From assembly GCF_016757965.1 (NCBI RefSeq), contig NZ_JAEKIW010000004.1, positions 62,001-126,000 on the forward strand: a stretch of 64,000 bases of DNA, read 5' to 3'. The notes beneath the pieces were generated by a model. The model was not told the origin of the DNA. It was given only the letters and a program-made list of their open reading frames with translations, and searched no databases. Of the stretch, positions 1-64,000 are shown in pieces; position 1 is the first letter of the stretch; every line of letters begins with the position of its first letter. The translations under genes were made by a program, and so were the position numbers. The DNA comes from Archaeoglobus neptunius (GTDB lineage Archaea; Halobacteriota; Archaeoglobi; Archaeoglobales; Archaeoglobaceae).

Positions 1-874
1 TAGGTTCAACCCACTTGTCGTACACCAGGTATGGGTTGGATAGCTGCGGCTTCTCTGATACGAACAGGGATTGAGTGTAAGATCCATTACATATCGGAAC
101 TCCGTTATCCATCCATTCGGAGTCGTTAATCCAGGCTGTGATTTCAGCTATGCATTCGTAGTCGTATGTACCCACACTCTTGCAGTTGGTTAAGTCGGAA
201 ACCGTAAGATGTCTGGAATCCGTTATGCTGTCACCTTTAATTTCCGTACCGTTCCACAGAGTTACATTCCACGAGACGCGATCTGTAATTTCTGAAGGAT
301 TGGCGAAATAGATTGACAGTGTTGTTTCTCCTCCCTTCTCAATGCTGTTCGGGTCGAACTCAATTCTCGGCTTTACCTCGAAGGGGCACTTCTCCTTTCT
401 TGTGTATTCTATCTGCGGTTTCTTCTGTTCAGATTCAGCTTCAATACTGAGAATGTCTCCGGATGTTGCAATCTTTATAACCTCTCCAGTTCCTGGGAGT
501 ACGAATTTATCGAGTCCCAGTCCACTGTAAGATACGAAATTGCCACTGTTGCTTCGGATTTTTATGAAAACTCTGTCCGATATCTCCTGAAATTGAATTT
601 TGTAGTCGTAGTCTCCTATTTTCGGTACAACAGATATTTTCGTCTTTATGTATCCGGAAGACGGTCGCAGGAGTATGTAGTCTGTGTAGTAAGCCGAAAT
701 TTGGGATGCTGCATCAGCAAATTGATTCTCAACAACTCTTGAAACCTGTGTTTCGGTGAGGACATCGTGAATGGACAGACCCAAAATAACAACGAATACA
801 CTTAAAATTGCAGTGAGGATGAGATATTCCATCAGCAGTGAGACACCTTTTTCTTCAACAACCAGGTCCGCCAC
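1..874 (-). CDS. Secreted/membrane-anchored protein, partial (C-terminus outside window)
   Basis: Reading the minus strand from a GTG at 874 gives an uninterrupted frame of about 291 codons that runs off the window edge. The start is set by GGAGGTG just upstream and by the opening MADL, which matches the opening of the next gene upstream. A hydrophobic helix at about residues 12-33 (MEYLILTAILSVFVVILGL) is followed by an extracellular-looking domain with several Cys and NxS/T sites, plus a segment resembling a CARDB/Ig-like module. It overlaps the preceding gene by 20 bases, so it belongs to the same four-gene unit. I infer a pseudopilin-like envelope protein; the exact family is unknown. Confidence 0.7.
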   Translation of the reverse strand, partial: MADLVVEEKGVSLLMEYLILTAILSVFVVILGLSIHDVLTETQVSRVVENQFADAASQISAYYTDYILLRPSSGYIKTKISVVPKIGDYDYKIQFQEISDRVFIKIRSNSGNFVSYSGLGLDKFVLPGTGEVIKIATSGDILSIEAESEQKKPQIEYTRKEKCPFEVKPRIEFDPNSIEKGGETTLSIYFANPSEITDRVSWNVTLWNGTEIKGDSITDSRHLTVSDLTNCKSVGTYDYECIAEITAWINDSEWMDNGVPICNGSYTQSLFVSEKPQLSNPYLVYDKWVEP

Positions 875-1169
875 AATAATCCACCTCCACATTTTTGAAT
901 TCAACCTTATCAATCCCAATATAACACACCCATCCGTTTATGGCGCATAGTTTCTGGATATCCGGGTTTATGGAGGTACCGTATTTTTGCTGAATTTCAA
1001 CCAGATTTCTGATTTCTTCTTTTGGAAACACCATCAATGCTCTCGAACTTTCAATTCCTGCGATTACGTTTTGAGCATAGATATAAGACAGAGTAAGTAT
1101 TACAACGACAGTCACGAATGCAAATAGCAGAATCATCTGCCCTTTGCTGTCACCACTCAGGTCCGCCAT
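855..1169 (-). CDS. Small pilin-like membrane protein
   Basis: A 104-residue protein opening MADLSGDSKGQMILLFAF, with one hydrophobic helix at about residues 12-35 and a short outer domain with four Cys (residues near 74, 82, 98 and 104). A charged head, then a GQ-type junction, then a hydrophobic helix is the layout of type IV pilin-like and minor pseudopilin proteins in archaea. It overlaps its upstream neighbour by 13 bases and the downstream gene by 20, so the genes are translationally coupled. Function is not known; I infer a minor envelope or pilus component. Confidence 0.65.
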   Translation of the reverse strand: MADLSGDSKGQMILLFAFVTVVVILTLSYIYAQNVIAGIESSRALMVFPKEEIRNLVEIQQKYGTSINPDIQKLCAINGWVCYIGIDKVEFKNVEVDYCGGPGC

Positions 1170-1654
1170 AATGTTAACCTCACCTCGAGAACTTTTGGTT
1201 TTGTCGTGTTGATACCCAGACAGGTGTTATTAAGTTCGGGAACCACGACAAATCTGCTCACTCTAACCGCATCCGGTGTGGATGTTTTGTTGAAGTCTGA
1301 AAGAACGGCCTTCTCTATTTTGGAACCGTTAACCCATAAAATTTCCAGCTTTCCAAAAGCTTTGATATCATCCAGAATTTTGGTCAGATTGGAGCTAAAT
1401 TCCGGTGGTGTGTACAGATATCCACCGCTGCAGGTGGTATTTTCGATCATCCCAATCAACGAGCTGTTACCTCCGTTTGAATTGTCCAGAACTCTCAGGA
1501 TATCATACCCGAGCTGTTTGAGCTGGATGTTGGCGTAGTCACTCCATGAAGGTGCTATCACGACGGTACTCTGGAACATCGTGTAAACTGCTACGAGCAG
1601 GAGTAGTGAGGCTGCAACTCCTTCGAGGGTGAAAGTCTGGGCTCTCAGATCCAT
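1157..1654 (-). CDS. Pilin-like envelope protein with TLEG N-terminus
   Basis: 165 residues opening MDLRAQTFTLEGVAASLLLL. The RAQ/GQ-x-FTLEG-hydrophobic pattern resembles a group of uncharacterised archaeal, especially haloarchaeal, membrane proteins that occur in small clusters (possibly the DUF7288 group; recalled, not checked). One N-terminal membrane helix is followed by a domain with several Asn-glycosylation-type sites and two Cys. It overlaps the previous gene by 10 bases and the next by 13. The glutamate after the predicted cleavage region resembles Glu5 of type IV pilins, hinting at pilin-like processing, but no assembly ATPase is adjacent here. Confidence 0.65.
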   Translation of the reverse strand: MDLRAQTFTLEGVAASLLLLVAVYTMFQSTVVIAPSWSDYANIQLKQLGYDILRVLDNSNGGNSSLIGMIENTTCSGGYLYTPPEFSSNLTKILDDIKAFGKLEILWVNGSKIEKAVLSDFNKTSTPDAVRVSRFVVVPELNNTCLGINTTKPKVLEVRLTLWRT

Positions 1655-2220
1655 ACTTTCACCTCAAGTTTGCATACACATCTGTCTGCGATCAAATCGC
1701 AGCTCAAACCTGTGCAGTTATCCAGATAGACGAGTCTCTCGAACATCACTATCTGTCCCGATTCGGGAATCTTATCTCCACCCTGAAAAACAATGGCATC
1801 TGACAGGTTCTGCAGGCTTACATTAAATTTGTATTTCTCCCATGAAACATTAGAAAGATCCAGTCCCAGATATTTTCTGGTTTCTTCTCTGCATGTATTG
1901 TTGGCAATTAACTCAAAAAATTTTTCCACCTTCGTCCTGTTAAGGTTGTTGTATCTGGTGGTTGTGTCAAACCTGGCCAGACCCGGACGAAATTCCTTAC
2001 TGTTGCAATTGGAGGTATTTATTCTATATTCCCAGTCCAGCGGGTATCCGGGATCTTCAACCAGAAGGGAAGCTACTCTGTATGAGTTACTTCCCAGCGA
2101 TATTTCGTGTCTCACGTCTGCAAATACACCCGGGAGAAAATTGGCTACAAATATAAACGTGAAGAGGAAAATGGATAAACCTATCAGCAAGTCCAGGCTA
2201 AGTTTGCCCTCTCTGTCCAT
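1645..2220 (-). CDS. Pilin-like envelope protein, first gene of the cluster
   Basis: 191 residues opening MDREGKLSLDLLIGLSIFLF, with a single hydrophobic helix at residues 9-31 and an outer domain carrying six or more Cys and NxS/T sites. The N-terminus resembles another uncharacterised family (possibly DUF7287) that sits beside the TLEG family in haloarchaea. It is the promoter-proximal gene of a four-gene overlapping unit read leftwards. An AT-rich stretch lies just upstream (2225-2290). I infer a pseudopilin or secreted-protein complex of unknown role. Confidence 0.65.
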   Translation of the reverse strand: MDREGKLSLDLLIGLSIFLFTFIFVANFLPGVFADVRHEISLGSNSYRVASLLVEDPGYPLDWEYRINTSNCNSKEFRPGLARFDTTTRYNNLNRTKVEKFFELIANNTCREETRKYLGLDLSNVSWEKYKFNVSLQNLSDAIVFQGGDKIPESGQIVMFERLVYLDNCTGLSCDLIADRCVCKLEVKVWI

Positions 2221-2298
2221 TCATTAAAATATGATTGTTAAACCATTTAAATCTTGTGATTACAATTATCAGATGGAGGTGTATAATAAAAATTTAGG

Positions 2299-3078
2299 TT
2301 AAATCTCTTTCAACTTCTCTCTCAGCTTTTTCGCACATTCTATGCTTACGTCCAGGAGCTCATCAAAAAGCTGCTCGCTGAGCAAGTATCCACCGCTTTT
2401 CTGCATAGCAACAACGTTGTCATCCTGATCCGTTGATATCGTCAGCGTATTTTTGCCAACGCTCATCTCCTCTCTGCACGGATCCACGAGGTATCGGTTG
2501 TTGACAATTAGTGAGGTGACAGAAACGGGTAGATCCCTTACAGGAAGCAGAAAGTCCTCTCCAAGCTCGAATCTCTCAGCAGGCACCCTGGTGTTCAGCA
2601 GTGCGGCTATAGCACCCAGAGCAGATGCGTCAAGCAGATTTCCGTCATCATCAAGGGCGTGAATGTCAACGAAAATTATCCACACCTTCTCTCCTTCCTC
2701 GATTACCAGTTTTGAGAGATCCACTGCTCCACTTTCTCTGATACCTCTGTCCACAACCCTGGCAAGCTCGATAGATCCCTCGTCAGGAGGACCGGGCTCG
2801 AAGGTGGGGGATGCGAGTGGCACAAGTTCAGCGTTTACGATGATAACTCCTTTATCGGGCGTATCGGGATACGGTTCCCCAGGCTGCATTTTGACTCCCA
2901 CAACAACCTGGGTGTTTCCGAGTTTTACCAGAGCCGAACCCTCCGCCTTCTCCACGATGTTTGGAATGATCTCCACTTTCCTGAATTCATTGAAGGCTCT
3001 ACCATCAATTCTTCCCCCATCTCTCAGCTTTGAGAGCACGTAGTCTCTCTTAATGTCGATAAGTATGTCTTCAGGCAT
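2299..3078 (-). CDS. rrp42: Exosome complex subunit Rrp42
   Basis: 259 residues of the RNase PH fold. Rrp42 is the non-catalytic partner that forms the hexameric ring with Rrp41 in the archaeal RNA exosome, which degrades and tails RNA 3' to 5'. Family signatures are RIDGR near residue 23, the LVPLASPTFEPGPP segment and DIHALDDDGNLLDA in the middle. The length matches the family. It overlaps rrp41 by 8 bases and is the last gene of the operon. The archaeal operon order rrp4-rrp41-rrp42 is conserved and supports the call. Confidence 0.97.
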   Translation of the reverse strand: MPEDILIDIKRDYVLSKLRDGGRIDGRAFNEFRKVEIIPNIVEKAEGSALVKLGNTQVVVGVKMQPGEPYPDTPDKGVIIVNAELVPLASPTFEPGPPDEGSIELARVVDRGIRESGAVDLSKLVIEEGEKVWIIFVDIHALDDDGNLLDASALGAIAALLNTRVPAERFELGEDFLLPVRDLPVSVTSLIVNNRYLVDPCREEMSVGKNTLTISTDQDDNVVAMQKSGGYLLSEQLFDELLDVSIECAKKLREKLKEI

Positions 3079-3835
3079 CTTCTCTTCCCTCCGCTATTTC
3101 TTCCATCTCCTCTTCTGCTTCAAGGTATCTCTTGAGTATTGCATCTCTCTGCATTTTGTATATTCTCAACGCTCCCTTCTTTGCCAGCTCTACCGCCTGT
3201 CTGACCTCTTCCCTGGTCATACATCCATCCATTTGAAGCAGAGCAATCGACTCGATTTTACCGCTTCTGATCAGAAATGCGAACGGCAAATCTGCCTCGC
3301 CGTAATTGTCCTCCTCCTTCATGGGATCCAGAACAAGCTGACCATCTGCCTTCCCGACAGCAACCGATGTTACTATCCCCTTCATCGGTACTCCAGCGTC
3401 AACAAGGGCGACGCTTGCTGCATTAAGGCATGCCGTCCTGCTTCCTGCATCAGCCTGCAGGACTTCAACGAATATGTCGATCGCACTTCTGGGAAACAGT
3501 TCCTTCATTATAACCGCTTCAAAAACTTCTTTACTCACTTTTGAAATCTCTATGCTTCTTCTATCCGGCCCAGGCCTTTTTCTCTCCTCAACACTAAAAG
3601 GGGCCATATTGTAACGGTATCTGATCACTGCCCTGCTCGGGTCCTGAAGGTGTCTTGGATGCACCTCCCTTGGCCCATACACAGCAGCTATCACCTTGTT
3701 TTTACCCATTTCAAGGTAGCATGACCCGTCAGCTCTCTTTAAAACATTGGCCTCTATCTTAATGGGCCTGAGCTCATCAAACTTCCTGCCATCAAGACGC
3801 AGACCATCTACAATTAACTTTTCAGGTTCCGACAT
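3071..3835 (-). CDS. rrp41: Exosome complex catalytic subunit Rrp41
   Basis: 254 residues, RNase PH family. Rrp41 carries the phosphorolytic active site of the archaeal exosome ring. [13 protein letters not shown] opens the domain; [12 protein letters not shown] and [21 protein letters not shown] include the RNA- and phosphate-binding arginines; [15 protein letters not shown] and the acidic patch [12 protein letters not shown] complete the site. The start is fixed by a 14-base overlap with rrp4. The C-terminus ends in an acidic tail that continues into the rrp42 start. Confidence 0.97.
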
Positions 3836-4490
3836 CAGCCTTCCTCCTTTTTATAAATTCTGCAACCCTATCCGTTAGACCCTCGGTGTGGGCCTCCTCC
3901 TCAATCAGATATATTGCTTCTTCAGCAATCGATACCTTTCTCCTGTCGCCGTTCACCCAGATCAGACCGTTCTGTCCCACAACAATTTGAACATCCAGCT
4001 CGCCCTTCAGCAGTTTGATCATGCTCCCCTTTTTTCCAATAACTCGTGGAACCCTTGCGGGATTTATTGCAACGATCCTGCCGAACCTCACGGCCCTGCA
4101 TATCCTGTCTTTCATCGTAAGCGTGACCTTCATCTTTGGATCGATGTTCAGAACCTTGGCGATAATTGCATCTCCAATATCCAGAACATCGTTTGCCTTC
4201 TTGTTGGGCTTCATCTCCGGATTTTCTGATGCAGGTAGAAATGCCTGATAGGGAGAGTAGATATCGACTGCCCAGCCATTTGCAGCAACTTCTCTAACTA
4301 TTCCGATAACCACGTCTCCCACAGATGGTGTGTATCTCCCCTTGAGGGGTATAACCCTCACATGAGTATCGGTCTCGTCAACAAGACCGATAATTTTTGA
4401 GTAAACCTTGCCGCCCTCAACATAGGTACCGTAACCAGCAGCTCTGGGGTTTGTTGAGAGCAAATCACCCGGAAGAACGATTTTTCTCAT
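3822..4490 (-). CDS. rrp4: Exosome RNA-binding cap subunit Rrp4
   Basis: 222 residues with the three-part layout of Rrp4: an N-terminal domain ([20 protein letters not shown]), a central S1 domain (about residues 60-130, [20 protein letters not shown]), and a KH domain with [16 protein letters not shown]. Rrp4 caps the Rrp41/42 ring and guides RNA into the channel. It overlaps the SBDS-family stop by one base and rrp41 by 14, within one operon. Confidence 0.96.
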
Positions 4491-5194
4491 TATCCTATCC
4501 TCCTTAAAACTTTTGTAAGAGCCTCACCTTTGGCGACCTTACCCAGCAGGTCCATAAGTTCACCGTACATTCCCGAGGGGATGCGCATTACGCAGATCCA
4601 GCTACCATCCTTCTGCCATTCCTCCTTGGTTACCCCTCCGAAATTGTAAAGGGCAGAAATTGCCTTTCCTGTATATTCTGGCGGAATTTTAACCGCCACT
4701 TCCATTTCCTCAAATTTCATGGGAAGTATGGGCTTCAGGGCTTTTACTATGTCCTTTACCTGTGCCTCAACAGACTTGAAAATGTCAATGTGAACCTTCG
4801 CCTCTTCCATGGCTCTCTCTATTCTTGACGGGGGATGGGGCGCATTAGTCCTTGGATCTATTGTATTTCTGCTTATAAATGTTATAATCTGCTTTCTTTT
4901 TGTTTCAAGCATCTCTTTTCTCTGTTCTGCAGTAATCTGGACTTCTCCTTCCAGAATAATTTTTCTGGCAATCTCAAAAATATTATTCGTGCCGAAAACC
5001 TTTTTCAGTTCTTCAGATGATGCTCTTTCTCCTTTTTTTGCATCTTTGAACACTTCTTCTGCCGCCAGCAGCTCTTCAAAGTTTATATCCTTTCCTTCTT
5101 TCAAATCTCTCGCAAGATAGGGGTCCACCAGAACTTCAAATTCCTCTCCACCCTTCTTGAGTCTTGCGATTACAGCTTTTTCGAGGGATACCAT
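4490..5194 (-). CDS. sdo1: Ribosome maturation protein SBDS/Sdo1 homologue
   Basis: 234 residues, the full three-domain archaeal SBDS protein. The N-terminal FYSH domain contains the region up to the conserved [19 protein letters not shown]; a helical middle domain carries [12 protein letters not shown]; and the C-terminal ferredoxin-like domain ends with [15 protein letters not shown]. In eukaryotes the family releases eIF6 from the large ribosomal subunit. In archaea it is almost always placed between the proteasome alpha gene and the exosome genes, exactly as here (7-base gap to psmA, 1-base overlap with rrp4). Confidence 0.96.
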
Positions 5195-5201
5195 ACTATC
5201 G

Positions 5202-5942
5202 TTACTTCTTCAACTCTTCCGTCAATCTTTCATTTGCCCTGTCGACATACGGTTTCAGTTCTTCCACAGTCATCTCTTTGAATTTTCTGTCTTCAGTTCT
5301 TACATATCCAACTTCGATATTTTCTGCCGATATCTCGGATTCTATCGCTTTCCCCATCGCAATCAGACCCATAACGAGAGCGTCATCAAAACTCATCTCT
5401 GGGTCATACTCTTTTTCGAAGTGTTCAATTACAGCATTTCTGCCCATTCCAATAGCTGTGGCTTTGTACTCCAGTAAAGCCCCACTCGGGTCTGTCTCGT
5501 ACAGTTTGGGAACGTCATCAACGCCTGCAATAAGCAGAGAAACACCAAACGGTCTGACTCCTCCAAACTGCGTGTACTGTTGCTTGAAATCGCAGATTCT
5601 CTTTGCCAGTTCCTTAACAGTTATGAGTTCGTCGTACGTCAGACGGTTAATCTGAGCCTCAATTCTCGCTCTGTCTATCAGTACTCGAGCATCTGCCACC
5701 AGACCTGATGTGGCGGCACAGATGTGCTCATCTATTTTGTAAATTTTCTCTATCGTATCGGCCTCAAGAAGCTTGCTGCCGACTCTCTTGTCTGCAATCA
5801 GTATGACTCCGTCTTTGCATTTAATACCAATCGCCGTAGCTCCCCTTTTGACTGCCTCTCTTGCATATTCCACCTGAAACAGTCTTCCATCCGGGCTGAA
5901 GACTGTAATTGCTCTATCATATCCCATCTGGGGTAAATGCAT
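5202..5942 (-). CDS. psmA: Proteasome alpha subunit PsmA
   Basis: 246 residues. The opening [22 protein letters not shown] is the alpha-subunit signature: an N-terminal helix closes the gate, and there is no autocatalytic threonine. Alpha subunits form the outer rings of the 20S core that degrades unfolded proteins with PAN or Cdc48. The C-terminal tail is rich in Glu and Lys. It is 2 bases downstream of rnp2 and 7 bases upstream of sdo1. The proteasomal Cdc48 ATPase gene lies elsewhere in this window at 16.9-19.1 kb. Confidence 0.97.
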
Positions 5943-5944
5943 AC

Positions 5945-6277
5945 TTACACCTCCAAATATTTCCTTTTACATTTTTTTATCGTTCCGCTGACACCTATTG
6001 TCAGCGGAATTACTCTGACATCTCCAATTTTATCGAGCAGCGTGAATGCCATCATCACTTTTTCAAGCGCGTTGTGGTAGCATCTCAGGATTCCCTTGCT
6101 GCCATCGAAATATTCAAGCCTCAGTCCACTTCCCGCTGCAAAGCACTCGCCGAACAGTGAGACCATCGACTCCATCACTGCTCTTGAAAGTGACCTCTCG
6201 TCAACTTCCCTCTCAGCTATAATCCTGAAGGCAATATATCTTTTTCTGCTTCTAAGTGATGATGGTAATCCCTTCAC
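5945..6277 (-). CDS. rnp2: Ribonuclease P protein component 2 (Pop5 family)
   Basis: 110 residues with the Pop5/Rpp14 layout: [15 protein letters not shown] at the start, the central [16 protein letters not shown] strand and [17 protein letters not shown] near the end. Pop5 pairs with Rpp30 and stabilises the RNase P catalytic RNA for tRNA 5' maturation. The start is a GTG (MKGLPSS). In many archaea rpp30 lies directly upstream; here there is no gene upstream, so rnp2 heads the operon, with a likely TATA element near 6315-6325. Confidence 0.9.
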
Positions 6278-6622
6278 TGGTTAGAGACTGCGGGCAGAGA
6301 AAAAAAGTTTTGTGATATTTAGTGTTCTGATGGCCGGGTTGTGGTAATAACAGCTTTTGTTGTGGTTTGATATATCTCGCAGTTGTAAAAGAAAGATTCA
6401 TCAAACTGCCGGGTCCCTGAAGGTTTTGAATGTTCGGGTTGAAAGGACAGATGATCTGGAACTGTTGTGGATCTGGGCTGAGAAGGTTCGGAAACTTGAG
6501 GAGATGTTAATGTTCGATGTTGGTAGAAAGTGGACGGTGTTGTGGGTGATAGACATGAAATCATGGCGGGCACATAACCTTTAAATATCCTTGGAGGAGT
6601 CCGTTTTCTTAGCGGTGATGTT
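6278..6622. other. Intergenic region between divergent rnp2 and rps13 operons
   Basis: About 345 bases separate two divergent information-processing operons. A 75-codon plus-strand frame at 6357-6584 exists, but it has no recognisable family, no convincing ribosome site and an unusual composition. C/D-box-like fragments (TGATG, CTGA) occur but do not form a full C-D'-C'-D set. Each end holds a promoter. The middle may carry an unrecognised small RNA; nothing more can be supported. Confidence 0.4.
6580..6587 (+). promoter_or_regulatory. TATA box for the rps13-rpoD operon
   Basis: TTTAAATA lies 36 bases before the rps13 ATG at 6623. Archaeal transcription starts about 25 bases downstream of TATA, giving a leader of roughly 12-15 bases that contains GGTGAT as the ribosome site. 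Confidence 0.6.
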
Positions 6623-7063
6623 ATGACGTTCAAGCATATCGTGAGAATTGCGGATACGGATCTTGACGGGAATAAGAGTTTGATGTTCGCTCTGACCGGG
6701 ATAAAAGGTATTGGATTGAGGGCAGCGAGATGCATAGTCAACGAACTGGGAGTGGATGGCAGAGCAAAACTCGGAGAGCTCGATGATGAAACCATCGAGA
6801 AAGTGAAAAAGTTTGTGGAGGAGCAGATAGAATCTTTGCCGTCGTGGCTCCTCAACAGAAGGAAGGACCCTTATTCAGGAAATGATCTCCATCTGCTGTC
6901 AAAGGATGTCGACTTCGCCAGAATGCTGGATATTGAAAGGATGATAAAGATGAAGTGCTATCGTGGAGTGAGGCATGCAAAGGGCAAAAAGGTCAGAGGG
7001 CAGAGAACAAGATCAACCGGTAGATTTGGAAGGACCGTTGGTGTTGTTAGGAGGAAGAGGTGA
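6623..7063 (+). CDS. rps13: 30S ribosomal protein S13
   Basis: 146 residues. The helix-two-turn-helix region ([20 protein letters not shown]) is followed by the C-terminal basic tail [21 protein letters not shown], which contacts the head of the small subunit and tRNA. The order S13-S4-S11-RpoD is the classic archaeal arrangement. The stop overlaps the region of the S4 ribosome site (GGAGGAAGAGGTGA). Confidence 0.98.
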
Positions 7064-7068
7064 TTTTT

Positions 7069-7590
7069 ATGGGCGATCCAAAAAGACACCGGAAAAAGTA
7101 CAGCACTCCGACCCATCCATGGGATAAGGCAAGGTTGGAGAAGGAAGTCCAGCTTGTTGTCAAGTATGGTCTTAGAAACAAGAGAGAGCTATGGAGATTC
7201 CAGAATCTGCTGAGAAAATACAGAAGAGTTGCGAGAGATTTGCTGGCAGAAATCGGTCTTCCGGGCAAGGAGGGTGAAATAGCAAAGGCGAAGGCCCAGA
7301 CGGTAATAAAAAAGCTGCACAAGATGGGTATACTTCCTGAAAATGCCACTCTTGATGACATTCTGAATCTCTCTGTTGAGGATTTCCTTGAGAGAAGATT
7401 GCAGACAATGGTTTACAGGCAGGGAATTGCAAAAACGATCAAGCAGGCCAGACAGTTCATAACCCATGGTCATATTGCTGTAGATGGAAGAAAGGTGACA
7501 TCTCCGAGCTTCATCGTTACAAAGGACCTTGAAAGTAAAATTTCATTGTATAAAAACTCTCCACTTGCAAAATCGTCTGAGGTGGTCTGA
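7069..7590 (+). CDS. rps4: 30S ribosomal protein S4
   Basis: About 173 residues from ATG at 7069 ([18 protein letters not shown]). An in-frame GTG at 7060 overlaps the S13 stop and is less likely, because the ribosome site GGAGGAAGAGG lies just upstream of 7069. The S4 RNA-binding domain is [20 protein letters not shown] with [12 protein letters not shown]4 starts assembly of the small-subunit body. Confidence 0.97.
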
Positions 7591-7991
7591 TGGCGGAGAA
7601 GAAGAAAGGTGGGAAATGGGGGATTGCACACATTTTTTCCTCCTACAACAACACAATCATCACCATAACCGATATAACAGGGAGTGAGACCATAACCAGG
7701 ATAAGCGGTGGAATGATCGTTAAGGCAGACAGGGATGAAGGAAATCCCTACACAGCAATGCAGGCGGCTCTGAGGGCAGCAGCCATCGCCAAGGAGAAGG
7801 GGATTGAGGGTGTGCACATAAAGGTCAGGGCTCCGGGTGGTAACAAGCACACAACACCTGGACCAGGAGCTCAGGCTGCAATAAGGGCTCTGGCAAGAGC
7901 TGGACTTAAAATTGGAAGAATAGAAGATGTGACGCCTATACCACATGATGGTACGAGACCACCAGGTGGTAAGAGGGGCAGGAGAGTTTGA
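7590..7991 (+). CDS. rps11: 30S ribosomal protein S11
   Basis: 133 residues: [20 protein letters not shown] at the start, [20 protein letters not shown] in the middle and the conserved basic end [11 protein letters not shown]11 lines the platform of the small subunit near the mRNA exit. It overlaps the S4 stop by one base (TGATG) and the rpoD start by one, so the four genes are coupled. Confidence 0.98.
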
Positions 7992-8788
7992 TGAGGCCTG
8001 AAATCGAGTTTTTGGAAGAGAGCGAATTCAAGGTAAAATTTATTTTAAAGAACGCCTCACCAGCTTTGGCAAACTCATTCAGGAGGGCAATGAAGGCACA
8101 TGTGCCTGCTCTCGCTGTTGATTACGTGGATTTCTATCTGAACTCCAGCTACCTCTACGATGAAGTTATAGCACATCGTCTGGGGATGTTGCCGATAAAA
8201 ACGGATCTTGAAAGGTTCAGCATGCAGGACAAGTGCGTCTGTGGTGGCGAAGGATGCCCAAACTGTCAGATCTCATTCAGACTGAATGTCGAAGGTCCCA
8301 AAGTCGTGTATTCGGGAGACTTCATAAGTGATGATCCTGAGATAGTATTTGCAATGGACAACATACCCGTTCTTGAGCTCTTCAAGGGTCAGCAGTTGAT
8401 GCTCGAGGCTGTTGCGAGATTGGGGACAGGGAGAGAGCATGCGAAGTTCCAGCCAGTTTCTATCTGTGCATACAAGATTATACCAGAAATCGAAATAAAC
8501 GAAAATTGCAATGGATGCAGAGACTGTATCGAAACCTGCCCAAGAGGTGTATTTGATATTGAAGGAGACAAAGTAAGAGTAAGGGACGTTATGAGCTGCT
8601 CCATGTGCATGGAATGTGTCGAGATCTGCGAACAGAATGCAATAGCGGTTAGAGAGACGAACAACTTTCTGTTCACCGTGGAGGGCACAGGAGCTCTTCC
8701 CGTCAAAACAGTGATGAAAAAGGCCCTTGAAATTCTGAGATCAAAAGCAGAAGAGATGAATAAAATAATAGAGGAAATAGTACATTAG
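7991..8788 (+). CDS. rpo3: RNA polymerase subunit D (Rpo3) with two ferredoxin-type clusters
   Basis: 265 residues from ATG at 7991, overlapping the S11 stop as TGATG. This is the alpha/RPB3-like assembly subunit: the N-terminal dimerisation domain is split by an inserted domain. FRRAMKAHVPALAVDYVDF, HRLGMLPIKTDL and the C-terminal FTVEGTGALPVKTVMKKALE mark the family. The insert contains CVCGGEGCPNC plus two four-Cys sets, CNGCRDCIETC (near 172) and CSMCMECVEIC (near 203), predicted to hold two 4Fe-4S clusters, as in a subset of archaeal D subunits. The stop overlaps that of the convergent oxidoreductase gene by four bases. Confidence 0.97.
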   Translation: MRPEIEFLEESEFKVKFILKNASPALANSFRRAMKAHVPALAVDYVDFYLNSSYLYDEVIAHRLGMLPIKTDLERFSMQDKCVCGGEGCPNCQISFRLNVEGPKVVYSGDFISDDPEIVFAMDNIPVLELFKGQQLMLEAVARLGTGREHAKFQPVSICAYKIIPEIEINENCNGCRDCIETCPRGVFDIEGDKVRVRDVMSCSMCMECVEICEQNAIAVRETNNFLFTVEGTGALPVKTVMKKALEILRSKAEEMNKIIEEIVH

Positions 8789-10626
8789 GGAATTTCCAGC
8801 TCTTTCAGTTTTTCTTCTGTTGGTCTGCCGTCGACCCATCCACGTAGCTGGTAGTATTCTTCCTTCATTTTGTCCAGCTCAACCACCTGTCCCTTGGCAG
8901 GCCCTTCTTTAAGCGGTTCTTCGAGCAATCTCCTTGGGAGAGTGTCATACCTGCCATCGAATCCGAACCTGTTTATTATCATCCTTTCGAGGTTGTAAAT
9001 TCTTTCTCCAATTCTCATTATTTCGTCCGCATTTAGATCCCATCCGGTTACCTTGGACAGCATAACGGCATAGTCATCCGCTCCCAGCGCGAATGTGGTG
9101 AACAGACAGTTCACTGCAGAATTAACAACGCATGTAAAGTCCTGAAAAGCCTTGACCCATGCCGCCTTCCCCTCATAGGTAAGCGGGTCTATCTTTTCCG
9201 GTAGCCCCACTATCTCCGGTGAGACCGTGTAGCCGGTAACATGGCACCCGCCCCTGTTTGCGGTTGCGTAGTTGAGGCCTATACCCTTAATTCCTCTGGG
9301 GTCGTAGGCTGGCATTTCAAGTCCTTTCACGCTCATCGAAAGGTCAGGAGCACCGAACATCTCAGCGAGCCTTTTGCTGCCGAGTGCCAGATACTTACCA
9401 AATCCGGACTTGTAGGCGGTTCTCCACACGGCTTCGACCATCGCACCATCTTTTCCGAACGACAGGTCAAGACCCTGCAGATCCTCATCCTTCACGTGGC
9501 CTTTTTCGTAGAGCTCCATTGCACAGGCAATCGTTGAACCCATTGATATCGTATCTAGGCCAAGCTCATCACAGAGATGGTTGGCCTTGATTATGGCTTC
9601 GAGGTTGATCACTCCGGTATCGTTTCCCAGAGCCCAGATGGATTCGTATTCAGGACCTTCCGTGTTGAATATCTGGAATGGGCCGGTTTTCACCTCCGTG
9701 GCTCTTCCGCACCCAATTGCACATCCCCAGCATGCAACTCTTTTTCTCAGATACTTCGCCTCCATTGTCTCTCCACTGATTTCGTCAGCCCTTTCATGAT
9801 AGGCCTCCTGCCAGTTTTTGAACGGCAGAGCCCCGGCATTGTTGATAACGTTGACAAGTACTGCCGTACCGTATTTCGGCAACCCTTCGCCCGTAATCGG
9901 ATTCTTTTTTATTTTATCCATGGCCTCTCTGGAAGCTTTTTTGAACTCGTCGGGTTCTGCGATTTCAGGCTTTCTGTCGCCCTTAACAACGATGGCCTTG
10001 AGCTTTTTCGAACCCATAACTGCCCCCACTCCTGTCCTGCCGGCAGCCCTGTGTTCCTCGTTGATTATGCATGCAAAGTGAACCAGATTTTCACCTGCTG
10101 GCCCAATACATGCAACGCTGCATCCCCCTCCAACTCTCTCTGTCAGCACCTTTGTTGTGTCAAACGTGTTTTTGCCCCAGAGATCATTTGCATTCTTTAT
10201 CTCCGCAGATCCATCAGTAATCTCGAGATAAACTGGTTCTGTGCTCTTTCCCTCGACAATTATCATATCGTATCCGGCAAACTTCATGTATGGTCCGAAT
10301 CTCCCTCCACTGTTTGCCGAGCCAATTCCTCCTGTAAGAGGACTTCTCAGGGTCATCACGTGGTATCTTCCCGACTCTGGAAAGCCGGTAACTCCAGTTG
10401 CCGGACCTGTTGCAAATATCAGAACGTTATACTCTCCAAACGGGTTGATGTCTTCAGGAGCCAGACCAAGTTTTTCGTACTCGGTAAGGTACTCATAGAG
10501 CAACCTTACAGCATAACCCTTTCCGCCGAGGTACTTTCTTGCTATTTCTTCATTAAGGGGCAGCTCATTGATGCTACCATCGGTCAAATTCACTTTCAAA
10601 ATCTTGCCCATATACCCTCCAGCCAT
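8785..10626 (-). CDS. aor: Aldehyde:ferredoxin oxidoreductase family (tungsten enzyme)
   Basis: 613 residues, the full AOR-family length. The N-terminal domain begins MGKILKVNLTDG and holds the pterin-binding GGKGYAVRLLY and ATGPATGVTGFPESGRY segments. The 4Fe-4S cluster ligands are CWGCAIGC (near 295-302) with a distal Cys near 499. These enzymes oxidise aldehydes or related carbonyls to acids with ferredoxin, using a W-bispterin centre. The paralogue class cannot be assigned from motifs, so the substrate is unknown. An alternative start at 10611 (MGKIL) has a stronger ribosome site (GGAGGG). A TATA-like element lies near 10650-10665. Confidence 0.93.
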   Translation of the reverse strand: MAGGYMGKILKVNLTDGSINELPLNEEIARKYLGGKGYAVRLLYEYLTEYEKLGLAPEDINPFGEYNVLIFATGPATGVTGFPESGRYHVMTLRSPLTGGIGSANSGGRFGPYMKFAGYDMIIVEGKSTEPVYLEITDGSAEIKNANDLWGKNTFDTTKVLTERVGGGCSVACIGPAGENLVHFACIINEEHRAAGRTGVGAVMGSKKLKAIVVKGDRKPEIAEPDEFKKASREAMDKIKKNPITGEGLPKYGTAVLVNVINNAGALPFKNWQEAYHERADEISGETMEAKYLRKRVACWGCAIGCGRATEVKTGPFQIFNTEGPEYESIWALGNDTGVINLEAIIKANHLCDELGLDTISMGSTIACAMELYEKGHVKDEDLQGLDLSFGKDGAMVEAVWRTAYKSGFGKYLALGSKRLAEMFGAPDLSMSVKGLEMPAYDPRGIKGIGLNYATANRGGCHVTGYTVSPEIVGLPEKIDPLTYEGKAAWVKAFQDFTCVVNSAVNCLFTTFALGADDYAVMLSKVTGWDLNADEIMRIGERIYNLERMIINRFGFDGRYDTLPRRLLEEPLKEGPAKGQVVELDKMKEEYYQLRGWVDGRPTEEKLKELEIP

Positions 10627-10738
10627 AAAATCACCATATTCAATTCAATTCATAAAGTTAAATAGTTTATGATATGTTTTGTCGTGCATAACGCTTCCAT
10701 ACGAAAACTATTTATCTTAAAATTTGTTAAAAAACTTA

Positions 10739-11605
10739 ATGACCGGTTACGCAGACTCAATGGCATCACTGAGCGGTCTGGTGTGGATACTGCTTTTCCT
10801 TTACCTCATTTTCGCCCCGCAGCTTAAACACCAGAAGTTGCTGGTGGCCAGAAGAAGGCTGATGGAGGCCATTGGTAAGAAAAGAGGCAGCAATGTAATT
10901 ACGATGATACACAGACAGGAGAGCATTGGATTTCTCGGCATCCCCATTTACAGATTCATTGATATTGATGACTCGGAGAAGGTTCTCAGGGCAATAAGGA
11001 ACACGCCAAAGGACAAGCCAATAGACCTGATCATTCACACGCCGGGTGGACTCGTTTTGGCTGCAACTCAGATAGCAAAAGCTCTGCACGATCATCCGGC
11101 GAAAACCACAGTGATTGTCCCGCACTATGCCATGAGTGGAGGAACGCTTATAGCTCTGGCAGCGGACGAAATTCTGATGGACCCTCATGCTGTCCTTGGC
11201 CCTGTTGATCCCCAACTGATGAACTTTCCAGCTCCATCGATTTTGAGGGCTATTGAGAAAAAGGAACCGAAGGATATTGATGATCAGACACTTATCATGG
11301 CAGATATTGCTGAAAAAGCCATAAAACAGGTCAGAGAAACCGTTTTTGAGCTGCTAAAGAGTAAAATGGACGAGGAGAAGGCGAAAGAAGTTTCAAGAAT
11401 ACTCACAGAGGGAAGATGGACTCATGATTATCCTTTGACACTGGATGTCCTGAGGGGTCTGGGGCTGAATGTTTCAACTGATGTACCGGTCGAGGTTTAC
11501 GAGCTTATGGAACTGTACCCTCAGCCAATGATGCAGAGACATCCGGGCGTCGAGTTCGTTCCAACCCCGAGGGGTAAAAACGGGCAGAGCATGATAAAAT
11601 TCTAA
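10739..11605 (+). CDS. Membrane-anchored SDH/Clp-fold serine protease
   Basis: About 288 residues from ATG at 10739; a TTG at 10724 is possible. The TATA element TTTATCTT at about 10710 favours the ATG as a near-leaderless start. One membrane helix (about residues 6-26) is followed by a Clp/crotonase-fold domain with LIIHTPGG and the nucleophile motif HYAMSGGTLIALAAD (Ser near 132), then MDPHAVLGPVDPQL. This is the SppA/SDH-type protease group (Ser-Asp-His, PF01972), thought to cut membrane peptides or process membrane proteins. The convergent gene overlaps its stop by four bases. Confidence 0.88.
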   Translation: MTGYADSMASLSGLVWILLFLYLIFAPQLKHQKLLVARRRLMEAIGKKRGSNVITMIHRQESIGFLGIPIYRFIDIDDSEKVLRAIRNTPKDKPIDLIIHTPGGLVLAATQIAKALHDHPAKTTVIVPHYAMSGGTLIALAADEILMDPHAVLGPVDPQLMNFPAPSILRAIEKKEPKDIDDQTLIMADIAEKAIKQVRETVFELLKSKMDEEKAKEVSRILTEGRWTHDYPLTLDVLRGLGLNVSTDVPVEVYELMELYPQPMMQRHPGVEFVPTPRGKNGQSMIKF

Positions 11606-12552
11606 ATAACCACAACATCGAACCCCATATTCCTCAAAATTCTCAAAACTTCTCTCTTTTTATCGGTGAAGGCCAGTACCCGTCCTCTGGCGTATGCGTC
11701 CACAATCCTCTCCGCTGCAAGAATCGAGTTACTCTCGTTGGTTTCCACAAAAACAGCATCGAGTCTTTCGGCATACTTCTCATCCTTTGAGTCGGTAATG
11801 TAAAGAAGCATGTCCAGCAGAGAATTTCTGTATCCGTTTTTGAATTCCGAGCCATCACTAACTTCAAGTCCTTCAATGCACCCCAGCCAGTAGACCACAA
11901 GCCCTTCACCGAACATTTCGTGGTATTTGGAGTACTGCTTTCTCCAGTAGAGATCATGGCTTAGCGGATCCCCAAACAGTGCCTTGCTCTCTATCCATTT
12001 CAGCTTTTTGCCAAGGAATTCTACTGGTTCGTCGAAATAAAAGTCGGGGGTTTTTCTGAACAGCCCTTTCAGGTCCCTCTCTGTTTTGAATTCCAAACCC
12101 TTCTTCTCAAGTTCATATGCCAGAGCCATCTCTCCAAGCCTGCCTCTGGCCCTTTGAAGTCTTGCGGCAATGGGAGAGTACACGTAGTCTCTCAGCACGG
12201 CATCTTTTATCTTCTCTGCAAGTTGTTCATCCTCAACCGTATTTTCGGGATCTCTTAAAGCTCTGTTAATCGTTTTTGCAGAATAGCCCATTCCCTTCAT
12301 CAAAAGTCTTATTTTCATCACTGGTGGCAGGGTCAGCCACTTGGGAAAGCTCTTGTTCCTCTCCCAGAAGTCCACGATCTCAGGAATTTTATCTGCGAAT
12401 GTATGATACTTGCGTTTTACACTTTCGACCTTTTTCTGCTGAAGAATGCAGTGAAGCATTCCTCTTGGATACTGCATTTTTCCAATATCTCGGATGGTTC
12501 TAAGTTCCCTTCTGATTCTCCAGAATTCGTTCACGGAAACTCTCATCAGCAT
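11602..12552 (-). CDS. TPD-motif nuclease-like protein, archaeal relative of CDIN1 (C15orf41)
   Basis: 316 residues. An N-terminal helical part is followed by a PD-(D/E)xK-like core: [20 protein letters not shown], then FRKTPDFYF carrying the TPD motif, then [17 protein letters not shown] and [11 protein letters not shown]. That run of motifs is the mark of the C15orf41/CDIN1 family (CDAN1-interacting nuclease, mutated in human congenital dyserythropoietic anaemia). A second domain at the C-terminus (about 235-316) resembles a Rossmann-like half. The archaeal role is unknown. It overlaps the upstream small gene by 7 bases. Confidence 0.8.
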
Positions 12553-12815
12553 CCCCTTAAAGAGTAAACAAAAAGCACCCTAACCCTGCTTCCTCTCAAT
12601 CCTGCATACTTTGTGCTCATCTTGATTCTGAACTTCATGGTCTTCCTTAGCTTGGAGATTAGTTTTCTGGCCTCGTTAACATCTTCAAAATAGATGTCCA
12701 GCCCATATCTGGAACTTTCTATTTTGGCGTTGGTTTTTAAAGCCATGGTTTTCACGATTTTAATTTTTTCGGGCTTAACATCCCTTACCTGTATAATGCA
12801 GGGGTGATTCACCAC
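12546..12815 (-). CDS. Conserved small protein, possibly NMD3-related
   Basis: 89 residues with a GTG start (either of two adjacent GTGs at 12815 and 12812). It reads as alternating beta and alpha: [40 protein letters not shown] and [13 protein letters not shown]. The DIYF-then-Ala/Arg helix pattern recalls a domain of archaeal NMD3-type proteins, but no zinc fingers are present, so this is only a suggestion. It is coupled to the CDIN1-like gene and diverges from the hexulose-phosphate synthase gene; TTTTAAAA at 12836-12843 can serve as its TATA element. Confidence 0.55.
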
Positions 12816-12908
12816 GAATTATATTCATCCGGGGGTTTTAAAACCTATCCTTCCACCGGACATAATCCCTTAAAAAAGATTAAATTTCCTGCAGAGCAAT
12901 ATCGTTCC

Positions 12909-14207
12909 ATGAACCGACCTATCCTTCAGGTTGCTCTCGACCTTCTTGAACTCAAAAGGGCTGTTGAGATTGCTGGAGAGGCGATAGAAGGTGGGGCGAA
13001 CTGGATTGAGGCTGGAACGCCATTAATTAAAAGCGAAGGTATGAATGCAATCAGGGAACTGAAGAAAAAGTATAAAGGTCACAAAATCCTTGCTGATATG
13101 AAAACAATTGATACCGGTGCTGTTGAGGTTGAAATGGCTGCGAAAAGCGGAGCTGATGTGGTTATTATCTTAGCCCTTTCCGATGACGATACAATTGCGG
13201 AGGCCATAAGGGCTGCGAGAAAATACGGCTGTGAAGTGATGGTTGACTTAATAAATGTTCCTGAACCTGTAAAAAGAGCGCAGGAGGTTGAAGAACTCGG
13301 TGTTGACTATCTTAATGTTCATGTCGGTATCGATCAGCAGATGAAGGGTCTGGACCCCCTCGAGGTCTTGGGCGATGTTGTGAAAAACGCATCCATACCG
13401 GTGGCGGCCGCCGGAGGACTTGATGCCGAAAGGGCAGCGGCATGTGTGGCGATGGGTGCAAGTATTGTCATCGTGGGGAGCAACATCGTAAAATCGAGAA
13501 ATGTGACGGAGTCTGCAAGAAAGATAAGAGAGGCTATAGACAGGGCTTCCGAGAAAGCGGAGATTCGAATGGAAAGAAAAACCCTTGACGAGGAGATAAG
13601 GCGGCTGCTGATGGAGGTTTCCACCCCAAACGTGAGCGATGCCATGCACAGGGCAAGAGCCATGAACGGGGTTTATCCGCTTGTGCGGGGCAAGAAGGTG
13701 GTGGGTAAAGCTGTAACTGTAAGTACAATGGATGGAGATTGGGCAAAAACTGTCGAGGCCATAAACGTTGCTGGCGAGGGAGACGTTCTCGTCATCAAAT
13801 GTTCGGGAGACACTGCGGCAGTATGGGGGGAGCTTGCCACGAGAAGCTGTCTGAACAGGAAGATTGCAGGTGTTATCATAGATGGGGCTGTGAGGGATGT
13901 TGATGACATCAGAGATCTCGGATACCCTGTGTTCGCCAGAAAGGAGGTGCCAAACGCAGGGGAGCCGAAGGGTTTTGGTGAAATCAATGTCAAGATAATC
14001 TGCGGTGGAATAGAGGTAAATCCCGGGGACTGGATCATTGCTGACGACAATGGGGTTATGGTAATTCCAAAGAGGAGGGCTTACGAGATAGCGAGAAGGG
14101 CATTGGAGGTCAAGAAATCAGAAGACAGAATTAGGGGGGAGATCGAGGAAAAAGGCAGAACACTGGCAGATGTTGTTGAGCTGTACAAATGGGAAAAGGT
14201 TCAGTGA
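12909..14207 (+). CDS. Bifunctional 3-hexulose-6-phosphate synthase / RraA-like protein
   Basis: 432 residues from ATG at 12909 (MNRPILQVALDLLEL). The in-frame extension to 12804 runs through the opposite promoter and is rejected. Residues 1-210 are an OMP-decarboxylase-fold hexulose-phosphate synthase (ILADMKTIDTGAVEVEMAAK, DLINVPEPVKRAQEVEE, NVHVGIDQQMKG, VAAAGGLDAERA). Residues 225-425 are an RraA-like domain (STPNVSDAMHRA, GVIIDGAVRDVDDI, GDWIIADDNGVMVIP). The synthase, run in reverse, supplies ribulose-5-phosphate in archaea lacking the oxidative pentose pathway. The RraA-like part may be an aldolase or a regulator. Confidence 0.93.
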   Translation: MNRPILQVALDLLELKRAVEIAGEAIEGGANWIEAGTPLIKSEGMNAIRELKKKYKGHKILADMKTIDTGAVEVEMAAKSGADVVIILALSDDDTIAEAIRAARKYGCEVMVDLINVPEPVKRAQEVEELGVDYLNVHVGIDQQMKGLDPLEVLGDVVKNASIPVAAAGGLDAERAAACVAMGASIVIVGSNIVKSRNVTESARKIREAIDRASEKAEIRMERKTLDEEIRRLLMEVSTPNVSDAMHRARAMNGVYPLVRGKKVVGKAVTVSTMDGDWAKTVEAINVAGEGDVLVIKCSGDTAAVWGELATRSCLNRKIAGVIIDGAVRDVDDIRDLGYPVFARKEVPNAGEPKGFGEINVKIICGGIEVNPGDWIIADDNGVMVIPKRRAYEIARRALEVKKSEDRIRGEIEEKGRTLADVVELYKWEKVQ

Positions 14208-14434
14208 ACATTGTGGGTGTGGTCACTCGTATGGTGTATCGGTGTGAGTGATGCAACAACTAATCTGCTTTGATGATTGAAAAAAACAAAAGGCATTGAA
14301 GCTCATGCTGACTGGTGAGAGATGGGAAGAGTGGTGAAAGACTCCTGCTTCGAATCATCTACCTGCCTAGATTGTCGGACAAAATCTTTCGCATTCCTAC
14401 AGCCCTCGTCATTTCCTTTTAACTCTGATAAAAA
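14208..14434. other. Intergenic region downstream of hps-rraA
   Basis: 227 bases with no supported gene. A GTGATG (near 14243), a TGATGA (near 14269) and a CTGA (near 14310) recall C/D-box elements, but their spacing does not fit a standard C/D sRNA. Confidence 0.35.
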
Positions 14435-14516
14435 CGCCGGGGGTGGGACTTGAACCCACGAGCCCTTACGGGCACCAGCTCTCAAGGCTGGCGCAGTGCC
14501 TCTCTGCAACCCCGGC
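14435..14516 (-). tRNA. tRNA-Ser (anticodon UGA)
   Basis: 82 bases; the 7-bp acceptor stem GCCGGGG/CCCCGGC is closed by discriminator G73, as in tRNA-Ser. The anticodon stem CCAGC/GCTGG encloses the loop CTTGAGA, giving anticodon TGA. A long variable arm (GCCCGTAAGGGC) and the T-arm GTGGG-TTCAAGT-CCCAC are present. CCA is not encoded; TTTT follows the gene. A TATA-like TTTCATAAACAT lies about 30 bases upstream. Confidence 0.95.
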
Positions 14517-14645
14517 AATAAACGTTCAACTTCGCAGATGTTTATGAAACTTTTGCTGAAAGAGTTGAAATCGTTTTAAGGGTACCATCTGGTGCTGACC
14601 ACCACGGCCGCAAATAACTTATTGGTCACTGACAGTAAATTCTCA

Positions 14646-16034
14646 ATGAAGAAATATGATGCAATTGTAATAGGTACGGGTTCGGGAATGATTGTTGTGG
14701 AGAGTCTCCTCAATGAAAAACCCGATGCCAGAATTGCCGTCATCGACAAGGATCGTGCGGGCGGAATATGTCTCACAAGAGGCTGCATACCTTCCAAGCT
14801 GATAGTCTCTCTGGCAGATGTTCTCTACGACCTTGAGAAACTTTCTGATCTCATCATAGCAGGAGTTGAGAGAGTTGATTTTGAGAAAGTAATGGAACGG
14901 ATGAGGAACAGTATTTATCCTGAAAGCGAAGAGATAGAGAAGGCTCTTAGAGCTTCAGATAATATAGACTACTACCGGTCAATTGCCAAATTTAAATCCT
15001 CGCATGTACTTTCCGTTGATGGACAGGATATAACTTCTAAAAAAATTTTCATCGGTTCGGGATCCAGACCTCTTGTTCCAAAAATAAAAGGGCTGAGTGA
15101 TGCCGGCTATCTCACAAGCGATACGATCCTGAACCTAAGGGAAATGCCTGACAGCCTCGCCGTCATAGGTGGCGGATATGTTGCAGTAGAGTATGGCAGT
15201 TTTTTTGCGAGAATTGGATGTGACGTCACGATTGTGGAGATGATGCCAAGAATACTGCACAGTGAGGAACCGGAAATATCGAGGGCGGTTGAGGATGAGC
15301 TTGTGCATCATGCGACCGTTCTCACATCTCACAGGGTTGTTGAGGTTAAAAGAAAGGAAGGTAGAAGGATTGTGGTTGCAGAAGGAATGAAGGGAAGAAG
15401 GGAGATAGAATGTGAGGAAATACTTGTGGCTGTTGGAAGAGCCCCCAATTCAGACATATTGAAGCCTGAAAATGCAGGCATAGAGACGACGAAGGACGGC
15501 TGGATAAAGGTTGATGAATACCTGGAAACGAACGTGCCCGGAATTTATGTGATAGGGGATGCCAATGGGAAGCACATGTTCAGACACGTTGCGAACAGAG
15601 AAGCCATTGTGGCCTACCTCAACGCCTTCCATAATGCAAAAATAAAAATGGACTACTCTGTCGTTCCGCACGCAGTTTTCTGCCAGCCCGAGGTTGCGAG
15701 CGTAGGGATGGGGGAGAAGCAGGCAGTTGAGAAATTCGGAAAGGAAAACGTTTTAGTTGGTTATGAAGAGTTCAGCTCGACTGGTGTTGGCATTGGCCTT
15801 AACCTGAGCGGATTCGCCAAAGTTATAGTGCACAGGGATGGCAGGATACTTGGGGCACACATAGTGGGAAGGTCAGCTTCCGTGATGATACAGGAAATAG
15901 TGACAGCAATGTCTATGGGAGTTCATTACCGGGCAATAACAAATGCTCTGCACATTCATCCTGCGTTGAGCGAGGTTGTGAGCAGAGCCTTCGGTAACCT
16001 TATGACTGTAGATGAATATCACCAGATATCCTGA
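14646..16034 (+). CDS. Dihydrolipoamide dehydrogenase-like pyridine nucleotide-disulfide oxidoreductase
   Basis: 462 residues from ATG at 14646 (MKKYDAIVIGTGSGM); the upstream extension is not protein-like. The FAD-binding GxGSG is followed by the redox-active pair GGICLTRGCIPSK (Cys near 43 and 48), a second nucleotide-binding AVIGGGYVAVEYGSFFARIG, the FAD site TNVPGIYVIGDANG and the C-terminal active-site dyad HIHPALSE. All catalytic residues of the lipoamide dehydrogenase/mercuric reductase class are intact. No E1, E2 or mer genes are adjacent, so the substrate is uncertain. Confidence 0.92.
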   Translation: MKKYDAIVIGTGSGMIVVESLLNEKPDARIAVIDKDRAGGICLTRGCIPSKLIVSLADVLYDLEKLSDLIIAGVERVDFEKVMERMRNSIYPESEEIEKALRASDNIDYYRSIAKFKSSHVLSVDGQDITSKKIFIGSGSRPLVPKIKGLSDAGYLTSDTILNLREMPDSLAVIGGGYVAVEYGSFFARIGCDVTIVEMMPRILHSEEPEISRAVEDELVHHATVLTSHRVVEVKRKEGRRIVVAEGMKGRREIECEEILVAVGRAPNSDILKPENAGIETTKDGWIKVDEYLETNVPGIYVIGDANGKHMFRHVANREAIVAYLNAFHNAKIKMDYSVVPHAVFCQPEVASVGMGEKQAVEKFGKENVLVGYEEFSSTGVGIGLNLSGFAKVIVHRDGRILGAHIVGRSASVMIQEIVTAMSMGVHYRAITNALHIHPALSEVVSRAFGNLMTVDEYHQIS

Positions 16035-16114
16035 ACCCCGCAGGATCACCGGTATTGCGGAACATAAAAGCATGTCTCCGGGAGCCTTGTGTGGAAATAA
16101 AATTCAAAGGGTAA

Positions 16115-16204
16115 TGCTCCGGCCGGGATTTGAACCCGGGTCGCCGGCTTTCTTCGGCAGACCTCGAAAGGCCGGAATGATTGGCCGGGCTACACCACCG
16201 GAGC
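16115..16204 (-). tRNA. tRNA-Glu (anticodon UUC) with intron
   Basis: The acceptor stem GCTCCGG/CCGGAGC has discriminator A. D-arm GTAGCCCGGCCAATCATT, T-arm CCGGG-TTCAAAT-CCCGG. The anticodon stem CCGGC/GCCGG encloses CTTTCGA only when 15 bases are removed, giving anticodon TTC and a 75-base mature RNA. CCA is not encoded. GTTTATAAAC at about 16226-16236 is the likely TATA element. Confidence 0.95.
16150..16164 (-). other. 15-nt intron of tRNA-Glu at position 37/38
   Basis: The intron AGGTCTGCCGAAGAA can fold a canonical bulge-helix-bulge: 32-35 (CUUU) pair with GAAG of the intron, flanked by 3-nt bulges CGA and AAA. This is the substrate shape of the archaeal tRNA splicing endonuclease. Confidence 0.88.
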
Positions 16205-16356
16205 TCTAGATTGCTAGTTTTGATGTGTTTATAAACTCTTCTGTTGGGCATAGCTGAACCCGGCCTGCTAGCACGAACATCACTCCAGCCATTGTAGTGG
16301 CATTCTGACAACTTTCTGCCCCTGGATAAATTATGTCAGCAAAAAAATTGGAGGGA

Positions 16357-16884
16357 TCACTCGATCTTTATTCTCTTACCGCCCTTCTTTGGCGTCTTCT
16401 TTCTGAGGATTACCTCCAGCACTCCGTTGTTATATCTAGCCTTTGCAGAATCCGGTTCTACCTCAACCGGCAGTTCAACGGTCTCGTAGTATTTTCTGTT
16501 CTCCCCTTCAGCCCTGATTTCGAGGGATCTTTCAGTGGCATTCAGCTCAATGTCCTCTTTATTCACACCCGGCATCTCGGCTATAACCTGAACTTCATTG
16601 TCTGTCTCGATCACATCTACCAGTGGCTTTCTCTCCTCTATGCCCGTATCCCTGATGGTTGGCTTTGTTCCGAATTCTCTGATTTCAGGCTTCCCATCTG
16701 GACCGATTCTGATTGAGAATCCTCTGACTATTGGCTTTATTTCACCCATTTCAGCTTTTCTGAACACTTCCTCAATATCTCTCATCATTTTTTCGAAGAT
16801 GTCATCTATCCTGAACCTTCCAAAAAACTCGTCAAATATGTCCCATTCATCATCCCAGTCTCTTCTTCTCCTCCTCCACACCAT
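16357..16884 (-). CDS. hsp20: Small heat-shock protein Hsp20
   Basis: 175 residues. An Arg- and Asp-rich head (MVWRRRRRDWDDEWDIFDE) is followed by an alpha-crystallin domain at about 80-165, with EVQVIAEMPGVNKEDIELN, SLEIRAEGENRKYYETVELP and YNNGVLEVILRKKTPK. The end RIKIE gives the I-x-I anchor used for oligomer assembly. It is a holdase chaperone that keeps unfolded protein soluble. It sits 23 bases downstream of the Cdc48 gene, the last gene of the HSR1 operon, as in A. fulgidus (AF1298-AF1297-AF1296). Confidence 0.95.
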   Translation of the reverse strand: MVWRRRRRDWDDEWDIFDEFFGRFRIDDIFEKMMRDIEEVFRKAEMGEIKPIVRGFSIRIGPDGKPEIREFGTKPTIRDTGIEERKPLVDVIETDNEVQVIAEMPGVNKEDIELNATERSLEIRAEGENRKYYETVELPVEVEPDSAKARYNNGVLEVILRKKTPKKGGKRIKIE

Positions 16885-16907
16885 ATCTCATCACCTCCTC
16901 AAAAATT

Positions 16908-19798
<2,891 letters not shown>

Positions 19799-19808
19799 TT
19801 TACTTTAG

Positions 19809-19829
19809 TTACTAACTTTATGTTAGTAA
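19809..19829. promoter_or_regulatory. HSR1 operator (heat-shock)
   Basis: TTACTAAC-N5-GTTAGTAA is a perfect 8-bp-arm inverted repeat and contains CTAAC-N5-GTTAG, the site described for A. fulgidus HSR1. It lies between the minus-strand TATA and the hsr1 ATG (19798), where a bound repressor would block the transcription start. Confidence 0.85.
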
Positions 19830-19835
19830 ACAAGT

Positions 19836-19845
19836 ATATAAAGTT
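19836..19845 (-). promoter_or_regulatory. TATA box of the hsr1-cdc48-hsp20 operon
   Basis: CTTTATATAC, read on the minus strand, sits just before the operator and about 40 bases before the hsr1 ATG. Its complement TATATAAAG could also serve the plus-strand MoxR gene at 19899. Confidence 0.65.
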
Positions 19846-19898
19846 TTCGCTTTGAGATGACCAAAACAGACAAATAAACATGATGCCTATCTTTAACG

Positions 19899-21326
19899 AT
19901 GGAGTTTGAATACATCTTCGAGGAAGTGAGGATAACGGAAAGAAATGCTCCAAGATTCATTATAAATGGAAAAGAGGTGGACATCTGGGATGGGGAATAT
20001 AGAAACTACCATTCGAGGAGTGTTTCTGACTATGTGAGAGAAAATTTGCTTAAAATGGAACGGGATGGTATAGACCCGTTTCAGGAGATAGTTGGGAAGG
20101 AGCTTGAGAAGGACATGGTGAAAACTGCGCTGATGAGCGGGTCGAATATTCTCTTCAAGGGGAAGAAAGGTTACGGGAAGACAACGTTCTCCAAAAGCAT
20201 CGCTAAATTGCTACCAGACCGAATTCTGGCGATAAAAGGTTGCAGGATTCACGACGATCCAACACGGCCAGTTTGTTTTTCATGCAAGAAGAAATTACTT
20301 GAGCAGGATGAGGTTGAGCTCACCTTTGTACCAAAAAAATGGATACGAATTGCCGGCGATCCGATGATGACCACAAGACAGCTTATAGGAGGAATAAGTT
20401 TGCAAAAAATAAGGGAGGGTTATGATCTGGACCATCCTGAGGTTTTTACACCCGGAAGGGTTTTAAAGGCGCACAGGGGAATAGCTTACTTCGATGAGCT
20501 TGGATCCATTCCATCCTCACTTCAGACCCTTCTCCATGAACTGCTCGAGGAAAGGCAGATAACAACACCTGAGGGAGATATCATTCCGATGAAAATAGAC
20601 ACTTTAGTCATTGCCTCAACGAATCCCGCAAACTATCGAGGTGTTTCGGACATAAAGGAGCCACTTCTGGACAGAATGGAGCAGATAGACATCGGACCCC
20701 CTGATACGCTGGAAGAGGAAATAGAGATAGGGTTGAGGAACATGGCGATTAAGGCTGACGTAATACCCGAATGGCATCTCAAAATTCTTGCTGGAGCCGT
20801 AAGGTGTATGCGAAGCAAAAATTGCAGATATGCGGGAAGAATTGAGGTTGAACCGAGCTGCAGGGCGACGATAAAGGTTTTTGATCATGTCGCCGCCTCT
20901 GCGTTGAGAAATGGTAGAGAAGCTGTTATGTTAGCGGATTATGGAAAGGACTATTCGAATGTGAAACTGGCGTTTAAGAGCAGATTTGAGGTGGACTACG
21001 AAGAGGAGTTGAGCAAGGATCTGGTTATACACGAAATAGTAAACGACTCAATAGACACAGTGTCCGGAGAAGTCTATTCGGCGATACCCAGAAGCATTTT
21101 TGGAGGTATGATGGAAGAGCTTTCGGATATGGGTGAAATTGACGTTTACTCAGAAAATGGTCTCAAGGAATGCAAGAATTTATGGGCATTTGTTTCTTCA
21201 ATGTGCAGAAGAAGGCGGGAAGTTTACTCAGCGCTCGAGATTACACTTGAAGCAATTGCAAGATGCACCGGTCTGGTTGAGAGGACATCGGATGGTGTTT
21301 ATGTCTACACGGCGTATGACAGATAA
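19899..21326 (+). CDS. MoxR/ChlI-like AAA+ ATPase
   Basis: 475 residues. An N-terminal extension is followed by an AAA+ core: Walker A FKGKKGYGKTTFSK near 89, a Cys-rich insert GCRIHDDPTRPVCFSCKKK, Walker B GIAYFDELGSIP near 195, and sensor 1 VIASTNPANYRG. The C-terminal third looks helical. These ATPases work with VWA-domain partners to remodel proteins or load metals. The downstream gene is such a partner and overlaps this one. It diverges from the heat-shock operon and may share its control region. Confidence 0.82.
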   Translation: MEFEYIFEEVRITERNAPRFIINGKEVDIWDGEYRNYHSRSVSDYVRENLLKMERDGIDPFQEIVGKELEKDMVKTALMSGSNILFKGKKGYGKTTFSKSIAKLLPDRILAIKGCRIHDDPTRPVCFSCKKKLLEQDEVELTFVPKKWIRIAGDPMMTTRQLIGGISLQKIREGYDLDHPEVFTPGRVLKAHRGIAYFDELGSIPSSLQTLLHELLEERQITTPEGDIIPMKIDTLVIASTNPANYRGVSDIKEPLLDRMEQIDIGPPDTLEEEIEIGLRNMAIKADVIPEWHLKILAGAVRCMRSKNCRYAGRIEVEPSCRATIKVFDHVAASALRNGREAVMLADYGKDYSNVKLAFKSRFEVDYEEELSKDLVIHEIVNDSIDTVSGEVYSAIPRSIFGGMMEELSDMGEIDVYSENGLKECKNLWAFVSSMCRRRREVYSALEITLEAIARCTGLVERTSDGVYVYTAYDR

Positions 21327-22536
21327 GCCCGAATGCAGGCTGTGTGAGGCATCTGAAAGCGGGATAGAGAAGATTGCGGATGATCTGCTTTACTCTCTTT
21401 TCAATCCTTATTACAGGGATGAAGGTGAGTTCGACATAAGCGAACTGATTAAGAAGTATGTCGATGAGGAACTGGCAAGGGATTTCGAGATGTTCTCATC
21501 TGCATTTAAAGAGTTCTCCAAGACTTTTGGCTACATGAGCAACTACTGGATGGAGAAAAATGCCAGATTGAAGGAGGCAAAGCAGAAGGCGTGGGAGGAG
21601 TTTAAGGAGCTGCTGAAACAGGAAACACTGGCTGTTGAGCAGCTCAGCATGAGCCAGATTGTTGACAGCTTTTTCGACGAGGTTGTTGAGGAACTTCAAA
21701 AGCTGGGATACATTGAAAGGATAGAAACGAGGTTTCACAGGAAGGTTATAAACTACACTGCAAAGGCTGAGAAAGTGATTGGAGAGAAGGTGCTTTCGTT
21801 AAGCCTTCAAAACCTCGACAGGAAGCATTTTGGGGAGCATGAAACAGAAAAGTTTGGAATTTCCATATTCTCGAGCGAGAAATTGATTGAGTATGACCCG
21901 TACATGCATGGGTTTGATAGCATTGATATCTTTGAGAGTCTTCTGAAATCCGCCATGAGGGGTGAGATCGAGATTGAGGAGAGGGACATGGTTGCGAGAC
22001 AGCCCAAGCATTCGGAGAAATGCGTTTATGTTATGCTTATAGATGTAAGTGATTCAATGAGGGGCAGGAAAATTGTTGGTGCAATTGAAGCTGCCATGTG
22101 CCTGGAGAGGGCAATAAAAAGGGGTGCCACCAGCGACGAACTCAGGATATTGGCGTTCAACCACAGGGTAAGGGAGATAAAGCATGGCGAGATTCTCAAT
22201 CTTGAACCGAGAGGTAGAACGGACATAGGTCTTGCTTTAAGAAAGGCAAGAGACCTGCTCAGGAGGAGTTCCGGAACGGGCGTGGTGTTTCTCATCTCCG
22301 ACGGTGAGCCAACATCGAGCTACAACCCATACCTCACGCCATGGAGATGTGCTCTGAGAGAAGCGGAGAGACTCAGGAATGTTGATGCAAGGCTTCAGAT
22401 CATAATGTTCGGAAAAGAGGGGAGATTTCTCGAGTTATGCAGAAATATCGCCAAACTAAGCGGCAACTCCAACATTTTTCACTTTTCCGACCCGCTTAAC
22501 CTGAAAAAATTTGTGGTTCAGAGATTCGTTCGCTAG
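21316..22536 (+). CDS. VWA-domain partner of the MoxR ATPase
   Basis: About 406 residues from ATG at 21316 (MTDKPECRLCEASE), overlapping the ATPase stop by 11 bases; ATG at 21301 is an alternative. An N-terminal CxxC, a long helical region (residues 60-200) and a C-terminal von Willebrand A domain with a complete metal site (VMLIDVSDSMRGRK near 238; RGRTDIGLALRKA; FLISDGEPTS). MoxR-VWA pairs form chaperone complexes in many prokaryotes; the client is unknown. The stop overlaps that of the convergent ATPase gene by four bases. Confidence 0.82.
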   Translation: MTDKPECRLCEASESGIEKIADDLLYSLFNPYYRDEGEFDISELIKKYVDEELARDFEMFSSAFKEFSKTFGYMSNYWMEKNARLKEAKQKAWEEFKELLKQETLAVEQLSMSQIVDSFFDEVVEELQKLGYIERIETRFHRKVINYTAKAEKVIGEKVLSLSLQNLDRKHFGEHETEKFGISIFSSEKLIEYDPYMHGFDSIDIFESLLKSAMRGEIEIEERDMVARQPKHSEKCVYVMLIDVSDSMRGRKIVGAIEAAMCLERAIKRGATSDELRILAFNHRVREIKHGEILNLEPRGRTDIGLALRKARDLLRRSSGTGVVFLISDGEPTSSYNPYLTPWRCALREAERLRNVDARLQIIMFGKEGRFLELCRNIAKLSGNSNIFHFSDPLNLKKFVVQRFVR

Positions 22537-23270
22537 GCAAACACTTCTTCTTTCGAGTAAACAACTATTCCCTTATCCGTGATTTCGAAGGGATGGATTT
22601 TGCTGCTGTGATTTGTACCTCTCATCTTGAATATCTCTATGCTTCTCACTCTTGTGTTCTCAATTCGTGTGTAGTAAAGGACTATGGTTCCTTCAACCAC
22701 GAAGTTCTCGACACCAAAACGGCTTATTTTGTCCCCCCCACCCTCGACAACCTCGCAGGTTAGAACAGAGGTTAATCCGAGTATTTCCATGGTTGTCGAA
22801 ATCTTCAACAACTCAACTCTGAACTTTGCCGGATCACCAATGGTGAAGCCAATGGAGGTTGTGGAGTCCACAACAGCTCTCCTGGCTCCAATTTCATCCT
22901 GAATCGTGATAATCTGATCGAGAAGGGATCTTGTGTCAAAGGGTCTGACATCAATGTACCTTTCATCGGAAGGGAGACCTATCTTTGTCGAGGTAGCATC
23001 AACTATTGCGAGCATGTTCTCATCTTCGTACTTCTCCAGGTCCCAGCCGAATGTGAGAAAGTGCTCTCTAAGATGCTGTGGCCTCTCCTCTGTGGCAACA
23101 AAAATTCCCGGCTCATTATAATTCTCTACACCGTTAACCAGAAACTGCATGGCGAATATGGTTTTTCCGGAACCAGACGGACCGGATACAAGGTAGCTTC
23201 TATCTCTCAGCAACCCTCCCTCACACAGTTCGTCAAAACCCGGTATCCCAGTAGGTGCACGCTCCAGCAT
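22533..23270 (-). CDS. KaiC/RAD55-like RecA-fold ATPase
   Basis: 245 residues from ATG at 23270 (MLERAPTGIPGFDELCEGGL). GIPGFDELxxGGL and Walker A VSGPSGSGKTIFAMQFL (near 30) are the KaiC/GvpD/RAD55 signature; RRAVVDSTTSIGF is the Walker B region. The single RecA domain and the C-terminal DKGIVVY fit the archaeal RAD55 family. Such proteins act in signalling or motility; no partner gene lies next to it, so the role is open. Its promoter region is shared divergently with the FBP gene. Confidence 0.85.
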   Translation of the reverse strand: MLERAPTGIPGFDELCEGGLLRDRSYLVSGPSGSGKTIFAMQFLVNGVENYNEPGIFVATEERPQHLREHFLTFGWDLEKYEDENMLAIVDATSTKIGLPSDERYIDVRPFDTRSLLDQIITIQDEIGARRAVVDSTTSIGFTIGDPAKFRVELLKISTTMEILGLTSVLTCEVVEGGGDKISRFGVENFVVEGTIVLYYTRIENTRVRSIEIFKMRGTNHSSKIHPFEITDKGIVVYSKEEVFA

Positions 23271-23296
23271 GGTAACCAACTCTTTCTTTCATAAAC

Positions 23297-23312
23297 CTTA
23301 AAGTTTAAATTG
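23297..23312. promoter_or_regulatory. Divergent promoter, KaiC-like / FBP genes
   Basis: CTTAAAGTTTAAATTG contains TATA-like elements in both directions. TTTAAATT lies about 25 bases before the FBP ATG (23334), so that mRNA is probably leaderless. Confidence 0.55.
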
Positions 23313-23333
23313 TTTACGCATCATCATCTCGTT

Positions 23334-24446
23334 ATGAGAAAAGTTACGGTATCCCTGATAAAGGCGGATGTCGGGAGTGTGGCAGGGCACACAACGGTGC
23401 CCGATGAACTGAAAAACGTTGCAATGGAGAACCTTCAGAACGCTGTTGATTCCGGCTTAATTATTGATTTCAGAGTATTTAATGCGGGTGATGATCTCGA
23501 ACTTCTGATGACCCACAGCAGGGGAGTGGACAGCGAGGAAATTCACAGACTCGCATGGGAAACATTTGAGAAAGCTGCAAAGATCGCAAAGGACCTCAAG
23601 CTCTACGGAGCAGGGCAGGATCTGCTGAAAGATGCATTCTCCGGGAATGTCAGAGGTCTTGGACCGGGAGTTGCGGAGATGGAATTTACGGAAAGAGGGG
23701 CAGAACCTCTGATAGCATTCATGATGGATAAAACCGAGCCCGGAGCGTTCAACATGCCGATTTTCAGAATTTTCGCCGACCCGTTCAATACTGCAGGCCT
23801 TGTGATCGACCCATCAATGCACGCTGGCTTTGTTTTCGAAATATGGGACATAAAGGAGAGCAAGAGGGTGTTCATGAGAACTCCAGAAGAAATGTACGAC
23901 ATTCTGGCTTTAATCGGCGGAAAGAGCAGGTTTGTGATAAAGAGGGTTTATCCGAAAGAGGGGAGTAAGTTACCCGCAGATGAACCTGTGGCCGTTATAA
24001 GCACAGAAAAGCTGTACGAGGTTGCGGGAGAGTACGTGGGTAAGGATGATCCGGTGGCGATTGTGAGAGCTCAGAGCGGGTTGCCTGCTGTTGGAGAGGT
24101 TCTCGAGGCATTCGCCTTCCCGCATCTCGTGAGCGGTTGGATGAGAGGCAGTCATAACGGCCCAATAATGCCCGTGCCATTCAGGTACTCAAAATGCACG
24201 AGGTTTGATGGGCCACCGAGATGCATCGCAGCGGGATTTCAGCTTGCAAATGGAAAGCTTGTTGGGCCGGTAGATATGTTTGACGATCCGGCGTTTGACT
24301 ACACACGGAACAAAGCACTGGAAGTAGCTGAATACATGCGCCGTCATGGTCCATTCGAGCCGCACAGATTACCGAGTGAAGATATGGAGTACACGACCCT
24401 GCCAAAAGTGCTCAACAGATTGAAGGATAGGTTCGAAGAGGTTTGA
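23334..24446 (+). CDS. fbp: Fructose-1,6-bisphosphate aldolase/phosphatase
   Basis: 370 residues from ATG at 23334 (MRKVTVSLIKADVGSVAGHT). This is the bifunctional archaeal gluconeogenic enzyme that condenses triose phosphates and then removes the 1-phosphate. Mg2+- and substrate-binding motifs are visible: KADVGSVAGHT, GAGQDLLKDAFSGNVRGLGP, FADPFNTAGLVIDP, RGSHNGPIMPVPF and FDGPPRCIAAGFQ. The length is standard. The stop TGA overlaps the next ATG. Confidence 0.96.
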   Translation: MRKVTVSLIKADVGSVAGHTTVPDELKNVAMENLQNAVDSGLIIDFRVFNAGDDLELLMTHSRGVDSEEIHRLAWETFEKAAKIAKDLKLYGAGQDLLKDAFSGNVRGLGPGVAEMEFTERGAEPLIAFMMDKTEPGAFNMPIFRIFADPFNTAGLVIDPSMHAGFVFEIWDIKESKRVFMRTPEEMYDILALIGGKSRFVIKRVYPKEGSKLPADEPVAVISTEKLYEVAGEYVGKDDPVAIVRAQSGLPAVGEVLEAFAFPHLVSGWMRGSHNGPIMPVPFRYSKCTRFDGPPRCIAAGFQLANGKLVGPVDMFDDPAFDYTRNKALEVAEYMRRHGPFEPHRLPSEDMEYTTLPKVLNRLKDRFEEV

Positions 24447-25045
24447 TGAAGCACATATTCTGGCACGGAATGGCGGAAGAGGAAAAAATAGAGTATCTAA
24501 GAAAGTTCAGTGTAGCAGTGGTTGGCAGCAGAATGCTCATGGAAATTCTCTGGAGGAGTGGAGTTGGATGTATACGGTACATCTCGGACTACGTCTCTCC
24601 TGTTGATTCGAGACTGGACTGCACCATAGATCCTCTGGAAGCGAACAACTATGATATCGTCCATCCCATGTCCAGCGATTCATGCGTAATCTCATATCTT
24701 TTTCCGGATAGCGAGTCTGAATTGAGAAAACTTCTGAGGGGAATTGATGTCGTTGTGGCTCACAAACACGTGGATTTGATGGCTGAGATTGCTGAGAGAA
24801 TAGGTGCTCCTTTCATCCCGGACATCATAACAACTTTTCTGCCTGATGGTGTGAAATTCTGTGAAATCGAGTATCCGAAGGTTAAGAGAGATCCAATAGG
24901 TTACTCTTTGACATGCAGCATTCAGGCTGGAGAGGTGATGAGGATATTTACCGGTTATCATTTACCGACAATTGCTCCTGAAGCCTATATCGTGGATGTA
25001 AGGAGCGAGAACTATTTGAGAAAGATAACGCTGAAGGTGAGATGA
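24446..25045 (+). CDS. Degenerate ThiF/E1-like protein
   Basis: 199 residues from ATG at 24446. The fold pattern KFSVAVVGSRMLMEILWRSGVG resembles the Rossmann start of ThiF/MoeB/E1 enzymes, and PIGYSLTCSIQAGEVMRIFTGY resembles their C-terminal crossover helix. The GxGGLG loop, the catalytic Arg/Lys and the zinc CxxC pairs are missing, so an adenylating enzyme is unlikely. It overlaps both neighbours (TGATG with fbp, ATGA with gatE), so it is translated with gatE. A binding or regulatory role is inferred. Confidence 0.55.
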   Translation: MKHIFWHGMAEEEKIEYLRKFSVAVVGSRMLMEILWRSGVGCIRYISDYVSPVDSRLDCTIDPLEANNYDIVHPMSSDSCVISYLFPDSESELRKLLRGIDVVVAHKHVDLMAEIAERIGAPFIPDIITTFLPDGVKFCEIEYPKVKRDPIGYSLTCSIQAGEVMRIFTGYHLPTIAPEAYIVDVRSENYLRKITLKVR

Positions 25046-26880
25046 TGGATTACGAAAAAGTAGGGCTGATGGTGGGAATTGAGATTCACCAGCAACTCGA
25101 TACCAGACACAAGCTTTTCTGCTACTGCCCCACACCACACAGGGAGGTTGAAGAATCGAATTTTGAGTTTATCAGGTATTTGAGGCTCAAGAAAAGCGAG
25201 ATCGGTGAGGAGGACAGGGCGGCGAGGGAGGAGGTTGAAAGGAGCAGGAGGTTCGTTTACAAGTATTACGATACAACCTGCCTCGTCGAAGCTGATGAGG
25301 AGCCGCCAAGAGAACTGAACAGGGAAGCGCTGGAAATCGCCATTCAGGTTGCGAAGATGCTGAACATGGAGTTTGCAGATGAAGTGCATGTGATGAGGAA
25401 GATCGTAATTGACGGTAGCAATACCACAGGGTTTCAGAGGACTGCTTTAGTTGCCTTCGATGGGTTTATTGAGGTTGATGGCAAAAGGATTGGAATTGCA
25501 ACCCTCTGTCTTGAGGAGGAGGCATGCAGGAAGGTTGACGAGGGAGAGGGATATGCCGTTTACTCTCTTGACAGACTCGGCATTCCGCTTGTGGAGATAG
25601 GCACTGAGCCAGACATCAACACACCGGAGATGGCAAAGAAGGTAGCTGCAAAGCTCGGTATGATTCTGAGATCAACCGGGAAGGTTAAGAGGGGGCTGGG
25701 CACGATTAGGCAGGATGTGAACATCAGCATAAGGGACGGGGCGAGGGTTGAGATAAAGGGCGTGCAGGATCTGGACATTCTGGACAAGATTGTGGAGTAT
25801 GAGGTTGTCAGACAGCTCAACCTGCTTGAAATCAGGGAAGAGTTGAAAAGGAGGAAAGCAGAGGTTGACGGCAGAATTTTTGATGTTACGGACGTTTTCA
25901 GAAACACGAAGTCGAAGATAATCAGGAATAAGACCGTCAAAGCCATTCTGCTGAAGGGTTTTGCAGGACTGGTTGGCAAAGAAATTCAGCCGGGAAGAAG
26001 GCTCGGGACAGAATTTGCAGACATAGCCAAAACTTTTGGTCTGGGCGGAATATTTCATACCGACGAGCTTCCGGCTTATGGCATAAGCGAGGATGAAGTG
26101 AAGAATTTGAAGGCATTTGTCGCTGCTGAAGAAGGGGATGCCGTTATCATGGCTGCGGGAGATGCTGCAAGAGTAGAGAGGGCTTTGAAGAGAATAATCG
26201 AGAGGGCCAAGTACTGCCTCGTAGGAGTTCCGGAGGAGACGAGAAAGGCGAATGAGGATGGGACAACATCTTATCTCCGCCCACTACCCGGAGCCGCGAG
26301 GATGTATCCCGAAACGGATGTACCGCCCGTTTTGATCACTCAGGAAATGCTTGAAGTTGAGATTCCAGAGCTGATTGAGGAGAGGGCAAGGAGATACGAG
26401 AAGCTGTTACCCAAGGATCTGGCGTGGGAAATGGCAGACTCACCCTACTACAGACTTTTTGAGGAGTATGCTGCAAAAATGCAGCCGACAGTTGTGGCGA
26501 GAGTTCTGCACATCCTTCCAGCATACTTGAGAAAGGAGGGAGTTAACGTTGACGTTCTTGAAGAGAGACATTTCAGACTCGTCCTCGATATGATTTTGAA
26601 CAATGAAATGGCCAAGGAGGGGGCTGAGGAGGCTTTGAAGATTCTGGCTGAGAGACCGGATGCAGGCAGGAAAGAGGTGCTCAGCAGGATTGGTGTAGCT
26701 GAGGATCTTGACGGGTTCATCAGGAAGCTGGTTGAGGAGAAGGCTGATTTAATAGCGGAGAGAGGAGAGGGAGCGTTCAAACCGCTGATGGGCCTCGTTA
26801 TGAAAGAATTCAGAGGGAGAGTTGACGGAAAGGTTGTGGCGGAGAAATTGAGGAGGGCGATAGAGGACTTTATTGGGTAG
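25042..26880 (+). CDS. gatE: Glutamyl-tRNA(Gln) amidotransferase subunit E
   Basis: 612 residues, the archaeal GatE length. It opens GLMVGIEIHQQLDTRHKLFC (zinc site CYCP) and holds the kinase-like core with VEIGTEPDINTPE, GKVKRGLGTIRQDVNISI and EIKGVQDLDIL. An AspRS-like inserted domain (about 290-420) contains FGLGGIFHTDELPAYGI, and the C-terminal YqeY-like helices finish the protein. With GatD, encoded elsewhere, it turns Glu-tRNA(Gln) into Gln-tRNA(Gln). The ATG overlaps the previous stop. Confidence 0.97.
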   Translation: MMDYEKVGLMVGIEIHQQLDTRHKLFCYCPTPHREVEESNFEFIRYLRLKKSEIGEEDRAAREEVERSRRFVYKYYDTTCLVEADEEPPRELNREALEIAIQVAKMLNMEFADEVHVMRKIVIDGSNTTGFQRTALVAFDGFIEVDGKRIGIATLCLEEEACRKVDEGEGYAVYSLDRLGIPLVEIGTEPDINTPEMAKKVAAKLGMILRSTGKVKRGLGTIRQDVNISIRDGARVEIKGVQDLDILDKIVEYEVVRQLNLLEIREELKRRKAEVDGRIFDVTDVFRNTKSKIIRNKTVKAILLKGFAGLVGKEIQPGRRLGTEFADIAKTFGLGGIFHTDELPAYGISEDEVKNLKAFVAAEEGDAVIMAAGDAARVERALKRIIERAKYCLVGVPEETRKANEDGTTSYLRPLPGAARMYPETDVPPVLITQEMLEVEIPELIEERARRYEKLLPKDLAWEMADSPYYRLFEEYAAKMQPTVVARVLHILPAYLRKEGVNVDVLEERHFRLVLDMILNNEMAKEGAEEALKILAERPDAGRKEVLSRIGVAEDLDGFIRKLVEEKADLIAERGEGAFKPLMGLVMKEFRGRVDGKVVAEKLRRAIEDFIG

Positions 26881-27068
26881 TTTTCGAAATCAAAATTTTC
26901 TCCTGCCTGATCTCGGCAACAATTCCATCCATAGCTTTCAGAAGCTTCCTTTGTGATTCTTCTTCGTTATTTTCATTTCCACGGGAAGGAGCAATCCTGT
27001 AGGAATTTCAGCCAAGCGTTCCAGAGAAAAAGAGATATTTTTTTAAATTTTTAAAAATTCATGGTGAC
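26881..27068. other. Intergenic; possible gene remnant on minus strand
   Basis: 188 bases. The minus strand carries an open stretch of about 43 codons (KLLKAMDGIVAEIRQEKI, ending TTQ) that stops inside the gatE end and lacks a good start, so it may be a fragment. An AT-rich element TTTTTTTAAATTTTTAAA near 27040-27057 is the probable promoter of the next gene. Confidence 0.35.
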
Positions 27069-27422
27069 ATGCAGGTTGAATACAGCAGAGAGGAGTTGAA
27101 ATTTGCGACAATTCTTGGGAAAATACTCGAAGAAAAATTGAGAGACAAGAAGAAGGAAGAAATTGCGAGGAGAATTAACGGCAGTGTGTCTGTAGAGTGC
27201 AGAGATCTGAAAATGAGCACTACCATAACATTCAAAGGGGATAGAGTTATAGTGGAGAGCGGTTCGAAAGGAAAATATCTGATTTCCGCTGATCTGCAAA
27301 CACTGAACGGACTGACATTTGGAAAAATAGGCCTTCTCGGTACCGTAAAACTCATTATCAAAGGAAAGCTGAAGATAAAGGGAATGATATTTGCGATGAA
27401 GTTCAGGGAATTGTTCCGGTGA
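27069..27422 (+). CDS. Small SCP2-like protein
   Basis: 117 residues. A helical N-terminus (QVEYSREELKFATILGKILE) precedes beta-strands and a C-terminal end LLGTVKLIIKGKLKIKGMIF that resembles the lipid-binding SCP2 fold (strands followed by a KIKGD-like turn). The match is by pattern only. A strong AT-rich promoter lies immediately upstream. It is a single gene bordered by decayed sequence. Confidence 0.55.
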   Translation: MQVEYSREELKFATILGKILEEKLRDKKKEEIARRINGSVSVECRDLKMSTTITFKGDRVIVESGSKGKYLISADLQTLNGLTFGKIGLLGTVKLIIKGKLKIKGMIFAMKFRELFR

Positions 27423-27461
27423 TTTTTGGAGATATAAAACTTCAATTTTCGATGAGAGTAA

Positions 27462-27737
27462 TCTCTTCTGTCAGATGCTGCCCTTACTATCTTTGTGTCA
27501 TTCTTAATCTTTCCTGCAAATTGCCAGGTATACAAGGAAGTGCTTGAAAGGTTTTTGGTTGAAGGAGAACATGAGTTTGAGCAAGCTGTTGAGCTTGATC
27601 TCAACTCCTCTAACGTATTTTATTGCGAATAGAATGAAAGAGTAGTATTATTCAAAAAGCTCGTAAAAATTCTTATTGGCTATTTGAATAGAGAAGATAA
27701 ACTTAAGCTGAGAGATCGGAAGTTAGGGAAATGTTAG
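27462..27737 (+). pseudogene. Possible pseudogene with in-frame stop
   Basis: Reading from 27462, a protein-like stretch (LIFPANCQVYKEVLERFLVE, then EFEQAVELDLNSSN) runs to a TAG at 27630 and continues in the same frame for 34 more codons (VLFKKLVKILIGYLNRED) to a TAG at 27735. There is no start codon. No family is recognised. The rest of 27738-27891 shows nothing. Confidence 0.3.
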
Positions 27738-27891
27738 CTCTTTATTGACAAAATTCACAGATTTTCGAGGAGATCTGTAGCGAAATTCGTCTATGCTAAC
27801 GTACTTTTGGTTGCAATACGATTAAGACCTGGATTCAGGGAAAAGAAGGTCGGCTGAGTGGTGAGTTTGCAGACACTCTAAACTCTGAATT

Positions 27892-28092
27892 TTAATCATC
27901 ATCTTCAAATATAAAAAGCTCCTCTATCGTCGTGTTCAGGGCCTTTGCCACCCTGTACGCCAGCTTGAGGGATGGGTTGTACTTGCCCTTCTCGAGGAAA
28001 ACTATCGTCTCCCTCCTCACACCCACCTTCCTTGCAAGTTCCTCCTGAGTCATGTTGTATCTTGCCCTGAACTCCTTTATTCTGGTTTTCAT
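27892..28092 (-). CDS. XRE-type helix-turn-helix regulator
   Basis: 66 residues, essentially only the Cro/CI DNA-binding domain: [20 protein letters not shown], then [20 protein letters not shown] and an acidic tail FEDDD. This matches the short YozG/HTH_3 group that pairs with small membrane proteins. It lies 13 bases downstream of the DUF2178 gene in the same direction. A palindromic site upstream of that gene is a candidate operator for it. Confidence 0.9.
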
Positions 28093-28105
28093 GTTCTTGC
28101 ATCAC

Positions 28106-28477
28106 CTAACCCACAGCCTTCCTGCTGTAGTAGCCGTAGAAGATGAAGTAAAGCACGAGCAGAACGCAGGCTGAGTAAGCCAGAGTATATCCTGTCTGAG
28201 CTTGTTCGTTCAGAGCTATCAAGGTTGTGCCGAGCAATGCAGCACCAATAGTAAAAACCGTCCATGCTGATTTGGATGCCTTCTCGCTTATCCTGTGATC
28301 TCTCTCATCTTCTATAATATCGGTAACTCTCCTTCTCCCCAGAGCTATCAGAATACTTCCCACAGCAAATGCCGCTAATGGTAGCAGAGCGTTTCCGGCT
28401 GACACTCCATAACCCACTGCCATGCCCATCGCAGCCACTATCAGACCTGAATACACGACAAACAGTTTCCGGTTCAT
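28106..28477 (-). CDS. DUF2178 membrane protein
   Basis: 123 residues with four predicted membrane helices (about 7-27, 30-48, 70-90, 96-118). Between helices 2 and 3 is the cytoplasmic motif DERDHRISEKASKSAW, which marks the DUF2178 family. This family is often co-encoded with a short XRE regulator, as here. The function is unknown; membrane sensing with the regulator is an inference. Confidence 0.85.
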   Translation of the reverse strand: MNRKLFVVYSGLIVAAMGMAVGYGVSAGNALLPLAAFAVGSILIALGRRRVTDIIEDERDHRISEKASKSAWTVFTIGAALLGTTLIALNEQAQTGYTLAYSACVLLVLYFIFYGYYSRKAVG

Positions 28478-28498
28478 GTTCCCACCTGTTAGCTAATT

Positions 28499-28513
28499 CT
28501 AACATTATGTTAG
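28499..28513. promoter_or_regulatory. CTAAC-N5-GTTAG palindrome upstream of DUF2178-XRE
   Basis: TCTAAC-ATTAT-GTTAGA (28498-28514) carries the same half-sites and the same 5-base spacing as the HSR1 operator at 19809. Further half-sites flank it: GTTAGC at 28488-28493 and CTTAAC near 28519-28524. It lies 22 bases before the DUF2178 ATG, downstream of a TTTAAATA element at about 28530, so it probably covers the transcription start. Confidence 0.6.
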
Positions 28514-28644
28514 ATATACTTAACATTGTATTTAAAAATTTCCCTTGTGTATCTCAAAATCTGGGTGGGCTGCAAATAGGTGATTCTCAGACTCTGTCCT
28601 GATGTGCCACTGTAACTGAAAGACTGGATCTGAGCTTGAACGAG

Positions 28645-30084
28645 TCAGGAAATTTTGGTGGCTATACAGTGCAGGCATTTTGCCGGCTGGACGTGTGCAG
28701 TAGCACAGTTCTTGCACAGACTAACTGGAGCAAAGGGCTTTTCGGGGTTAAGAGCAACTGCATTCACCAGCACTGCAATGCTTACCGGTTCTGGAGCGAG
28801 CAGACAAGGCATATCTGCGAACTTCATCAATGTGGCGAACTTCGTTGTTATTGCACAGAAGGGGTATGCGTATAACTCGCCATGCTGCAGCATAGATGTC
28901 TCGTAGTCGCGGAAATCCGGTTCGATACCACCTATTTTCCATCCTCTATCAGCCAGACGCTGTCCGCGAAAGGCAAAATCAAGCAGGTCGTTTACATGCA
29001 GCTCGTTGACAACACTTCTATCAAACTGTCTCAGCATGATGTGGTTGTAAAATCTCTCTGTAAAGAACCTTGCAAGCATCTCCGCAGTGATGCCCTCATC
29101 CCATAGCATTCTGTAGATCAGGAGAGAGGACAGGCCAGTTGCGTAGTAGGATATGTCAAAGATGCTCCTCATTCCATCAGCATTCAGATTTCTCATAAGG
29201 AATGCCAGATGAACGCGGAGCAGCTCCATATTGATTTCGTCCCTGCAGATGCTGTAATACTGCCATCCGATATGGTGGCCGACATCGCCAACGTGTGTTG
29301 GCAGCATCACCACATTGGCAATATGCACGTCTTCAATCGACATTTTGACGATATCAAACATTTTTTCCCTGTACAGTCTCATATACTCCGCAGGGTCAAA
29401 GGATGAGAATCCGTGTGTCCTCATTATGTCTACCTGCAGTTTTACGGGTTCAAGCAGCATTCTTTGCATCTGAGCTTTTTCTGCGTTTATGGCCTTCAAA
29501 AAATTGCCTGTATCCCTGAACACCCTCAGAAAAGTGTCACCGAATATGTAGGAGGTGTTCAGTCCCCACGATTTTGAGGCAAGTATGGCCAGAATGTAAT
29601 CATCTGTATCCATTTTCTCTGCGATTTTGGCCAGAACAGAAAAGGTTGAGCCTGGAATGGCTGCAAAATCTTTTGCAGAGGTCACGCCGTAAAAACCATT
29701 GGCAATCCTCATCGCTTCCAGAGCTATAAGATCGTCACTCTCGTTAATTGTTTTCGCAAAAGTCTCGGCAGCTTCTCTGAAGGAGCTATCAAGATCGTAG
29801 AGAATTTCAACGACCACCGGTGTTTGCATCCACTCCATAAATGCTGACTCGAAGGGTTTTATACTTTCTGTCAGTTTTCTGAGTATTCCGTAGTGGTTCA
29901 GAACGCTCATCCTGTAAAGGTCCAGCGCCTCTCCACTCTGCCATTCCTTTACCTTTAACTCTTTAACCAAATTCACGAAGTTCTCGCAGTGAGGTATTTT
30001 GAAGTCTTCAAATCTGTACCTCTCTATTGTTCTCACGATTGTTTTCTGCATCTCTAAGGCCTCGTTGAGTACCTCACGTATCAT
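28645..30084 (-). CDS. DUF2193 family protein
   Basis: 479 residues of the DUF2193 family, known mainly from methanogens. Recognised stretches: RMSVLNHYGILRKLTESIKP, QTPVVVEILYDLDSSF, RIANGFYGVTSAKDFAAIPG, THVGDVGHHIGWQYY and YAYPFCAITTKFATLMKFAD. The end has two CxxC pairs (CKNCATAH...CLHC), possibly a metal site. Its ATG overlaps the mtrH stop, so the two are co-translated. The function is unknown; context suggests a role in methyl transfer to tetrahydromethanopterin. Confidence 0.85.
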   Translation of the reverse strand: MIREVLNEALEMQKTIVRTIERYRFEDFKIPHCENFVNLVKELKVKEWQSGEALDLYRMSVLNHYGILRKLTESIKPFESAFMEWMQTPVVVEILYDLDSSFREAAETFAKTINESDDLIALEAMRIANGFYGVTSAKDFAAIPGSTFSVLAKIAEKMDTDDYILAILASKSWGLNTSYIFGDTFLRVFRDTGNFLKAINAEKAQMQRMLLEPVKLQVDIMRTHGFSSFDPAEYMRLYREKMFDIVKMSIEDVHIANVVMLPTHVGDVGHHIGWQYYSICRDEINMELLRVHLAFLMRNLNADGMRSIFDISYYATGLSSLLIYRMLWDEGITAEMLARFFTERFYNHIMLRQFDRSVVNELHVNDLLDFAFRGQRLADRGWKIGGIEPDFRDYETSMLQHGELYAYPFCAITTKFATLMKFADMPCLLAPEPVSIAVLVNAVALNPEKPFAPVSLCKNCATAHVQPAKCLHCIATKIS

Positions 30085-30896
30085 CTCGATATCACCCTGT
30101 GAAGTGGTACGCTTAAACCGGTCTTAACTTCTTCGATTATGGAAGCACTCTCAAAGGCAACATCACAGCGTTCAATCGGCCCGTAGAATAGGAAGTCGCT
30201 GAACAACTGGGCGACGGAATCAACGCTGCTGACGAGAACCTTGGTGTCAAGTTCTTTTTTCAGGTATTCCGCCATGTAGTACGACACGTTTGCAGGTCCA
30301 CATCCTGCCGGATAATCATACGCTGACTTGACCACCAGGAGCGTCTCTATAACCTCTCCGAGACTCTTTATGTCTGTAGGGACGACATCAATTAAGAGTT
30401 CACGTATTCCCAGCTTTTTAGCTCTGGTTATCAGCCCTTCTCTCTTTGCATCACCAGAAAGCAGCGTGAACCGTCTTGGGGGAGTTGTGTAGGATGGATC
30501 GTAGCAGAAAATAATTGCTTTGCTAACTCCCACCTCCTTTACGAGTTTCAGCTCATCTTTAGTATTCATCGTGCTGATGGAGTTGTAAATTATCCTGTCC
30601 ACGACTCCATGTTCTGAAGCATATCTCAACCCGGCAATCCGCGCATCCACGTATCCGTCCAGGATGAAGGGTTTATCGTAGTGATCCAGAATGAAATCCA
30701 GATATTTCACCATTGCCTCTCCGCTTTCCGCCACAACATCGAGGGTTGAAGGTATCTGATAGGCATCGGAAAGTTCCTCCTGTCTGTTTATAAGATATTC
30801 TGCCCGGGCAGCGTCAAAAACTCCTTTTTCAGGGTCCTCAACCACCGAGTGCCTCGAATAGAATATGCTGCCTATGAGAAATGTTTTGTCTTTCAT
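30081..30896 (-). CDS. mtrH: Tetrahydromethanopterin S-methyltransferase subunit H homologue (MtrH)
   Basis: 271 residues from ATG at 30896 (MKDKTFLIGSIFYSRH). An in-frame extension to 31004 passes through a TATA element (TAAAGTTTAT, 30920-30931), so the shorter leaderless start is chosen. MtrH carries the methyl-tetrahydromethanopterin binding site in the methanogen Mtr complex. IGSIFYSRHSVVEDPEKGVF, DVVAESGEAMVKYL and CGPANVSYYMAEYL are typical. No mtrA-G genes are present. It lacks about 25-30 N-terminal residues of methanogen MtrH. Confidence 0.88.
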   Translation of the reverse strand: MKDKTFLIGSIFYSRHSVVEDPEKGVFDAARAEYLINRQEELSDAYQIPSTLDVVAESGEAMVKYLDFILDHYDKPFILDGYVDARIAGLRYASEHGVVDRIIYNSISTMNTKDELKLVKEVGVSKAIIFCYDPSYTTPPRRFTLLSGDAKREGLITRAKKLGIRELLIDVVPTDIKSLGEVIETLLVVKSAYDYPAGCGPANVSYYMAEYLKKELDTKVLVSSVDSVAQLFSDFLFYGPIERCDVAFESASIIEEVKTGLSVPLHRVISR

Positions 30897-30996
30897 ATGT
30901 CTGGTTTGAAGACAAGTAAAATAAACTTTATTTTGCATCTTCGGAACTGGATTACCGTAGTAGCCTTTAATAATTGGAGGGTTCAAGGGGTAAATT

Positions 30997-31047
30997 GTGA
31001 CCATCTATGCGTTTGCAGAATTTGAGGAACGGGGAAATAGAACGAAC
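30997..31047 (+). repeat. 51-bp repeat copy 1
   Basis: Matches 48363-48413 at 47 of 51 bases; all four differences are A here and G there. Here it encodes, on the minus strand, the last 14 codons of the membrane protein gene. Confidence 0.9.
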
Positions 31048-31424
31048 ATGTTGACCACGAATATAGCGGCAAAAATGGCAAAGAGTCTACCCAGATCAAG
31101 ATTGAGGTCTGTGTTCCAGAGTATGACGAGAGTGTTGTTGATGACAACCAGAATGTAGAAGGATAGCAGGGTGGAGTAGCTCGCAAACTTCAGTCGTACG
31201 TCCGCAACTTTCTCAATCGCAAGAACTGTGAGGATGGCGAACACAAGCTTTACAGCGTAGATGGGATAACCAATTACTGGAGCCAGGATCTCGTTACTCT
31301 CGTATCCGATTCCGCTACCTATTACGTACTCTGTGGTGAGCACATCTGCCATACAGAGAGCAACAACTACAAATCCAAGCCACATAGAGTATGGTTGATC
31401 AAATAAAAAATAAATTTTTTTCAT
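31005..31424 (-). CDS. Small membrane protein, DUF5658-like, with acquired C-terminus
   Basis: 139 residues with four predicted membrane helices. MADVLTTEYVIGSGIGYESN followed by a Pro-rich turn and a later NNTLVILWN resembles the DUF5658 pattern. The last 14 residues (MFVLFPRSSNSANA) are encoded by a DNA repeat shared with the start of the asparagine-synthase-like gene at 48.3 kb, so the natural C-terminus was probably replaced. Confidence 0.65.
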   Translation of the reverse strand: MKKIYFLFDQPYSMWLGFVVVALCMADVLTTEYVIGSGIGYESNEILAPVIGYPIYAVKLVFAILTVLAIEKVADVRLKFASYSTLLSFYILVVINNTLVILWNTDLNLDLGRLFAIFAAIFVVNMFVLFPRSSNSANA

Positions 31425-31507
31425 AAATATGTATTTCTACAAATGTGATTTCCCTTATGTGATTGCAAAATTCAGAGTATTTGTTTTAGTGGTAGCGGTC
31501 AGCAAAC

Positions 31508-31515
31508 TTTATAAA
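31508..31515 (+). promoter_or_regulatory. TATA box of the btuD-chlID operon
   Basis: TTTATAAA lies 33 bases before an ATG at 31541 and about 150 before the ABC ATPase start. Confidence 0.6.
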
Positions 31516-31540
31516 TCCAAAAAGATTTACTAGCTGTAAA

Positions 31541-31672
31541 ATGAATTTGATGGAATTCGTAATTTGCAATACGAAAGTTCTGCCTGCGAAAGCAGTCTTG
31601 GAGACCTCTTTTTTCCGTAAGTCCGCATTAAATTTCCTGCCCGCTCCGGTGGAGGTGGTAGTATTCCCCTGA
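31541..31672 (+). CDS. Short leader ORF, 43 aa
   Basis: Reads MNLMEFVICNTKVLPAKAVL and ends EVVVFP. It begins one leaderless distance after a good TATA box and ends overlapping the start of the ABC ATPase frame, and its last codons include that gene's ribosome site (GGAGGTG). No family is recognised. It may be a coupling or leader peptide, or chance. Confidence 0.4.
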   Translation: MNLMEFVICNTKVLPAKAVLETSFFRKSALNFLPAPVEVVVFP

Positions 31673-32802
31673 AAACCAGAGGTCTCTCGGTAGGATACTC
31701 ATCCCCAATACTGAGAGATCTCAATTTGAAGATAGAGAAGGGAGAAGTACTCGGAATTCTCGGTCCGAATGGATGTGGAAAGTCCACACTGCTAAAGACG
31801 CTTGCAGACATCCTGAAACCAATAGTGGGAGCGGTATTGATTGACGAAAAAGAAGTTTCCGGTATGAGTTCATCCGAGCTTGCGAAAAAGATGTCGGTTA
31901 TGTTTACCGAGAGGGGAGATCTGGGATTTCTAACGGCGTTTGACGTCGTTGCATTGGGGAGGTATCCGTACTTAGATCACTTCGGAAGGCTGAGCGATAG
32001 AGATGCTGAAATCATTATGGATTGTCTGAAAATCGTGAATGCCGAGCATCTTGCAAAAAGGTTCTTTTTTGAGATGAGTGATGGGGAAAAACAGAAGATA
32101 CTGATTGCGAGGGCTCTTGCTCAGGAGCCGGAAATTATGCTGCTGGACGAACCAACGAGCTTTCTCGATGCTCGACACAAGATTGAGATTATGCTTCTTT
32201 TGAGAAGAATAGCAATTGAGAAGGAAGTGTCCATCATTCTAACAACCCACGACATAGAGATGGCTTTGAGAATATGCGATAGAGTTGTACTTGTGGGCAA
32301 CGGTAGAGTGGTATACGAAGGAATCCCGGAAGAGGTTCTCACAGCGGAAAATCTCAGCAGTGTTTATGGTTTTAACACTGCTCACTTCGATGCAGCCATA
32401 GGATCTTTCGAGATAAAGAACGCCAACAACACCAGGTTACATATAGTGTGCGGAGCGGGGACGGGTGCAAAGCTGATGAGGTTTCTGGTTAAAAAGGGTA
32501 TCGGATTTACCGCCGGGGTTTTGCATGAAAACGATATCGATTGCGTCATCGCAAGATCTGTTGCTAAGGAGGTTGTGGTTGAGAAGCCATTTGAACCCAT
32601 AAGCTACAATACTTTTAAAAAAGCCGTTGAACTCGCTGAAGGGAGAATAATTGTGGACACGGCATTTCCGGTTGGGGAATTTAATGAGAGGAATTTTGAA
32701 TTGTTTGAGGTCGGAAGCAAGGTTTTGACCTTCAGAAGAAATTTGAAGAAGTTCCGTAGGGTGAGATGCTTTGACGACGTTCTACGGGAGGTGATGAAGT
32801 GA
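31663..32802 (+). CDS. btuD: ABC transporter ATPase, BtuD/FepC type, with C-terminal extra domain
   Basis: About 379 residues. Homology begins at [20 protein letters not shown], upstream of the first ATG/GTG/TTG candidate (TTG at 31726), and the only fitting start after GGAGGTG (31651-31657) is ATT at 31663; CTG at 31669 is an alternative. Walker [10 protein letters not shown] near 33, signature [10 protein letters not shown] and Walker [11 protein letters not shown] are complete. A domain of about 120 residues after 255 ([37 protein letters not shown]) is known from archaeal B12/metal-complex ATPases; its role is unknown. It pairs with the BtuC and BtuF genes on the opposite strand. Confidence 0.88.
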
Positions 32803-34646
32803 TATATCCTTTCACGGCAATAGTTGGGCAGGAGAAAATGAGGAAAGCTTTGATTTTGAATGCAGTGAATCCAAAGATAGGCGGAGTTCTGCTCAGGGGC
32901 GACAAAGGAACCGGAAAGTCAACTGCTGTGAGAGCTTTAGCAGACGTTTTGCCGGAAATTGAAGTATCCGACTGTACCTTCAATTGTTCGGTAGATGCAC
33001 TCTGTGGTGAATGTAGAAAGAAGTTCGTGAACGGGGGTCTGAAATTTGTCAGGAAAAAAATGAAGATAGTCGAACTGCCGATTTCGTCCACTGAGGATAG
33101 AGTTGTTGGGACTCTTGACTTTGAAAAGGCTCTTAAGGAGGGGATAAAAGCTCTCCAACCGGGGATCTTGGCAGAGGCGAACAATAACGTCCTTTACATA
33201 GATGAGGTAAATCTGCTGGACGACCACATCGTTGATACTCTGCTGGATGTTGCGGCAAGCGGATGGAACGTTATCGAGAGGGAAGGTATCTCTTTCAAAC
33301 ATCCGTCAAGGTTCATCTTAGTCGGTACGATGAATCCCGAAGAGGGGGAACTCAGACCCCAGCTCCTTGACAGATTTGGTATGGTTGTAGACGTGGATGC
33401 GATAACTGATGCCAAACTCAGGGCGGAAGTTTTAAGGCGTGTAGAAGAATTCTCCGAAAATCCAGAAGCCTTTTATAAAAAATTTGAGGCCGATCAGAGA
33501 AAGCTGCAAAGGAGGATAAGTATTGCGAGGGGCATTATCAATGAAGTCGCAGTACCGGAGGATATAATCGATGTCGTCGCGAAACTTTGCAGCGAACTTG
33601 GAATAAAAACGCATAGAGCGGACATAACGACTGTAAGGGCGGCAAGGGCACTGGCAGCTTTTAACGGGCGGAGGATTGTGACTGTAATGGATGTTATGGA
33701 GGTTATTGAACTGACCCTGCCCCACAGAATTAAAACAAAACCCTTCGAGGAACCGGAGTTGGATTTTGACAGGGTTGAAAAGATGCTGAAAAGTTTCACG
33801 GAAATGGATGTGGTGGAGGAAGATGGAGAGAAGGTTGAGGGGCAAAAAAAGTTTGCAGATAGCCAAGAGATTGATAAAGCTCGGTTACCGAAAATGGATT
33901 TTAAGGTGAACGTAAATGGTATCAAAGGGAGGAGGGTTAAGTCACGGACCGACTATGGAAAGTTCGTCGATTTCCGGGTGAAGGGGAAAGATATAGCTAT
34001 TTCTGCAACCGTAAGGGCTGCGTTGGGTAGAGGTGCAAGGGTTCCGGATGAAAGAGACTACAGGTACAAGATGTGTTCGGGGAGAGTGGCCTCGACGATA
34101 GCGGTTGTTGTTGATGCGAGCGGTTCCATGGCGTCGATGAAAAGGATGAGTGTGGCTAAAGGACTGGTTTTGAAACTGTTACAAGATGCCTACGTTAATA
34201 AAGACAGGGTCTCGATGGTGGTTTTCAGAGATTCCACAGCGGAAGTCGTCGTGCCTCCCACCTCGTCGCCCCACTTTGCCATAAGCAAAATTGCAGAAAT
34301 GAAAACAGGAGGGAAAACCCCACTTACGGCCGGGTTGATCAAAGCGAGGGACGTGCTCAGGGCGGAGATGAAAAAGGGGTATGTACCTATAATGGTGCTG
34401 ATAACGGATGGCAGAGCAAATGTTGCCTTTAGCAGAGATATCGAGAGGGAGATAGAGAAGGTATGCGAGTCAATACTGCGGGATAGGATCCTAACCGTAG
34501 TTTTTGATGCTGATGACTACGTCTCGTTGGGTTATTCAAAGGAGATAAGCGAGATGACGGGTGGGCTTTATTACAGACTTAGTGATTTCAGCGAAGGGAG
34601 AGTATTTGAGATAGTTGATGGTGTTAGACGATCCTTCTCCTCCTGA
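32799..34646 (+). CDS. Fused ChlI-ChlD-type chelatase subunit (AAA+ and VWA)
   Basis: 615 residues from GTG at 32799, overlapping the btuD stop (GTGA). The AAA+ part has Walker [18 protein letters not shown] near 32, a BchI-type Cys set [17 protein letters not shown], and [20 protein letters not shown]. The C-terminal VWA domain has a complete metal site ([14 protein letters not shown] near 435, [18 protein letters not shown]). These are the motor and adaptor parts that drive metal insertion by CobN/ChlH-type subunits, and cobN lies nearby. The end overlaps the convergent btuC gene by 23 bases. Confidence 0.93.
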
Positions 34647-35613
34647 TCACCAGCGAGATTACAATTGGGGCTCCAAAAAGAGATGTCGCAACACTTACAG
34701 GTATCTCGACGGGAGCGACAATCGTTCTGGAAACTATGTCGCACACAACCGTTATTGTGGCGCCGCAGAGTGCTACCGCCGGGATCAGGACTCTGTGATC
34801 TGAGGTCTTCAGAATCAAACGGGTTATGTGTGGGGTTGCCAGACCTACGAATGCTACTATCCCGGCAAAAGCCGTTACCAGAGCTGTAATAAAGCTTGAC
34901 ACCAGAATTATCATAAACCTTACGAATCTGACGTTCACGCCCATCGATTTGGCGTACTCTTCACCCATAATCAAGGCGTTCAGCGGTTTTGCAAGGAGAA
35001 CTGAAAGTACGAATGTGGATAGCGTTGTGCTGATTATAACGGGCAGGTCATCAAGGGTTATACCGGAAAAACTTCCGAAAGTCCAAAGCACAAACTGGTG
35101 AACGGCTTCGCTTTCAGCAAAGGTTATCAATATCTTCTCCACTGCCCCAAATACAAAACTTAGCATAAGTCCGATTATGAGAAGGGATACGGAACTCCTT
35201 ACCTTGGTTGCAATAGACAGGATTATAATGATTGCTGCAATGGAACCAATTAATGCCGATCCAACAAGCCCGTAATAGCCGATTCCAATTTGAGAGAGGA
35301 CGTAAAGGGCGACACCGAGAGATGCAGCCGATGATATTCCGAGCACGTACGGTCCGGCCAGTGGATTTCTAAAATATGTTTGCAGAAGAAGCCCGCTTAA
35401 CGCTAAAGCAGCACCCCCAAAGTAGGCTCCGATCGTTCTTGGCAGCCTTACGTTGAGTATTATGTAATCCTTTATATCGCCTTTACCCTTACCGGTTAGT
35501 GTGTTCAGAACGTCTTTAATCCCAATATTTGCTGAACCAACAGCTATACCAGCAAAAACGGAAACGAGAGATAGGAAAATCAGGAGCAAAAGTGCGACTG
35601 CCGCCCTTCTCAT
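34624..35613 (-). CDS. btuC: ABC transporter permease, BtuC/FecD type
   Basis: 329 residues from ATG at 35613 ([17 protein letters not shown]), overlapping the substrate-binding protein stop as ATGA. About ten membrane helices. [23 protein letters not shown] and [22 protein letters not shown] are the family hallmark, followed by [19 protein letters not shown], which touches the ATPase. It imports cobalamin or iron/metal chelates. Confidence 0.93.
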
Positions 35614-36686
35614 GTAAGTCTTATGAAAAATCTCGGTTTGTAACCCTGGAACTTGTCCGGATGGCACATTGCTGCGAGGTCTTTTACAATTACGTCCGGA
35701 TGAAGTATCCCCAGTTGCCAGTAGTCATCAGATATTCTGTAAATTCTCCCATCCCTAATCGCTTTTATTTCGGAGAGTCTGCTGTCGATCCTGAGCAGGT
35801 CTTCAATGCTTTTCACAGTGTATGAGGAATAGACAGCAACATCCGTATCGTTACCCTTAAGCAGCAGGTCTTCAAGTGTTATCTTGGCACTACCGCTACC
35901 GTTCAAATCTCTGAAAACGTAATCAGCCTTGGCATACTCAACAGCTTTTGCCACATAGCTGCCTCCTCTGGGAACGTAAACATTTCCTTTCCATATCGAA
36001 AACCAGAGGAGTTTCGGCCTCTCTGTATCGTTTATACTGCTGTAAATTTCCATTATGTTTTTCTCGATTTTGCTGAAGTATTCATTAGCCATCTCATCCC
36101 TATCTGTCAATGCTCCGAAGAACTTTACCCATTCAGCCCTGCCCAGCGGATCGGTCTCTTTCCATTCGCTATCGATGATGTACGGTATCTTAAGTTCCTC
36201 AAGCTTTCTCCTCACGTTTTCGTTGTACTCAGTAACGTAAATAACAACAAGATCCGGTTTTAGTTCGAGAATTTTTTCGTAATCAGGAGCGCTTGGCGTA
36301 CCGACGTCGGCAATTTTTCCCTTTTTCAACCTTTCTTCAATGTCTTTAAAGTACCATTTATACCTGCCACCCCACATAATACCTGAGATGCAATCGGTTG
36401 CATTTATCGCCTCAAGCTGTGCCACATGCGTGGACGACATCAAGATAATTCTTTTTACGGGGATCTTTATCGGAATACCTGCAACGTCCGGTTTTTTGTT
36501 TTTGTATAGAATATAATCTGTCCACTTCCCGTCGTATCTCACCCGCAGAATCTTGTAATCTTTGTGATACTCTATGTCGAAGTATTTGGCGTATTTTACA
36601 GTTTTTGCCGAGTGTTCGCTTACATGCTGAACACATCCGAGCACAGCCAAGGCTATTATTATGCCTGCCAATATTTTCGGATTCAT
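35610..36686 (-). CDS. btuF: Substrate-binding lipoprotein, BtuF/FepB type
   Basis: 358 residues from ATG at 36686 (MNPKILAGIIIALAVLGC). The lipobox LAVLGC marks lipid attachment. Two periplasmic-binding lobes are linked by a helix; IKIPVKRIILMSSTHVAQLE, AVDPEKI-like APDYEKILELKPDLVVIY and the C-terminal DVIVKDLAAMCHPDKF fit iron-complex/B12 binding proteins. A TATA box (36711-36720) sits 25-30 bases upstream, with an inverted repeat between, so the promoter is probably metal- or cofactor-controlled. Confidence 0.9.
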   Translation of the reverse strand: MNPKILAGIIIALAVLGCVQHVSEHSAKTVKYAKYFDIEYHKDYKILRVRYDGKWTDYILYKNKKPDVAGIPIKIPVKRIILMSSTHVAQLEAINATDCISGIMWGGRYKWYFKDIEERLKKGKIADVGTPSAPDYEKILELKPDLVVIYVTEYNENVRRKLEELKIPYIIDSEWKETDPLGRAEWVKFFGALTDRDEMANEYFSKIEKNIMEIYSSINDTERPKLLWFSIWKGNVYVPRGGSYVAKAVEYAKADYVFRDLNGSGSAKITLEDLLLKGNDTDVAVYSSYTVKSIEDLLRIDSRLSEIKAIRDGRIYRISDDYWQLGILHPDVIVKDLAAMCHPDKFQGYKPRFFIRLT

Positions 36687-36695
36687 TGACACAAT

Positions 36696-36711
36696 ATCAA
36701 ATGTATTTGAT
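36696..36711. promoter_or_regulatory. Operator-like inverted repeat at btuF promoter
   Basis: ATCAAAT-GT-ATTTGAT, perfect 7-bp arms, directly abutting the TATA box TTTATAAA on its downstream side. The same layout occurs before the pilin operon at 41897. Confidence 0.7.
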
Positions 36712-36729
36712 TTATAAATCCTTCGAACA

Positions 36730-37496
36730 TTAGTACCTCCTGAAGGGACAGCTTTCTGTTTCGATGTTGGCAAAGGCTAACGTGGGACAGGTAAACGATT
36801 CTGTACCGTCCGGAGCAACAAAAATAGCCTTTCCCTGCATTGCCGCACATTTGAGATTTAAAACCTCTTTAATGGTATTTTTGAATCTAAGCCCGTATCC
36901 GCAAGCTTCGCTGTACCGTATTGCACCCCGTATGAACGTCGTGTCCGGCAGAGAGATATTTCTACCTCTCCCCACTGGTTTAAAACGTCAAAACTTACAC
37001 TCTTCGCTCCGAAGGCATAGACCATGTCGATGAGGTCTCTGAGATACCTCTGGTTGTAAGGTGTAACGACGCATGTAATACCGTAATTGACGTTTTGACT
37101 TTTCAAGAGCATCATCGATCTCAGGACGTCTCTTGTCGATCCTTCTCCATTTGCGTATGGTCTGAGCCTGTCATTGATATTTGGAGGGGCATCGATACTC
37201 ACGGCTATCGAAACACCAAGCTCTGCAAGCTCCTCTATCTTTTCGCAGTCGAGAAGAGTTGCATTCGTCTGGAGCGAAAAATCGGCGTCGTACCTTTCAG
37301 CAAACCTTTTAATCAGTCTGTAGTTAAGCATGGGTTCACCGCCAGTGAACTGAACCTTGGTAATTCTGTCATTGTACCTTTCCATCACATTCTTGGCTGT
37401 GGAAAAATCCATATAGTCTCTCCGCTCACCGCCACCTGCGTAGCAGTAGATGCACCTCAGATTACAGTCCTGAGTAACGGCAAGGTACAAGATCAT
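36730..37496 (-). pseudogene. Radical SAM protein, frameshifted
   Basis: The N-terminal frame (ATG at 37496) has the radical SAM cluster DCNLRCIYCYAGGG and FTGGEPMLNYRLIKRFAE, and runs correctly to SVSFDVLNQW. The family motif VGRGRN and the rest (TTFIRGAIRYSEACGYGLRF, then four more Cys ending ESCPFRRY) are in another frame to 36730. Adding one C near 36975-36979 (AACCAG to AACCCAG) restores DVLNPVGRGRN. The additional Cys suggest a second iron-sulfur cluster. ATGA-coupled to cobN. Inactivation or a sequence error are both possible. Confidence 0.75.
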
Positions 37497-40400
37497 TCCA
37501 ACTCGCCCTCCATTTTCAGATAAATTTTCCTCAGCCTCTCTTTTGTCTCCTCATCAGCCCTCCACATTCCTCTCTGTATCGCCTCAAACAGTCTTTCGGC
37601 AATGTTCATCAGGGCGTGAGGATTGTTCTCCCTGAAAAAGTCCTGCATCTCCTTATCAAAGATGTACCTCTCAGCTATGCCCTCGTACATCCAGTCGTCG
37701 ATTATGTCCGAGGTCGCATCCCACTGGAAAATGTGGTCAATGTATTTCGAGAAATCTCCTGCCCCCTTGTATCCGTGCTTCTTCATCTCATTTATCCACT
37801 TCGGGTTCATTACCTTGGATCTGTAGATCCTCTCAGCCTCCTCGTCGATGCCTCTTATCTTTATGTTCTCCGGATTCGATGAGTCTCCAACGTAGGACTT
37901 TGGTTTTCCGCCCAGAGCCCTTACCGTCGCTATCAACCCCCCGTGATAGGCGTTGAAATCATCACCCTCGAATATGTCCCATTCCTGTGAATCCTCGTTT
38001 TTGACGGTAACTTCGACTATCCTGAGGATCCTTTTGAATTCTTCTTCAGCTTTAATCCCGTACTTTCCCCTGCCGTACGCATAGCATCCCCATTTTACGT
38101 AAGCTTTTGCAAGATCCTCAACACTTTCCCAGTTTTTGTTGTCGAGGACTTTGTTCACACCCGCTCCGTAAACTCCGGGCATGTCGCTGAAGATCCTCAA
38201 GGGGTCTTTTCCTTCAGCGTGTTTCTTGACAAAATTCATCTCCTCAGGCTCATCAAGGGTTGACACGAGCTTCACAGCGTCATCCATGAGTTCGATAAGG
38301 TTGAAGAAAGAGTCCCTAAACATCCCGCTAACCCTTGCAACAACGTCTATTCTCGGACGCTTCAGTTCTTCGAGAGGTATCACTTCAAGTCCGACCACCC
38401 TTCCCACGGAGTCATACCTCGGTTTTACCCCGAGCAGGTAGAGGAACTCCGCAACATCCTCACCGTGGGTCCGCATTGTTGGCGACGACCATATAACCAT
38501 GGCGACCGTTTCCGGATAGCTTCCACCATCCTCCAGATACCTCTCAAGCAGTTTCTCAGCTAACGTCTTTCCCCTCTCGTAGGCCTGCTTAGTTGGAAGT
38601 TCCCAAGGGTTGCAGGAGTAGAAGTTTCTGCCAGTGGGCAGGGCGTTTGGATTCCTCGTTATCGCCCCACTCATTCCGGGCTTTATATATCCTCCTTCCA
38701 GAGCTCTTAGAAGCTCGTCAAGCTCCTCATTTTTCTCGAGTTTCCTTTTCAGATCCAAAATTAGGTCTGACAGCTCATTTTCGCTACCGTTAAAAGCTTC
38801 TGCTATCATCCTCCTCGCCTCTTCAAGAACTTCATCCATGATCCTCGATTTCGTTTTTCCATATCTCTTGGCGCACTCTTCGTTTGGAAGGTTTAGATCA
38901 TATCCAAGCTTTTTAGCAGCAAGTTCGATGATAGAAGGCTTGTCGTCGTGCTTTATCCTCAAAATCGACAGAATAGTTTCCACGAGCTTCTCATCCCTGA
39001 GCCCTTCACCGAAAACATGCAGACCGGCGTTTATCATCGACATCTTTAATTCGAGCAGCACCTCGTGGACTCTCTCAACATCTTCTTCGTCCTTGACTAT
39101 CTTAAGCTCCCTAGCCTTTTCGATTATGCTCTTTCTGTACTCCTCGCCTCCACCGTACCTTAAAGCGTCGTAGTAATCGTTTATCATCTTCTCCAGGAGC
39201 AGATAATCATCGTAGAGGTCTGCGGTCGTTAAAGCCGGAGTCAGATGGTCGATTATGCAGGCGTATCCTCTTCTCTTAGCCTGCGTCCCTTCTCCAGGGT
39301 TGTTGACAATGTAGATATAAAAGTGCGGCACATCCATGCATACATCCGGAAAGCAGTTCTCGGAAAGGCCAAAACCTTTACCCGGCAACCACTCAAGGGT
39401 TCCGTGCTTCCCTACGTGTATCATCGCATCGGCATTGAAAACTTCCGAAATGTACCTGTACAATGCCACATACTGGTAGCTCGGGGGGAGATCAGGATCG
39501 TGGTAAACCTTTTCCGGCTCCTCTTCAAATCCTCTCCTGGGTTGCAAAGCGATCAGGACGTTTCCATTCCTGACTATTGGCAGGAGGTAGCATCCATCGT
39601 AAACAAAAACCTTTCCCGGTTTCTCGCCCCACTGTTCCCTCATTTTTCTCTCAGCTTCTTCTGGAAGATTAAGTTCGACTTTCACCTTCATTCTCTCTGC
39701 GATCTCCGTCGTTAAGAACCTCTGGTCGTTTGTAACATCCTTCATGACCCTCTGTATCAGCTCGTTACCGTTTTCAGGGACCCACTCAACCTTGTATCCT
39801 CTCTCTTTCAGCATCTTAAGCAGTCTTACAACGCTCTCCGGTGAGTCCAGACCGAAAGCCGAGGCGATTCTATCGTTCCTCGGTGGGTAGTTATGTAACA
39901 CTATGGCTATCCTTTTTTCCGAATTTCTCTTTCGTCTCAGTATTGCGTATTTTACAGCAAGTTTCGCAAACTTTTTGATTCTTGCAGTAATCGGCTCGAA
40001 TTTGAGTATCTCCACCCCGGTCTCTCCCGTTCCCACCCTTTTTCTGCATGCTATCGGGAAGTGGATTATGGCTGAATCGAACTCAGGCATTGCGGCTGAA
40101 ATTACGACGTCCATCGGATTTAACCCCTGCTTGGATTCTCTCCACTCAACTTCCGGTGTTGTTGATGCTATCGCCTGCAAGAGGGGGACGTCCAACTTCG
40201 TCAGAAAGTCAGTCTTTTTCAAGCCAAAAAAACTTGCCGTGAGGGAGAACATGGTCAGGTTGACGAGTACATCGATCACAGGCTCTCCATTTTGCATAAA
40301 AAATTCCTCAACACACCTCTCAAACCCCCAAGCTCCAAATTCGTTCGAATTTCTTTCGGAAAAGACTGCTACAACGTTGGCGTATTTGTCGAGTTCACCT

Positions 40401-40957
40401 ATTAAGGCGTCGATATGCTCCAAATCGCCGCCGGCCCACCAGCTTCTGTAAAATAAAATTCCTATCGTCGGCCTATCGTCATCGAGCCTTTCAAGGAACT
40501 CCCGTCCGTAAACTCTGCCTCTGTAGTATATCCCCTGCCATGGCAAACTCTTCGGCTCCTCGTACTCAGCGTCCAAACCGCAGAACCTGTTCGCTAAAAA
40601 GAGCAGAAGATTCTTGTAGTTCTCCACGCCTTCGTAGGTGAGGTACCGCATTATCTTTTCCCAATCCCCGGCGCTTACGGTTGAGTACTTTTTCAGTTCA
40701 TCCACGTTTTCGTAAAGCGTTGGAAGAGGGCAGAAGTGAACACCATGTTCGACCAAAAACGTGTGAAATTCCTCAACCGGAAAAACGTTCTTTCCACCCA
40801 TTAGCTTGGCAACTACGATGCGACAGTTCTTACAGTACTCCTTGAACTCCTTTATGTCCCCCTTTAGATCGTAAACCTTTAACTTGACTCCCGATAACCT
40901 TCCAGCCCTTTCAAACGTGGCAACGTCTGTGGGAATGTTACAGATAACAGCTATCAT
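37493..40957 (-). CDS. cobN: CobN-type metal chelatase large subunit
   Basis: 1154 residues from ATG at 40957 (MIAVICNIPTDVATFERAGR); the longer frame to 41164 runs through the promoter. It has the CobN/BchH-like domains: VNLTMFSLTASFFGLKKTDF near 270, GYCACIIDHLTPALTTADLY-like segment near 570, NFYSCNPWELPTKQAYERG, VAMVIWSSPTMRTHGEDVAE and YVGDSSNPENIKIRGIDEEA toward the end. It is the substrate-binding subunit that inserts Co, Mg or Ni into tetrapyrroles with ATPase partners such as the fused ChlI-ChlD here. Which metal and tetrapyrrole are used is not clear. Confidence 0.93.
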   Translation of the reverse strand: MIAVICNIPTDVATFERAGRLSGVKLKVYDLKGDIKEFKEYCKNCRIVVAKLMGGKNVFPVEEFHTFLVEHGVHFCPLPTLYENVDELKKYSTVSAGDWEKIMRYLTYEGVENYKNLLLFLANRFCGLDAEYEEPKSLPWQGIYYRGRVYGREFLERLDDDRPTIGILFYRSWWAGGDLEHIDALIGELDKYANVVAVFSERNSNEFGAWGFERCVEEFFMQNGEPVIDVLVNLTMFSLTASFFGLKKTDFLTKLDVPLLQAIASTTPEVEWRESKQGLNPMDVVISAAMPEFDSAIIHFPIACRKRVGTGETGVEILKFEPITARIKKFAKLAVKYAILRRKRNSEKRIAIVLHNYPPRNDRIASAFGLDSPESVVRLLKMLKERGYKVEWVPENGNELIQRVMKDVTNDQRFLTTEIAERMKVKVELNLPEEAERKMREQWGEKPGKVFVYDGCYLLPIVRNGNVLIALQPRRGFEEEPEKVYHDPDLPPSYQYVALYRYISEVFNADAMIHVGKHGTLEWLPGKGFGLSENCFPDVCMDVPHFYIYIVNNPGEGTQAKRRGYACIIDHLTPALTTADLYDDYLLLEKMINDYYDALRYGGGEEYRKSIIEKARELKIVKDEEDVERVHEVLLELKMSMINAGLHVFGEGLRDEKLVETILSILRIKHDDKPSIIELAAKKLGYDLNLPNEECAKRYGKTKSRIMDEVLEEARRMIAEAFNGSENELSDLILDLKRKLEKNEELDELLRALEGGYIKPGMSGAITRNPNALPTGRNFYSCNPWELPTKQAYERGKTLAEKLLERYLEDGGSYPETVAMVIWSSPTMRTHGEDVAEFLYLLGVKPRYDSVGRVVGLEVIPLEELKRPRIDVVARVSGMFRDSFFNLIELMDDAVKLVSTLDEPEEMNFVKKHAEGKDPLRIFSDMPGVYGAGVNKVLDNKNWESVEDLAKAYVKWGCYAYGRGKYGIKAEEEFKRILRIVEVTVKNEDSQEWDIFEGDDFNAYHGGLIATVRALGGKPKSYVGDSSNPENIKIRGIDEEAERIYRSKVMNPKWINEMKKHGYKGAGDFSKYIDHIFQWDATSDIIDDWMYEGIAERYIFDKEMQDFFRENNPHALMNIAERLFEAIQRGMWRADEETKERLRKIYLKMEGELE

Positions 40958-41023
40958 GGTTTGTAAAATAATCTTAACTAAATTTAAAGTTAACTTTATC
41001 AAACCTGTGATGGTTCGCAGGTT
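40958..41023. promoter_or_regulatory. Divergent cobN / nitrilase promoter with inverted repeat
   Basis: TATA-like CTTTAAAT (minus, about 40982-40990) faces cobN and ACTTTATC (plus, about 40994-41001) faces the nitrilase gene. An inverted repeat AACCTG-N10-CAGGTT (41002-41023) ends directly at the nitrilase ATG. Confidence 0.6.
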
Positions 41024-41722
41024 ATGAGACTCGCCTTGTACCAGATGGCAGATCGTGCCGATGTTGCGGCAAACATAAGGGCAGCATGCAAAGCCGTTGA
41101 AACCATAAATGCAGACTTCATATGCTTTCCAGAGTACTTTACGATTCCCGCAGACTACAAGCACAGAGGAAAAACGGTAGAGGATGCGTGGAGCGAGGTG
41201 TCGATCCCGACGCTTGAAGCTTTAACCAGAGCATCTGTAGAGTTTGAGGGATACGTAATTGCCGGAACCGTCGTTGAAAGGGACGGGGGCGATTACTTCA
41301 ATACGTGTTTCGTACTCAGGAGGGGGAGGATCGTGGCAAAATACAGGAAGATGAACCCAATAAAGGAGGAGCTTGAAATGGGGATAAAGCCCGGTAATAA
41401 TGTGATAAGCATCAAAACAGAGTTTGGTAGATTTGGTATCCTGATATGTGCTGATTGCCTTAACCAGGACACTGTGATGAGGGTAGCGGGTTCTAACGAC
41501 ATAGTATTTCTACCAATCTCCTTAACGGATCCTTCACATCCGAAAGTGGAGGGGCATCCGATAAGTGAGAGAATAGCGAAGGAATATGACGTTATTGTTG
41601 CAAAAGTCTCGAGGGTTGCCATGAACGTCGGTGTTAAGAGCGTCGTGATGTCGCCAAGAGGTGTGGTCAGGGAGGCTGAAAGCTGCTGTAAAGAGGAGGT
41701 TTTGGTGGTGGATGTAAGGTAA
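41024..41722 (+). CDS. Carbon-nitrogen hydrolase (nitrilase superfamily)
   Basis: 232 residues. The catalytic triad Glu-Lys-Cys is seen in CFPEYFTIP (Glu near 39), YRKMNPIKEE (Lys near 108) and ILICADCLNQD (Cys near 145). These enzymes hydrolyse amides or ureido bonds. It lies divergent to cobN and its leader carries an inverted repeat, so the two genes may be co-regulated. The substrate is unknown; an amide side chain of a corrinoid or a biosynthetic amide is an inference. Confidence 0.88.
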   Translation: MRLALYQMADRADVAANIRAACKAVETINADFICFPEYFTIPADYKHRGKTVEDAWSEVSIPTLEALTRASVEFEGYVIAGTVVERDGGDYFNTCFVLRRGRIVAKYRKMNPIKEELEMGIKPGNNVISIKTEFGRFGILICADCLNQDTVMRVAGSNDIVFLPISLTDPSHPKVEGHPISERIAKEYDVIVAKVSRVAMNVGVKSVVMSPRGVVREAESCCKEEVLVVDVR

Positions 41723-41734
41723 ATCAATTAATGT

Positions 41735-41757
41735 GTTTTTAAAGTGTTTTTTTATTT
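41735..41757 (+). terminator. T-rich terminator after nitrilase gene
   Basis: GTTTTTAAAGTGTTTTTTTA, within 35 bases of the stop codon, fits archaeal oligo-T termination. Confidence 0.55.
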
Positions 41758-41842
41758 CTCATTGCTCGAAGCCACCTTGAATAGTATTACAACTTACGGA
41801 TCTGTGATTACTGATTCACAATTTTTGAATTGGAAATTACAT

Positions 41843-41912
41843 ATTTGATATCAAATAAACTTTACTTGAAATAAGAAAAAATGGAAAAAATTAAATATCA
41901 AATAAATTTGAG
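41843..41912. promoter_or_regulatory. Pilin operon promoter with two ATCAAAT-type repeats
   Basis: A 14-bp palindrome ATTTGATATCAAAT (41843-41856) is followed by ATCAAAT-AA-ATTTGAG (41897-41912). The second directly follows TTAAAT, the likely TATA box, and differs from the btuF operator-like repeat by one arm base plus the spacer. GGAGGTGG precedes the pilin ATG (41944). Confidence 0.65.
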
Positions 41913-41943
41913 TTCAGATCAGTAAATTTGAAGGAGGTGGAAA

Positions 41944-42633
41944 ATGGGAAGATGGATAAAAGACGGAAAGGCTGTCTCACCAGTTGTCGGCGTTATGCTG
42001 ATGCTGGTGGTGACGGTAGTACTTGCTGCAGTGGTTAGTAGCTACGGAAGTGGAATTTCAGGAGATATGAAAAGCAAAGCACCAACAGCGACATTTAAGG
42101 TTAGGGTTGCAAGGGATGTACCCTCAGGGATGCCAGGTTATGTTGTTAGTTACGTAGAAATCAAACAGACAGGGGGCGATCCGATACCGACAGATCAGCT
42201 GAAAATAGTCACCATAAATCCAGATGCCTATGGAAGCAAGAAAATTATGGAAGTTTTGCCAAAGAGTGGTAACACACACTATTACACCAACTGGGGTGGT
42301 TGGAAGAATGGAACTTCACCTTATCTGAATGATGTATCCAAGGGCTATTTTGGCAACAATCCAGCGGTTGATTTTGGGAATTACACCATAGCGAGTGGCC
42401 TGACAATGACTGCAGACTGGTATAACAATTACCCGCAAGCAAAGTGGAATGCGACTCTGGGAAGTTATGAGTTAAATAAAGCCATCGATGCCAATGCCGG
42501 AAATGTTACAGGATTTTGTGCAATGTTCGCAGACTGCTGGAATGTAACTCCAGGACACTTTGTGACGGTAAAGATAGTTCACACACCCACGGGAAGTGTG
42601 ATCTGGCAGAAAGATATTATGGTTGAAGGGTGA
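41944..42633 (+). CDS. Archaeal type IV pilin, major candidate
   Basis: 229 residues. The class III signal peptide is GRWIKDGKAVSPVVGVMLML; peptidase cleavage before AVSPVVG leaves a hydrophobic helix (VVTVVLAAVVSSYGSG). The outer domain has EIKQTGGDPIPTDQLKI (GGDPI is common in this pilin family), many aromatic residues and NxS/T sites. It is the first and largest of three consecutive pilins, under a strong ribosome site. Assembly would use the ATPase and TadC-like proteins downstream. Confidence 0.9.
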   Translation: MGRWIKDGKAVSPVVGVMLMLVVTVVLAAVVSSYGSGISGDMKSKAPTATFKVRVARDVPSGMPGYVVSYVEIKQTGGDPIPTDQLKIVTINPDAYGSKKIMEVLPKSGNTHYYTNWGGWKNGTSPYLNDVSKGYFGNNPAVDFGNYTIASGLTMTADWYNNYPQAKWNATLGSYELNKAIDANAGNVTGFCAMFADCWNVTPGHFVTVKIVHTPTGSVIWQKDIMVEG

Positions 42634-43115
42634 TGACAATGAACAACAAAGGTGTTAGTCCTGTGATTGGAGTAATGTTAATGCTTGTGGCAACAGTGAT
42701 ACTTGCAGCAATAGTCTCCAGCTACAGCGGAACATTTGCACCAGAAGAAAAAACTCCTACAGCATCATTTAGTGCGGAGGCATCCTACAACAAGGGATAC
42801 ATAAAATTGGACCACATTAGTGGGGATCCAATATATAAATCAGCTATAAAGATAAGAGTTGAAACAAGCAGACCTGCAACTTCCGGATACGTGAATATGA
42901 GTAACGTGTCATTCACGCCCGATCCAACTTATCTGAAACCGGGAGATACTGCCTACATTTACTTCACTAAAAGCAGTGTCTACGGAGAGAGAGCAGTATT
43001 TACAGGTCCAGATATCAGACTCTCTGTGGCCGTCGGAGACAAGTTCAGAATTACTGTGATAGATAGTGATACCGGAAACGCCATTTGGTCATCTGAATTG
43101 ATATTGAATCCATGA
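42630..43115 (+). CDS. Archaeal type IV pilin 2
   Basis: 161 residues, overlapping pilin 1 (GTGATGA). Processing site MNNKGVSPVIGVMLMLVATV; outer domain with HISGDPIYKSAIKIRVE. It repeats the layout of the first pilin with a different surface. A T-rich terminator follows. Confidence 0.9.
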   Translation: MMTMNNKGVSPVIGVMLMLVATVILAAIVSSYSGTFAPEEKTPTASFSAEASYNKGYIKLDHISGDPIYKSAIKIRVETSRPATSGYVNMSNVSFTPDPTYLKPGDTAYIYFTKSSVYGERAVFTGPDIRLSVAVGDKFRITVIDSDTGNAIWSSELILNP

Positions 43116-43120
43116 GCCAC

Positions 43121-43145
43121 ATTATTTTTTATTTTATTCTTTTTG
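43121..43145 (+). terminator. T-rich terminator after pilin 2
   Basis: ATTATTTTTTATTTTATTCT then TTTTG, starting six bases after the pilin 2 stop. It probably lowers expression of the downstream genes relative to the first two pilins. Confidence 0.5.
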
Positions 43146-43234
43146 CAGAACCGCATCAATGGAAGGTGAAAACTATCACAAAATTTTAAAACCATGTCCA
43201 AAAAATTTGAGTTAAGGTAATATAAATTTGATGG

Positions 43235-43702
43235 GTGTCGATGATGGACAAAAATGGAGTTTCACCGGTCATTGGCGTGATGTTGATGCTCGTGATGACA
43301 GTGATACTCGCCGCAGTTGTATCCTCGTACAGCGGGTCTCTGATTTCACCACAAGACAGAACGTGGCAGCTGGTGATATCAGCCAAGGCCAACACCGAGT
43401 ATTTCATCATCCGCCACGAGGGCGGAGACCCGATCCCTCTTTCAGCATTCAAAATCTCAATCTACAGTACTGAAACGCTGAACACAACAACAGTTGATTT
43501 GAGCGATCTCAATAAGGACGGTATCCCTGACGCCTACAATGAAATCGGAAACGGAAACGGCATTTTTGAGAGCGGTGAGGCCATAAAGGTGTACTGGACG
43601 AACACCACGTGGACACCACAGCAGGGCGATAAGATCGTTATCGAGCTGTACGAGAGGAGTGGGAACAAGCCGATCACAAAGGCTGTAACAGTTGTTGGGT
43701 GA
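43235..43702 (+). CDS. Archaeal type IV pilin 3
   Basis: 155 residues. Processing site MMDKNGVSPVIGVMLMLVMT; outer domain with RHEGGDPIPLSAFKISI, then an acidic DLNKDGIPDAYNEIGNGNG loop resembling a Ca2+-binding site. Its own upstream region is 119 bases with a possible TATA (AATATAAATTTG near 43219). The stop is directly followed by the next gene. Confidence 0.9.
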   Translation: MSMMDKNGVSPVIGVMLMLVMTVILAAVVSSYSGSLISPQDRTWQLVISAKANTEYFIIRHEGGDPIPLSAFKISIYSTETLNTTTVDLSDLNKDGIPDAYNEIGNGNGIFESGEAIKVYWTNTTWTPQQGDKIVIELYERSGNKPITKAVTVVG

Positions 43703-43987
43703 ATGGGAATGAAATGTGAAACCTGCCGGTATTTTGTGAAGTGTTTGGAGTGGAACTGCCTCAGGAAATGGGATTGTGAGTTTTATGAGGATCTTGAAAG
43801 TTTAAAGCAGGAAGAACTCGATGAGATTGACAGGAACTTCAGTAGGATCTATGAAATGGATTTTGACAGTTTCAAGAAGCTTGTTGAAGATATAGGTTAT
43901 TTTGAGCAGGATGCTGCTCTGATGACGGGATTTAAGGTGTGGAAGAAAGTACTCCAGTTAAAAAATGGGGGGAAGAGCATTAAATGA
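43703..43987 (+). CDS. Small Cys-rich protein in the pilus operon
   Basis: 94 residues. MKCETCRYFVKCLEWNCLRKWDC holds five Cys and probably binds a metal or cluster; the rest is acidic and helical. No family is recognised. It begins at the pilin 3 stop and overlaps the ATPase start by four bases. A regulatory or assembly role is inferred from position. Confidence 0.6.
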   Translation: MGMKCETCRYFVKCLEWNCLRKWDCEFYEDLESLKQEELDEIDRNFSRIYEMDFDSFKKLVEDIGYFEQDAALMTGFKVWKKVLQLKNGGKSIK

Positions 43988-45516
43988 TGGAAAGAATCCT
44001 CAGGACATTTAAGAAGGAAACGGAACACGGAAAACTCTACAGGGAGTTGCTGAAGCAGGACTATACAGCATTTTTCGACATCGATTACTCGAACTCTCTG
44101 GAGAGTTACTGGCTAGACAAGCCCTTTGCGATGGCAGCAATACTCGAAAAAGAGGACGATATCGTGTACCACCTTCTCCAGCCCAAGCTGACCGGAGAGG
44201 AGTTCGTCTTGATTGAGAGAATCCACAGAGTTTTGAGGGATAGATTGTTCCTCGAAGATATGGCTCAGCTCGAAAGCAGAGAAACCCTTTTGTTTGAAAA
44301 ATTTGTGGGAACACTTGAGGAACTCGGAATGGGGCTGGAGCTGCCGTCTACGGGAAAGATATGGTATCACCTCAGAAACAATTTCTTAGGGTATGAAAGG
44401 CTTGATCCAATTCTGAGAGATCCCTATATAGAGGACATTTCGTGTAACGGATATAATCTTCCGGTTTTTGTCTATCACAAGGCTTACGGAAGCATACCAA
44501 CCAACATAATGTACTCTCAGGAAGAGCTCGATAGATTCGTCTTGAAGCTATCCCAGAAAGCGAACTCACAGGTATCACTTGAAAGGCCGCTCGTGGATGC
44601 AACACTACCGACCGGTGCGAGGGTTCAGATAACCTACAGGAATGTCGTTAGCACGAAGGGCTCGTCTTTCACTGTCAGGATGTTCAGCGCCGAACCTATC
44701 ACACCTCTCGACCTCGTATCGTGGAACACAATCAGCGCTGAAGCGATGGCCTTTCTATGGATTGCCGTTGAGAATGGGAGGAACATGATTATTGTTGGTG
44801 GAACTGCGAGCGGGAAAACCACTATGATGAATGCTGTATCATTTTTTATTCCGACATACTCAAAGATAGTTTCGCTTGAGGACACGAGGGAGATACAGCT
44901 TCCTCATCAGAACTGGTTACCAATGGTCACAAGAGATGTTCACGGGAGAGGGAAGGTTGAGATGTTCGATCTGCTGAAGGCTGCATTGAGGCAGAGGCCT
45001 GAATACATAATAGTGGGGGAGATAAGGGGTAGAGAAGCTGCGACACTCTTTCAGGCGATGAACACCGGGCATGCTGTGTACTCAACACTCCACGCAGGTG
45101 ACATCGAGTCTGCTGTAAACAGACTCATTCACGATCCGATAAACATCCCCATTGCAATGTTCGCTCCGCTGGACCTTGTTGCAACGCTGAGCGTTGAATA
45201 CATTAGGGGAAAGGCTGTGAGAAGGCTGACGACCCTCCATGAGGTCTGGATGACGAAAAGGGGTGAGCTCGATTACAGGACAGTTTTCGAACGCGTGCAC
45301 GGAGAAGACAGGTTGGAATTTAAAGGCGAGTCGAAGGTACTTGATGATATCGGCCTGAGGTACGGAATGGATCGCAAGGAAATACGGGAGGAACTTCGGA
45401 GCCGGGCCGAATTTCTGAGAAACATGCTTGAAAAGAGGCCAGTCAATATGCACCATCTACTGAAGATCGTTGATGGGTACAGGAAGGAGTTTTACAGGAA
45501 ATTGCAGACCGGGTAG
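43984..45516 (+). CDS. Type IV pilus/secretion ATPase (VirB11-PilT-like)
   Basis: 510 residues. The N-terminal domain (1-200) is followed by RecA-like catalytic motifs: LERPLVDATLPTGARVQITY, Walker A IIVGGTASGKTTMMNAV near 271, Asp box LEDTREIQLPHQNW, Walker B EYIIVGEIRGREA and His box STLHAGDIESA. This is the GspE-type assembly motor. It overlaps the Cys-rich protein gene and is followed after 8 bases by the TadC-like membrane protein. Confidence 0.95.
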   Translation: MMERILRTFKKETEHGKLYRELLKQDYTAFFDIDYSNSLESYWLDKPFAMAAILEKEDDIVYHLLQPKLTGEEFVLIERIHRVLRDRLFLEDMAQLESRETLLFEKFVGTLEELGMGLELPSTGKIWYHLRNNFLGYERLDPILRDPYIEDISCNGYNLPVFVYHKAYGSIPTNIMYSQEELDRFVLKLSQKANSQVSLERPLVDATLPTGARVQITYRNVVSTKGSSFTVRMFSAEPITPLDLVSWNTISAEAMAFLWIAVENGRNMIIVGGTASGKTTMMNAVSFFIPTYSKIVSLEDTREIQLPHQNWLPMVTRDVHGRGKVEMFDLLKAALRQRPEYIIVGEIRGREAATLFQAMNTGHAVYSTLHAGDIESAVNRLIHDPINIPIAMFAPLDLVATLSVEYIRGKAVRRLTTLHEVWMTKRGELDYRTVFERVHGEDRLEFKGESKVLDDIGLRYGMDRKEIREELRSRAEFLRNMLEKRPVNMHHLLKIVDGYRKEFYRKLQTG

Positions 45517-45524
45517 GTGAATTC

Positions 45525-47249
45525 GTGCCTTACCTTCTACCGGTAGCCAGAAAAGAGATGGGAAAAGTTTTGAGGGGGGCTATGTTGAAGTATACACCCG
45601 ATGAGTTCTCGAACTACGTTATACTGAGCTCTATAGTTTTTTCTGCTGGTGGTGTTTTCGTTCAACGTTTCCTGTCTTTTCCTTTCCACAACCTTTTCTG
45701 GCCTTTATCATTTTTCACCCTCGGTTATGTTCTTGCACTCGCATATCCATTTACGAAGATGAGGGGGAGGAGAGCGCAGATAGATCTGAAATTGCCCCAC
45801 GCCCTAACATATATGCAATCCATGAGTGAGTCGATTCCGCTGTACGAAATTGTAAAAAAAGTTGTTGTGGAAAAAGAACTTTATGGGGAAGTATCGGAGG
45901 AGTTCAGCTTTGTGGTCAGAGATGTGGAACTGCTCGGTATGAGCATTGTGGAGGCTATGAATAAACTCGCTCAGGAAACGCCATCCGAAAATCTCAGGGA
46001 GCTCCTTGAAGGACTCGTGATCACTTTTGAGACCGGTGGAAGCCTGAGAGAGTTCTTTTCATCCAAATCCTTGCAGTTCAGGGAGAGAGCAAACAAGAGA
46101 TTGGAGGTGCACCTGAAAACTCTCGAGATTCTTGCAGAAGTTTTCGTAGTCGTTTTTGTCGCTCTCCCGATATTCTTGATTATAATGATTTCCTCTATGA
46201 ACTTGCTCGGGAAGTCCGCCGGTCCCGAACTTTACTACACGATGTACCTCTTTCTCCCGATCGGTGCCCTGTCTCTGATATATGTGATAGATCTCATGAA
46301 CGTAAAGGAGGATCTCGGCCTTACAAGGGTCGAAAGAAAAAGATTCAATTACTCCCCAGACCTGCTGATGGAAGGTGCAGAGATAGAAGATGTGAGCGAG
46401 AAAATGGCGTTATCCAATATTCTGACGGCCCCGTTCGTGGCCGTAAAGAGGAATTACTACAACTCTCTTTATTTCAGTACACTCCTTGCGGTTCTGGCAC
46501 TTTTCGCCGTAAGGGGGGTTCGGTTTGTCTTTCCCGAGACTATCTTCGCTGTAACGATAGCAGTCTTCTGCATTCCACTGCTTGTCGCCTTTGAATATCG
46601 TGCGTGGTACGTAAGAAGGGTGGAAAAGGAGATTCCAGATCTTCTGAGGCAGATGCTCAGCCTGAAGGACGTTGGAATGACACTTCAGAACGTCATTGAC
46701 GTCATAAAGGACTCGAAAATCGGAGTTTTGAAAAGGGAATTGCGGATTCTCGATGCGGAGATAGAATGGGGGGCTACCGTAGTTGAGGCGTTTATCGAGT
46801 TCGTAAACAGGGTCGGAGTTTCCAGCATAAGAAGGGTCATCTCCCTAATAATAGAGGCAAGTCAGATCACAGAAGAGCTTAGGGACGTGCTGCTGATCTC
46901 CATAGAGGATTTTGAGCACGAACTGAAACTAAAAAGCGATAGATTCGTTACAGGCTTTGCGTATCTCGTCGTTGTGTACGTTTCCTTCTTCACGTTCCTT
47001 TACGTAGGGTATTCTCTCAACACATCATTTCTTGCCAGCTTTTCCAATTTCAACGTCTCCGTGGATGTACGCAGCTCATCGGAGATTATGTACAGAGTAT
47101 CCATCATGCTCGCCATATTTTCCGGAATACTTGCCGGGCAACTTGAAAAGGGGCACATTCTGAGCGGGCTGAAGCATCTGTTCGTTTTCCTGCTTTCCAC
47201 GATCATTCTATTTGAGTTCATTCTTGGAGGTGGATGGTGTGGATTCTAG
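45525..47249 (+). CDS. Pilus assembly membrane protein, TadC/ArlJ-like
   Basis: 574 residues, GTG start. Two T2SS-F-like domains (about 90-200 and 385-490) are each followed by membrane helices. LPHALTYMQSMSESIPLYEI and EIPDLLRQMLSLKDVGMTLQ are the repeated cytoplasmic cores. At least eight hydrophobic segments. It is the platform protein that couples the ATPase to pilin extrusion. Its 3' end overlaps the next pilin start region. Confidence 0.92.
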   Translation: MPYLLPVARKEMGKVLRGAMLKYTPDEFSNYVILSSIVFSAGGVFVQRFLSFPFHNLFWPLSFFTLGYVLALAYPFTKMRGRRAQIDLKLPHALTYMQSMSESIPLYEIVKKVVVEKELYGEVSEEFSFVVRDVELLGMSIVEAMNKLAQETPSENLRELLEGLVITFETGGSLREFFSSKSLQFRERANKRLEVHLKTLEILAEVFVVVFVALPIFLIIMISSMNLLGKSAGPELYYTMYLFLPIGALSLIYVIDLMNVKEDLGLTRVERKRFNYSPDLLMEGAEIEDVSEKMALSNILTAPFVAVKRNYYNSLYFSTLLAVLALFAVRGVRFVFPETIFAVTIAVFCIPLLVAFEYRAWYVRRVEKEIPDLLRQMLSLKDVGMTLQNVIDVIKDSKIGVLKRELRILDAEIEWGATVVEAFIEFVNRVGVSSIRRVISLIIEASQITEELRDVLLISIEDFEHELKLKSDRFVTGFAYLVVVYVSFFTFLYVGYSLNTSFLASFSNFNVSVDVRSSSEIMYRVSIMLAIFSGILAGQLEKGHILSGLKHLFVFLLSTIILFEFILGGGWCGF

Positions 47250-47631
47250 GGCTGTCTCGGAGGTCGTTGGTGAAATGCTGCTGCTCGTCGTGGTGGTGGT
47301 GCTTGTGGGTGTGCTGTCGTCCAACATTGCGGGTTTAATTCCGAGCGTTCAGGATGTTCCCTATGTAGATATGCTTGCTACTAGTGGAAGCGGTGGTGTG
47401 AACGTAACTCATATCGGTGGAGAACCACTTGACATTTCTGACGTGAGGTTAAACATTGATGGGACGATTTGCGGATTTAACGGTACGAGTCTTGACTGTA
47501 AAATTCCGGGCAGACTTTTTGGAGATGGAGACACCTTCTGGGAATTCGGGGAGAGGTTGCAGATAAACGCGTCCGTAAGGGAGGTACTGGTGATATATCA
47601 TGACCAGATTGTGTGCAAGATGTACCTGTGA
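47239..47631 (+). CDS. Minor pilin
   Basis: 130 residues from GTG at 47239, placed by GGAGGTG at 47226-47232. Processing site VDSRAVSEVVGEMLLLVVVV, in which SEVVGE replaces SPVVG. The outer domain has HIGGEPLDISDVRL, matching GGDPI of the major pilins, and a disulfide-prone pair (CGFNGTSLDC). It overlaps both neighbours. Confidence 0.82.
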   Translation: MDSRAVSEVVGEMLLLVVVVVLVGVLSSNIAGLIPSVQDVPYVDMLATSGSGGVNVTHIGGEPLDISDVRLNIDGTICGFNGTSLDCKIPGRLFGDGDTFWEFGERLQINASVREVLVIYHDQIVCKMYL

Positions 47632-48340
47632 CGAAGCCGTTTCATCGATTGTGGCGATGATTCTGATTCTTGCCATGTTGGCAGTTGCGGTACCGCTAGC
47701 TATCTCAAATTTTGTACCGCACTACATCAAAAACGTCGAAATTCAGAGGTACGAGGAGTCTGAGGCGAGTTTTCTCAGGATCGCTGAGGCTTACCCGGAT
47801 CCCGTGAAACTTAGGTTGTATATGGGCCGGCAAACGCCATTCGGTTTTGTTGCTGCGACGTCTTTTGGTGCGAAAAGCAGCGGTAGGATCAGCATTGAGG
47901 CCGTATGCGACAGTGGAAGCGTTGGGTTGAGTTGCGACATCCCGTCCCTCTACCTTTACCTTCCCGGCAGGTCTGTTCCGAATCGGACGCTAATTTTCTC
48001 CGAGGGAGGTATCGTTGTAGAGCAGCACTCGAGGGAGGTCATCGTTTCCAGTCCGAACATAACGCTGGTGTACAACAGCTCTCTGACGGTCGTCGTGGAT
48101 TGCCTGGAGAGCGAAAAAAAGATCTCCGGTAGCGGAATCATTGTTGTTGATGTCGGTGTGCAGAGGGAAATAAAGAGCTACAAGAACTGCACGGGAAAAA
48201 TCTACGTCAACGACACGATCTTTCAGGATTACTGGAATGATGCGATGAGGTCCACCTCCCTCCCTGTCAGCGGCTCTACGCTGAGTTTTGACAGTCTGAA
48301 CCTAACATTGATCGTTAGGCGGGTGGGGATAAAGGTATAA
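47600..48340 (+). CDS. Minor pilin or pseudopilin with large outer domain
   Basis: 246 residues. MTRLCARCTCDEAVSSIVAM resembles the AVSxIVAM processing site, then ILILAMLAVAVPLAISNFV. The outer domain is beta-rich with several Cys and NxS/T sites (SSPNITLVYNSSLTVVVDC). It overlaps the previous gene by 32 bases and is the last clear pilus gene. Confidence 0.78.
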   Translation: MTRLCARCTCDEAVSSIVAMILILAMLAVAVPLAISNFVPHYIKNVEIQRYEESEASFLRIAEAYPDPVKLRLYMGRQTPFGFVAATSFGAKSSGRISIEAVCDSGSVGLSCDIPSLYLYLPGRSVPNRTLIFSEGGIVVEQHSREVIVSSPNITLVYNSSLTVVVDCLESEKKISGSGIIVVDVGVQREIKSYKNCTGKIYVNDTIFQDYWNDAMRSTSLPVSGSTLSFDSLNLTLIVRRVGIKV

Positions 48341-48347
48341 GCAGCGT

Positions 48348-49478
48348 GTGGTAAGATTGTTCGTGGCCATCTATGCGTTTGCAGAATTTGAGGAACGGGG
48401 AAGTAGAGCGAGCAGAATTTACGCCAGCGCTAGATATCCGTCAAAACAAATTGGAAACGTTTTTTTCGATTCAGATGATGTCCCGAACCTCAGATATGCG
48501 GATGAAATGCCGGTGCGGCTGAAATGTCTGCATTCTGTCGTGGCTTTCCGCCCGTCGCATATTTTACTCTCTCGAGACATTCTGGGTGGCAAGCCTCTGT
48601 ACTATGGCAGCGATCTCAGCATATCTTCCTTCAAATCGTACATCGACGGTGAGGCCCATGAGGTTCTGCCGGGAGAAGTCATCAAACTGGACTACACAGG
48701 CAAAATATTAGAAAGGAAAAAATACGCCTTTGAGGAAGTTTTTAAAATCGGAAATGCGGATGTTGAAGAGCTGATAGAAATAATAGAGAGAACACTATAT
48801 AAGTTGAAGCTGAAAGTAGGTTGTATAGCATTTTCAGGCGGTTTAGACTCATCTCTTCTTGCAGCAATTTACGACCTGCCGCTGATCTCCGTCACGGCAA
48901 GCGGTAAAGAGGAGGAGTGGTTGAGAAGGGCAGCGAAGATGATCGGTAGAGAGATCGAGGTTTTGAGGGTAGATAAAAAGGAAGTATTGGAGGCTGTTGA
49001 TGCCGTTAAAAAAATTATAGAGACGGATGACTTTTTACAAATTTCGATTGCCGTCCCAATCCATCTCGCAATGCAGTTTGCCAAGTCTCTGGGTTATTCA
49101 GAAATAGTTTTCGGACAGGGAGCTGACGAGCTTTTTGGAGGCTACAGGAGATATGTGGACATGGATCCATGCGAGCTTAAAGACGCTCTGATGAATGATT
49201 TGAGGAATATAGGAGATGCAAACCTGATCAGAGATAATAAACTGGCATACAAAAACGAAATAAAGCTTACCACGCCATATCTCGACTGGGACATCATAGA
49301 TGCGGCGGTAAAACTCCCCCCTGAATACAAGGTCAGGAGGGAAGGAGGGAGAGTTATCAGGAAGTACGTGCTGAGAAAAATTGCCGAAAAATATCTTCCG
49401 GGTGAGATAGCGTGGAGGGAGAAGAAGGCGATTCAGTACTCAACGGGAATTGCGAAGATCTTGAAGAGGTACATGTGA
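48348..49478 (+). CDS. Asparagine-synthase-like protein without glutaminase Cys
   Basis: 376 residues, GTG start. The N-terminal 130 residues resemble a reduced Ntn-type domain of AsnB (LSRDILGGKPLYYGSDLSIS, SYIDGEAHEVLPGEVIKLD) but lack the N-terminal catalytic Cys. The C-terminal synthase domain has the PP-loop CIAFSGGLDSSLLAA near 160, FGQGADELFGGYRRY and TPYLDWDIIDAAVKLP. It would have to use free ammonia or another amine. Only 7 bases follow the last pilin gene, so co-expression is likely. Its start contains repeat copy 2. Confidence 0.82.
   Translation: MVRLFVAIYAFAEFEERGSRASRIYASARYPSKQIGNVFFDSDDVPNLRYADEMPVRLKCLHSVVAFRPSHILLSRDILGGKPLYYGSDLSISSFKSYIDGEAHEVLPGEVIKLDYTGKILERKKYAFEEVFKIGNADVEELIEIIERTLYKLKLKVGCIAFSGGLDSSLLAAIYDLPLISVTASGKEEEWLRRAAKMIGREIEVLRVDKKEVLEAVDAVKKIIETDDFLQISIAVPIHLAMQFAKSLGYSEIVFGQGADELFGGYRRYVDMDPCELKDALMNDLRNIGDANLIRDNKLAYKNEIKLTTPYLDWDIIDAAVKLPPEYKVRREGGRVIRKYVLRKIAEKYLPGEIAWREKKAIQYSTGIAKILKRYM
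48363..48413 (+). repeat. 51-bp repeat copy 2
   Basis: 47 of 51 bases match 30997-31047. Here it encodes the N-terminal stretch VAIYAFAEFEERGSRAS of the asparagine-synthase-like protein, in the sense direction; weaker similarity extends about 15 bases upstream. Confidence 0.9.
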
Positions 49479-49843
49479 ACTGTGTGGAAAACGGCAGATT
49501 TTGCGGGAAGTGCTGCTTTGACACCGAGATGCCGCTAACCGAGGAGGACTTGAGAAGGATAGAGGGGCTTGGGTATGTGAAGGATGAATTCTCGATCAGA
49601 GATGGGGAGACCAGGAGGTTGAGGAACGTAAATGGCAGATGCTACTTTCTGGATGATGAAAACAGATGCGTGATCTACGAACACCGCCCTGAGGGCTGCA
49701 GACTTTATCCGGCAGTTTTTGACGGTGAAAAAGTTGTTGTGGATAAAATTTGCCCGAAATGGAGAGAGGTGAAGGTGTGTGAGGGGGCGAAGAAGAGGCT
49801 TTTGAGGTTGATTGAGAGAGTGTACGGTTTTGACGTTTTTTGA
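49475..49843 (+). CDS. YkgJ-type Cys-cluster protein
   Basis: 122 residues from GTG at 49475 overlapping the previous stop (GTGA). CVENGRFCGKCCFD, then RCYFLDDENRCVIYEHRPEGCRLYP and KICPKW give the eight-Cys pattern of the YkgJ family (UPF0153), thought to bind an Fe-S cluster or zinc. The longer frame from 49412 is within the upstream gene and not preferred. Confidence 0.85.
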   Translation: MNCVENGRFCGKCCFDTEMPLTEEDLRRIEGLGYVKDEFSIRDGETRRLRNVNGRCYFLDDENRCVIYEHRPEGCRLYPAVFDGEKVVVDKICPKWREVKVCEGAKKRLLRLIERVYGFDVF

Positions 49844-49901
49844 TTCTGCGTTTAGTCTGATTTCCTTGACGATAGGAATTTCCGGATCCAATACAAAAAA
49901 T

Positions 49902-49910
49902 GTTAAATAT
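49902..49910 (+). promoter_or_regulatory. TATA box of the type I cas operon
   Basis: GTTAAATAT, 21-29 bases before the cas6 GTG (49931); leaderless transcript expected. Confidence 0.55.
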
Positions 49911-49930
49911 GAGCTAACACACATAAGTTT

Positions 49931-50650
49931 GTGAGATTGCTTGTCGGTCTTACCGCAAAGCGCGAATGCTACATCGACTTCAACCACACATATCACCTTG
50001 CCTCCCTGATCTACCGCTCCATCGAGCGTGCTGATCCCTCCCTGTCTCTGGAGCTGCACAAACCGTCCGTCTTCAAGTTCTTCACCTTCAGCAAGCTGAT
50101 GGTCGAGAACAGAAAGTTCAGGATTGAGGATGGTAAAATTAGGCTGCTTTCACCAAACGTCCACTTCCTCTTCTCGACGATGAGGGATTACATCGGGGTT
50201 GCTCTTGTTGAGGGATTGCTTGAGCATCCCGAGGTTAAGATAGGCAATGCTGAGTTCGTGGTTTCCGAAATAAGGGTTTTGAAGGAGAGGGAAATTAAGG
50301 ATCGGGCGAAGTTCATCACCTTGTCGCCAATAAACGTTACAACAGTCTCAGATAACGGTAAAAGGAGGATTATCGACCTTTATCCGGACAATCCAAAATT
50401 CTATGAGAATCTGAGAAAGAACCTTGTTAAGAAGTACACCGCCTTTTACGGCAGAGAACCCGAAAGTTCTGAGGTGAGGTTAAAGGTTCTGAGTGCGAAG
50501 CCGAAGAGGATACAGCTCAAGAACACCTTCCACCGCTGTGTGGAGATGGTTTTCATTGCTGAGGGGAGCAAGGAGTTGCTGGAAGTAGGCTATAAAGCGG
50601 GGTTTGGGGAGCGCAACAGTATGGGGTTTGGGATGGTGAAGGTGGTATGA
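49931..50650 (+). CDS. cas6: CRISPR endoribonuclease Cas6
   Basis: 239 residues. The two ferredoxin-like folds end in the Gly-rich loop GYKAGFGERNSMGFGMVKV, the Cas6 hallmark. HTYHLASLIYRSIERADPSL near 17 resembles the N-terminal helix of archaeal Cas6. It cuts pre-crRNA within repeats and could serve both the type I and the type III systems here. It overlaps cas3 by four bases. Confidence 0.93.
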   Translation: MRLLVGLTAKRECYIDFNHTYHLASLIYRSIERADPSLSLELHKPSVFKFFTFSKLMVENRKFRIEDGKIRLLSPNVHFLFSTMRDYIGVALVEGLLEHPEVKIGNAEFVVSEIRVLKEREIKDRAKFITLSPINVTTVSDNGKRRIIDLYPDNPKFYENLRKNLVKKYTAFYGREPESSEVRLKVLSAKPKRIQLKNTFHRCVEMVFIAEGSKELLEVGYKAGFGERNSMGFGMVKVV

Positions 50651-52920
50651 AAATCGAAACTTTTCTTAAGATAGCAGGTTTTAGCCCATATGAATATCAG
50701 AAGATAGCTATGGAAAGTTTGTTTGAAGGTAAGTCACTTATCATTAGGGCTCCTACAGGTTCTGGAAAGACAGAAATAGCTTTAATTCCATTCATTTACA
50801 GTCTCAATGAAATTTTACCATCCCAGTTAATTTATTCATTACCTACAAGAACTTTAGTTGAAAGTATTGGTGAAAGAGCTATTAAATACGCGTCATTCAA
50901 AAAGCTCAGAGTGGCAGTTCATCACGGTAAAAGAGCCACAAGTAGCCTTTTTGAGGAGGAGATAATCGTTACGACAATTGACCAAACCGCTGGGGCATAT
51001 TTGAGCGTTCCATTGAGCATGCCCAAGAGATGGGGTAACATATTTATCGGCGGCGTTGCTTCGGCTTTGACCGTTTTCGATGAGGTACATACCCTCCATC
51101 CAGAAAAAGGTCTTCAGACGGCAGTAGCGATAGCCATGCAATCTGCAAAACTTGGTTTACCTACGATCATAATGTCTGCTACACTTCCAGATGTTTTCAT
51201 TAAACGTATCAAGGAAAGAATGGAGAAAAGCGGAGGTAAAGTTGAAATTTTAGACGTTAAAGATGAATCGGAAATAAAAGCGAGAAAAAATCGGAAAGTT
51301 GAGCTAATAAACAGGACTAATGAGAAGCTATCGGTGGATACTGTTCTTAAAGAGTTTGAAAGTCATAATAAACTTATTGTGGTAGTTAACACCGTCGAGC
51401 GAGCGCAGAAGTTGTATCTTGATTTAAAGGATAAAGTAGATTGTTCTGTAATTCTTTTGCACTCCAGATATCTTGAAGAAGACAGGGCGAGAAAAGAGAA
51501 AATAATCGAAGAGATTTTTGGGAAGAATGGTAAGGGAAAATGTATACTTATATCAACTCAAGTGGTGGAGGTAGGGATGGACATATCGTCGCCAGTGATT
51601 TTATCGGAAGTCGCTCCGATCGACGCTTTAATACAGAGGGCAGGAAGATGTGCGAGATGGGGTGGAAATGGAGAATTCCACGTTTTTGGTCTTACCAAAG
51701 ATGCTAGAAATCCGCATGCACCGTATTCGAAAGAACTCGTTGAGGCTACGATTTCCGAAATTAAAAGTAGAGGTGGTTTTAATTTAGATTGGCAAACCGA
51801 AGTCGAGCTCGTCAATAGAGTTCTCTCAAGTTATTTTGAATTCTTTATGGATCCAAGACACTTCTGGAAGAGACTTGGTGAACTCTCCCGTGCCGTCTAC
51901 GAAGGATGTAAGGCGAGAGTTGAACAAAACGTGAGAGAGGCATTCTCGTGCGATGTTACGTTGCACGAGAATCCAGATTCTCTTAAGCCGGAGGATGTTT
52001 TATTATTACCGAAAATAAGAGTTGATGCACGGGTTTTAAGTGGCAAAGTTAAAAAACTCACAGAATTGGGTATCAAAATATATAAATTAACGGAAAATCC
52101 GATAATTGAAGATTACGATAGCAGATACGAATTGAAACCCGTTAGAGATAGTGAGGACATCGTTCCATTTGAATTATACGTTTTAAGCGGTGCTTGTTAT
52201 TCCCCTGAAATTGGGCTTGTATTCGATTTATCTGTTCCTAACGCTATCCGATCCTTTGAACTCATTGAAAATCATGAGCAAATTAAACTTCAAACGGAAT
52301 ATAAACTCGAAAGAGAGAGTTGGGTTGAGCACGCCAAAAAAACATTGCGCATTCTTGATTTATACTTAATTCCGCGCTATCGTTACGTTATCGAAAAATT
52401 TGCCGAATATTTCGGTTATGATTTCAAAGAATTTGTAGATCATATTAGATGCATTGTTGCATTGCACGATCTCGGTAAGTTAAACGTTTATTGGCAGGAG
52501 AAAGTGGGATGGAAGGGAGATACACCTTTAGCTCATTCGGACAGTGATATCAAGAGTTTACCACCACACGCTACGGTTTCAGCAAGAGCGTTACAGCCTT
52601 ATTTGGAAAGTATATTTGACGATGAATGTGTGTTTAAAGCGTTCTATTTGGCCATTGCCCATCACCACGCACCGTGGGCGAAAGAATACAGAGATTACAG
52701 GTTAATTCCAAATTTTTACAAATTCGTTAATGAAGTCTGGAATGTTCCAAAAGAGTTGATCAAAACTAATGACTCTGCTGGAAGGCTCGATTTTACTTAT
52801 TTGGATTTAGTCGACGAGAATGAAGCTTACAGACTCTATGGATTGCTCTCCAAATTGTTAAGAATATCGGATAGGCTTGCCACGGGTGGTGTAAGTTATG
52901 AATCGATATTTTCTGCCTAA
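50647..52920 (+). CDS. cas3: Cas3 helicase-HD fusion (Cas3'-Cas3'')
   Basis: 757 residues. The SF2 helicase comes first: Walker A RAPTGSGKTE near 36, DEVH near 144, SATLPD, and motif VI QRAGRCARWG near 337. The HD nuclease follows: ALHDLGKLN near 606, then PHATVSARAL and AIAHHHAPW. It degrades DNA recognised by Cascade. Helicase-then-HD order is opposite to most fused Cas3 proteins and matches the cas3'-cas3'' gene order of I-A systems. It overlaps the next gene by 23 bases. Confidence 0.92.
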   Translation: MKIETFLKIAGFSPYEYQKIAMESLFEGKSLIIRAPTGSGKTEIALIPFIYSLNEILPSQLIYSLPTRTLVESIGERAIKYASFKKLRVAVHHGKRATSSLFEEEIIVTTIDQTAGAYLSVPLSMPKRWGNIFIGGVASALTVFDEVHTLHPEKGLQTAVAIAMQSAKLGLPTIIMSATLPDVFIKRIKERMEKSGGKVEILDVKDESEIKARKNRKVELINRTNEKLSVDTVLKEFESHNKLIVVVNTVERAQKLYLDLKDKVDCSVILLHSRYLEEDRARKEKIIEEIFGKNGKGKCILISTQVVEVGMDISSPVILSEVAPIDALIQRAGRCARWGGNGEFHVFGLTKDARNPHAPYSKELVEATISEIKSRGGFNLDWQTEVELVNRVLSSYFEFFMDPRHFWKRLGELSRAVYEGCKARVEQNVREAFSCDVTLHENPDSLKPEDVLLLPKIRVDARVLSGKVKKLTELGIKIYKLTENPIIEDYDSRYELKPVRDSEDIVPFELYVLSGACYSPEIGLVFDLSVPNAIRSFELIENHEQIKLQTEYKLERESWVEHAKKTLRILDLYLIPRYRYVIEKFAEYFGYDFKEFVDHIRCIVALHDLGKLNVYWQEKVGWKGDTPLAHSDSDIKSLPPHATVSARALQPYLESIFDDECVFKAFYLAIAHHHAPWAKEYRDYRLIPNFYKFVNEVWNVPKELIKTNDSAGRLDFTYLDLVDENEAYRLYGLLSKLLRISDRLATGGVSYESIFSA

Positions 52921-53950
52921 AACCGGTTGGGAGTTTTTTGATGTATCAAGGGCATACGGAGTGGGGATTATTGTGCATGTACTGAGCGGGGACGCAGTTG
53001 TAAGCGACATGGGTGGATTTTATTTGATAGAATCGAGAAGAGAATTGAATTTTGAGAGACTCGACCAGATTCATCGATTTTTAGGTGATGATCAGGCTTG
53101 GAACTGGACGTTTCTAACAATTGGAAGCGGGCAAAGAGAAAAGACAAAAAAGAAAGTTGTAGAGTTATTAGAAAATATCGAAAAAATCCGAAATACATTA
53201 AATAGTCTAAAAGAATTAAAATCACCAGTCTCCATAGGAAGTGGGAAGGAGACTCTCTACCAGCCAATGGAACTGGCTGCAACGAAGGGAATTAGGGATG
53301 AAATTCTGCTAAAAAAGCAGTATTCTGAGGGGTCGTCTGTAAAAGTATCGATAGATGATTTTAGCATGTCGGTATTGGGACATATCAACGCAACCATACG
53401 AAAATTCTCAAATATGGGCATGGTTTTTGCAGTTCCAACCCCCACCAGAACGAGGGTACTACACTTGGTTGATGAAATTAAAAAGAGAATCGATGACTCT
53501 GTAAAAGGATTACATAGGGCTGGGTGGTTCCCATCGCTCGCTCAAATAGCCATAAATTTAGTTTTAGAAGAACTCAGAGTTAAAGAGGGCGGTAAATTCT
53601 CTCCAAAGTTCGGTTTTTTGATATACGGTGTGATGACAAAGACAGGGACTCAATGGAAACCATTAACAGGAGGCATTTTCCCTCTTGATTTTCTACATCA
53701 GATAGCAGAATCCAATGAAGCAAAGAATGTGTTAAACAAATGGAAAGACATTTTTGAATGGACGGCTTTCAGGAAGGGGTATGAAGACTTACCGACGGCT
53801 TTAGCCGAATTCATAGCAAATCCCAACCTACCTAATTATGAGAGGTATATTAGGCTCCACCTAAGAAATGAGCTTAATAAAGATCGAATAAAGTTTGGAA
53901 GTTACGAAAAGAAGGTTTTGGAGGAGGTGGTGAATTTTGTCGGAGTTTAA
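52898..53950 (+). CDS. Type I large subunit, Cas8a-like
   Basis: 350 residues, the length of Cas8a2/Csa4. Recognition rests on position between cas3 and the small subunit gene, on length, and on a helical C-terminus (LPTALAEFIANPNLPNYERY, IRLHLRNEL). No catalytic motif is expected; the subunit would recognise the PAM. GGAGGAGGTGG at its end is the ribosome site for the next gene. Confidence 0.65.
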   Translation: MNRYFLPKTGWEFFDVSRAYGVGIIVHVLSGDAVVSDMGGFYLIESRRELNFERLDQIHRFLGDDQAWNWTFLTIGSGQREKTKKKVVELLENIEKIRNTLNSLKELKSPVSIGSGKETLYQPMELAATKGIRDEILLKKQYSEGSSVKVSIDDFSMSVLGHINATIRKFSNMGMVFAVPTPTRTRVLHLVDEIKKRIDDSVKGLHRAGWFPSLAQIAINLVLEELRVKEGGKFSPKFGFLIYGVMTKTGTQWKPLTGGIFPLDFLHQIAESNEAKNVLNKWKDIFEWTAFRKGYEDLPTALAEFIANPNLPNYERYIRLHLRNELNKDRIKFGSYEKKVLEEVVNFVGV

Positions 53951-54305
53951 GCTTGGAGATATTTTTGGATGCGAGGCTGTAAAGAATTTTGGAGCAGCAT
54001 TGAGGAGGGCACTAAGGATTGGCGACGACTATGCATCACTCGTAGAGTTAGAATACGTTGAGACAAAAGAACAGTTCGAAGAAGTTATTAAGAAGTTTTT
54101 AAGGAGATATGAGACTATAGCAAGAAAAGGTTACAAAGGTAAGGAGCTTAGCCGTCTTAGCGAGAAGGATTTGGAGGAACTTATGATTTTAGTGGATAAG
54201 TACGATGTAAAGCCAATTAGAGCAGCACTTATCAGTTATGCTCTCGTTAGAGGTGAGAGGGAAGAAGTAAGTTCTGAATTTGAGGAGGTGGTTGCTGATG
54301 AGTGA
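53937..54305 (+). CDS. Small Cascade subunit, Csa5-like (Cas11)
   Basis: 122 residues, all predicted helix (FLRRYETIARKGYKGKELSR, DLEELMILVDKYDVKPIRAA). TTG start after a strong ribosome site. Size and position between cas8a-like and cas7 fit the Csa5/Cas11 small subunit. It overlaps cas7 by eight bases. Confidence 0.65.
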   Translation: MSEFKLGDIFGCEAVKNFGAALRRALRIGDDYASLVELEYVETKEQFEEVIKKFLRRYETIARKGYKGKELSRLSEKDLEELMILVDKYDVKPIRAALISYALVRGEREEVSSEFEEVVADE

Positions 54306-55254
54306 GAATGTTTATGAAATCGCTATTTTGGGTAGAGCTATATGGCAACTGCATAGCCTAAATAATGAAGGGACAGTTGGAAACGTCACAGAGCCAAGAA
54401 GTGTTAGAATAATTGACCCAAATACGAAAAAGGCTGTAACAACCGATGGGGTTTCTGGAGAAATGTTAAAACACATCCATACTGAGATTATGTGGGCATT
54501 AGATGATAAAAACAACCTATGTGATGCATGCAAAGTTTTGAACCCAGAGAAATTCAACTTTGCAATAAAAACAAAAAAAGTTACTGCTAAGGATGTTGAA
54601 GACGCATTAAAACAGGCTTTAGAGAAATGCGATATATGCGACGTTCAGGGCTTCCTTCTCGAAAGACCCACAGCCTCAAGGAAGTCTACAATAGAGTTTG
54701 GTTGGGCTCTTGGAATTCCTGAGGTTTATAGGGATATCCACACCCACGCGAGACATGCTCTTGGTGAGAAGGGGAGAGGTAGTAGGGGTCAGGAAAATGA
54801 AGAAGAGACTGAGGGTGCTTCAACACAAATGGTATATCACCGTCCAACCCGTTCCGGTGTGTATGCAGTTATTTCGGTATTCCAGCCTTGGAGAATTGGA
54901 TTAAATGAAGCAAGACAGAGTAAATATACCTATGATACGGACGATAGCGCAAGGGAAAGAAGATACAAACTTGCATTGAAGGCGTATCAGCTTCTGTTTG
55001 CCCGTCCAGAAGGAGCAATGACTACCACACGATTACCACATGTTGAAGGTTTCAACGGAGTAATAGTTTACTCAACAGAACCTATGCCTGTGCCAGTAAT
55101 CTCTCCGCTTAAAGACGACTATGTTACTGAAATAAAAACAATTGCAGAGAGCTTAGACAGTTCTTTAAAAGTCATAAAATTCGACAGTATCGCAGACTTC
55201 GCGACGAAGATAGGACGGCTAACCAACAATAAACCATACAAAATGGAGTTTTAG
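54298..55254 (+). CDS. cas7: Cas7 (Csa2/DevR family) backbone subunit
   Basis: 318 residues from ATG at 54298 (MSENVYEIAILGRAIWQLHS). It has the RRM-like core and DevR-type features: NEGTVGNVTEPRSV near 20, HIHTEIMWALDDKNNLCDAC, YHRPTRSGVYAVISVFQPWR and MTTTRLPHVEGFNGVIVYST. Cas7 subunits form the crRNA-binding filament. Confidence 0.9.
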   Translation: MSENVYEIAILGRAIWQLHSLNNEGTVGNVTEPRSVRIIDPNTKKAVTTDGVSGEMLKHIHTEIMWALDDKNNLCDACKVLNPEKFNFAIKTKKVTAKDVEDALKQALEKCDICDVQGFLLERPTASRKSTIEFGWALGIPEVYRDIHTHARHALGEKGRGSRGQENEEETEGASTQMVYHRPTRSGVYAVISVFQPWRIGLNEARQSKYTYDTDDSARERRYKLALKAYQLLFARPEGAMTTTRLPHVEGFNGVIVYSTEPMPVPVISPLKDDYVTEIKTIAESLDSSLKVIKFDSIADFATKIGRLTNNKPYKMEF

Positions 55255-55264
55255 GTGAACTGAG

Positions 55265-55981
55265 ATGCAGTGGATAAAATTAACGTTACACTTTCCATCA
55301 TTTTTTTCATATCGCATACCAGATTATTCCTCACAGTATGCTCTGAGTGTTCCATTACCTTCACCGTCGGCGATAAAGCTTGCAGTGATAGCAACAGCTA
55401 TAAGAGCTACTGGCAATGTTGCTGAAGGTGAACGTGTTTTTTATGCGGTGCGGGATGCTGACGTGCGAATCATACTGCCCGAGCAAATTGCAATTAACTC
55501 GTTTTTGATTAAACGATTGAAGAAAAGAGGGATTAAAACAAAAGCTGATAAAGAGGAATATGAGAAAGGTTTGTTACCAGCATTTGAATCTACTTTTGGA
55601 GTTAGAGAATACGTCTTTTTCCCAGATGATGTAAATTTGTTCATCGGTTGTGAGGGTATTGATATAATAATCAAATATTTTGGTATGCTGAGATATCTTG
55701 GATCAGGAGACTCAATACTTTACGTTAAAAGTGTGGAGCTAACTAAAGAACCACCAGAAAGTGCAATTAAACCCATAACTGATGAAGAATTTGCAGAAAC
55801 AATTTCCGATGAGTCTTGTGTGGTTTATCCGGTAAAGGATATAAGTAAAAAGGCAAAATTTGAACAAATAAACCCATACTCAGGCAAATCAAGTAGAAAT
55901 GTCTTTGAAAGAAAATACTATCTTATCAAAGCTAAAATCAAAAAAGGTAAAAACTGGAAAATCCTCGAAATTTGGTATTAG
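55265..55981 (+). CDS. cas5: Cas5 (I-A type)
   Basis: 238 residues. The opening IKLTLHFPSFFSYRIPDYSS and the YALSVPLPSPSAIKLAVIAT segment mark a Cas5 RAMP that caps the 5' handle of crRNA. It is the last gene of the type I set; the 97 bases after it hold nothing recognisable. Confidence 0.85.
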   Translation: MQWIKLTLHFPSFFSYRIPDYSSQYALSVPLPSPSAIKLAVIATAIRATGNVAEGERVFYAVRDADVRIILPEQIAINSFLIKRLKKRGIKTKADKEEYEKGLLPAFESTFGVREYVFFPDDVNLFIGCEGIDIIIKYFGMLRYLGSGDSILYVKSVELTKEPPESAIKPITDEEFAETISDESCVVYPVKDISKKAKFEQINPYSGKSSRNVFERKYYLIKAKIKKGKNWKILEIWY

Positions 55982-56078
55982 GTGGTGGAAAAGTAAAAAA
56001 TAATAATATTGGTTATCAATTGTATCGTGAAGGCGGTCTAATATAGGTAGTTAGTTTAATCATACACGGTGAAGCGGT

Positions 56079-56388
56079 ATGGAAGATCCAGTAAAGAAAT
56101 GGCTTAAATTTGCAGAAAGAGATTTGAGGAGTGCTAAAAGGAATTACGAGATCAGTAAATATCATGTTTCAGCTTTTTTAGCTCAACAGGAAGCAGAAAA
56201 AGCATTAAAGGCTATGCACATCAGGAAAAGTGTGGAGTTTCCAAAGATCATAAAACTGTGTGCAGAAATTACTCCCGCTTATACTGCAACCAGATACCCA
56301 GATGTTGCAGAGGAATTTAACGAGGTTAGAAGACTTAATTAAGTATGTAGGGAAGGTGGTAGAATGGGTGAAAAAGAGATTGATTTAA
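56079..56388 (+). pseudogene. HEPN-domain toxin-like gene, decayed
   Basis: ATG at 56079 gives KWLKFAERDLRSAKRNYEIS and AFLAQQEAEKALKAMHI, typical of HEPN toxins of MNT pairs, then PAYTATRYPDVAEE. The frame stops at 56342, but the expected end (EDLIKYVGKVVEWVKKRLI) continues in another frame to 56388, so one base was gained near 56328-56334. About 20 residues usually found between KAL and IIKLCAEITP are also missing. Confidence 0.75.
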
Positions 56389-56689
56389 ATAAGGCTGAGG
56401 AGTTCATTAAAGGAATTAGCAGAAAGTATCGATTAAAAAAGGCCATAGTTTTCGGATCATCTGTTAAGGGAAATTTCGGAGAGGATAGCGATATTGATTT
56501 GATCGTTATCAGCGATGAGTTTGAAGGTGTAAGCCCGTTGAAACGACCGGTTAGGCTGTATTTGGAGTGGGATCTCGGTTATCCAGTGGATTTTATCTGC
56601 TACACTACTGAAGAGTTCGAGAGGCTCAGCAAGAGGCCGAGCTTGGTGAGGGGGCGTTGGAGGAGGGGAGGGTTGTTGAACTGGGTTGA
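56364..56689 (+). pseudogene. MNT nucleotidyltransferase, frameshifted at the end
   Basis: The N-terminal 90 residues are intact, with the nucleotidyltransferase motif VFGSSVKGNFGEDSDIDLIV. The expected end (SLVRGALEEGRVVELG) is in another frame, after a GGGGG run near 56649-56654 that probably lost one G; the open frame instead runs to 56717 with unrelated residues. Partner of the decayed HEPN gene. Confidence 0.7.
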
Positions 56690-56710
56690 AACTGAAATGG
56701 GGGTAGTTGG

Positions 56711-57226
56711 ATGCTGAATGCGGAAAAAATCAGGTTCTTTTCGGAATCACATAAAGAATACTTGGTAAAATTAATAGAGAAAATTAAGGATTATTATGGC
56801 GATAGACTCATATCTCTCGTTATCTTCGGTTCTTATGCAAGGAAGGAAAATAAGTTAAACTCCGATTTGGATATACTGGTAATTCTAAAAACTGATAAAT
56901 CAAGATCTGAAAGAATTAAGGAATTTGTGGAAAACATCGAAATGCCATTAGAACATTTAGCTCAGAAGCTCGTTGATGAAGGTATATTTGTTGATTTATC
57001 CCCCGTTATTCTGTCCGAAGAGGAGGCGAAGTTCTTTAACCCTCTGTATTTAGATATGGTCGAACATTCAATTATTGTTGTGGATAAAGATAACTTCATC
57101 AAAAAAATATTGGATAGGGTTCGTGAGCAGATGAATGATTGGAAAAGCCACAAAGAATTTGTGGGCAATAGGTGGGTATGGATTATAAAAAAGGGTGAGT
57201 TTACTGGAGGGGTGAAACTTGGATAG
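56711..57226 (+). CDS. MNT-type nucleotidyltransferase antitoxin
   Basis: 171 residues. SLVIFGSYARKENKLNSDLD is the Pol-beta motif (GSYAR, DLD). The C-terminal part is longer than usual. In MNT-HEPN modules the MNT protein adds AMP to the HEPN RNase and blocks it. It overlaps the next gene by eight bases. Confidence 0.88.
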   Translation: MLNAEKIRFFSESHKEYLVKLIEKIKDYYGDRLISLVIFGSYARKENKLNSDLDILVILKTDKSRSERIKEFVENIEMPLEHLAQKLVDEGIFVDLSPVILSEEEAKFFNPLYLDMVEHSIIVVDKDNFIKKILDRVREQMNDWKSHKEFVGNRWVWIIKKGEFTGGVKLG

Positions 57227-57620
57227 ACTGGCTCAAGATTACTTGAAAAGAGCAAGCACAAGGCTGGAGGTTTTGGAAGTATTTTACAAAAAGGAAGATT
57301 ATGCTGATGTAGTTAGGGAAGCCCAAGAAGTCGTGGAGCTGGTATTAAAAGCTGTCTTAAGGAATGCTGGCATAGATGTTCCGAAAATACATGATGTGAG
57401 TAGAATTCTTGAGAAATACAAAGATCTTCTGCCAGAAGAGATCAGGAAAAATTTAAAGAAGATAATGATGATTTCCAAGAGATTGAGAAAGGAGAGGGAA
57501 TTAAGTTTTTACGGTGCTGAAGACTTCATACCTCTCGAAGAGTACACTGCTGAGGAGGCTTTGCAGGCTATAGAAGACGCTAAATTTGTTGTTGAGGTTG
57601 TGGTGAAAGCGTATGAATGA
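57219..57620 (+). CDS. HEPN-domain toxin
   Basis: 133 residues, TTG start. LAQDYLKRASTRLEVLEVFY and YADVVREAQEVVELVLKAVL are the first two HEPN helices, and RLRKERELSFYGAEDF holds the R-rich RNase region with a Tyr (possible AMP target). The Rx4-6H motif is not standard, so nuclease activity is uncertain. Intact partner of the MNT gene. Confidence 0.82.
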   Translation: MDRLAQDYLKRASTRLEVLEVFYKKEDYADVVREAQEVVELVLKAVLRNAGIDVPKIHDVSRILEKYKDLLPEEIRKNLKKIMMISKRLRKERELSFYGAEDFIPLEEYTAEEALQAIEDAKFVVEVVVKAYE

Positions 57621-57669
57621 TGTTTTTGGAGTAGTTGGGGCTATAAATGAAAAATTTGAGGTGAGATAG
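57613..57669 (+). CDS. 18-codon bridging ORF
   Basis: MNDVFGVVGAINEKFEVR starts inside the HEPN stop (ATGA) and ends on the G of the next gene's GTG. It could couple translation across the gap between the toxin pair and the type III operon, or be chance. Confidence 0.3.
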   Translation: MNDVFGVVGAINEKFEVR

Positions 57670-58043
57670 TGGTACTTGAATTTAGCATTTATGAAAATCC
57701 TTGGATGGATAACGGACTTGAGAACTTTTTTAGAATACTAAGAAACTTAGACTCCTGTAATGTTGAGCTAACGGATAACTCAATAAAGCTTGAAATAAAG
57801 AATAAAGAAGAATTCATCAAGGAATTAACAAAGAGAATTCTCGAAAAAAGGCAAAATTTGATAGTCATTGAAAAAAACGAAAAAACTGGTGAAATTAAAG
57901 AGATAAAGAAAGACCACTTGATATTGCAGGAAGAGAAAAAGATCGGTGGAAAGGTAGCCTTTAAGGAAGACTTGTACAAGCCAGAAAAAACAGCTGAAAT
58001 TGTTTCGAAAATATTTGCTGGAGAATACGTGGTGGTTATATGA
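57669..58043 (+). CDS. Uncharacterised protein, first gene of the type III module
   Basis: 124 residues, GTG start after GAGGTGA. The opening FSIYENPWMDNGLENFFRIL recalls the NP(W/F)xDxG start of some Cas8/Cst1 large subunits, but the protein is too short and the rest is charged (KNEKTGEIKEIKKDHLILQE). No family is certain. It overlaps the cmr1-like gene by four bases (ATGA). Confidence 0.6.
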   Translation: MVLEFSIYENPWMDNGLENFFRILRNLDSCNVELTDNSIKLEIKNKEEFIKELTKRILEKRQNLIVIEKNEKTGEIKEIKKDHLILQEEKKIGGKVAFKEDLYKPEKTAEIVSKIFAGEYVVVI

Positions 58044-58579
58044 TGCAGGCAAAAATTAAAACCCTTACACCAATATGGACAGGGGATGTTAAGAGGGAAA
58101 GTGCAAAATTGAGAGAGACCTCAGTTATAGGTTCATTGAGATGGTGGTTTGAGGCTTTGGTGAGGGGGTTGGGTGGTTATGCTTGTGGTGGCATAAACAA
58201 TAAATGTGAGTACAAGGACAATGCAAGCTCTCTTTGTCCAGTTTGCCAAGTATTTGGAACTACTGGATGGAGTAGAAGGTTTAGGTTAGAAGTCAATGGG
58301 AGGTTGAATCGATCACCATTTGTTATAGTAAAAGCAGATGAAAGAGAGAGTCATAGAGGCTGGTTTTTAGGAAGTAGAGAAAGTGGCGGCTTAGTAGGTA
58401 CTTCTGAAGTAAAAATTTATGGAGATTCTCAAATAAAGAATGTTTTAGCATTATTGTTGAACCTATCGTGTTCGTGGGGCATTGGTGCGAAAACACAGGA
58501 TGGTTTTGGTATTTGTGATTGTGAATTTGAGACAGGATACAGTGTTAACAAAGCTATTGAAAAAGTAAAAAAAAAATGA
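58040..58579 (+). CDS. cmr1: Cmr1 N-terminal RAMP domain
   Basis: 179 residues. KIKTLTPIWTGDVKRESAKL, SVIGSLRWWFEALVRGLGGY, CPVCQVFGTTGWSRRFRL and the Gly-rich WGIGAKTQDGFG are the first half of Cmr1, which normally has two RAMP domains in one chain. It ends in VKKK at a run of ten A; one base of slippage joins it in frame to the next gene. Confidence 0.88.
   Translation: MMQAKIKTLTPIWTGDVKRESAKLRETSVIGSLRWWFEALVRGLGGYACGGINNKCEYKDNASSLCPVCQVFGTTGWSRRFRLEVNGRLNRSPFVIVKADERESHRGWFLGSRESGGLVGTSEVKIYGDSQIKNVLALLLNLSCSWGIGAKTQDGFGICDCEFETGYSVNKAIEKVKKK
58567..58576 (+). other. A10 run joining the two cmr1 halves
   Basis: Ten A precede TGA. A -1 ribosomal shift, or a polymerase slip of the same phase, reads KKKK into MIDEFELNQ and yields one Cmr1 chain; without it the second half starts from the overlapping ATG (ATGA). 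Confidence 0.7.
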
Positions 58580-59289
58580 TAGATGAGTTTGAATTAAATC
58601 AAAACCAGCTCAATAATAAACTATTTGCAAATTTGGAGGACTTTTTCTTTGTAAAAGTTAACATAGATGGTGATATTAAGAGCGATATTGAAGGATACCT
58701 CAACAACAGACTCTTTAAAGATCCTAAAAATCAAATAAGCATTGAAGAATTTTTGCAACATGTTTCTGAAAAGTATAAAGATAAATTTTATCCCACAGCT
58801 CCACTAATTAGATACTGGCTTAGAAGTTTGTTTAGGAATGGTAATGATGCTCTAAGACATTTTCTTTTTGGTTTTGTTTCAGTAAAAGGAACTCCCACTC
58901 CTATTTGTAGAACACACCTTACCCATGTGAATAGAAAAGGTAGAGGCCACTTCTGTTCAAAGTGCAAGAGAATTCTGAGAGGCGAAGAGATTTACGAGAA
59001 AATGGGGTCAAAAATTTTTGTTTCACACATCTATAATATTGGTAACAACAAATGGGAATTCAAAATCTGGGGTTATGTGCCAAAAATTTTACCCAACAAC
59101 GAGAGCAGAGAAAAAGTGTTGCAAAAGTTGTTTAGCGAAATCAAAGAGAATAAAAACTTTGTAAACGTATTAAATTTAGATAGAGATTCAACAGCCGTTG
59201 AGTGGTATGAGATTTCTAAGGAGAGATCCAGTATCTCCTCTGTTGAGGCGCTAATTGGTAGTATTTTAGAGGTGAGTAAGAATGAATAA
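58576..59289 (+). CDS. Cmr1 C-terminal half with zinc-ribbon insert
   Basis: 237 residues. APLIRYWLRSLFRNGNDALR, HFLFGFVSVKG, then a Cys/His set CRTHLTHVNRKGRGHFCSKC, and GSKIFVSHIYNIGNNKWEFK with IWGYVPKIL match the second half of Cmr1. It overlaps the first half and the next RAMP gene by four and eight bases. Confidence 0.8.
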   Translation: MIDEFELNQNQLNNKLFANLEDFFFVKVNIDGDIKSDIEGYLNNRLFKDPKNQISIEEFLQHVSEKYKDKFYPTAPLIRYWLRSLFRNGNDALRHFLFGFVSVKGTPTPICRTHLTHVNRKGRGHFCSKCKRILRGEEIYEKMGSKIFVSHIYNIGNNKWEFKIWGYVPKILPNNESREKVLQKLFSEIKENKNFVNVLNLDRDSTAVEWYEISKERSSISSVEALIGSILEVSKNE

Positions 59290-60481
59290 ATGTGACTTTT
59301 ATGCTTGGGTATACAGATGGCAACATGAGAAAAAGGGTGATAAAAGGGAGAACGAGATCAAAAAGAGAGTTACAAAAGAAAAATCACAATTTTGGTACTA
59401 TAAGTTCAAAGAGTTATCCTTGCATAGAATATTATTCCAAAGCATAGAAAAGAAGCAATTTGCCGAAGATGTTAGAACAACATATAAATGGTATATACTT
59501 CCGTCTTTAAATACACTCTCAGAAATTAGAGATAAATTAAATTTTCAAGAATCTTTTTTAGAAGCTTTCAAAATCACAAAAAAATTTGACAATCCAGAAA
59601 ACTTACCATCCTACGCCACATACATCCAAATCCGCTTCATCCTCAAAAAACCCTACCTGAGCAAAGACGATGACGAATTCTACATCATAGACAATCCAAT
59701 CGTAAAAGACAGGGTCTTCAAACTCCCGATGGTCAGAGCAACAACATGGAAAGGAGCTTTGAGATTTGCAGCGATAAAGGTTTTTGAAGATTGGATTTAC
59801 GAAAAACTAACCGAATCAAAACTCGAAAAGAGAATTGTATTCAGGGAGAGAGCAAAAATTGTAAAGCTATTCGGTAACGAAAAAGATTCCCAGGAAGAGT
59901 ATTTGGGGAAGCTGTGTTTATTGGCGATAGAAGGAAAGCTTCCAGCAGGAGAAAAACTAAAAGAAGAAGTCGTCAAGATTAACAAAGAATTCGAAAAATG
60001 GCTTATTGACGAAAAAATCGTCTCAAAAGATATTCCATCAAGGTCTGGAAGGCTCTTCTTTTATCCCACCTTTTTCGATGAGATTTCGCTTGATGTCATA
60101 ACTCCCCTGAGCAGGGAGACAAGAACACCTGTGAGGGGTAGGGGGCCAATTTACTTTGAGATCGCTCCAGATGGGGCAGAGGGGATATTCAGATTACTCT
60201 ACTACCCCTTCGACTTAGTAGCTAAGGGGATGTTAGATGAAATTGAAAATGAAATGAAGGAAGACCTGAACTTCTTAGCAAAAGCACTACAAAAAATGTT
60301 CTACGAAATCGGCTTTTCAGCTAAGAAAACAAGTGGATTCGGAGTGATTTCAGAGTTTAATGGAAATGTGTTGATTCCGTTCAAGAATATTAACTCGAAT
60401 TTCAAATCATTTGACGAGCTTGATTTCTCAAAACTATGCACCAAAGTTAACAAAAATGTTAATTATGGTGCATCAAAATGA
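59282..60481 (+). CDS. RAMP superfamily protein (Cas7-like) of the type III module
   Basis: 399 residues. An N-terminal helical part (1-120) is followed by a RAMP fold: YATYIQIRFILKKPYLSKDD, FKLPMVRATTWKGALRFAAI, SRSGRLFFYPTFFDEISLDV, TRTPVRGRGPIYFEI and the Gly-rich IGFSAKKTSGFGVI. It resembles RAMPs next to csx11 in other type III loci. It ends ATGA with the AbiEi gene. Confidence 0.82.
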   Translation: MNKCDFYAWVYRWQHEKKGDKRENEIKKRVTKEKSQFWYYKFKELSLHRILFQSIEKKQFAEDVRTTYKWYILPSLNTLSEIRDKLNFQESFLEAFKITKKFDNPENLPSYATYIQIRFILKKPYLSKDDDEFYIIDNPIVKDRVFKLPMVRATTWKGALRFAAIKVFEDWIYEKLTESKLEKRIVFRERAKIVKLFGNEKDSQEEYLGKLCLLAIEGKLPAGEKLKEEVVKINKEFEKWLIDEKIVSKDIPSRSGRLFFYPTFFDEISLDVITPLSRETRTPVRGRGPIYFEIAPDGAEGIFRLLYYPFDLVAKGMLDEIENEMKEDLNFLAKALQKMFYEIGFSAKKTSGFGVISEFNGNVLIPFKNINSNFKSFDELDFSKLCTKVNKNVNYGASK

Positions 60482-61224
60482 GAATCAAGATGCTTGATGA
60501 ACTGGCGAGAAAGAAGATATTCACGGTTGAGGAAGCTGCAAAGATTAGTGGTATCGATAAAAATGTCTTAAAAGTCCTTCTTTCAAGGTTAGAAAAGAGG
60601 GGGTGGGTTGAAAGAATAGAGAAGGGCAAATATATGGTGATACCGCTTGGTGCGAGGAAAGGAGAATACACATTAAATGAGTTTGTTATCGGTTCCTTGC
60701 TTGTAAATCCCTCTGCAATTGCGTATTGGTCGGCTCTCAACTATCATGGCTTAACAGAGCAAATACCCACAACTGTTTTTGTTCAAACAACATCAAGGAA
60801 AAAGAAGCGGGAATTGGAGATTTTCGGGGTGAGATACAGGATTGTTAGAGTAAAGGAGGAGAAGTTTTTCGGTGTTGAGAAAGCATGGCTTGATGAGTTT
60901 CAGGTTAATGTGACAGACAGAGAGAAAACTGTTGTTGATTGTCTGGATAAGCCAGAATACTGCGGTGGGGTGATTGAGGTTGCAAAGGCTTTGAAGAATG
61001 GTGAATTTGATTTTGAAAAACTGTCGGAGTATGCTATAAAAATCGGAAACTCGGGAGTTGTAAGAAGACTTGGTTATCTCTGCGATGCTCTGGGATTGCA
61101 GATTGATCTGCCTGAAATCAGGGCGAGGAATTACTTATTTCTTGACCCCACCATGCCCAAGAAGGGCAAAGCTAATGGCAAATGGAGATTGATAATCAAC
61201 CTTGACATCGGTGAGCTTGAATGA
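60478..61224 (+). CDS. abiEi: AbiEi-type antitoxin
   Basis: 248 residues. An N-terminal winged helix (TVEEAAKISGIDKNVLKVLL, RGWVERIEKGKYMVIPLG) and the AbiEi middle (AYWSALNYHGLTEQIPTTVF, QTTSRKKKRELEIFGVRYRI, VTDREKTVVDCLDKPEYCGG) identify the antitoxin of type IV AbiE toxin-antitoxin systems, which also represses its own promoter in bacteria. No separate promoter is visible; the ATG is inside the previous stop, so it is transcribed with the CRISPR genes. Confidence 0.9.
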   Translation: MRIKMLDELARKKIFTVEEAAKISGIDKNVLKVLLSRLEKRGWVERIEKGKYMVIPLGARKGEYTLNEFVIGSLLVNPSAIAYWSALNYHGLTEQIPTTVFVQTTSRKKKRELEIFGVRYRIVRVKEEKFFGVEKAWLDEFQVNVTDREKTVVDCLDKPEYCGGVIEVAKALKNGEFDFEKLSEYAIKIGNSGVVRRLGYLCDALGLQIDLPEIRARNYLFLDPTMPKKGKANGKWRLIINLDIGELE

Positions 61225-61985
61225 TTCCCGAAGTAGAAATAAGGGAGTTCGCAAGGAAAAACGGTGTGCCGGAAACGACAGTTGAGAGAGATTACGCTCA
61301 AAACTGGCTTTTATCTTCTCTGCCACACATCATGGCGTTAAAAGGTGGAACAGGCATTAGAAAGGTGTATATTGGAAATTACAGGTTCTCAGATGATTTA
61401 GATTTCACATTGCTTGAAGATGTGGAAGCTGATGAATTAAAAGATTTTATTGTTAAAGCTGTGAGAGAGGCGAAGAAGAGGAGCGGAATTGATTTTGATG
61501 AGAACATCAGATTTAGGGGAGTTGATAACGGATATGATGTTACAGTTTATTTTAGAATTCTGAGAAGAGCAGGCAACCCCCTACGGATAAAAATAGACAT
61601 AACAAAAAGGGAGAATGAAGCTACACTTCTCCCGCTGGAGAGAAGAAAAATCATCCATCCTTATTCTGATAAATGCGAGACGGAGGTTTTGACTTACTCA
61701 CTTCAGGAGATTTTTGCGGAGAAGATCAGGTCTTTATTCCAGAGAACGAGACCAAGGGATTTGTATGATGTATGGCTTCTTTCAAAACTTGGATTGGATG
61801 TTTCTGGCATTATTGATGAAAAGTTCAGGTTTAAAGGAGTTAAAGCGGATTTTGATGGTTTATTGAGGAGAAAAGAGGATTTCAGAAATGCGTGGGAAAG
61901 CTCGCTCAGGCATCAGCTAAGGGATTTACCTGATTTCAATGTGGTTTTTGATGATGTGATGGAGTTCTTAGGTGGTGTGCTATGA
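61221..61985 (+). CDS. abiEii: AbiEii-type nucleotidyltransferase toxin
   Basis: 254 residues. All four AbiEii motifs are present: KGGTGIRKVYIGNYRFSDDL with DLDF, the Lys-rich KIDITKREN, and QEIFAEKIRSLFQRTRPRDL with YDVW. The toxin acts on the translation machinery (tRNA acceptor ends in MenA-type relatives). It overlaps abiEi and csx11 by ATGA. Confidence 0.9.
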   Translation: MIPEVEIREFARKNGVPETTVERDYAQNWLLSSLPHIMALKGGTGIRKVYIGNYRFSDDLDFTLLEDVEADELKDFIVKAVREAKKRSGIDFDENIRFRGVDNGYDVTVYFRILRRAGNPLRIKIDITKRENEATLLPLERRKIIHPYSDKCETEVLTYSLQEIFAEKIRSLFQRTRPRDLYDVWLLSKLGLDVSGIIDEKFRFKGVKADFDGLLRRKEDFRNAWESSLRHQLRDLPDFNVVFDDVMEFLGGVL

Positions 61986-64000
61986 GTGGGAAATTGAATG
62001 AGTTGATGGAGAATAGGGATGCGATCTTGCTTGCTGAGATTGGGGCTTTGATTCATGATTTGGGGAAGTTGAGTGAGGAGTTTGTAAGATCAAAGTGTAT
62101 TGAAGAATCTGATAAAAATTGGATTCACCACACTGCAGTTATTGAACTCGATATGCATAGAGGGGTTAAATACGCAAATGACATTAGAAGGATACTAAAA
62201 AATATTAAAATAAATATCAATCGGAAGACAATTGCATTATACGATTTTATTTTAGGTCATCATCCTAAGAATTGGGGTAGAAAAGAAAAATGGGATAAAC
62301 TAGAAAGCTTTGAATTCGAGTATCCTGCCTACGATAAAGGTTTGATTTTGTTGAAATTCATTATAGCCTCAGATACTTTTGATAGTGAAGAGGACAAATC
62401 CTACTGTAAAGATCCGCAAAGTGTCTGCGGTATATACAAATCGACATCTTTTGGCTTTGAAGAGGATGTAATCATACCTCAATCTTTGAAAGATGAAAGA
62501 GTAAAGATTTATAAAGTTCTAAGAGACTGGCTGGATTCTTGTAATATTAGAGAAATTATCGATAAGAGGCTCAAAATTCTCAATAAAATCAAAGAGTCAT
62601 TTTCTAAAACACTTGGAGAGACAAGGAGGTCAGCAAACGATGTTACTTTATGGGATCATTCGTACATGACAGCAAGCATGATGAAAGCTCTTTTAGCACA
62701 ATACATTTTGTGTAAATATTTCGAAAATGAAGATAACTGCAAAGAATTTCTAAAAGAAGTAAAGCAAGCAGATACTGCTCCTAAGCAGATAGTATTGAAT
62801 ACTAAACCATTCAAAATATTCTCAGTGGGCTGGAATTTATTCGAATTTCTAAAGCAATCTCACAAAATTCCAGATGTAATTGGTAGAATTAGGATTTTAG
62901 AGGAAATAAGGAATTCTATTAGAAAAATTGTGGAGGAAGAATATGCCTTAGGTAATTCGATCTATGAGGATGATTTTGGAATATACTTTTTAATTCCATC
63001 GGTATTAAGCGATGATGATCTGAAAGAAGTTAAAGAAAGGATTTTCGATGTATTTAACGAAAAAGTGGGTGGTATATTATTACCAGTATTCCATCTTGAG
63101 GAACCAAATCCCAGCGAAGAATTTAGAATCGGAAAATTGCTTACTAAAGCGATGGAAAATATTGGAAAATACGTGAAATCTCACAAAATTGAGTTGATTA
63201 AAGCTCCCACTTGGATTTGTTCATGGAATGAATCCGTGCGATTATCCAAAGAAAAACTTGTTTGCAACGTCTGTGGTAAGGGATTTTACTGCAAAGGTGA
63301 TGATGAAAAGATTTGCGAGACCTGCAAGGATATAAGAAGTAAGGGTAGGGTAAAAGAAATTTCGCAAACAGTCTTTATTGATGAGATTGCTTGGAATCCC
63401 GATGAAAAACAGTACGAAAATGCTTGCTTGCTAATTGCTAAGTTTGATTTGGATGAGTGGTTAAATGGTAGATTTGTTCAGAGTTTGTTTATTAGAGAAC
63501 CAGATAAATACTATGATGATCTAAACTGGAATAGTGGTGAAAATCTTCCCGGTCTAGCGGGTGTACTTGGTAAAGCACTTAAAGATAAAATAAAATCAAA
63601 TGTATGGGATGAAGAAGCAGAGAAAAACGTATATAATGCTGTTAAATCATTTTTACATGATAAAGTACCCATAATAAGGGGAAATTCTACAAAAACTGTA
63701 GCTCTTGGTGTAATCAAGCTGATAGAAGAAGAGATTAAAGATGGGAAAACGTTAACGGATATTCTAAATAGAGAGAAGCATGAGCATTTTATCTCAAATA
63801 CTGCTTTTGATTTTGAATATTTAGATAATTTAGTACTCTCAAAGCCCCCATCACCATCCCGTTTGATGCGTGTTTGGCGTGATACTACAAACTTTTTCAG
63901 TACAGTTGCCAAGAAAATTGAAGCTCCAGATGTGGTGGCATGTAATATTAGGATAAAGGATTTCACATTAAAGGGCAAAAAACTGGTTGAAGGTTTGGCT
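61982..64000 (+). CDS. csx11: Cas10-family protein, Csx11-like, partial
   Basis: 673 codons are visible from ATG at 61982, and the gene continues past the window. An N-terminal HD-like motif AEIGALIHDLGKLSEEF near 18 (HD intact), RRSANDVTLWDHSYMTASMM, a zinc set CNVCGKGFYC...CETC near 430, TVFIDEIAWN, LLIAKFDLDEWLNGRF and PSPSRLMRVWRDTTNFFSTV are Csx11 features. In Cas10 this subunit makes cyclic oligoadenylate through a GGDD motif; none occurs in the visible part. Confidence 0.85.
   Translation, partial: MSGKLNELMENRDAILLAEIGALIHDLGKLSEEFVRSKCIEESDKNWIHHTAVIELDMHRGVKYANDIRRILKNIKININRKTIALYDFILGHHPKNWGRKEKWDKLESFEFEYPAYDKGLILLKFIIASDTFDSEEDKSYCKDPQSVCGIYKSTSFGFEEDVIIPQSLKDERVKIYKVLRDWLDSCNIREIIDKRLKILNKIKESFSKTLGETRRSANDVTLWDHSYMTASMMKALLAQYILCKYFENEDNCKEFLKEVKQADTAPKQIVLNTKPFKIFSVGWNLFEFLKQSHKIPDVIGRIRILEEIRNSIRKIVEEEYALGNSIYEDDFGIYFLIPSVLSDDDLKEVKERIFDVFNEKVGGILLPVFHLEEPNPSEEFRIGKLLTKAMENIGKYVKSHKIELIKAPTWICSWNESVRLSKEKLVCNVCGKGFYCKGDDEKICETCKDIRSKGRVKEISQTVFIDEIAWNPDEKQYENACLLIAKFDLDEWLNGRFVQSLFIREPDKYYDDLNWNSGENLPGLAGVLGKALKDKIKSNVWDEEAEKNVYNAVKSFLHDKVPIIRGNSTKTVALGVIKLIEEEIKDGKTLTDILNREKHEHFISNTAFDFEYLDNLVLSKPPSPSRLMRVWRDTTNFFSTVAKKIEAPDVVACNIRIKDFTLKGKKLVEGLA

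Follow-up and report, generated by a model that had tools for sequence, protein, structure and literature searches.

An AbiE toxin–antitoxin pair with a predicted operator of its own at the cmr6–csx11 junction of type III-C CRISPR operons

What does an abortive-infection toxin–antitoxin pair do among the genes of a CRISPR effector complex? The question is raised by a 64,000-nucleotide stretch of Archaeoglobus neptunius DNA (the window), in which abiEi and abiEii lie within a type III-C operon of the order cmr1-cmr6-[abiEi-abiEii]-cas10c(csx11)-cmr4-cmr5-cmr3 (Table 1).

Gene order and protein families of the operon

The gene order and overlaps given in a preliminary description, which had been made from the letters alone, were found as claimed: an ATGA overlap at every junction, with 8 bases at that between orf237 and the RAMP gene. 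The gene called cmr1-like does belong to the Cmr1 family, but it is not a single intact gene; it is split into two ORFs, the break lying at an A10 run (58566-58576), and orf237 aligns in BLAST to residues 200-350 of a relative's full-length Cmr1 (E 5e-12). With Cmr1 counted as two ORFs, the whole backbone of Cmr1, Cmr3, Cmr4, Cmr5 and Cmr6 was recognised by PADLOC. The csx11 gene runs past the end of the window (full length 1078 aa), and in locus L002 it is followed by cmr4, cmr5, cmr3 and then cas3. For orf124 neither a Pfam family nor a homologue among the csx11 loci was found, and no CRISPR repeat array is present in the window or its flank.

Table 1. Features of the type III-C operon, in window positions
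Feature	Position	Strand	Evidence
orf124	57669..58043	+	ORF; opens the run of III-C genes
cmr1, N-terminal part	58040..58579	+	TIGR01894 8.8e-23; PADLOC Cmr1 1.3e-21
orf237, C-terminal part of split cmr1	58576..59289	+	BLAST and profile matches
cmr6 (RAMP, RAMP399)	59282..60481	+	Pfam RAMPs 3.7e-15; PADLOC Cmr6 7e-80
AbiEi-type operator (predicted)	60425..60484	+	two 28-nt inverted repeats; matrix score 44.5 bits
abiEi, antitoxin/repressor	60478..61224	+	Pfam AbiEi_4, AbiEi_1; PADLOC AbiEi (PDLC02267) 3.9e-87
abiEii, nucleotidyltransferase toxin	61221..61985	+	Pfam AbiEii 4.4e-33; PADLOC 9e-69
csx11/cas10c, 5' part	61982..64000	+	TIGR02682 1.2e-108; PADLOC Cas10c CAS-III-C 1e-133

The Csx11 protein scores 364.7 bits against TIGR02682 (cut-off 248.95). 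A sequence search against the PDB gave no match; in a fold search it matched Cas10/Csm1. The GGDD cyclase motif is absent throughout the Csx11 set, where the only GGDD-like matches are GGEE-like and C-terminal; strands 751-755 and 759-765 are joined by a turn with the sequence SPT, and the proline at the expected turn is conserved. The HD site is kept in half or more of the III-C loci.

Both AbiE proteins keep their diagnostic motifs intact, as had been stated. By the published definition of AbiEii/DUF1814 motifs I-IV (PMC3985639), the set in AbiEii (hGGx15DhD, K/R and +DxxD) is complete (GGTGIRKVYIGNYRFSDDLD and KIRSLFQRTRPRDLYD), with GGx15DLD, K-x6-R and RDLYD all kept in the window protein. 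AbiEi has an N-terminal winged HTH (AbiEi_4, 6e-10, residues 6-54) and a C-terminal antitoxin domain (AbiEi_1, residues 77-203, at 1.8e-4, a value exactly at its cut-off), and its PADLOC match spans residues 4-247. Judging by dN/dS values of 0.063 for abiEi (against L085) and 0.11 for abiEii (against L007), the two genes are under purifying selection.

Inserts at the cmr6–csx11 junction

About 57 csx11 loci were gathered without reference to AbiE, with 51 loci as the basis of the bacterial side of the survey, and the cmr6–csx11 junction was readable in 54. An insert was present at nine of these junctions, and all nine inserts were nucleotidyltransferase toxin–antitoxin modules (5 AbiE, 4 MNT-HEPN). 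At the other four junction types none of 170 carried an insert, save for one 150-nt gap; with this gap counted, the difference between 9/54 and 1/170 has a Fisher p of 1.3e-5. In loci of Archaeoglobaceae, ANME-1 (Methanophagales), Aerophobetes, Caldisericia and Altiarchaeales the space from cmr6 to csx11 is taken up by abiEi-abiEii, so that the recurrence asked about in the preliminary description was found, in archaeal as well as bacterial loci. The same arrangement in other csx11 loci rules out that it is unique to this genome, and a chance neighbourhood is ruled out by the recurrence together with the junction control. The earlier proposal that the pair is a component of the type III operon thus stands as far as a recurrent part of Csx11 (III-C) operons is concerned, but not in its inference of a promoterless pair. 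No description of csx11 with this AbiE arrangement was found in the searched literature, and the published III-C descriptions that were found mention no effector or toxin–antitoxin component (PMC11229360, PMC12669027).

In four relatives the same slot holds an MNT protein paired with a PF05168 HEPN protein. PF01909/PF18765 and PF05168 were found in the modules of L065, L013 and L039, and that of L011 was assigned to MNT-HEPN by homology and its overlapping ORFs; the L065 and L011 modules were recognised as such only after all frames had been read. The RX4-6H ribonuclease motif had no match in the two slot HEPN proteins examined (L013 and L065). In MNT-HEPN (MntA-HepT) pairs the nucleotidyltransferase normally serves as antitoxin and not as toxin.

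Control and history of the embedded pair

Gapless overlaps had been taken to mean that abiE has no promoter of its own. The spacing is as described, but a conserved palindromic operator of the AbiEi type was found directly upstream of abiEi, inside cmr6. Its arms (60425-60452 and 60457-60484, 4 nt apart) lie in the 3' end of cmr6 and extend into codons 1-3 of abiEi, and when both strands were scanned with a leave-one-out matrix it was the sole site in the window. A protein-bound DNA palindrome accounts better than an RNA hairpin for the three half-site blocks, which are set apart by unpaired spacers. The operator has the same geometry as that bound by AbiEi in Streptococcus, where a pair of 23-bp repeats is separated by 3 bp (PMC7319586). 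The conservation of an operator at this position makes independent, AbiEi-controlled transcription of abiE likely. The operator is conserved in embedded and stand-alone modules, and because it precedes stand-alone archaeal AbiE pairs, the embedded pair has probably remained under its own control, and this control would extend to csx11. Such control, which the preliminary description had itself named among the outcomes that would speak against it, alters the mechanism and leaves the association of AbiE with III-C standing.

One could suppose that AbiEi and its operator form a derepressible internal promoter for cas10c-cmr4-cmr5-cmr3, with AbiEii kept as the partner that AbiEi needs. The operator does stand directly ahead of the overlapping abiE-csx11 genes, it persists intact in L058 after abiE was lost, and in L087 AbiE with an inverted repeat of its own heads the entire operon. 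However, no AbiEi-type repressor accompanies the MNT-HEPN modules of the slot, and AbiEii has an intact active site and evolves under purifying selection; we consider this explanation very unlikely.

Most csx11 loci are without AbiE, and it has been deleted from two relatives (L091 and L058), in which scars are left; in L058, besides the operator, a C-terminal remnant of AbiEii is still attached in frame to csx11. For these reasons III-C does not require AbiE, and the two losses mark it as dispensable on evolutionary time. Its presence is patchy, with at least nine changes on the Csx11 tree, and AbiE has been exchanged with MNT-HEPN among close Csx11 relatives. A single origin of all embedded AbiE copies was rejected when the Altiarchaeales copy was among them (AU p 1.5e-4), but not when that copy was left out (AU p 0.12). 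As to a viral source, no csx11 was found in IMG/VR; two relatives of AbiEi occur in viral contigs, neither of them CRISPR-linked.

That the operator is retained speaks for a module that is autonomous and possibly selfish. Toxin–antitoxin cassettes would then insert where a defence operon that moves horizontally can carry them, and AbiE would only stabilise the locus by addiction, with no part in interference. The operator, the patchy presence, the loss scars and the swaps with MNT-HEPN all suit such hitch-hiking, as does the stabilisation of mobile elements by AbiE (PMC3985639). We nevertheless hold it to be quite improbable: the use of only one of five junctions, the exclusive nucleotidyltransferase toxin–antitoxin content and the fusion of AbiEii to Cas proteins are all left unexplained.

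Fusions to Cas proteins and a proposed toxic arm

In loci of Caldisericia and Altiarchaeales, AbiEii is joined to the N-terminus of Csx11 (fusions L051 and L054), and an AbiEii-Cmr1 fusion occurs at the operon head in another bacterium (L087). The model of the L051 fusion is confident (pLDDT 89, pTM 0.81), with one helix (243-278) through the junction; on the other side, a short A run of differing length is what distinguishes this fusion from its unfused relatives, and other frame breaks occur in the L054 locus. Cas10 (Csx11) and Cmr1 sit at opposite ends of related complexes, so that fusion of AbiEii to both implies no single docking place. The fusions point to more than addiction, and nucleotidyltransferase toxin modules in the same slot of unrelated archaea and bacteria, together with the two Csx11 fusions, suggest a built-in toxic arm for III-C.

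Such an arm might be an integral one, with AbiEii (or MNT-HEPN) as a subunit of the III-C ribonucleoprotein that is switched on by target RNA at Cas10c, direct nucleotidyl transfer replacing cyclic oligoadenylate signalling. This would agree with the AbiEii-Csx11 fusions in two lineages, the L058 remnant, the rigid helical join predicted by the L051 model, the cyclase-dead state of Csx11 and the sharing of one slot by two unrelated nucleotidyltransferase toxin–antitoxin types. Yet such a module is lacking from most csx11 loci, AbiEi has kept its two domains and an operator of its own, for which a pure subunit would have no use, and MNT is normally the antitoxin of its pair; on balance we find an integral subunit unlikely. 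Only tentatively, and with more doubt than belief, do we put forward that docked nucleotidyltransferase toxins (AbiEii or MNT-HEPN) have taken the place of the lost Cas10 signalling of III-C. On or beside Cas10c they would act as RNA-guided effectors, killing or arresting the cell through direct transfer of nucleotides, with no second messenger.

To the reading that we judge likeliest we give an even chance: a self-regulated AbiE cassette, docked in a dedicated III-C slot, ties a toxin to the expression of the cyclase-dead Cas10c and provides an abortive or growth-arrest arm. The cassette would consist of the operator, abiEi and abiEii, repeatedly docked between cmr6 and cas10c. As in Streptococcus, AbiEi would bind the operator and repress a promoter located at it; the overlapping csx11-cmr4-cmr5-cmr3 genes would be transcribed from the same promoter. 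A drop in AbiEi (upon virus takeover, or loss or repression of the locus), or target engagement by the complex, would free AbiEii, which may then arrest growth by nucleotide transfer, probably to tRNA by analogy with its MenT relatives. III-C would thereby gain the abortive arm that cyclic oligoadenylate effectors give other type III systems. Against this reading, half or more of the loci keep the HD site, so that III-C may act without a toxin. Nor is a physical switch obvious, since in streptococcal AbiE the toxin does not bind the antitoxin (PMC3985639).

No effector of III-C is known (PMC11229360), and the subtype is among the few of type III in which this is combined with a dead cyclase. 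A slot exclusive to nucleotidyltransferase toxin modules and natural toxin-Cas10 fusions make its action after target recognition directly testable, with natural fusion proteins available for biochemistry. A toxic arm of this kind would join CRISPR and abortive-infection toxins, two classes of defence, in one co-expressed unit.

Compared with type III-C (Csx11/Cas10c, MTH326-like), the window operon has the same Cas10c, Cmr1 and Cmr3-Cmr6 families, with the cyclase motif missing and the HD motif kept; unlike the published systems, it has abiEi-abiEii between cmr6 and cas10c. With AbiE type IV toxin–antitoxin systems it shares the two proteins, their order and 4-base overlap, nucleotidyltransferase motifs I-IV and paired inverted repeats just upstream, whereas here the pair lies inside a Cas operon, its operator lies in the cmr6 coding sequence, and in relatives of the locus the toxin is fused to Csx11 or Cmr1. 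The MNT and PF05168 HEPN pair of the relatives' slot modules is that of MntA-HepT (type VII), but the slot HEPN proteins of L013 and L065 are without RX4-6H. CreTA, which guards type I Cascade, is made of small RNAs with a crRNA-like antitoxin, whereas both members of the window pair are protein-coding and neither window nor flank has a repeat array; common to the two is a toxin–antitoxin unit tied to a CRISPR effector locus.

A dedicated toxin-antitoxin slot in the III-C operon

The arrangement proposed in the preliminary description, an AbiE pair embedded in a csx11 operon, was borne out by the ORF calls. Profile matches gave cmr1 (split), cmr6, abiEi, abiEii and csx11 (cas10c), chained by ATGA overlaps and one 8-base overlap, and beyond the window cmr4, cmr5, cmr3 and cas3; Csx11 assigns the operon to subtype III-C (PADLOC). 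Directly upstream in this archaeal genome of 2.1 Mb lies a type I-A cas set (cas6, cas3, cas7, cas5 and others) with two HEPN/MNT pairs, which together with AbiE make three nucleotidyltransferase toxin-antitoxin (TA) modules at the locus. The cas effector operons do not share a contig with cas1 and the long CRISPR arrays. The division of cmr1 may reflect a sequencing error, a pseudogene or programmed slippage, and the cas3-like helicase is an unusual partner of a type III locus.

Features of the window and of the comparison loci
Locus	Position	Feature
Window	56079-57620	Two HEPN/MNT pairs (HEPN-MNT, MNT-HEPN) between type I-A cas and III-C genes
Window	57669-64000	III-C genes
Window	57669-58043	orf124 (124 aa), heads the III-C genes; no relative in the other csx11 loci examined
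Window	58560-58580	Split of cmr1 into two overlapping ORFs, at an A10 run; single gene in relatives
Window	60425-60452, 60457-60484	Inverted repeats of the operator
L002 (source genome's III-C locus)	12581-14968	Second cas3-like helicase gene, overlapping the cmr3 end; likewise in L078
L183 (contig C14, source genome)	about 11487-17116	Near cas1, CRISPR arrays with about 70 and 13 repeats
L052 (Methanophagales)		abiEi-abiEii between cmr6 and csx11
L073 (Aerophobetes)		abiEi-abiEii between cmr6 and csx11
L007 (Geoglobus)		abiEii adjoining csx11, at contig end
L051 (Caldisericia)		abiEi, then fused AbiEii-Csx11 gene
L054 (Altiarchaeales)		abiEi, then fused AbiEii-Csx11 gene
L087 (uncultured bacterium)		abiEi, fused AbiEii-Cmr1 gene, cmr6, csx11; contig stops inside csx11
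L085 (binned as Thermoproteota)		Close AbiE copy, frame-broken
L011, L013, L039, L065 (Chloroflexi)		MNT-HEPN pairs in the cmr6-csx11 slot
L058	5760-5900	Operator intact in cmr6; abiEi and most of abiEii gone; AbiEii C-terminus remnant before csx11
L167	1-4306	Related abiEi-abiEii pair immediately preceding cas1-cas2-cas4, with its own operator-like palindrome

The csx11 loci, mostly on MAG contigs, were gathered through Csx11 itself, so that the set was not selected for AbiE. Recurrence of abiEi-abiEii between the RAMP gene and csx11 was found in L052 and L073, and the ATGA chaining also occurs in the MNT-HEPN (MntA-HepT-like) module of L065. Inserts of at least 150 nt were present at 9 of the 54 readable cmr6-csx11 junctions, all nine being nucleotidyltransferase TA modules, whereas the remaining four operon junctions showed a single case in 170, where the gap measured exactly 150 nt (Fisher p 1.3e-5, a guide only because the loci share descent). 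Along the Csx11 tree (a quick tree, with four unreadable-slot loci left out), the slot state changed at least nine times. The AbiE carriers of the window and Geoglobus are nested next to MNT-HEPN carriers, so modules have been exchanged or gained anew. In the AbiE tree, a single clade of embedded copies was rejected with the Altiarchaeales copy (AU p 1.5e-4) and not rejected without it (p 0.12); most of the free relatives belong to a single archaeal phylum, which leaves the count of captures uncertain. The L167 pair is a second kind of AbiE-CRISPR link.

AbiE integrity and the AbiEi-type operator

By sequence, the PDB relatives of AbiEii are AbiGII and nucleotidyltransferases of the MenT/JHP933-like kind. 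The AbiEii motifs are intact, as first reported: hGGx15DhD in all embedded copies with a complete N-terminus, and the K/R and RDLYD motifs in all embedded copies. These motif residues are required for toxicity in Streptococcus (PMC3985639). For close pairs, dN/dS was 0.06 (abiEi) and 0.11 (abiEii).

Just upstream of abiEi, within the last cmr6 codons, lies a pair of inverted repeats, each 28 nt long, with 4 nt between them. L052, L051, L073 and the stand-alone pairs L164, L165, L175 and L177 of other archaea carry the same palindrome equally far from abiEi; its core was also found in L168, L170 and L172-L174. With a matrix made without the window copy, the window operator was the sole site on both strands of the 64 kb (44.5 bits), and csx11 loci without AbiE gave no site except in L058 and L091. 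These two operators are scars of AbiE loss; in L091, a sister of L052, the decayed operator leads straight into csx11, and that of L058 is possibly an orphan regulatory site. AbiEi of S. agalactiae represses its promoter and binds a like arrangement, two inverted repeats of 23 bp with 3 bp between them (PMC7319586). This likeness and the conservation of the operator argue that the AbiE cassette came with its own control element, through which cmr6 reads. Since abiE overlaps csx11, a putative promoter at the operator would drive csx11-cmr4-cmr5-cmr3 too. A purely regulatory cassette, which such a promoter might suggest, is nonetheless unlikely; the toxin's active site is preserved.

Csx11, the fusions and the role of AbiE

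The window Csx11 model was confident (pLDDT 88.7, pTM 0.88), with Csm1/Cas10 chains as the closest folds. At the expected GGDD turn the protein has SPT, the proline being kept across the set, and the HD motif is present in it and in 44 of 53 aligned Csx11 sequences. The missing GGDD agrees with published descriptions of III-C, which report no cyclase site and no known effectors (PMC11229360; PMC12669027). In the model of the L051 fusion (pLDDT 89.4, pTM 0.81), a single helix (243-278) runs from AbiEii into Csx11. This fusion hinges on how many bases a short A run contains, though the same in-frame join is kept in L058; L054 has other frame breaks.

Slot specificity and the fusions favour integration of AbiE in III-C, and the more exciting alternative, that the nucleotidyltransferase module is a direct RNA-gated effector, has perhaps a modest chance. 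The loss scars and the kept operator favour autonomy instead; addiction or hitch-hiking of the cassette is nevertheless unlikely. We give even chances to a mechanism in which AbiEi would repress the putative internal promoter, and a drop in AbiEi, or target engagement, would free AbiEii, which would then arrest growth. These readings overlap partly and are not mutually exclusive.

No paper treating Csx11 and AbiEii together was found in the literature searched, and the surveys of III-C and of type III systems that were consulted make no mention of the pairing; subscription papers and supplements lay outside the search, so that the AbiE-csx11 arrangement is probably, though not certainly, novel. 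TA units linked to CRISPR are an already known kind; what is probably new is a fixed III-C slot for nucleotidyltransferase TA cassettes, with toxin-Cas10 fusions.
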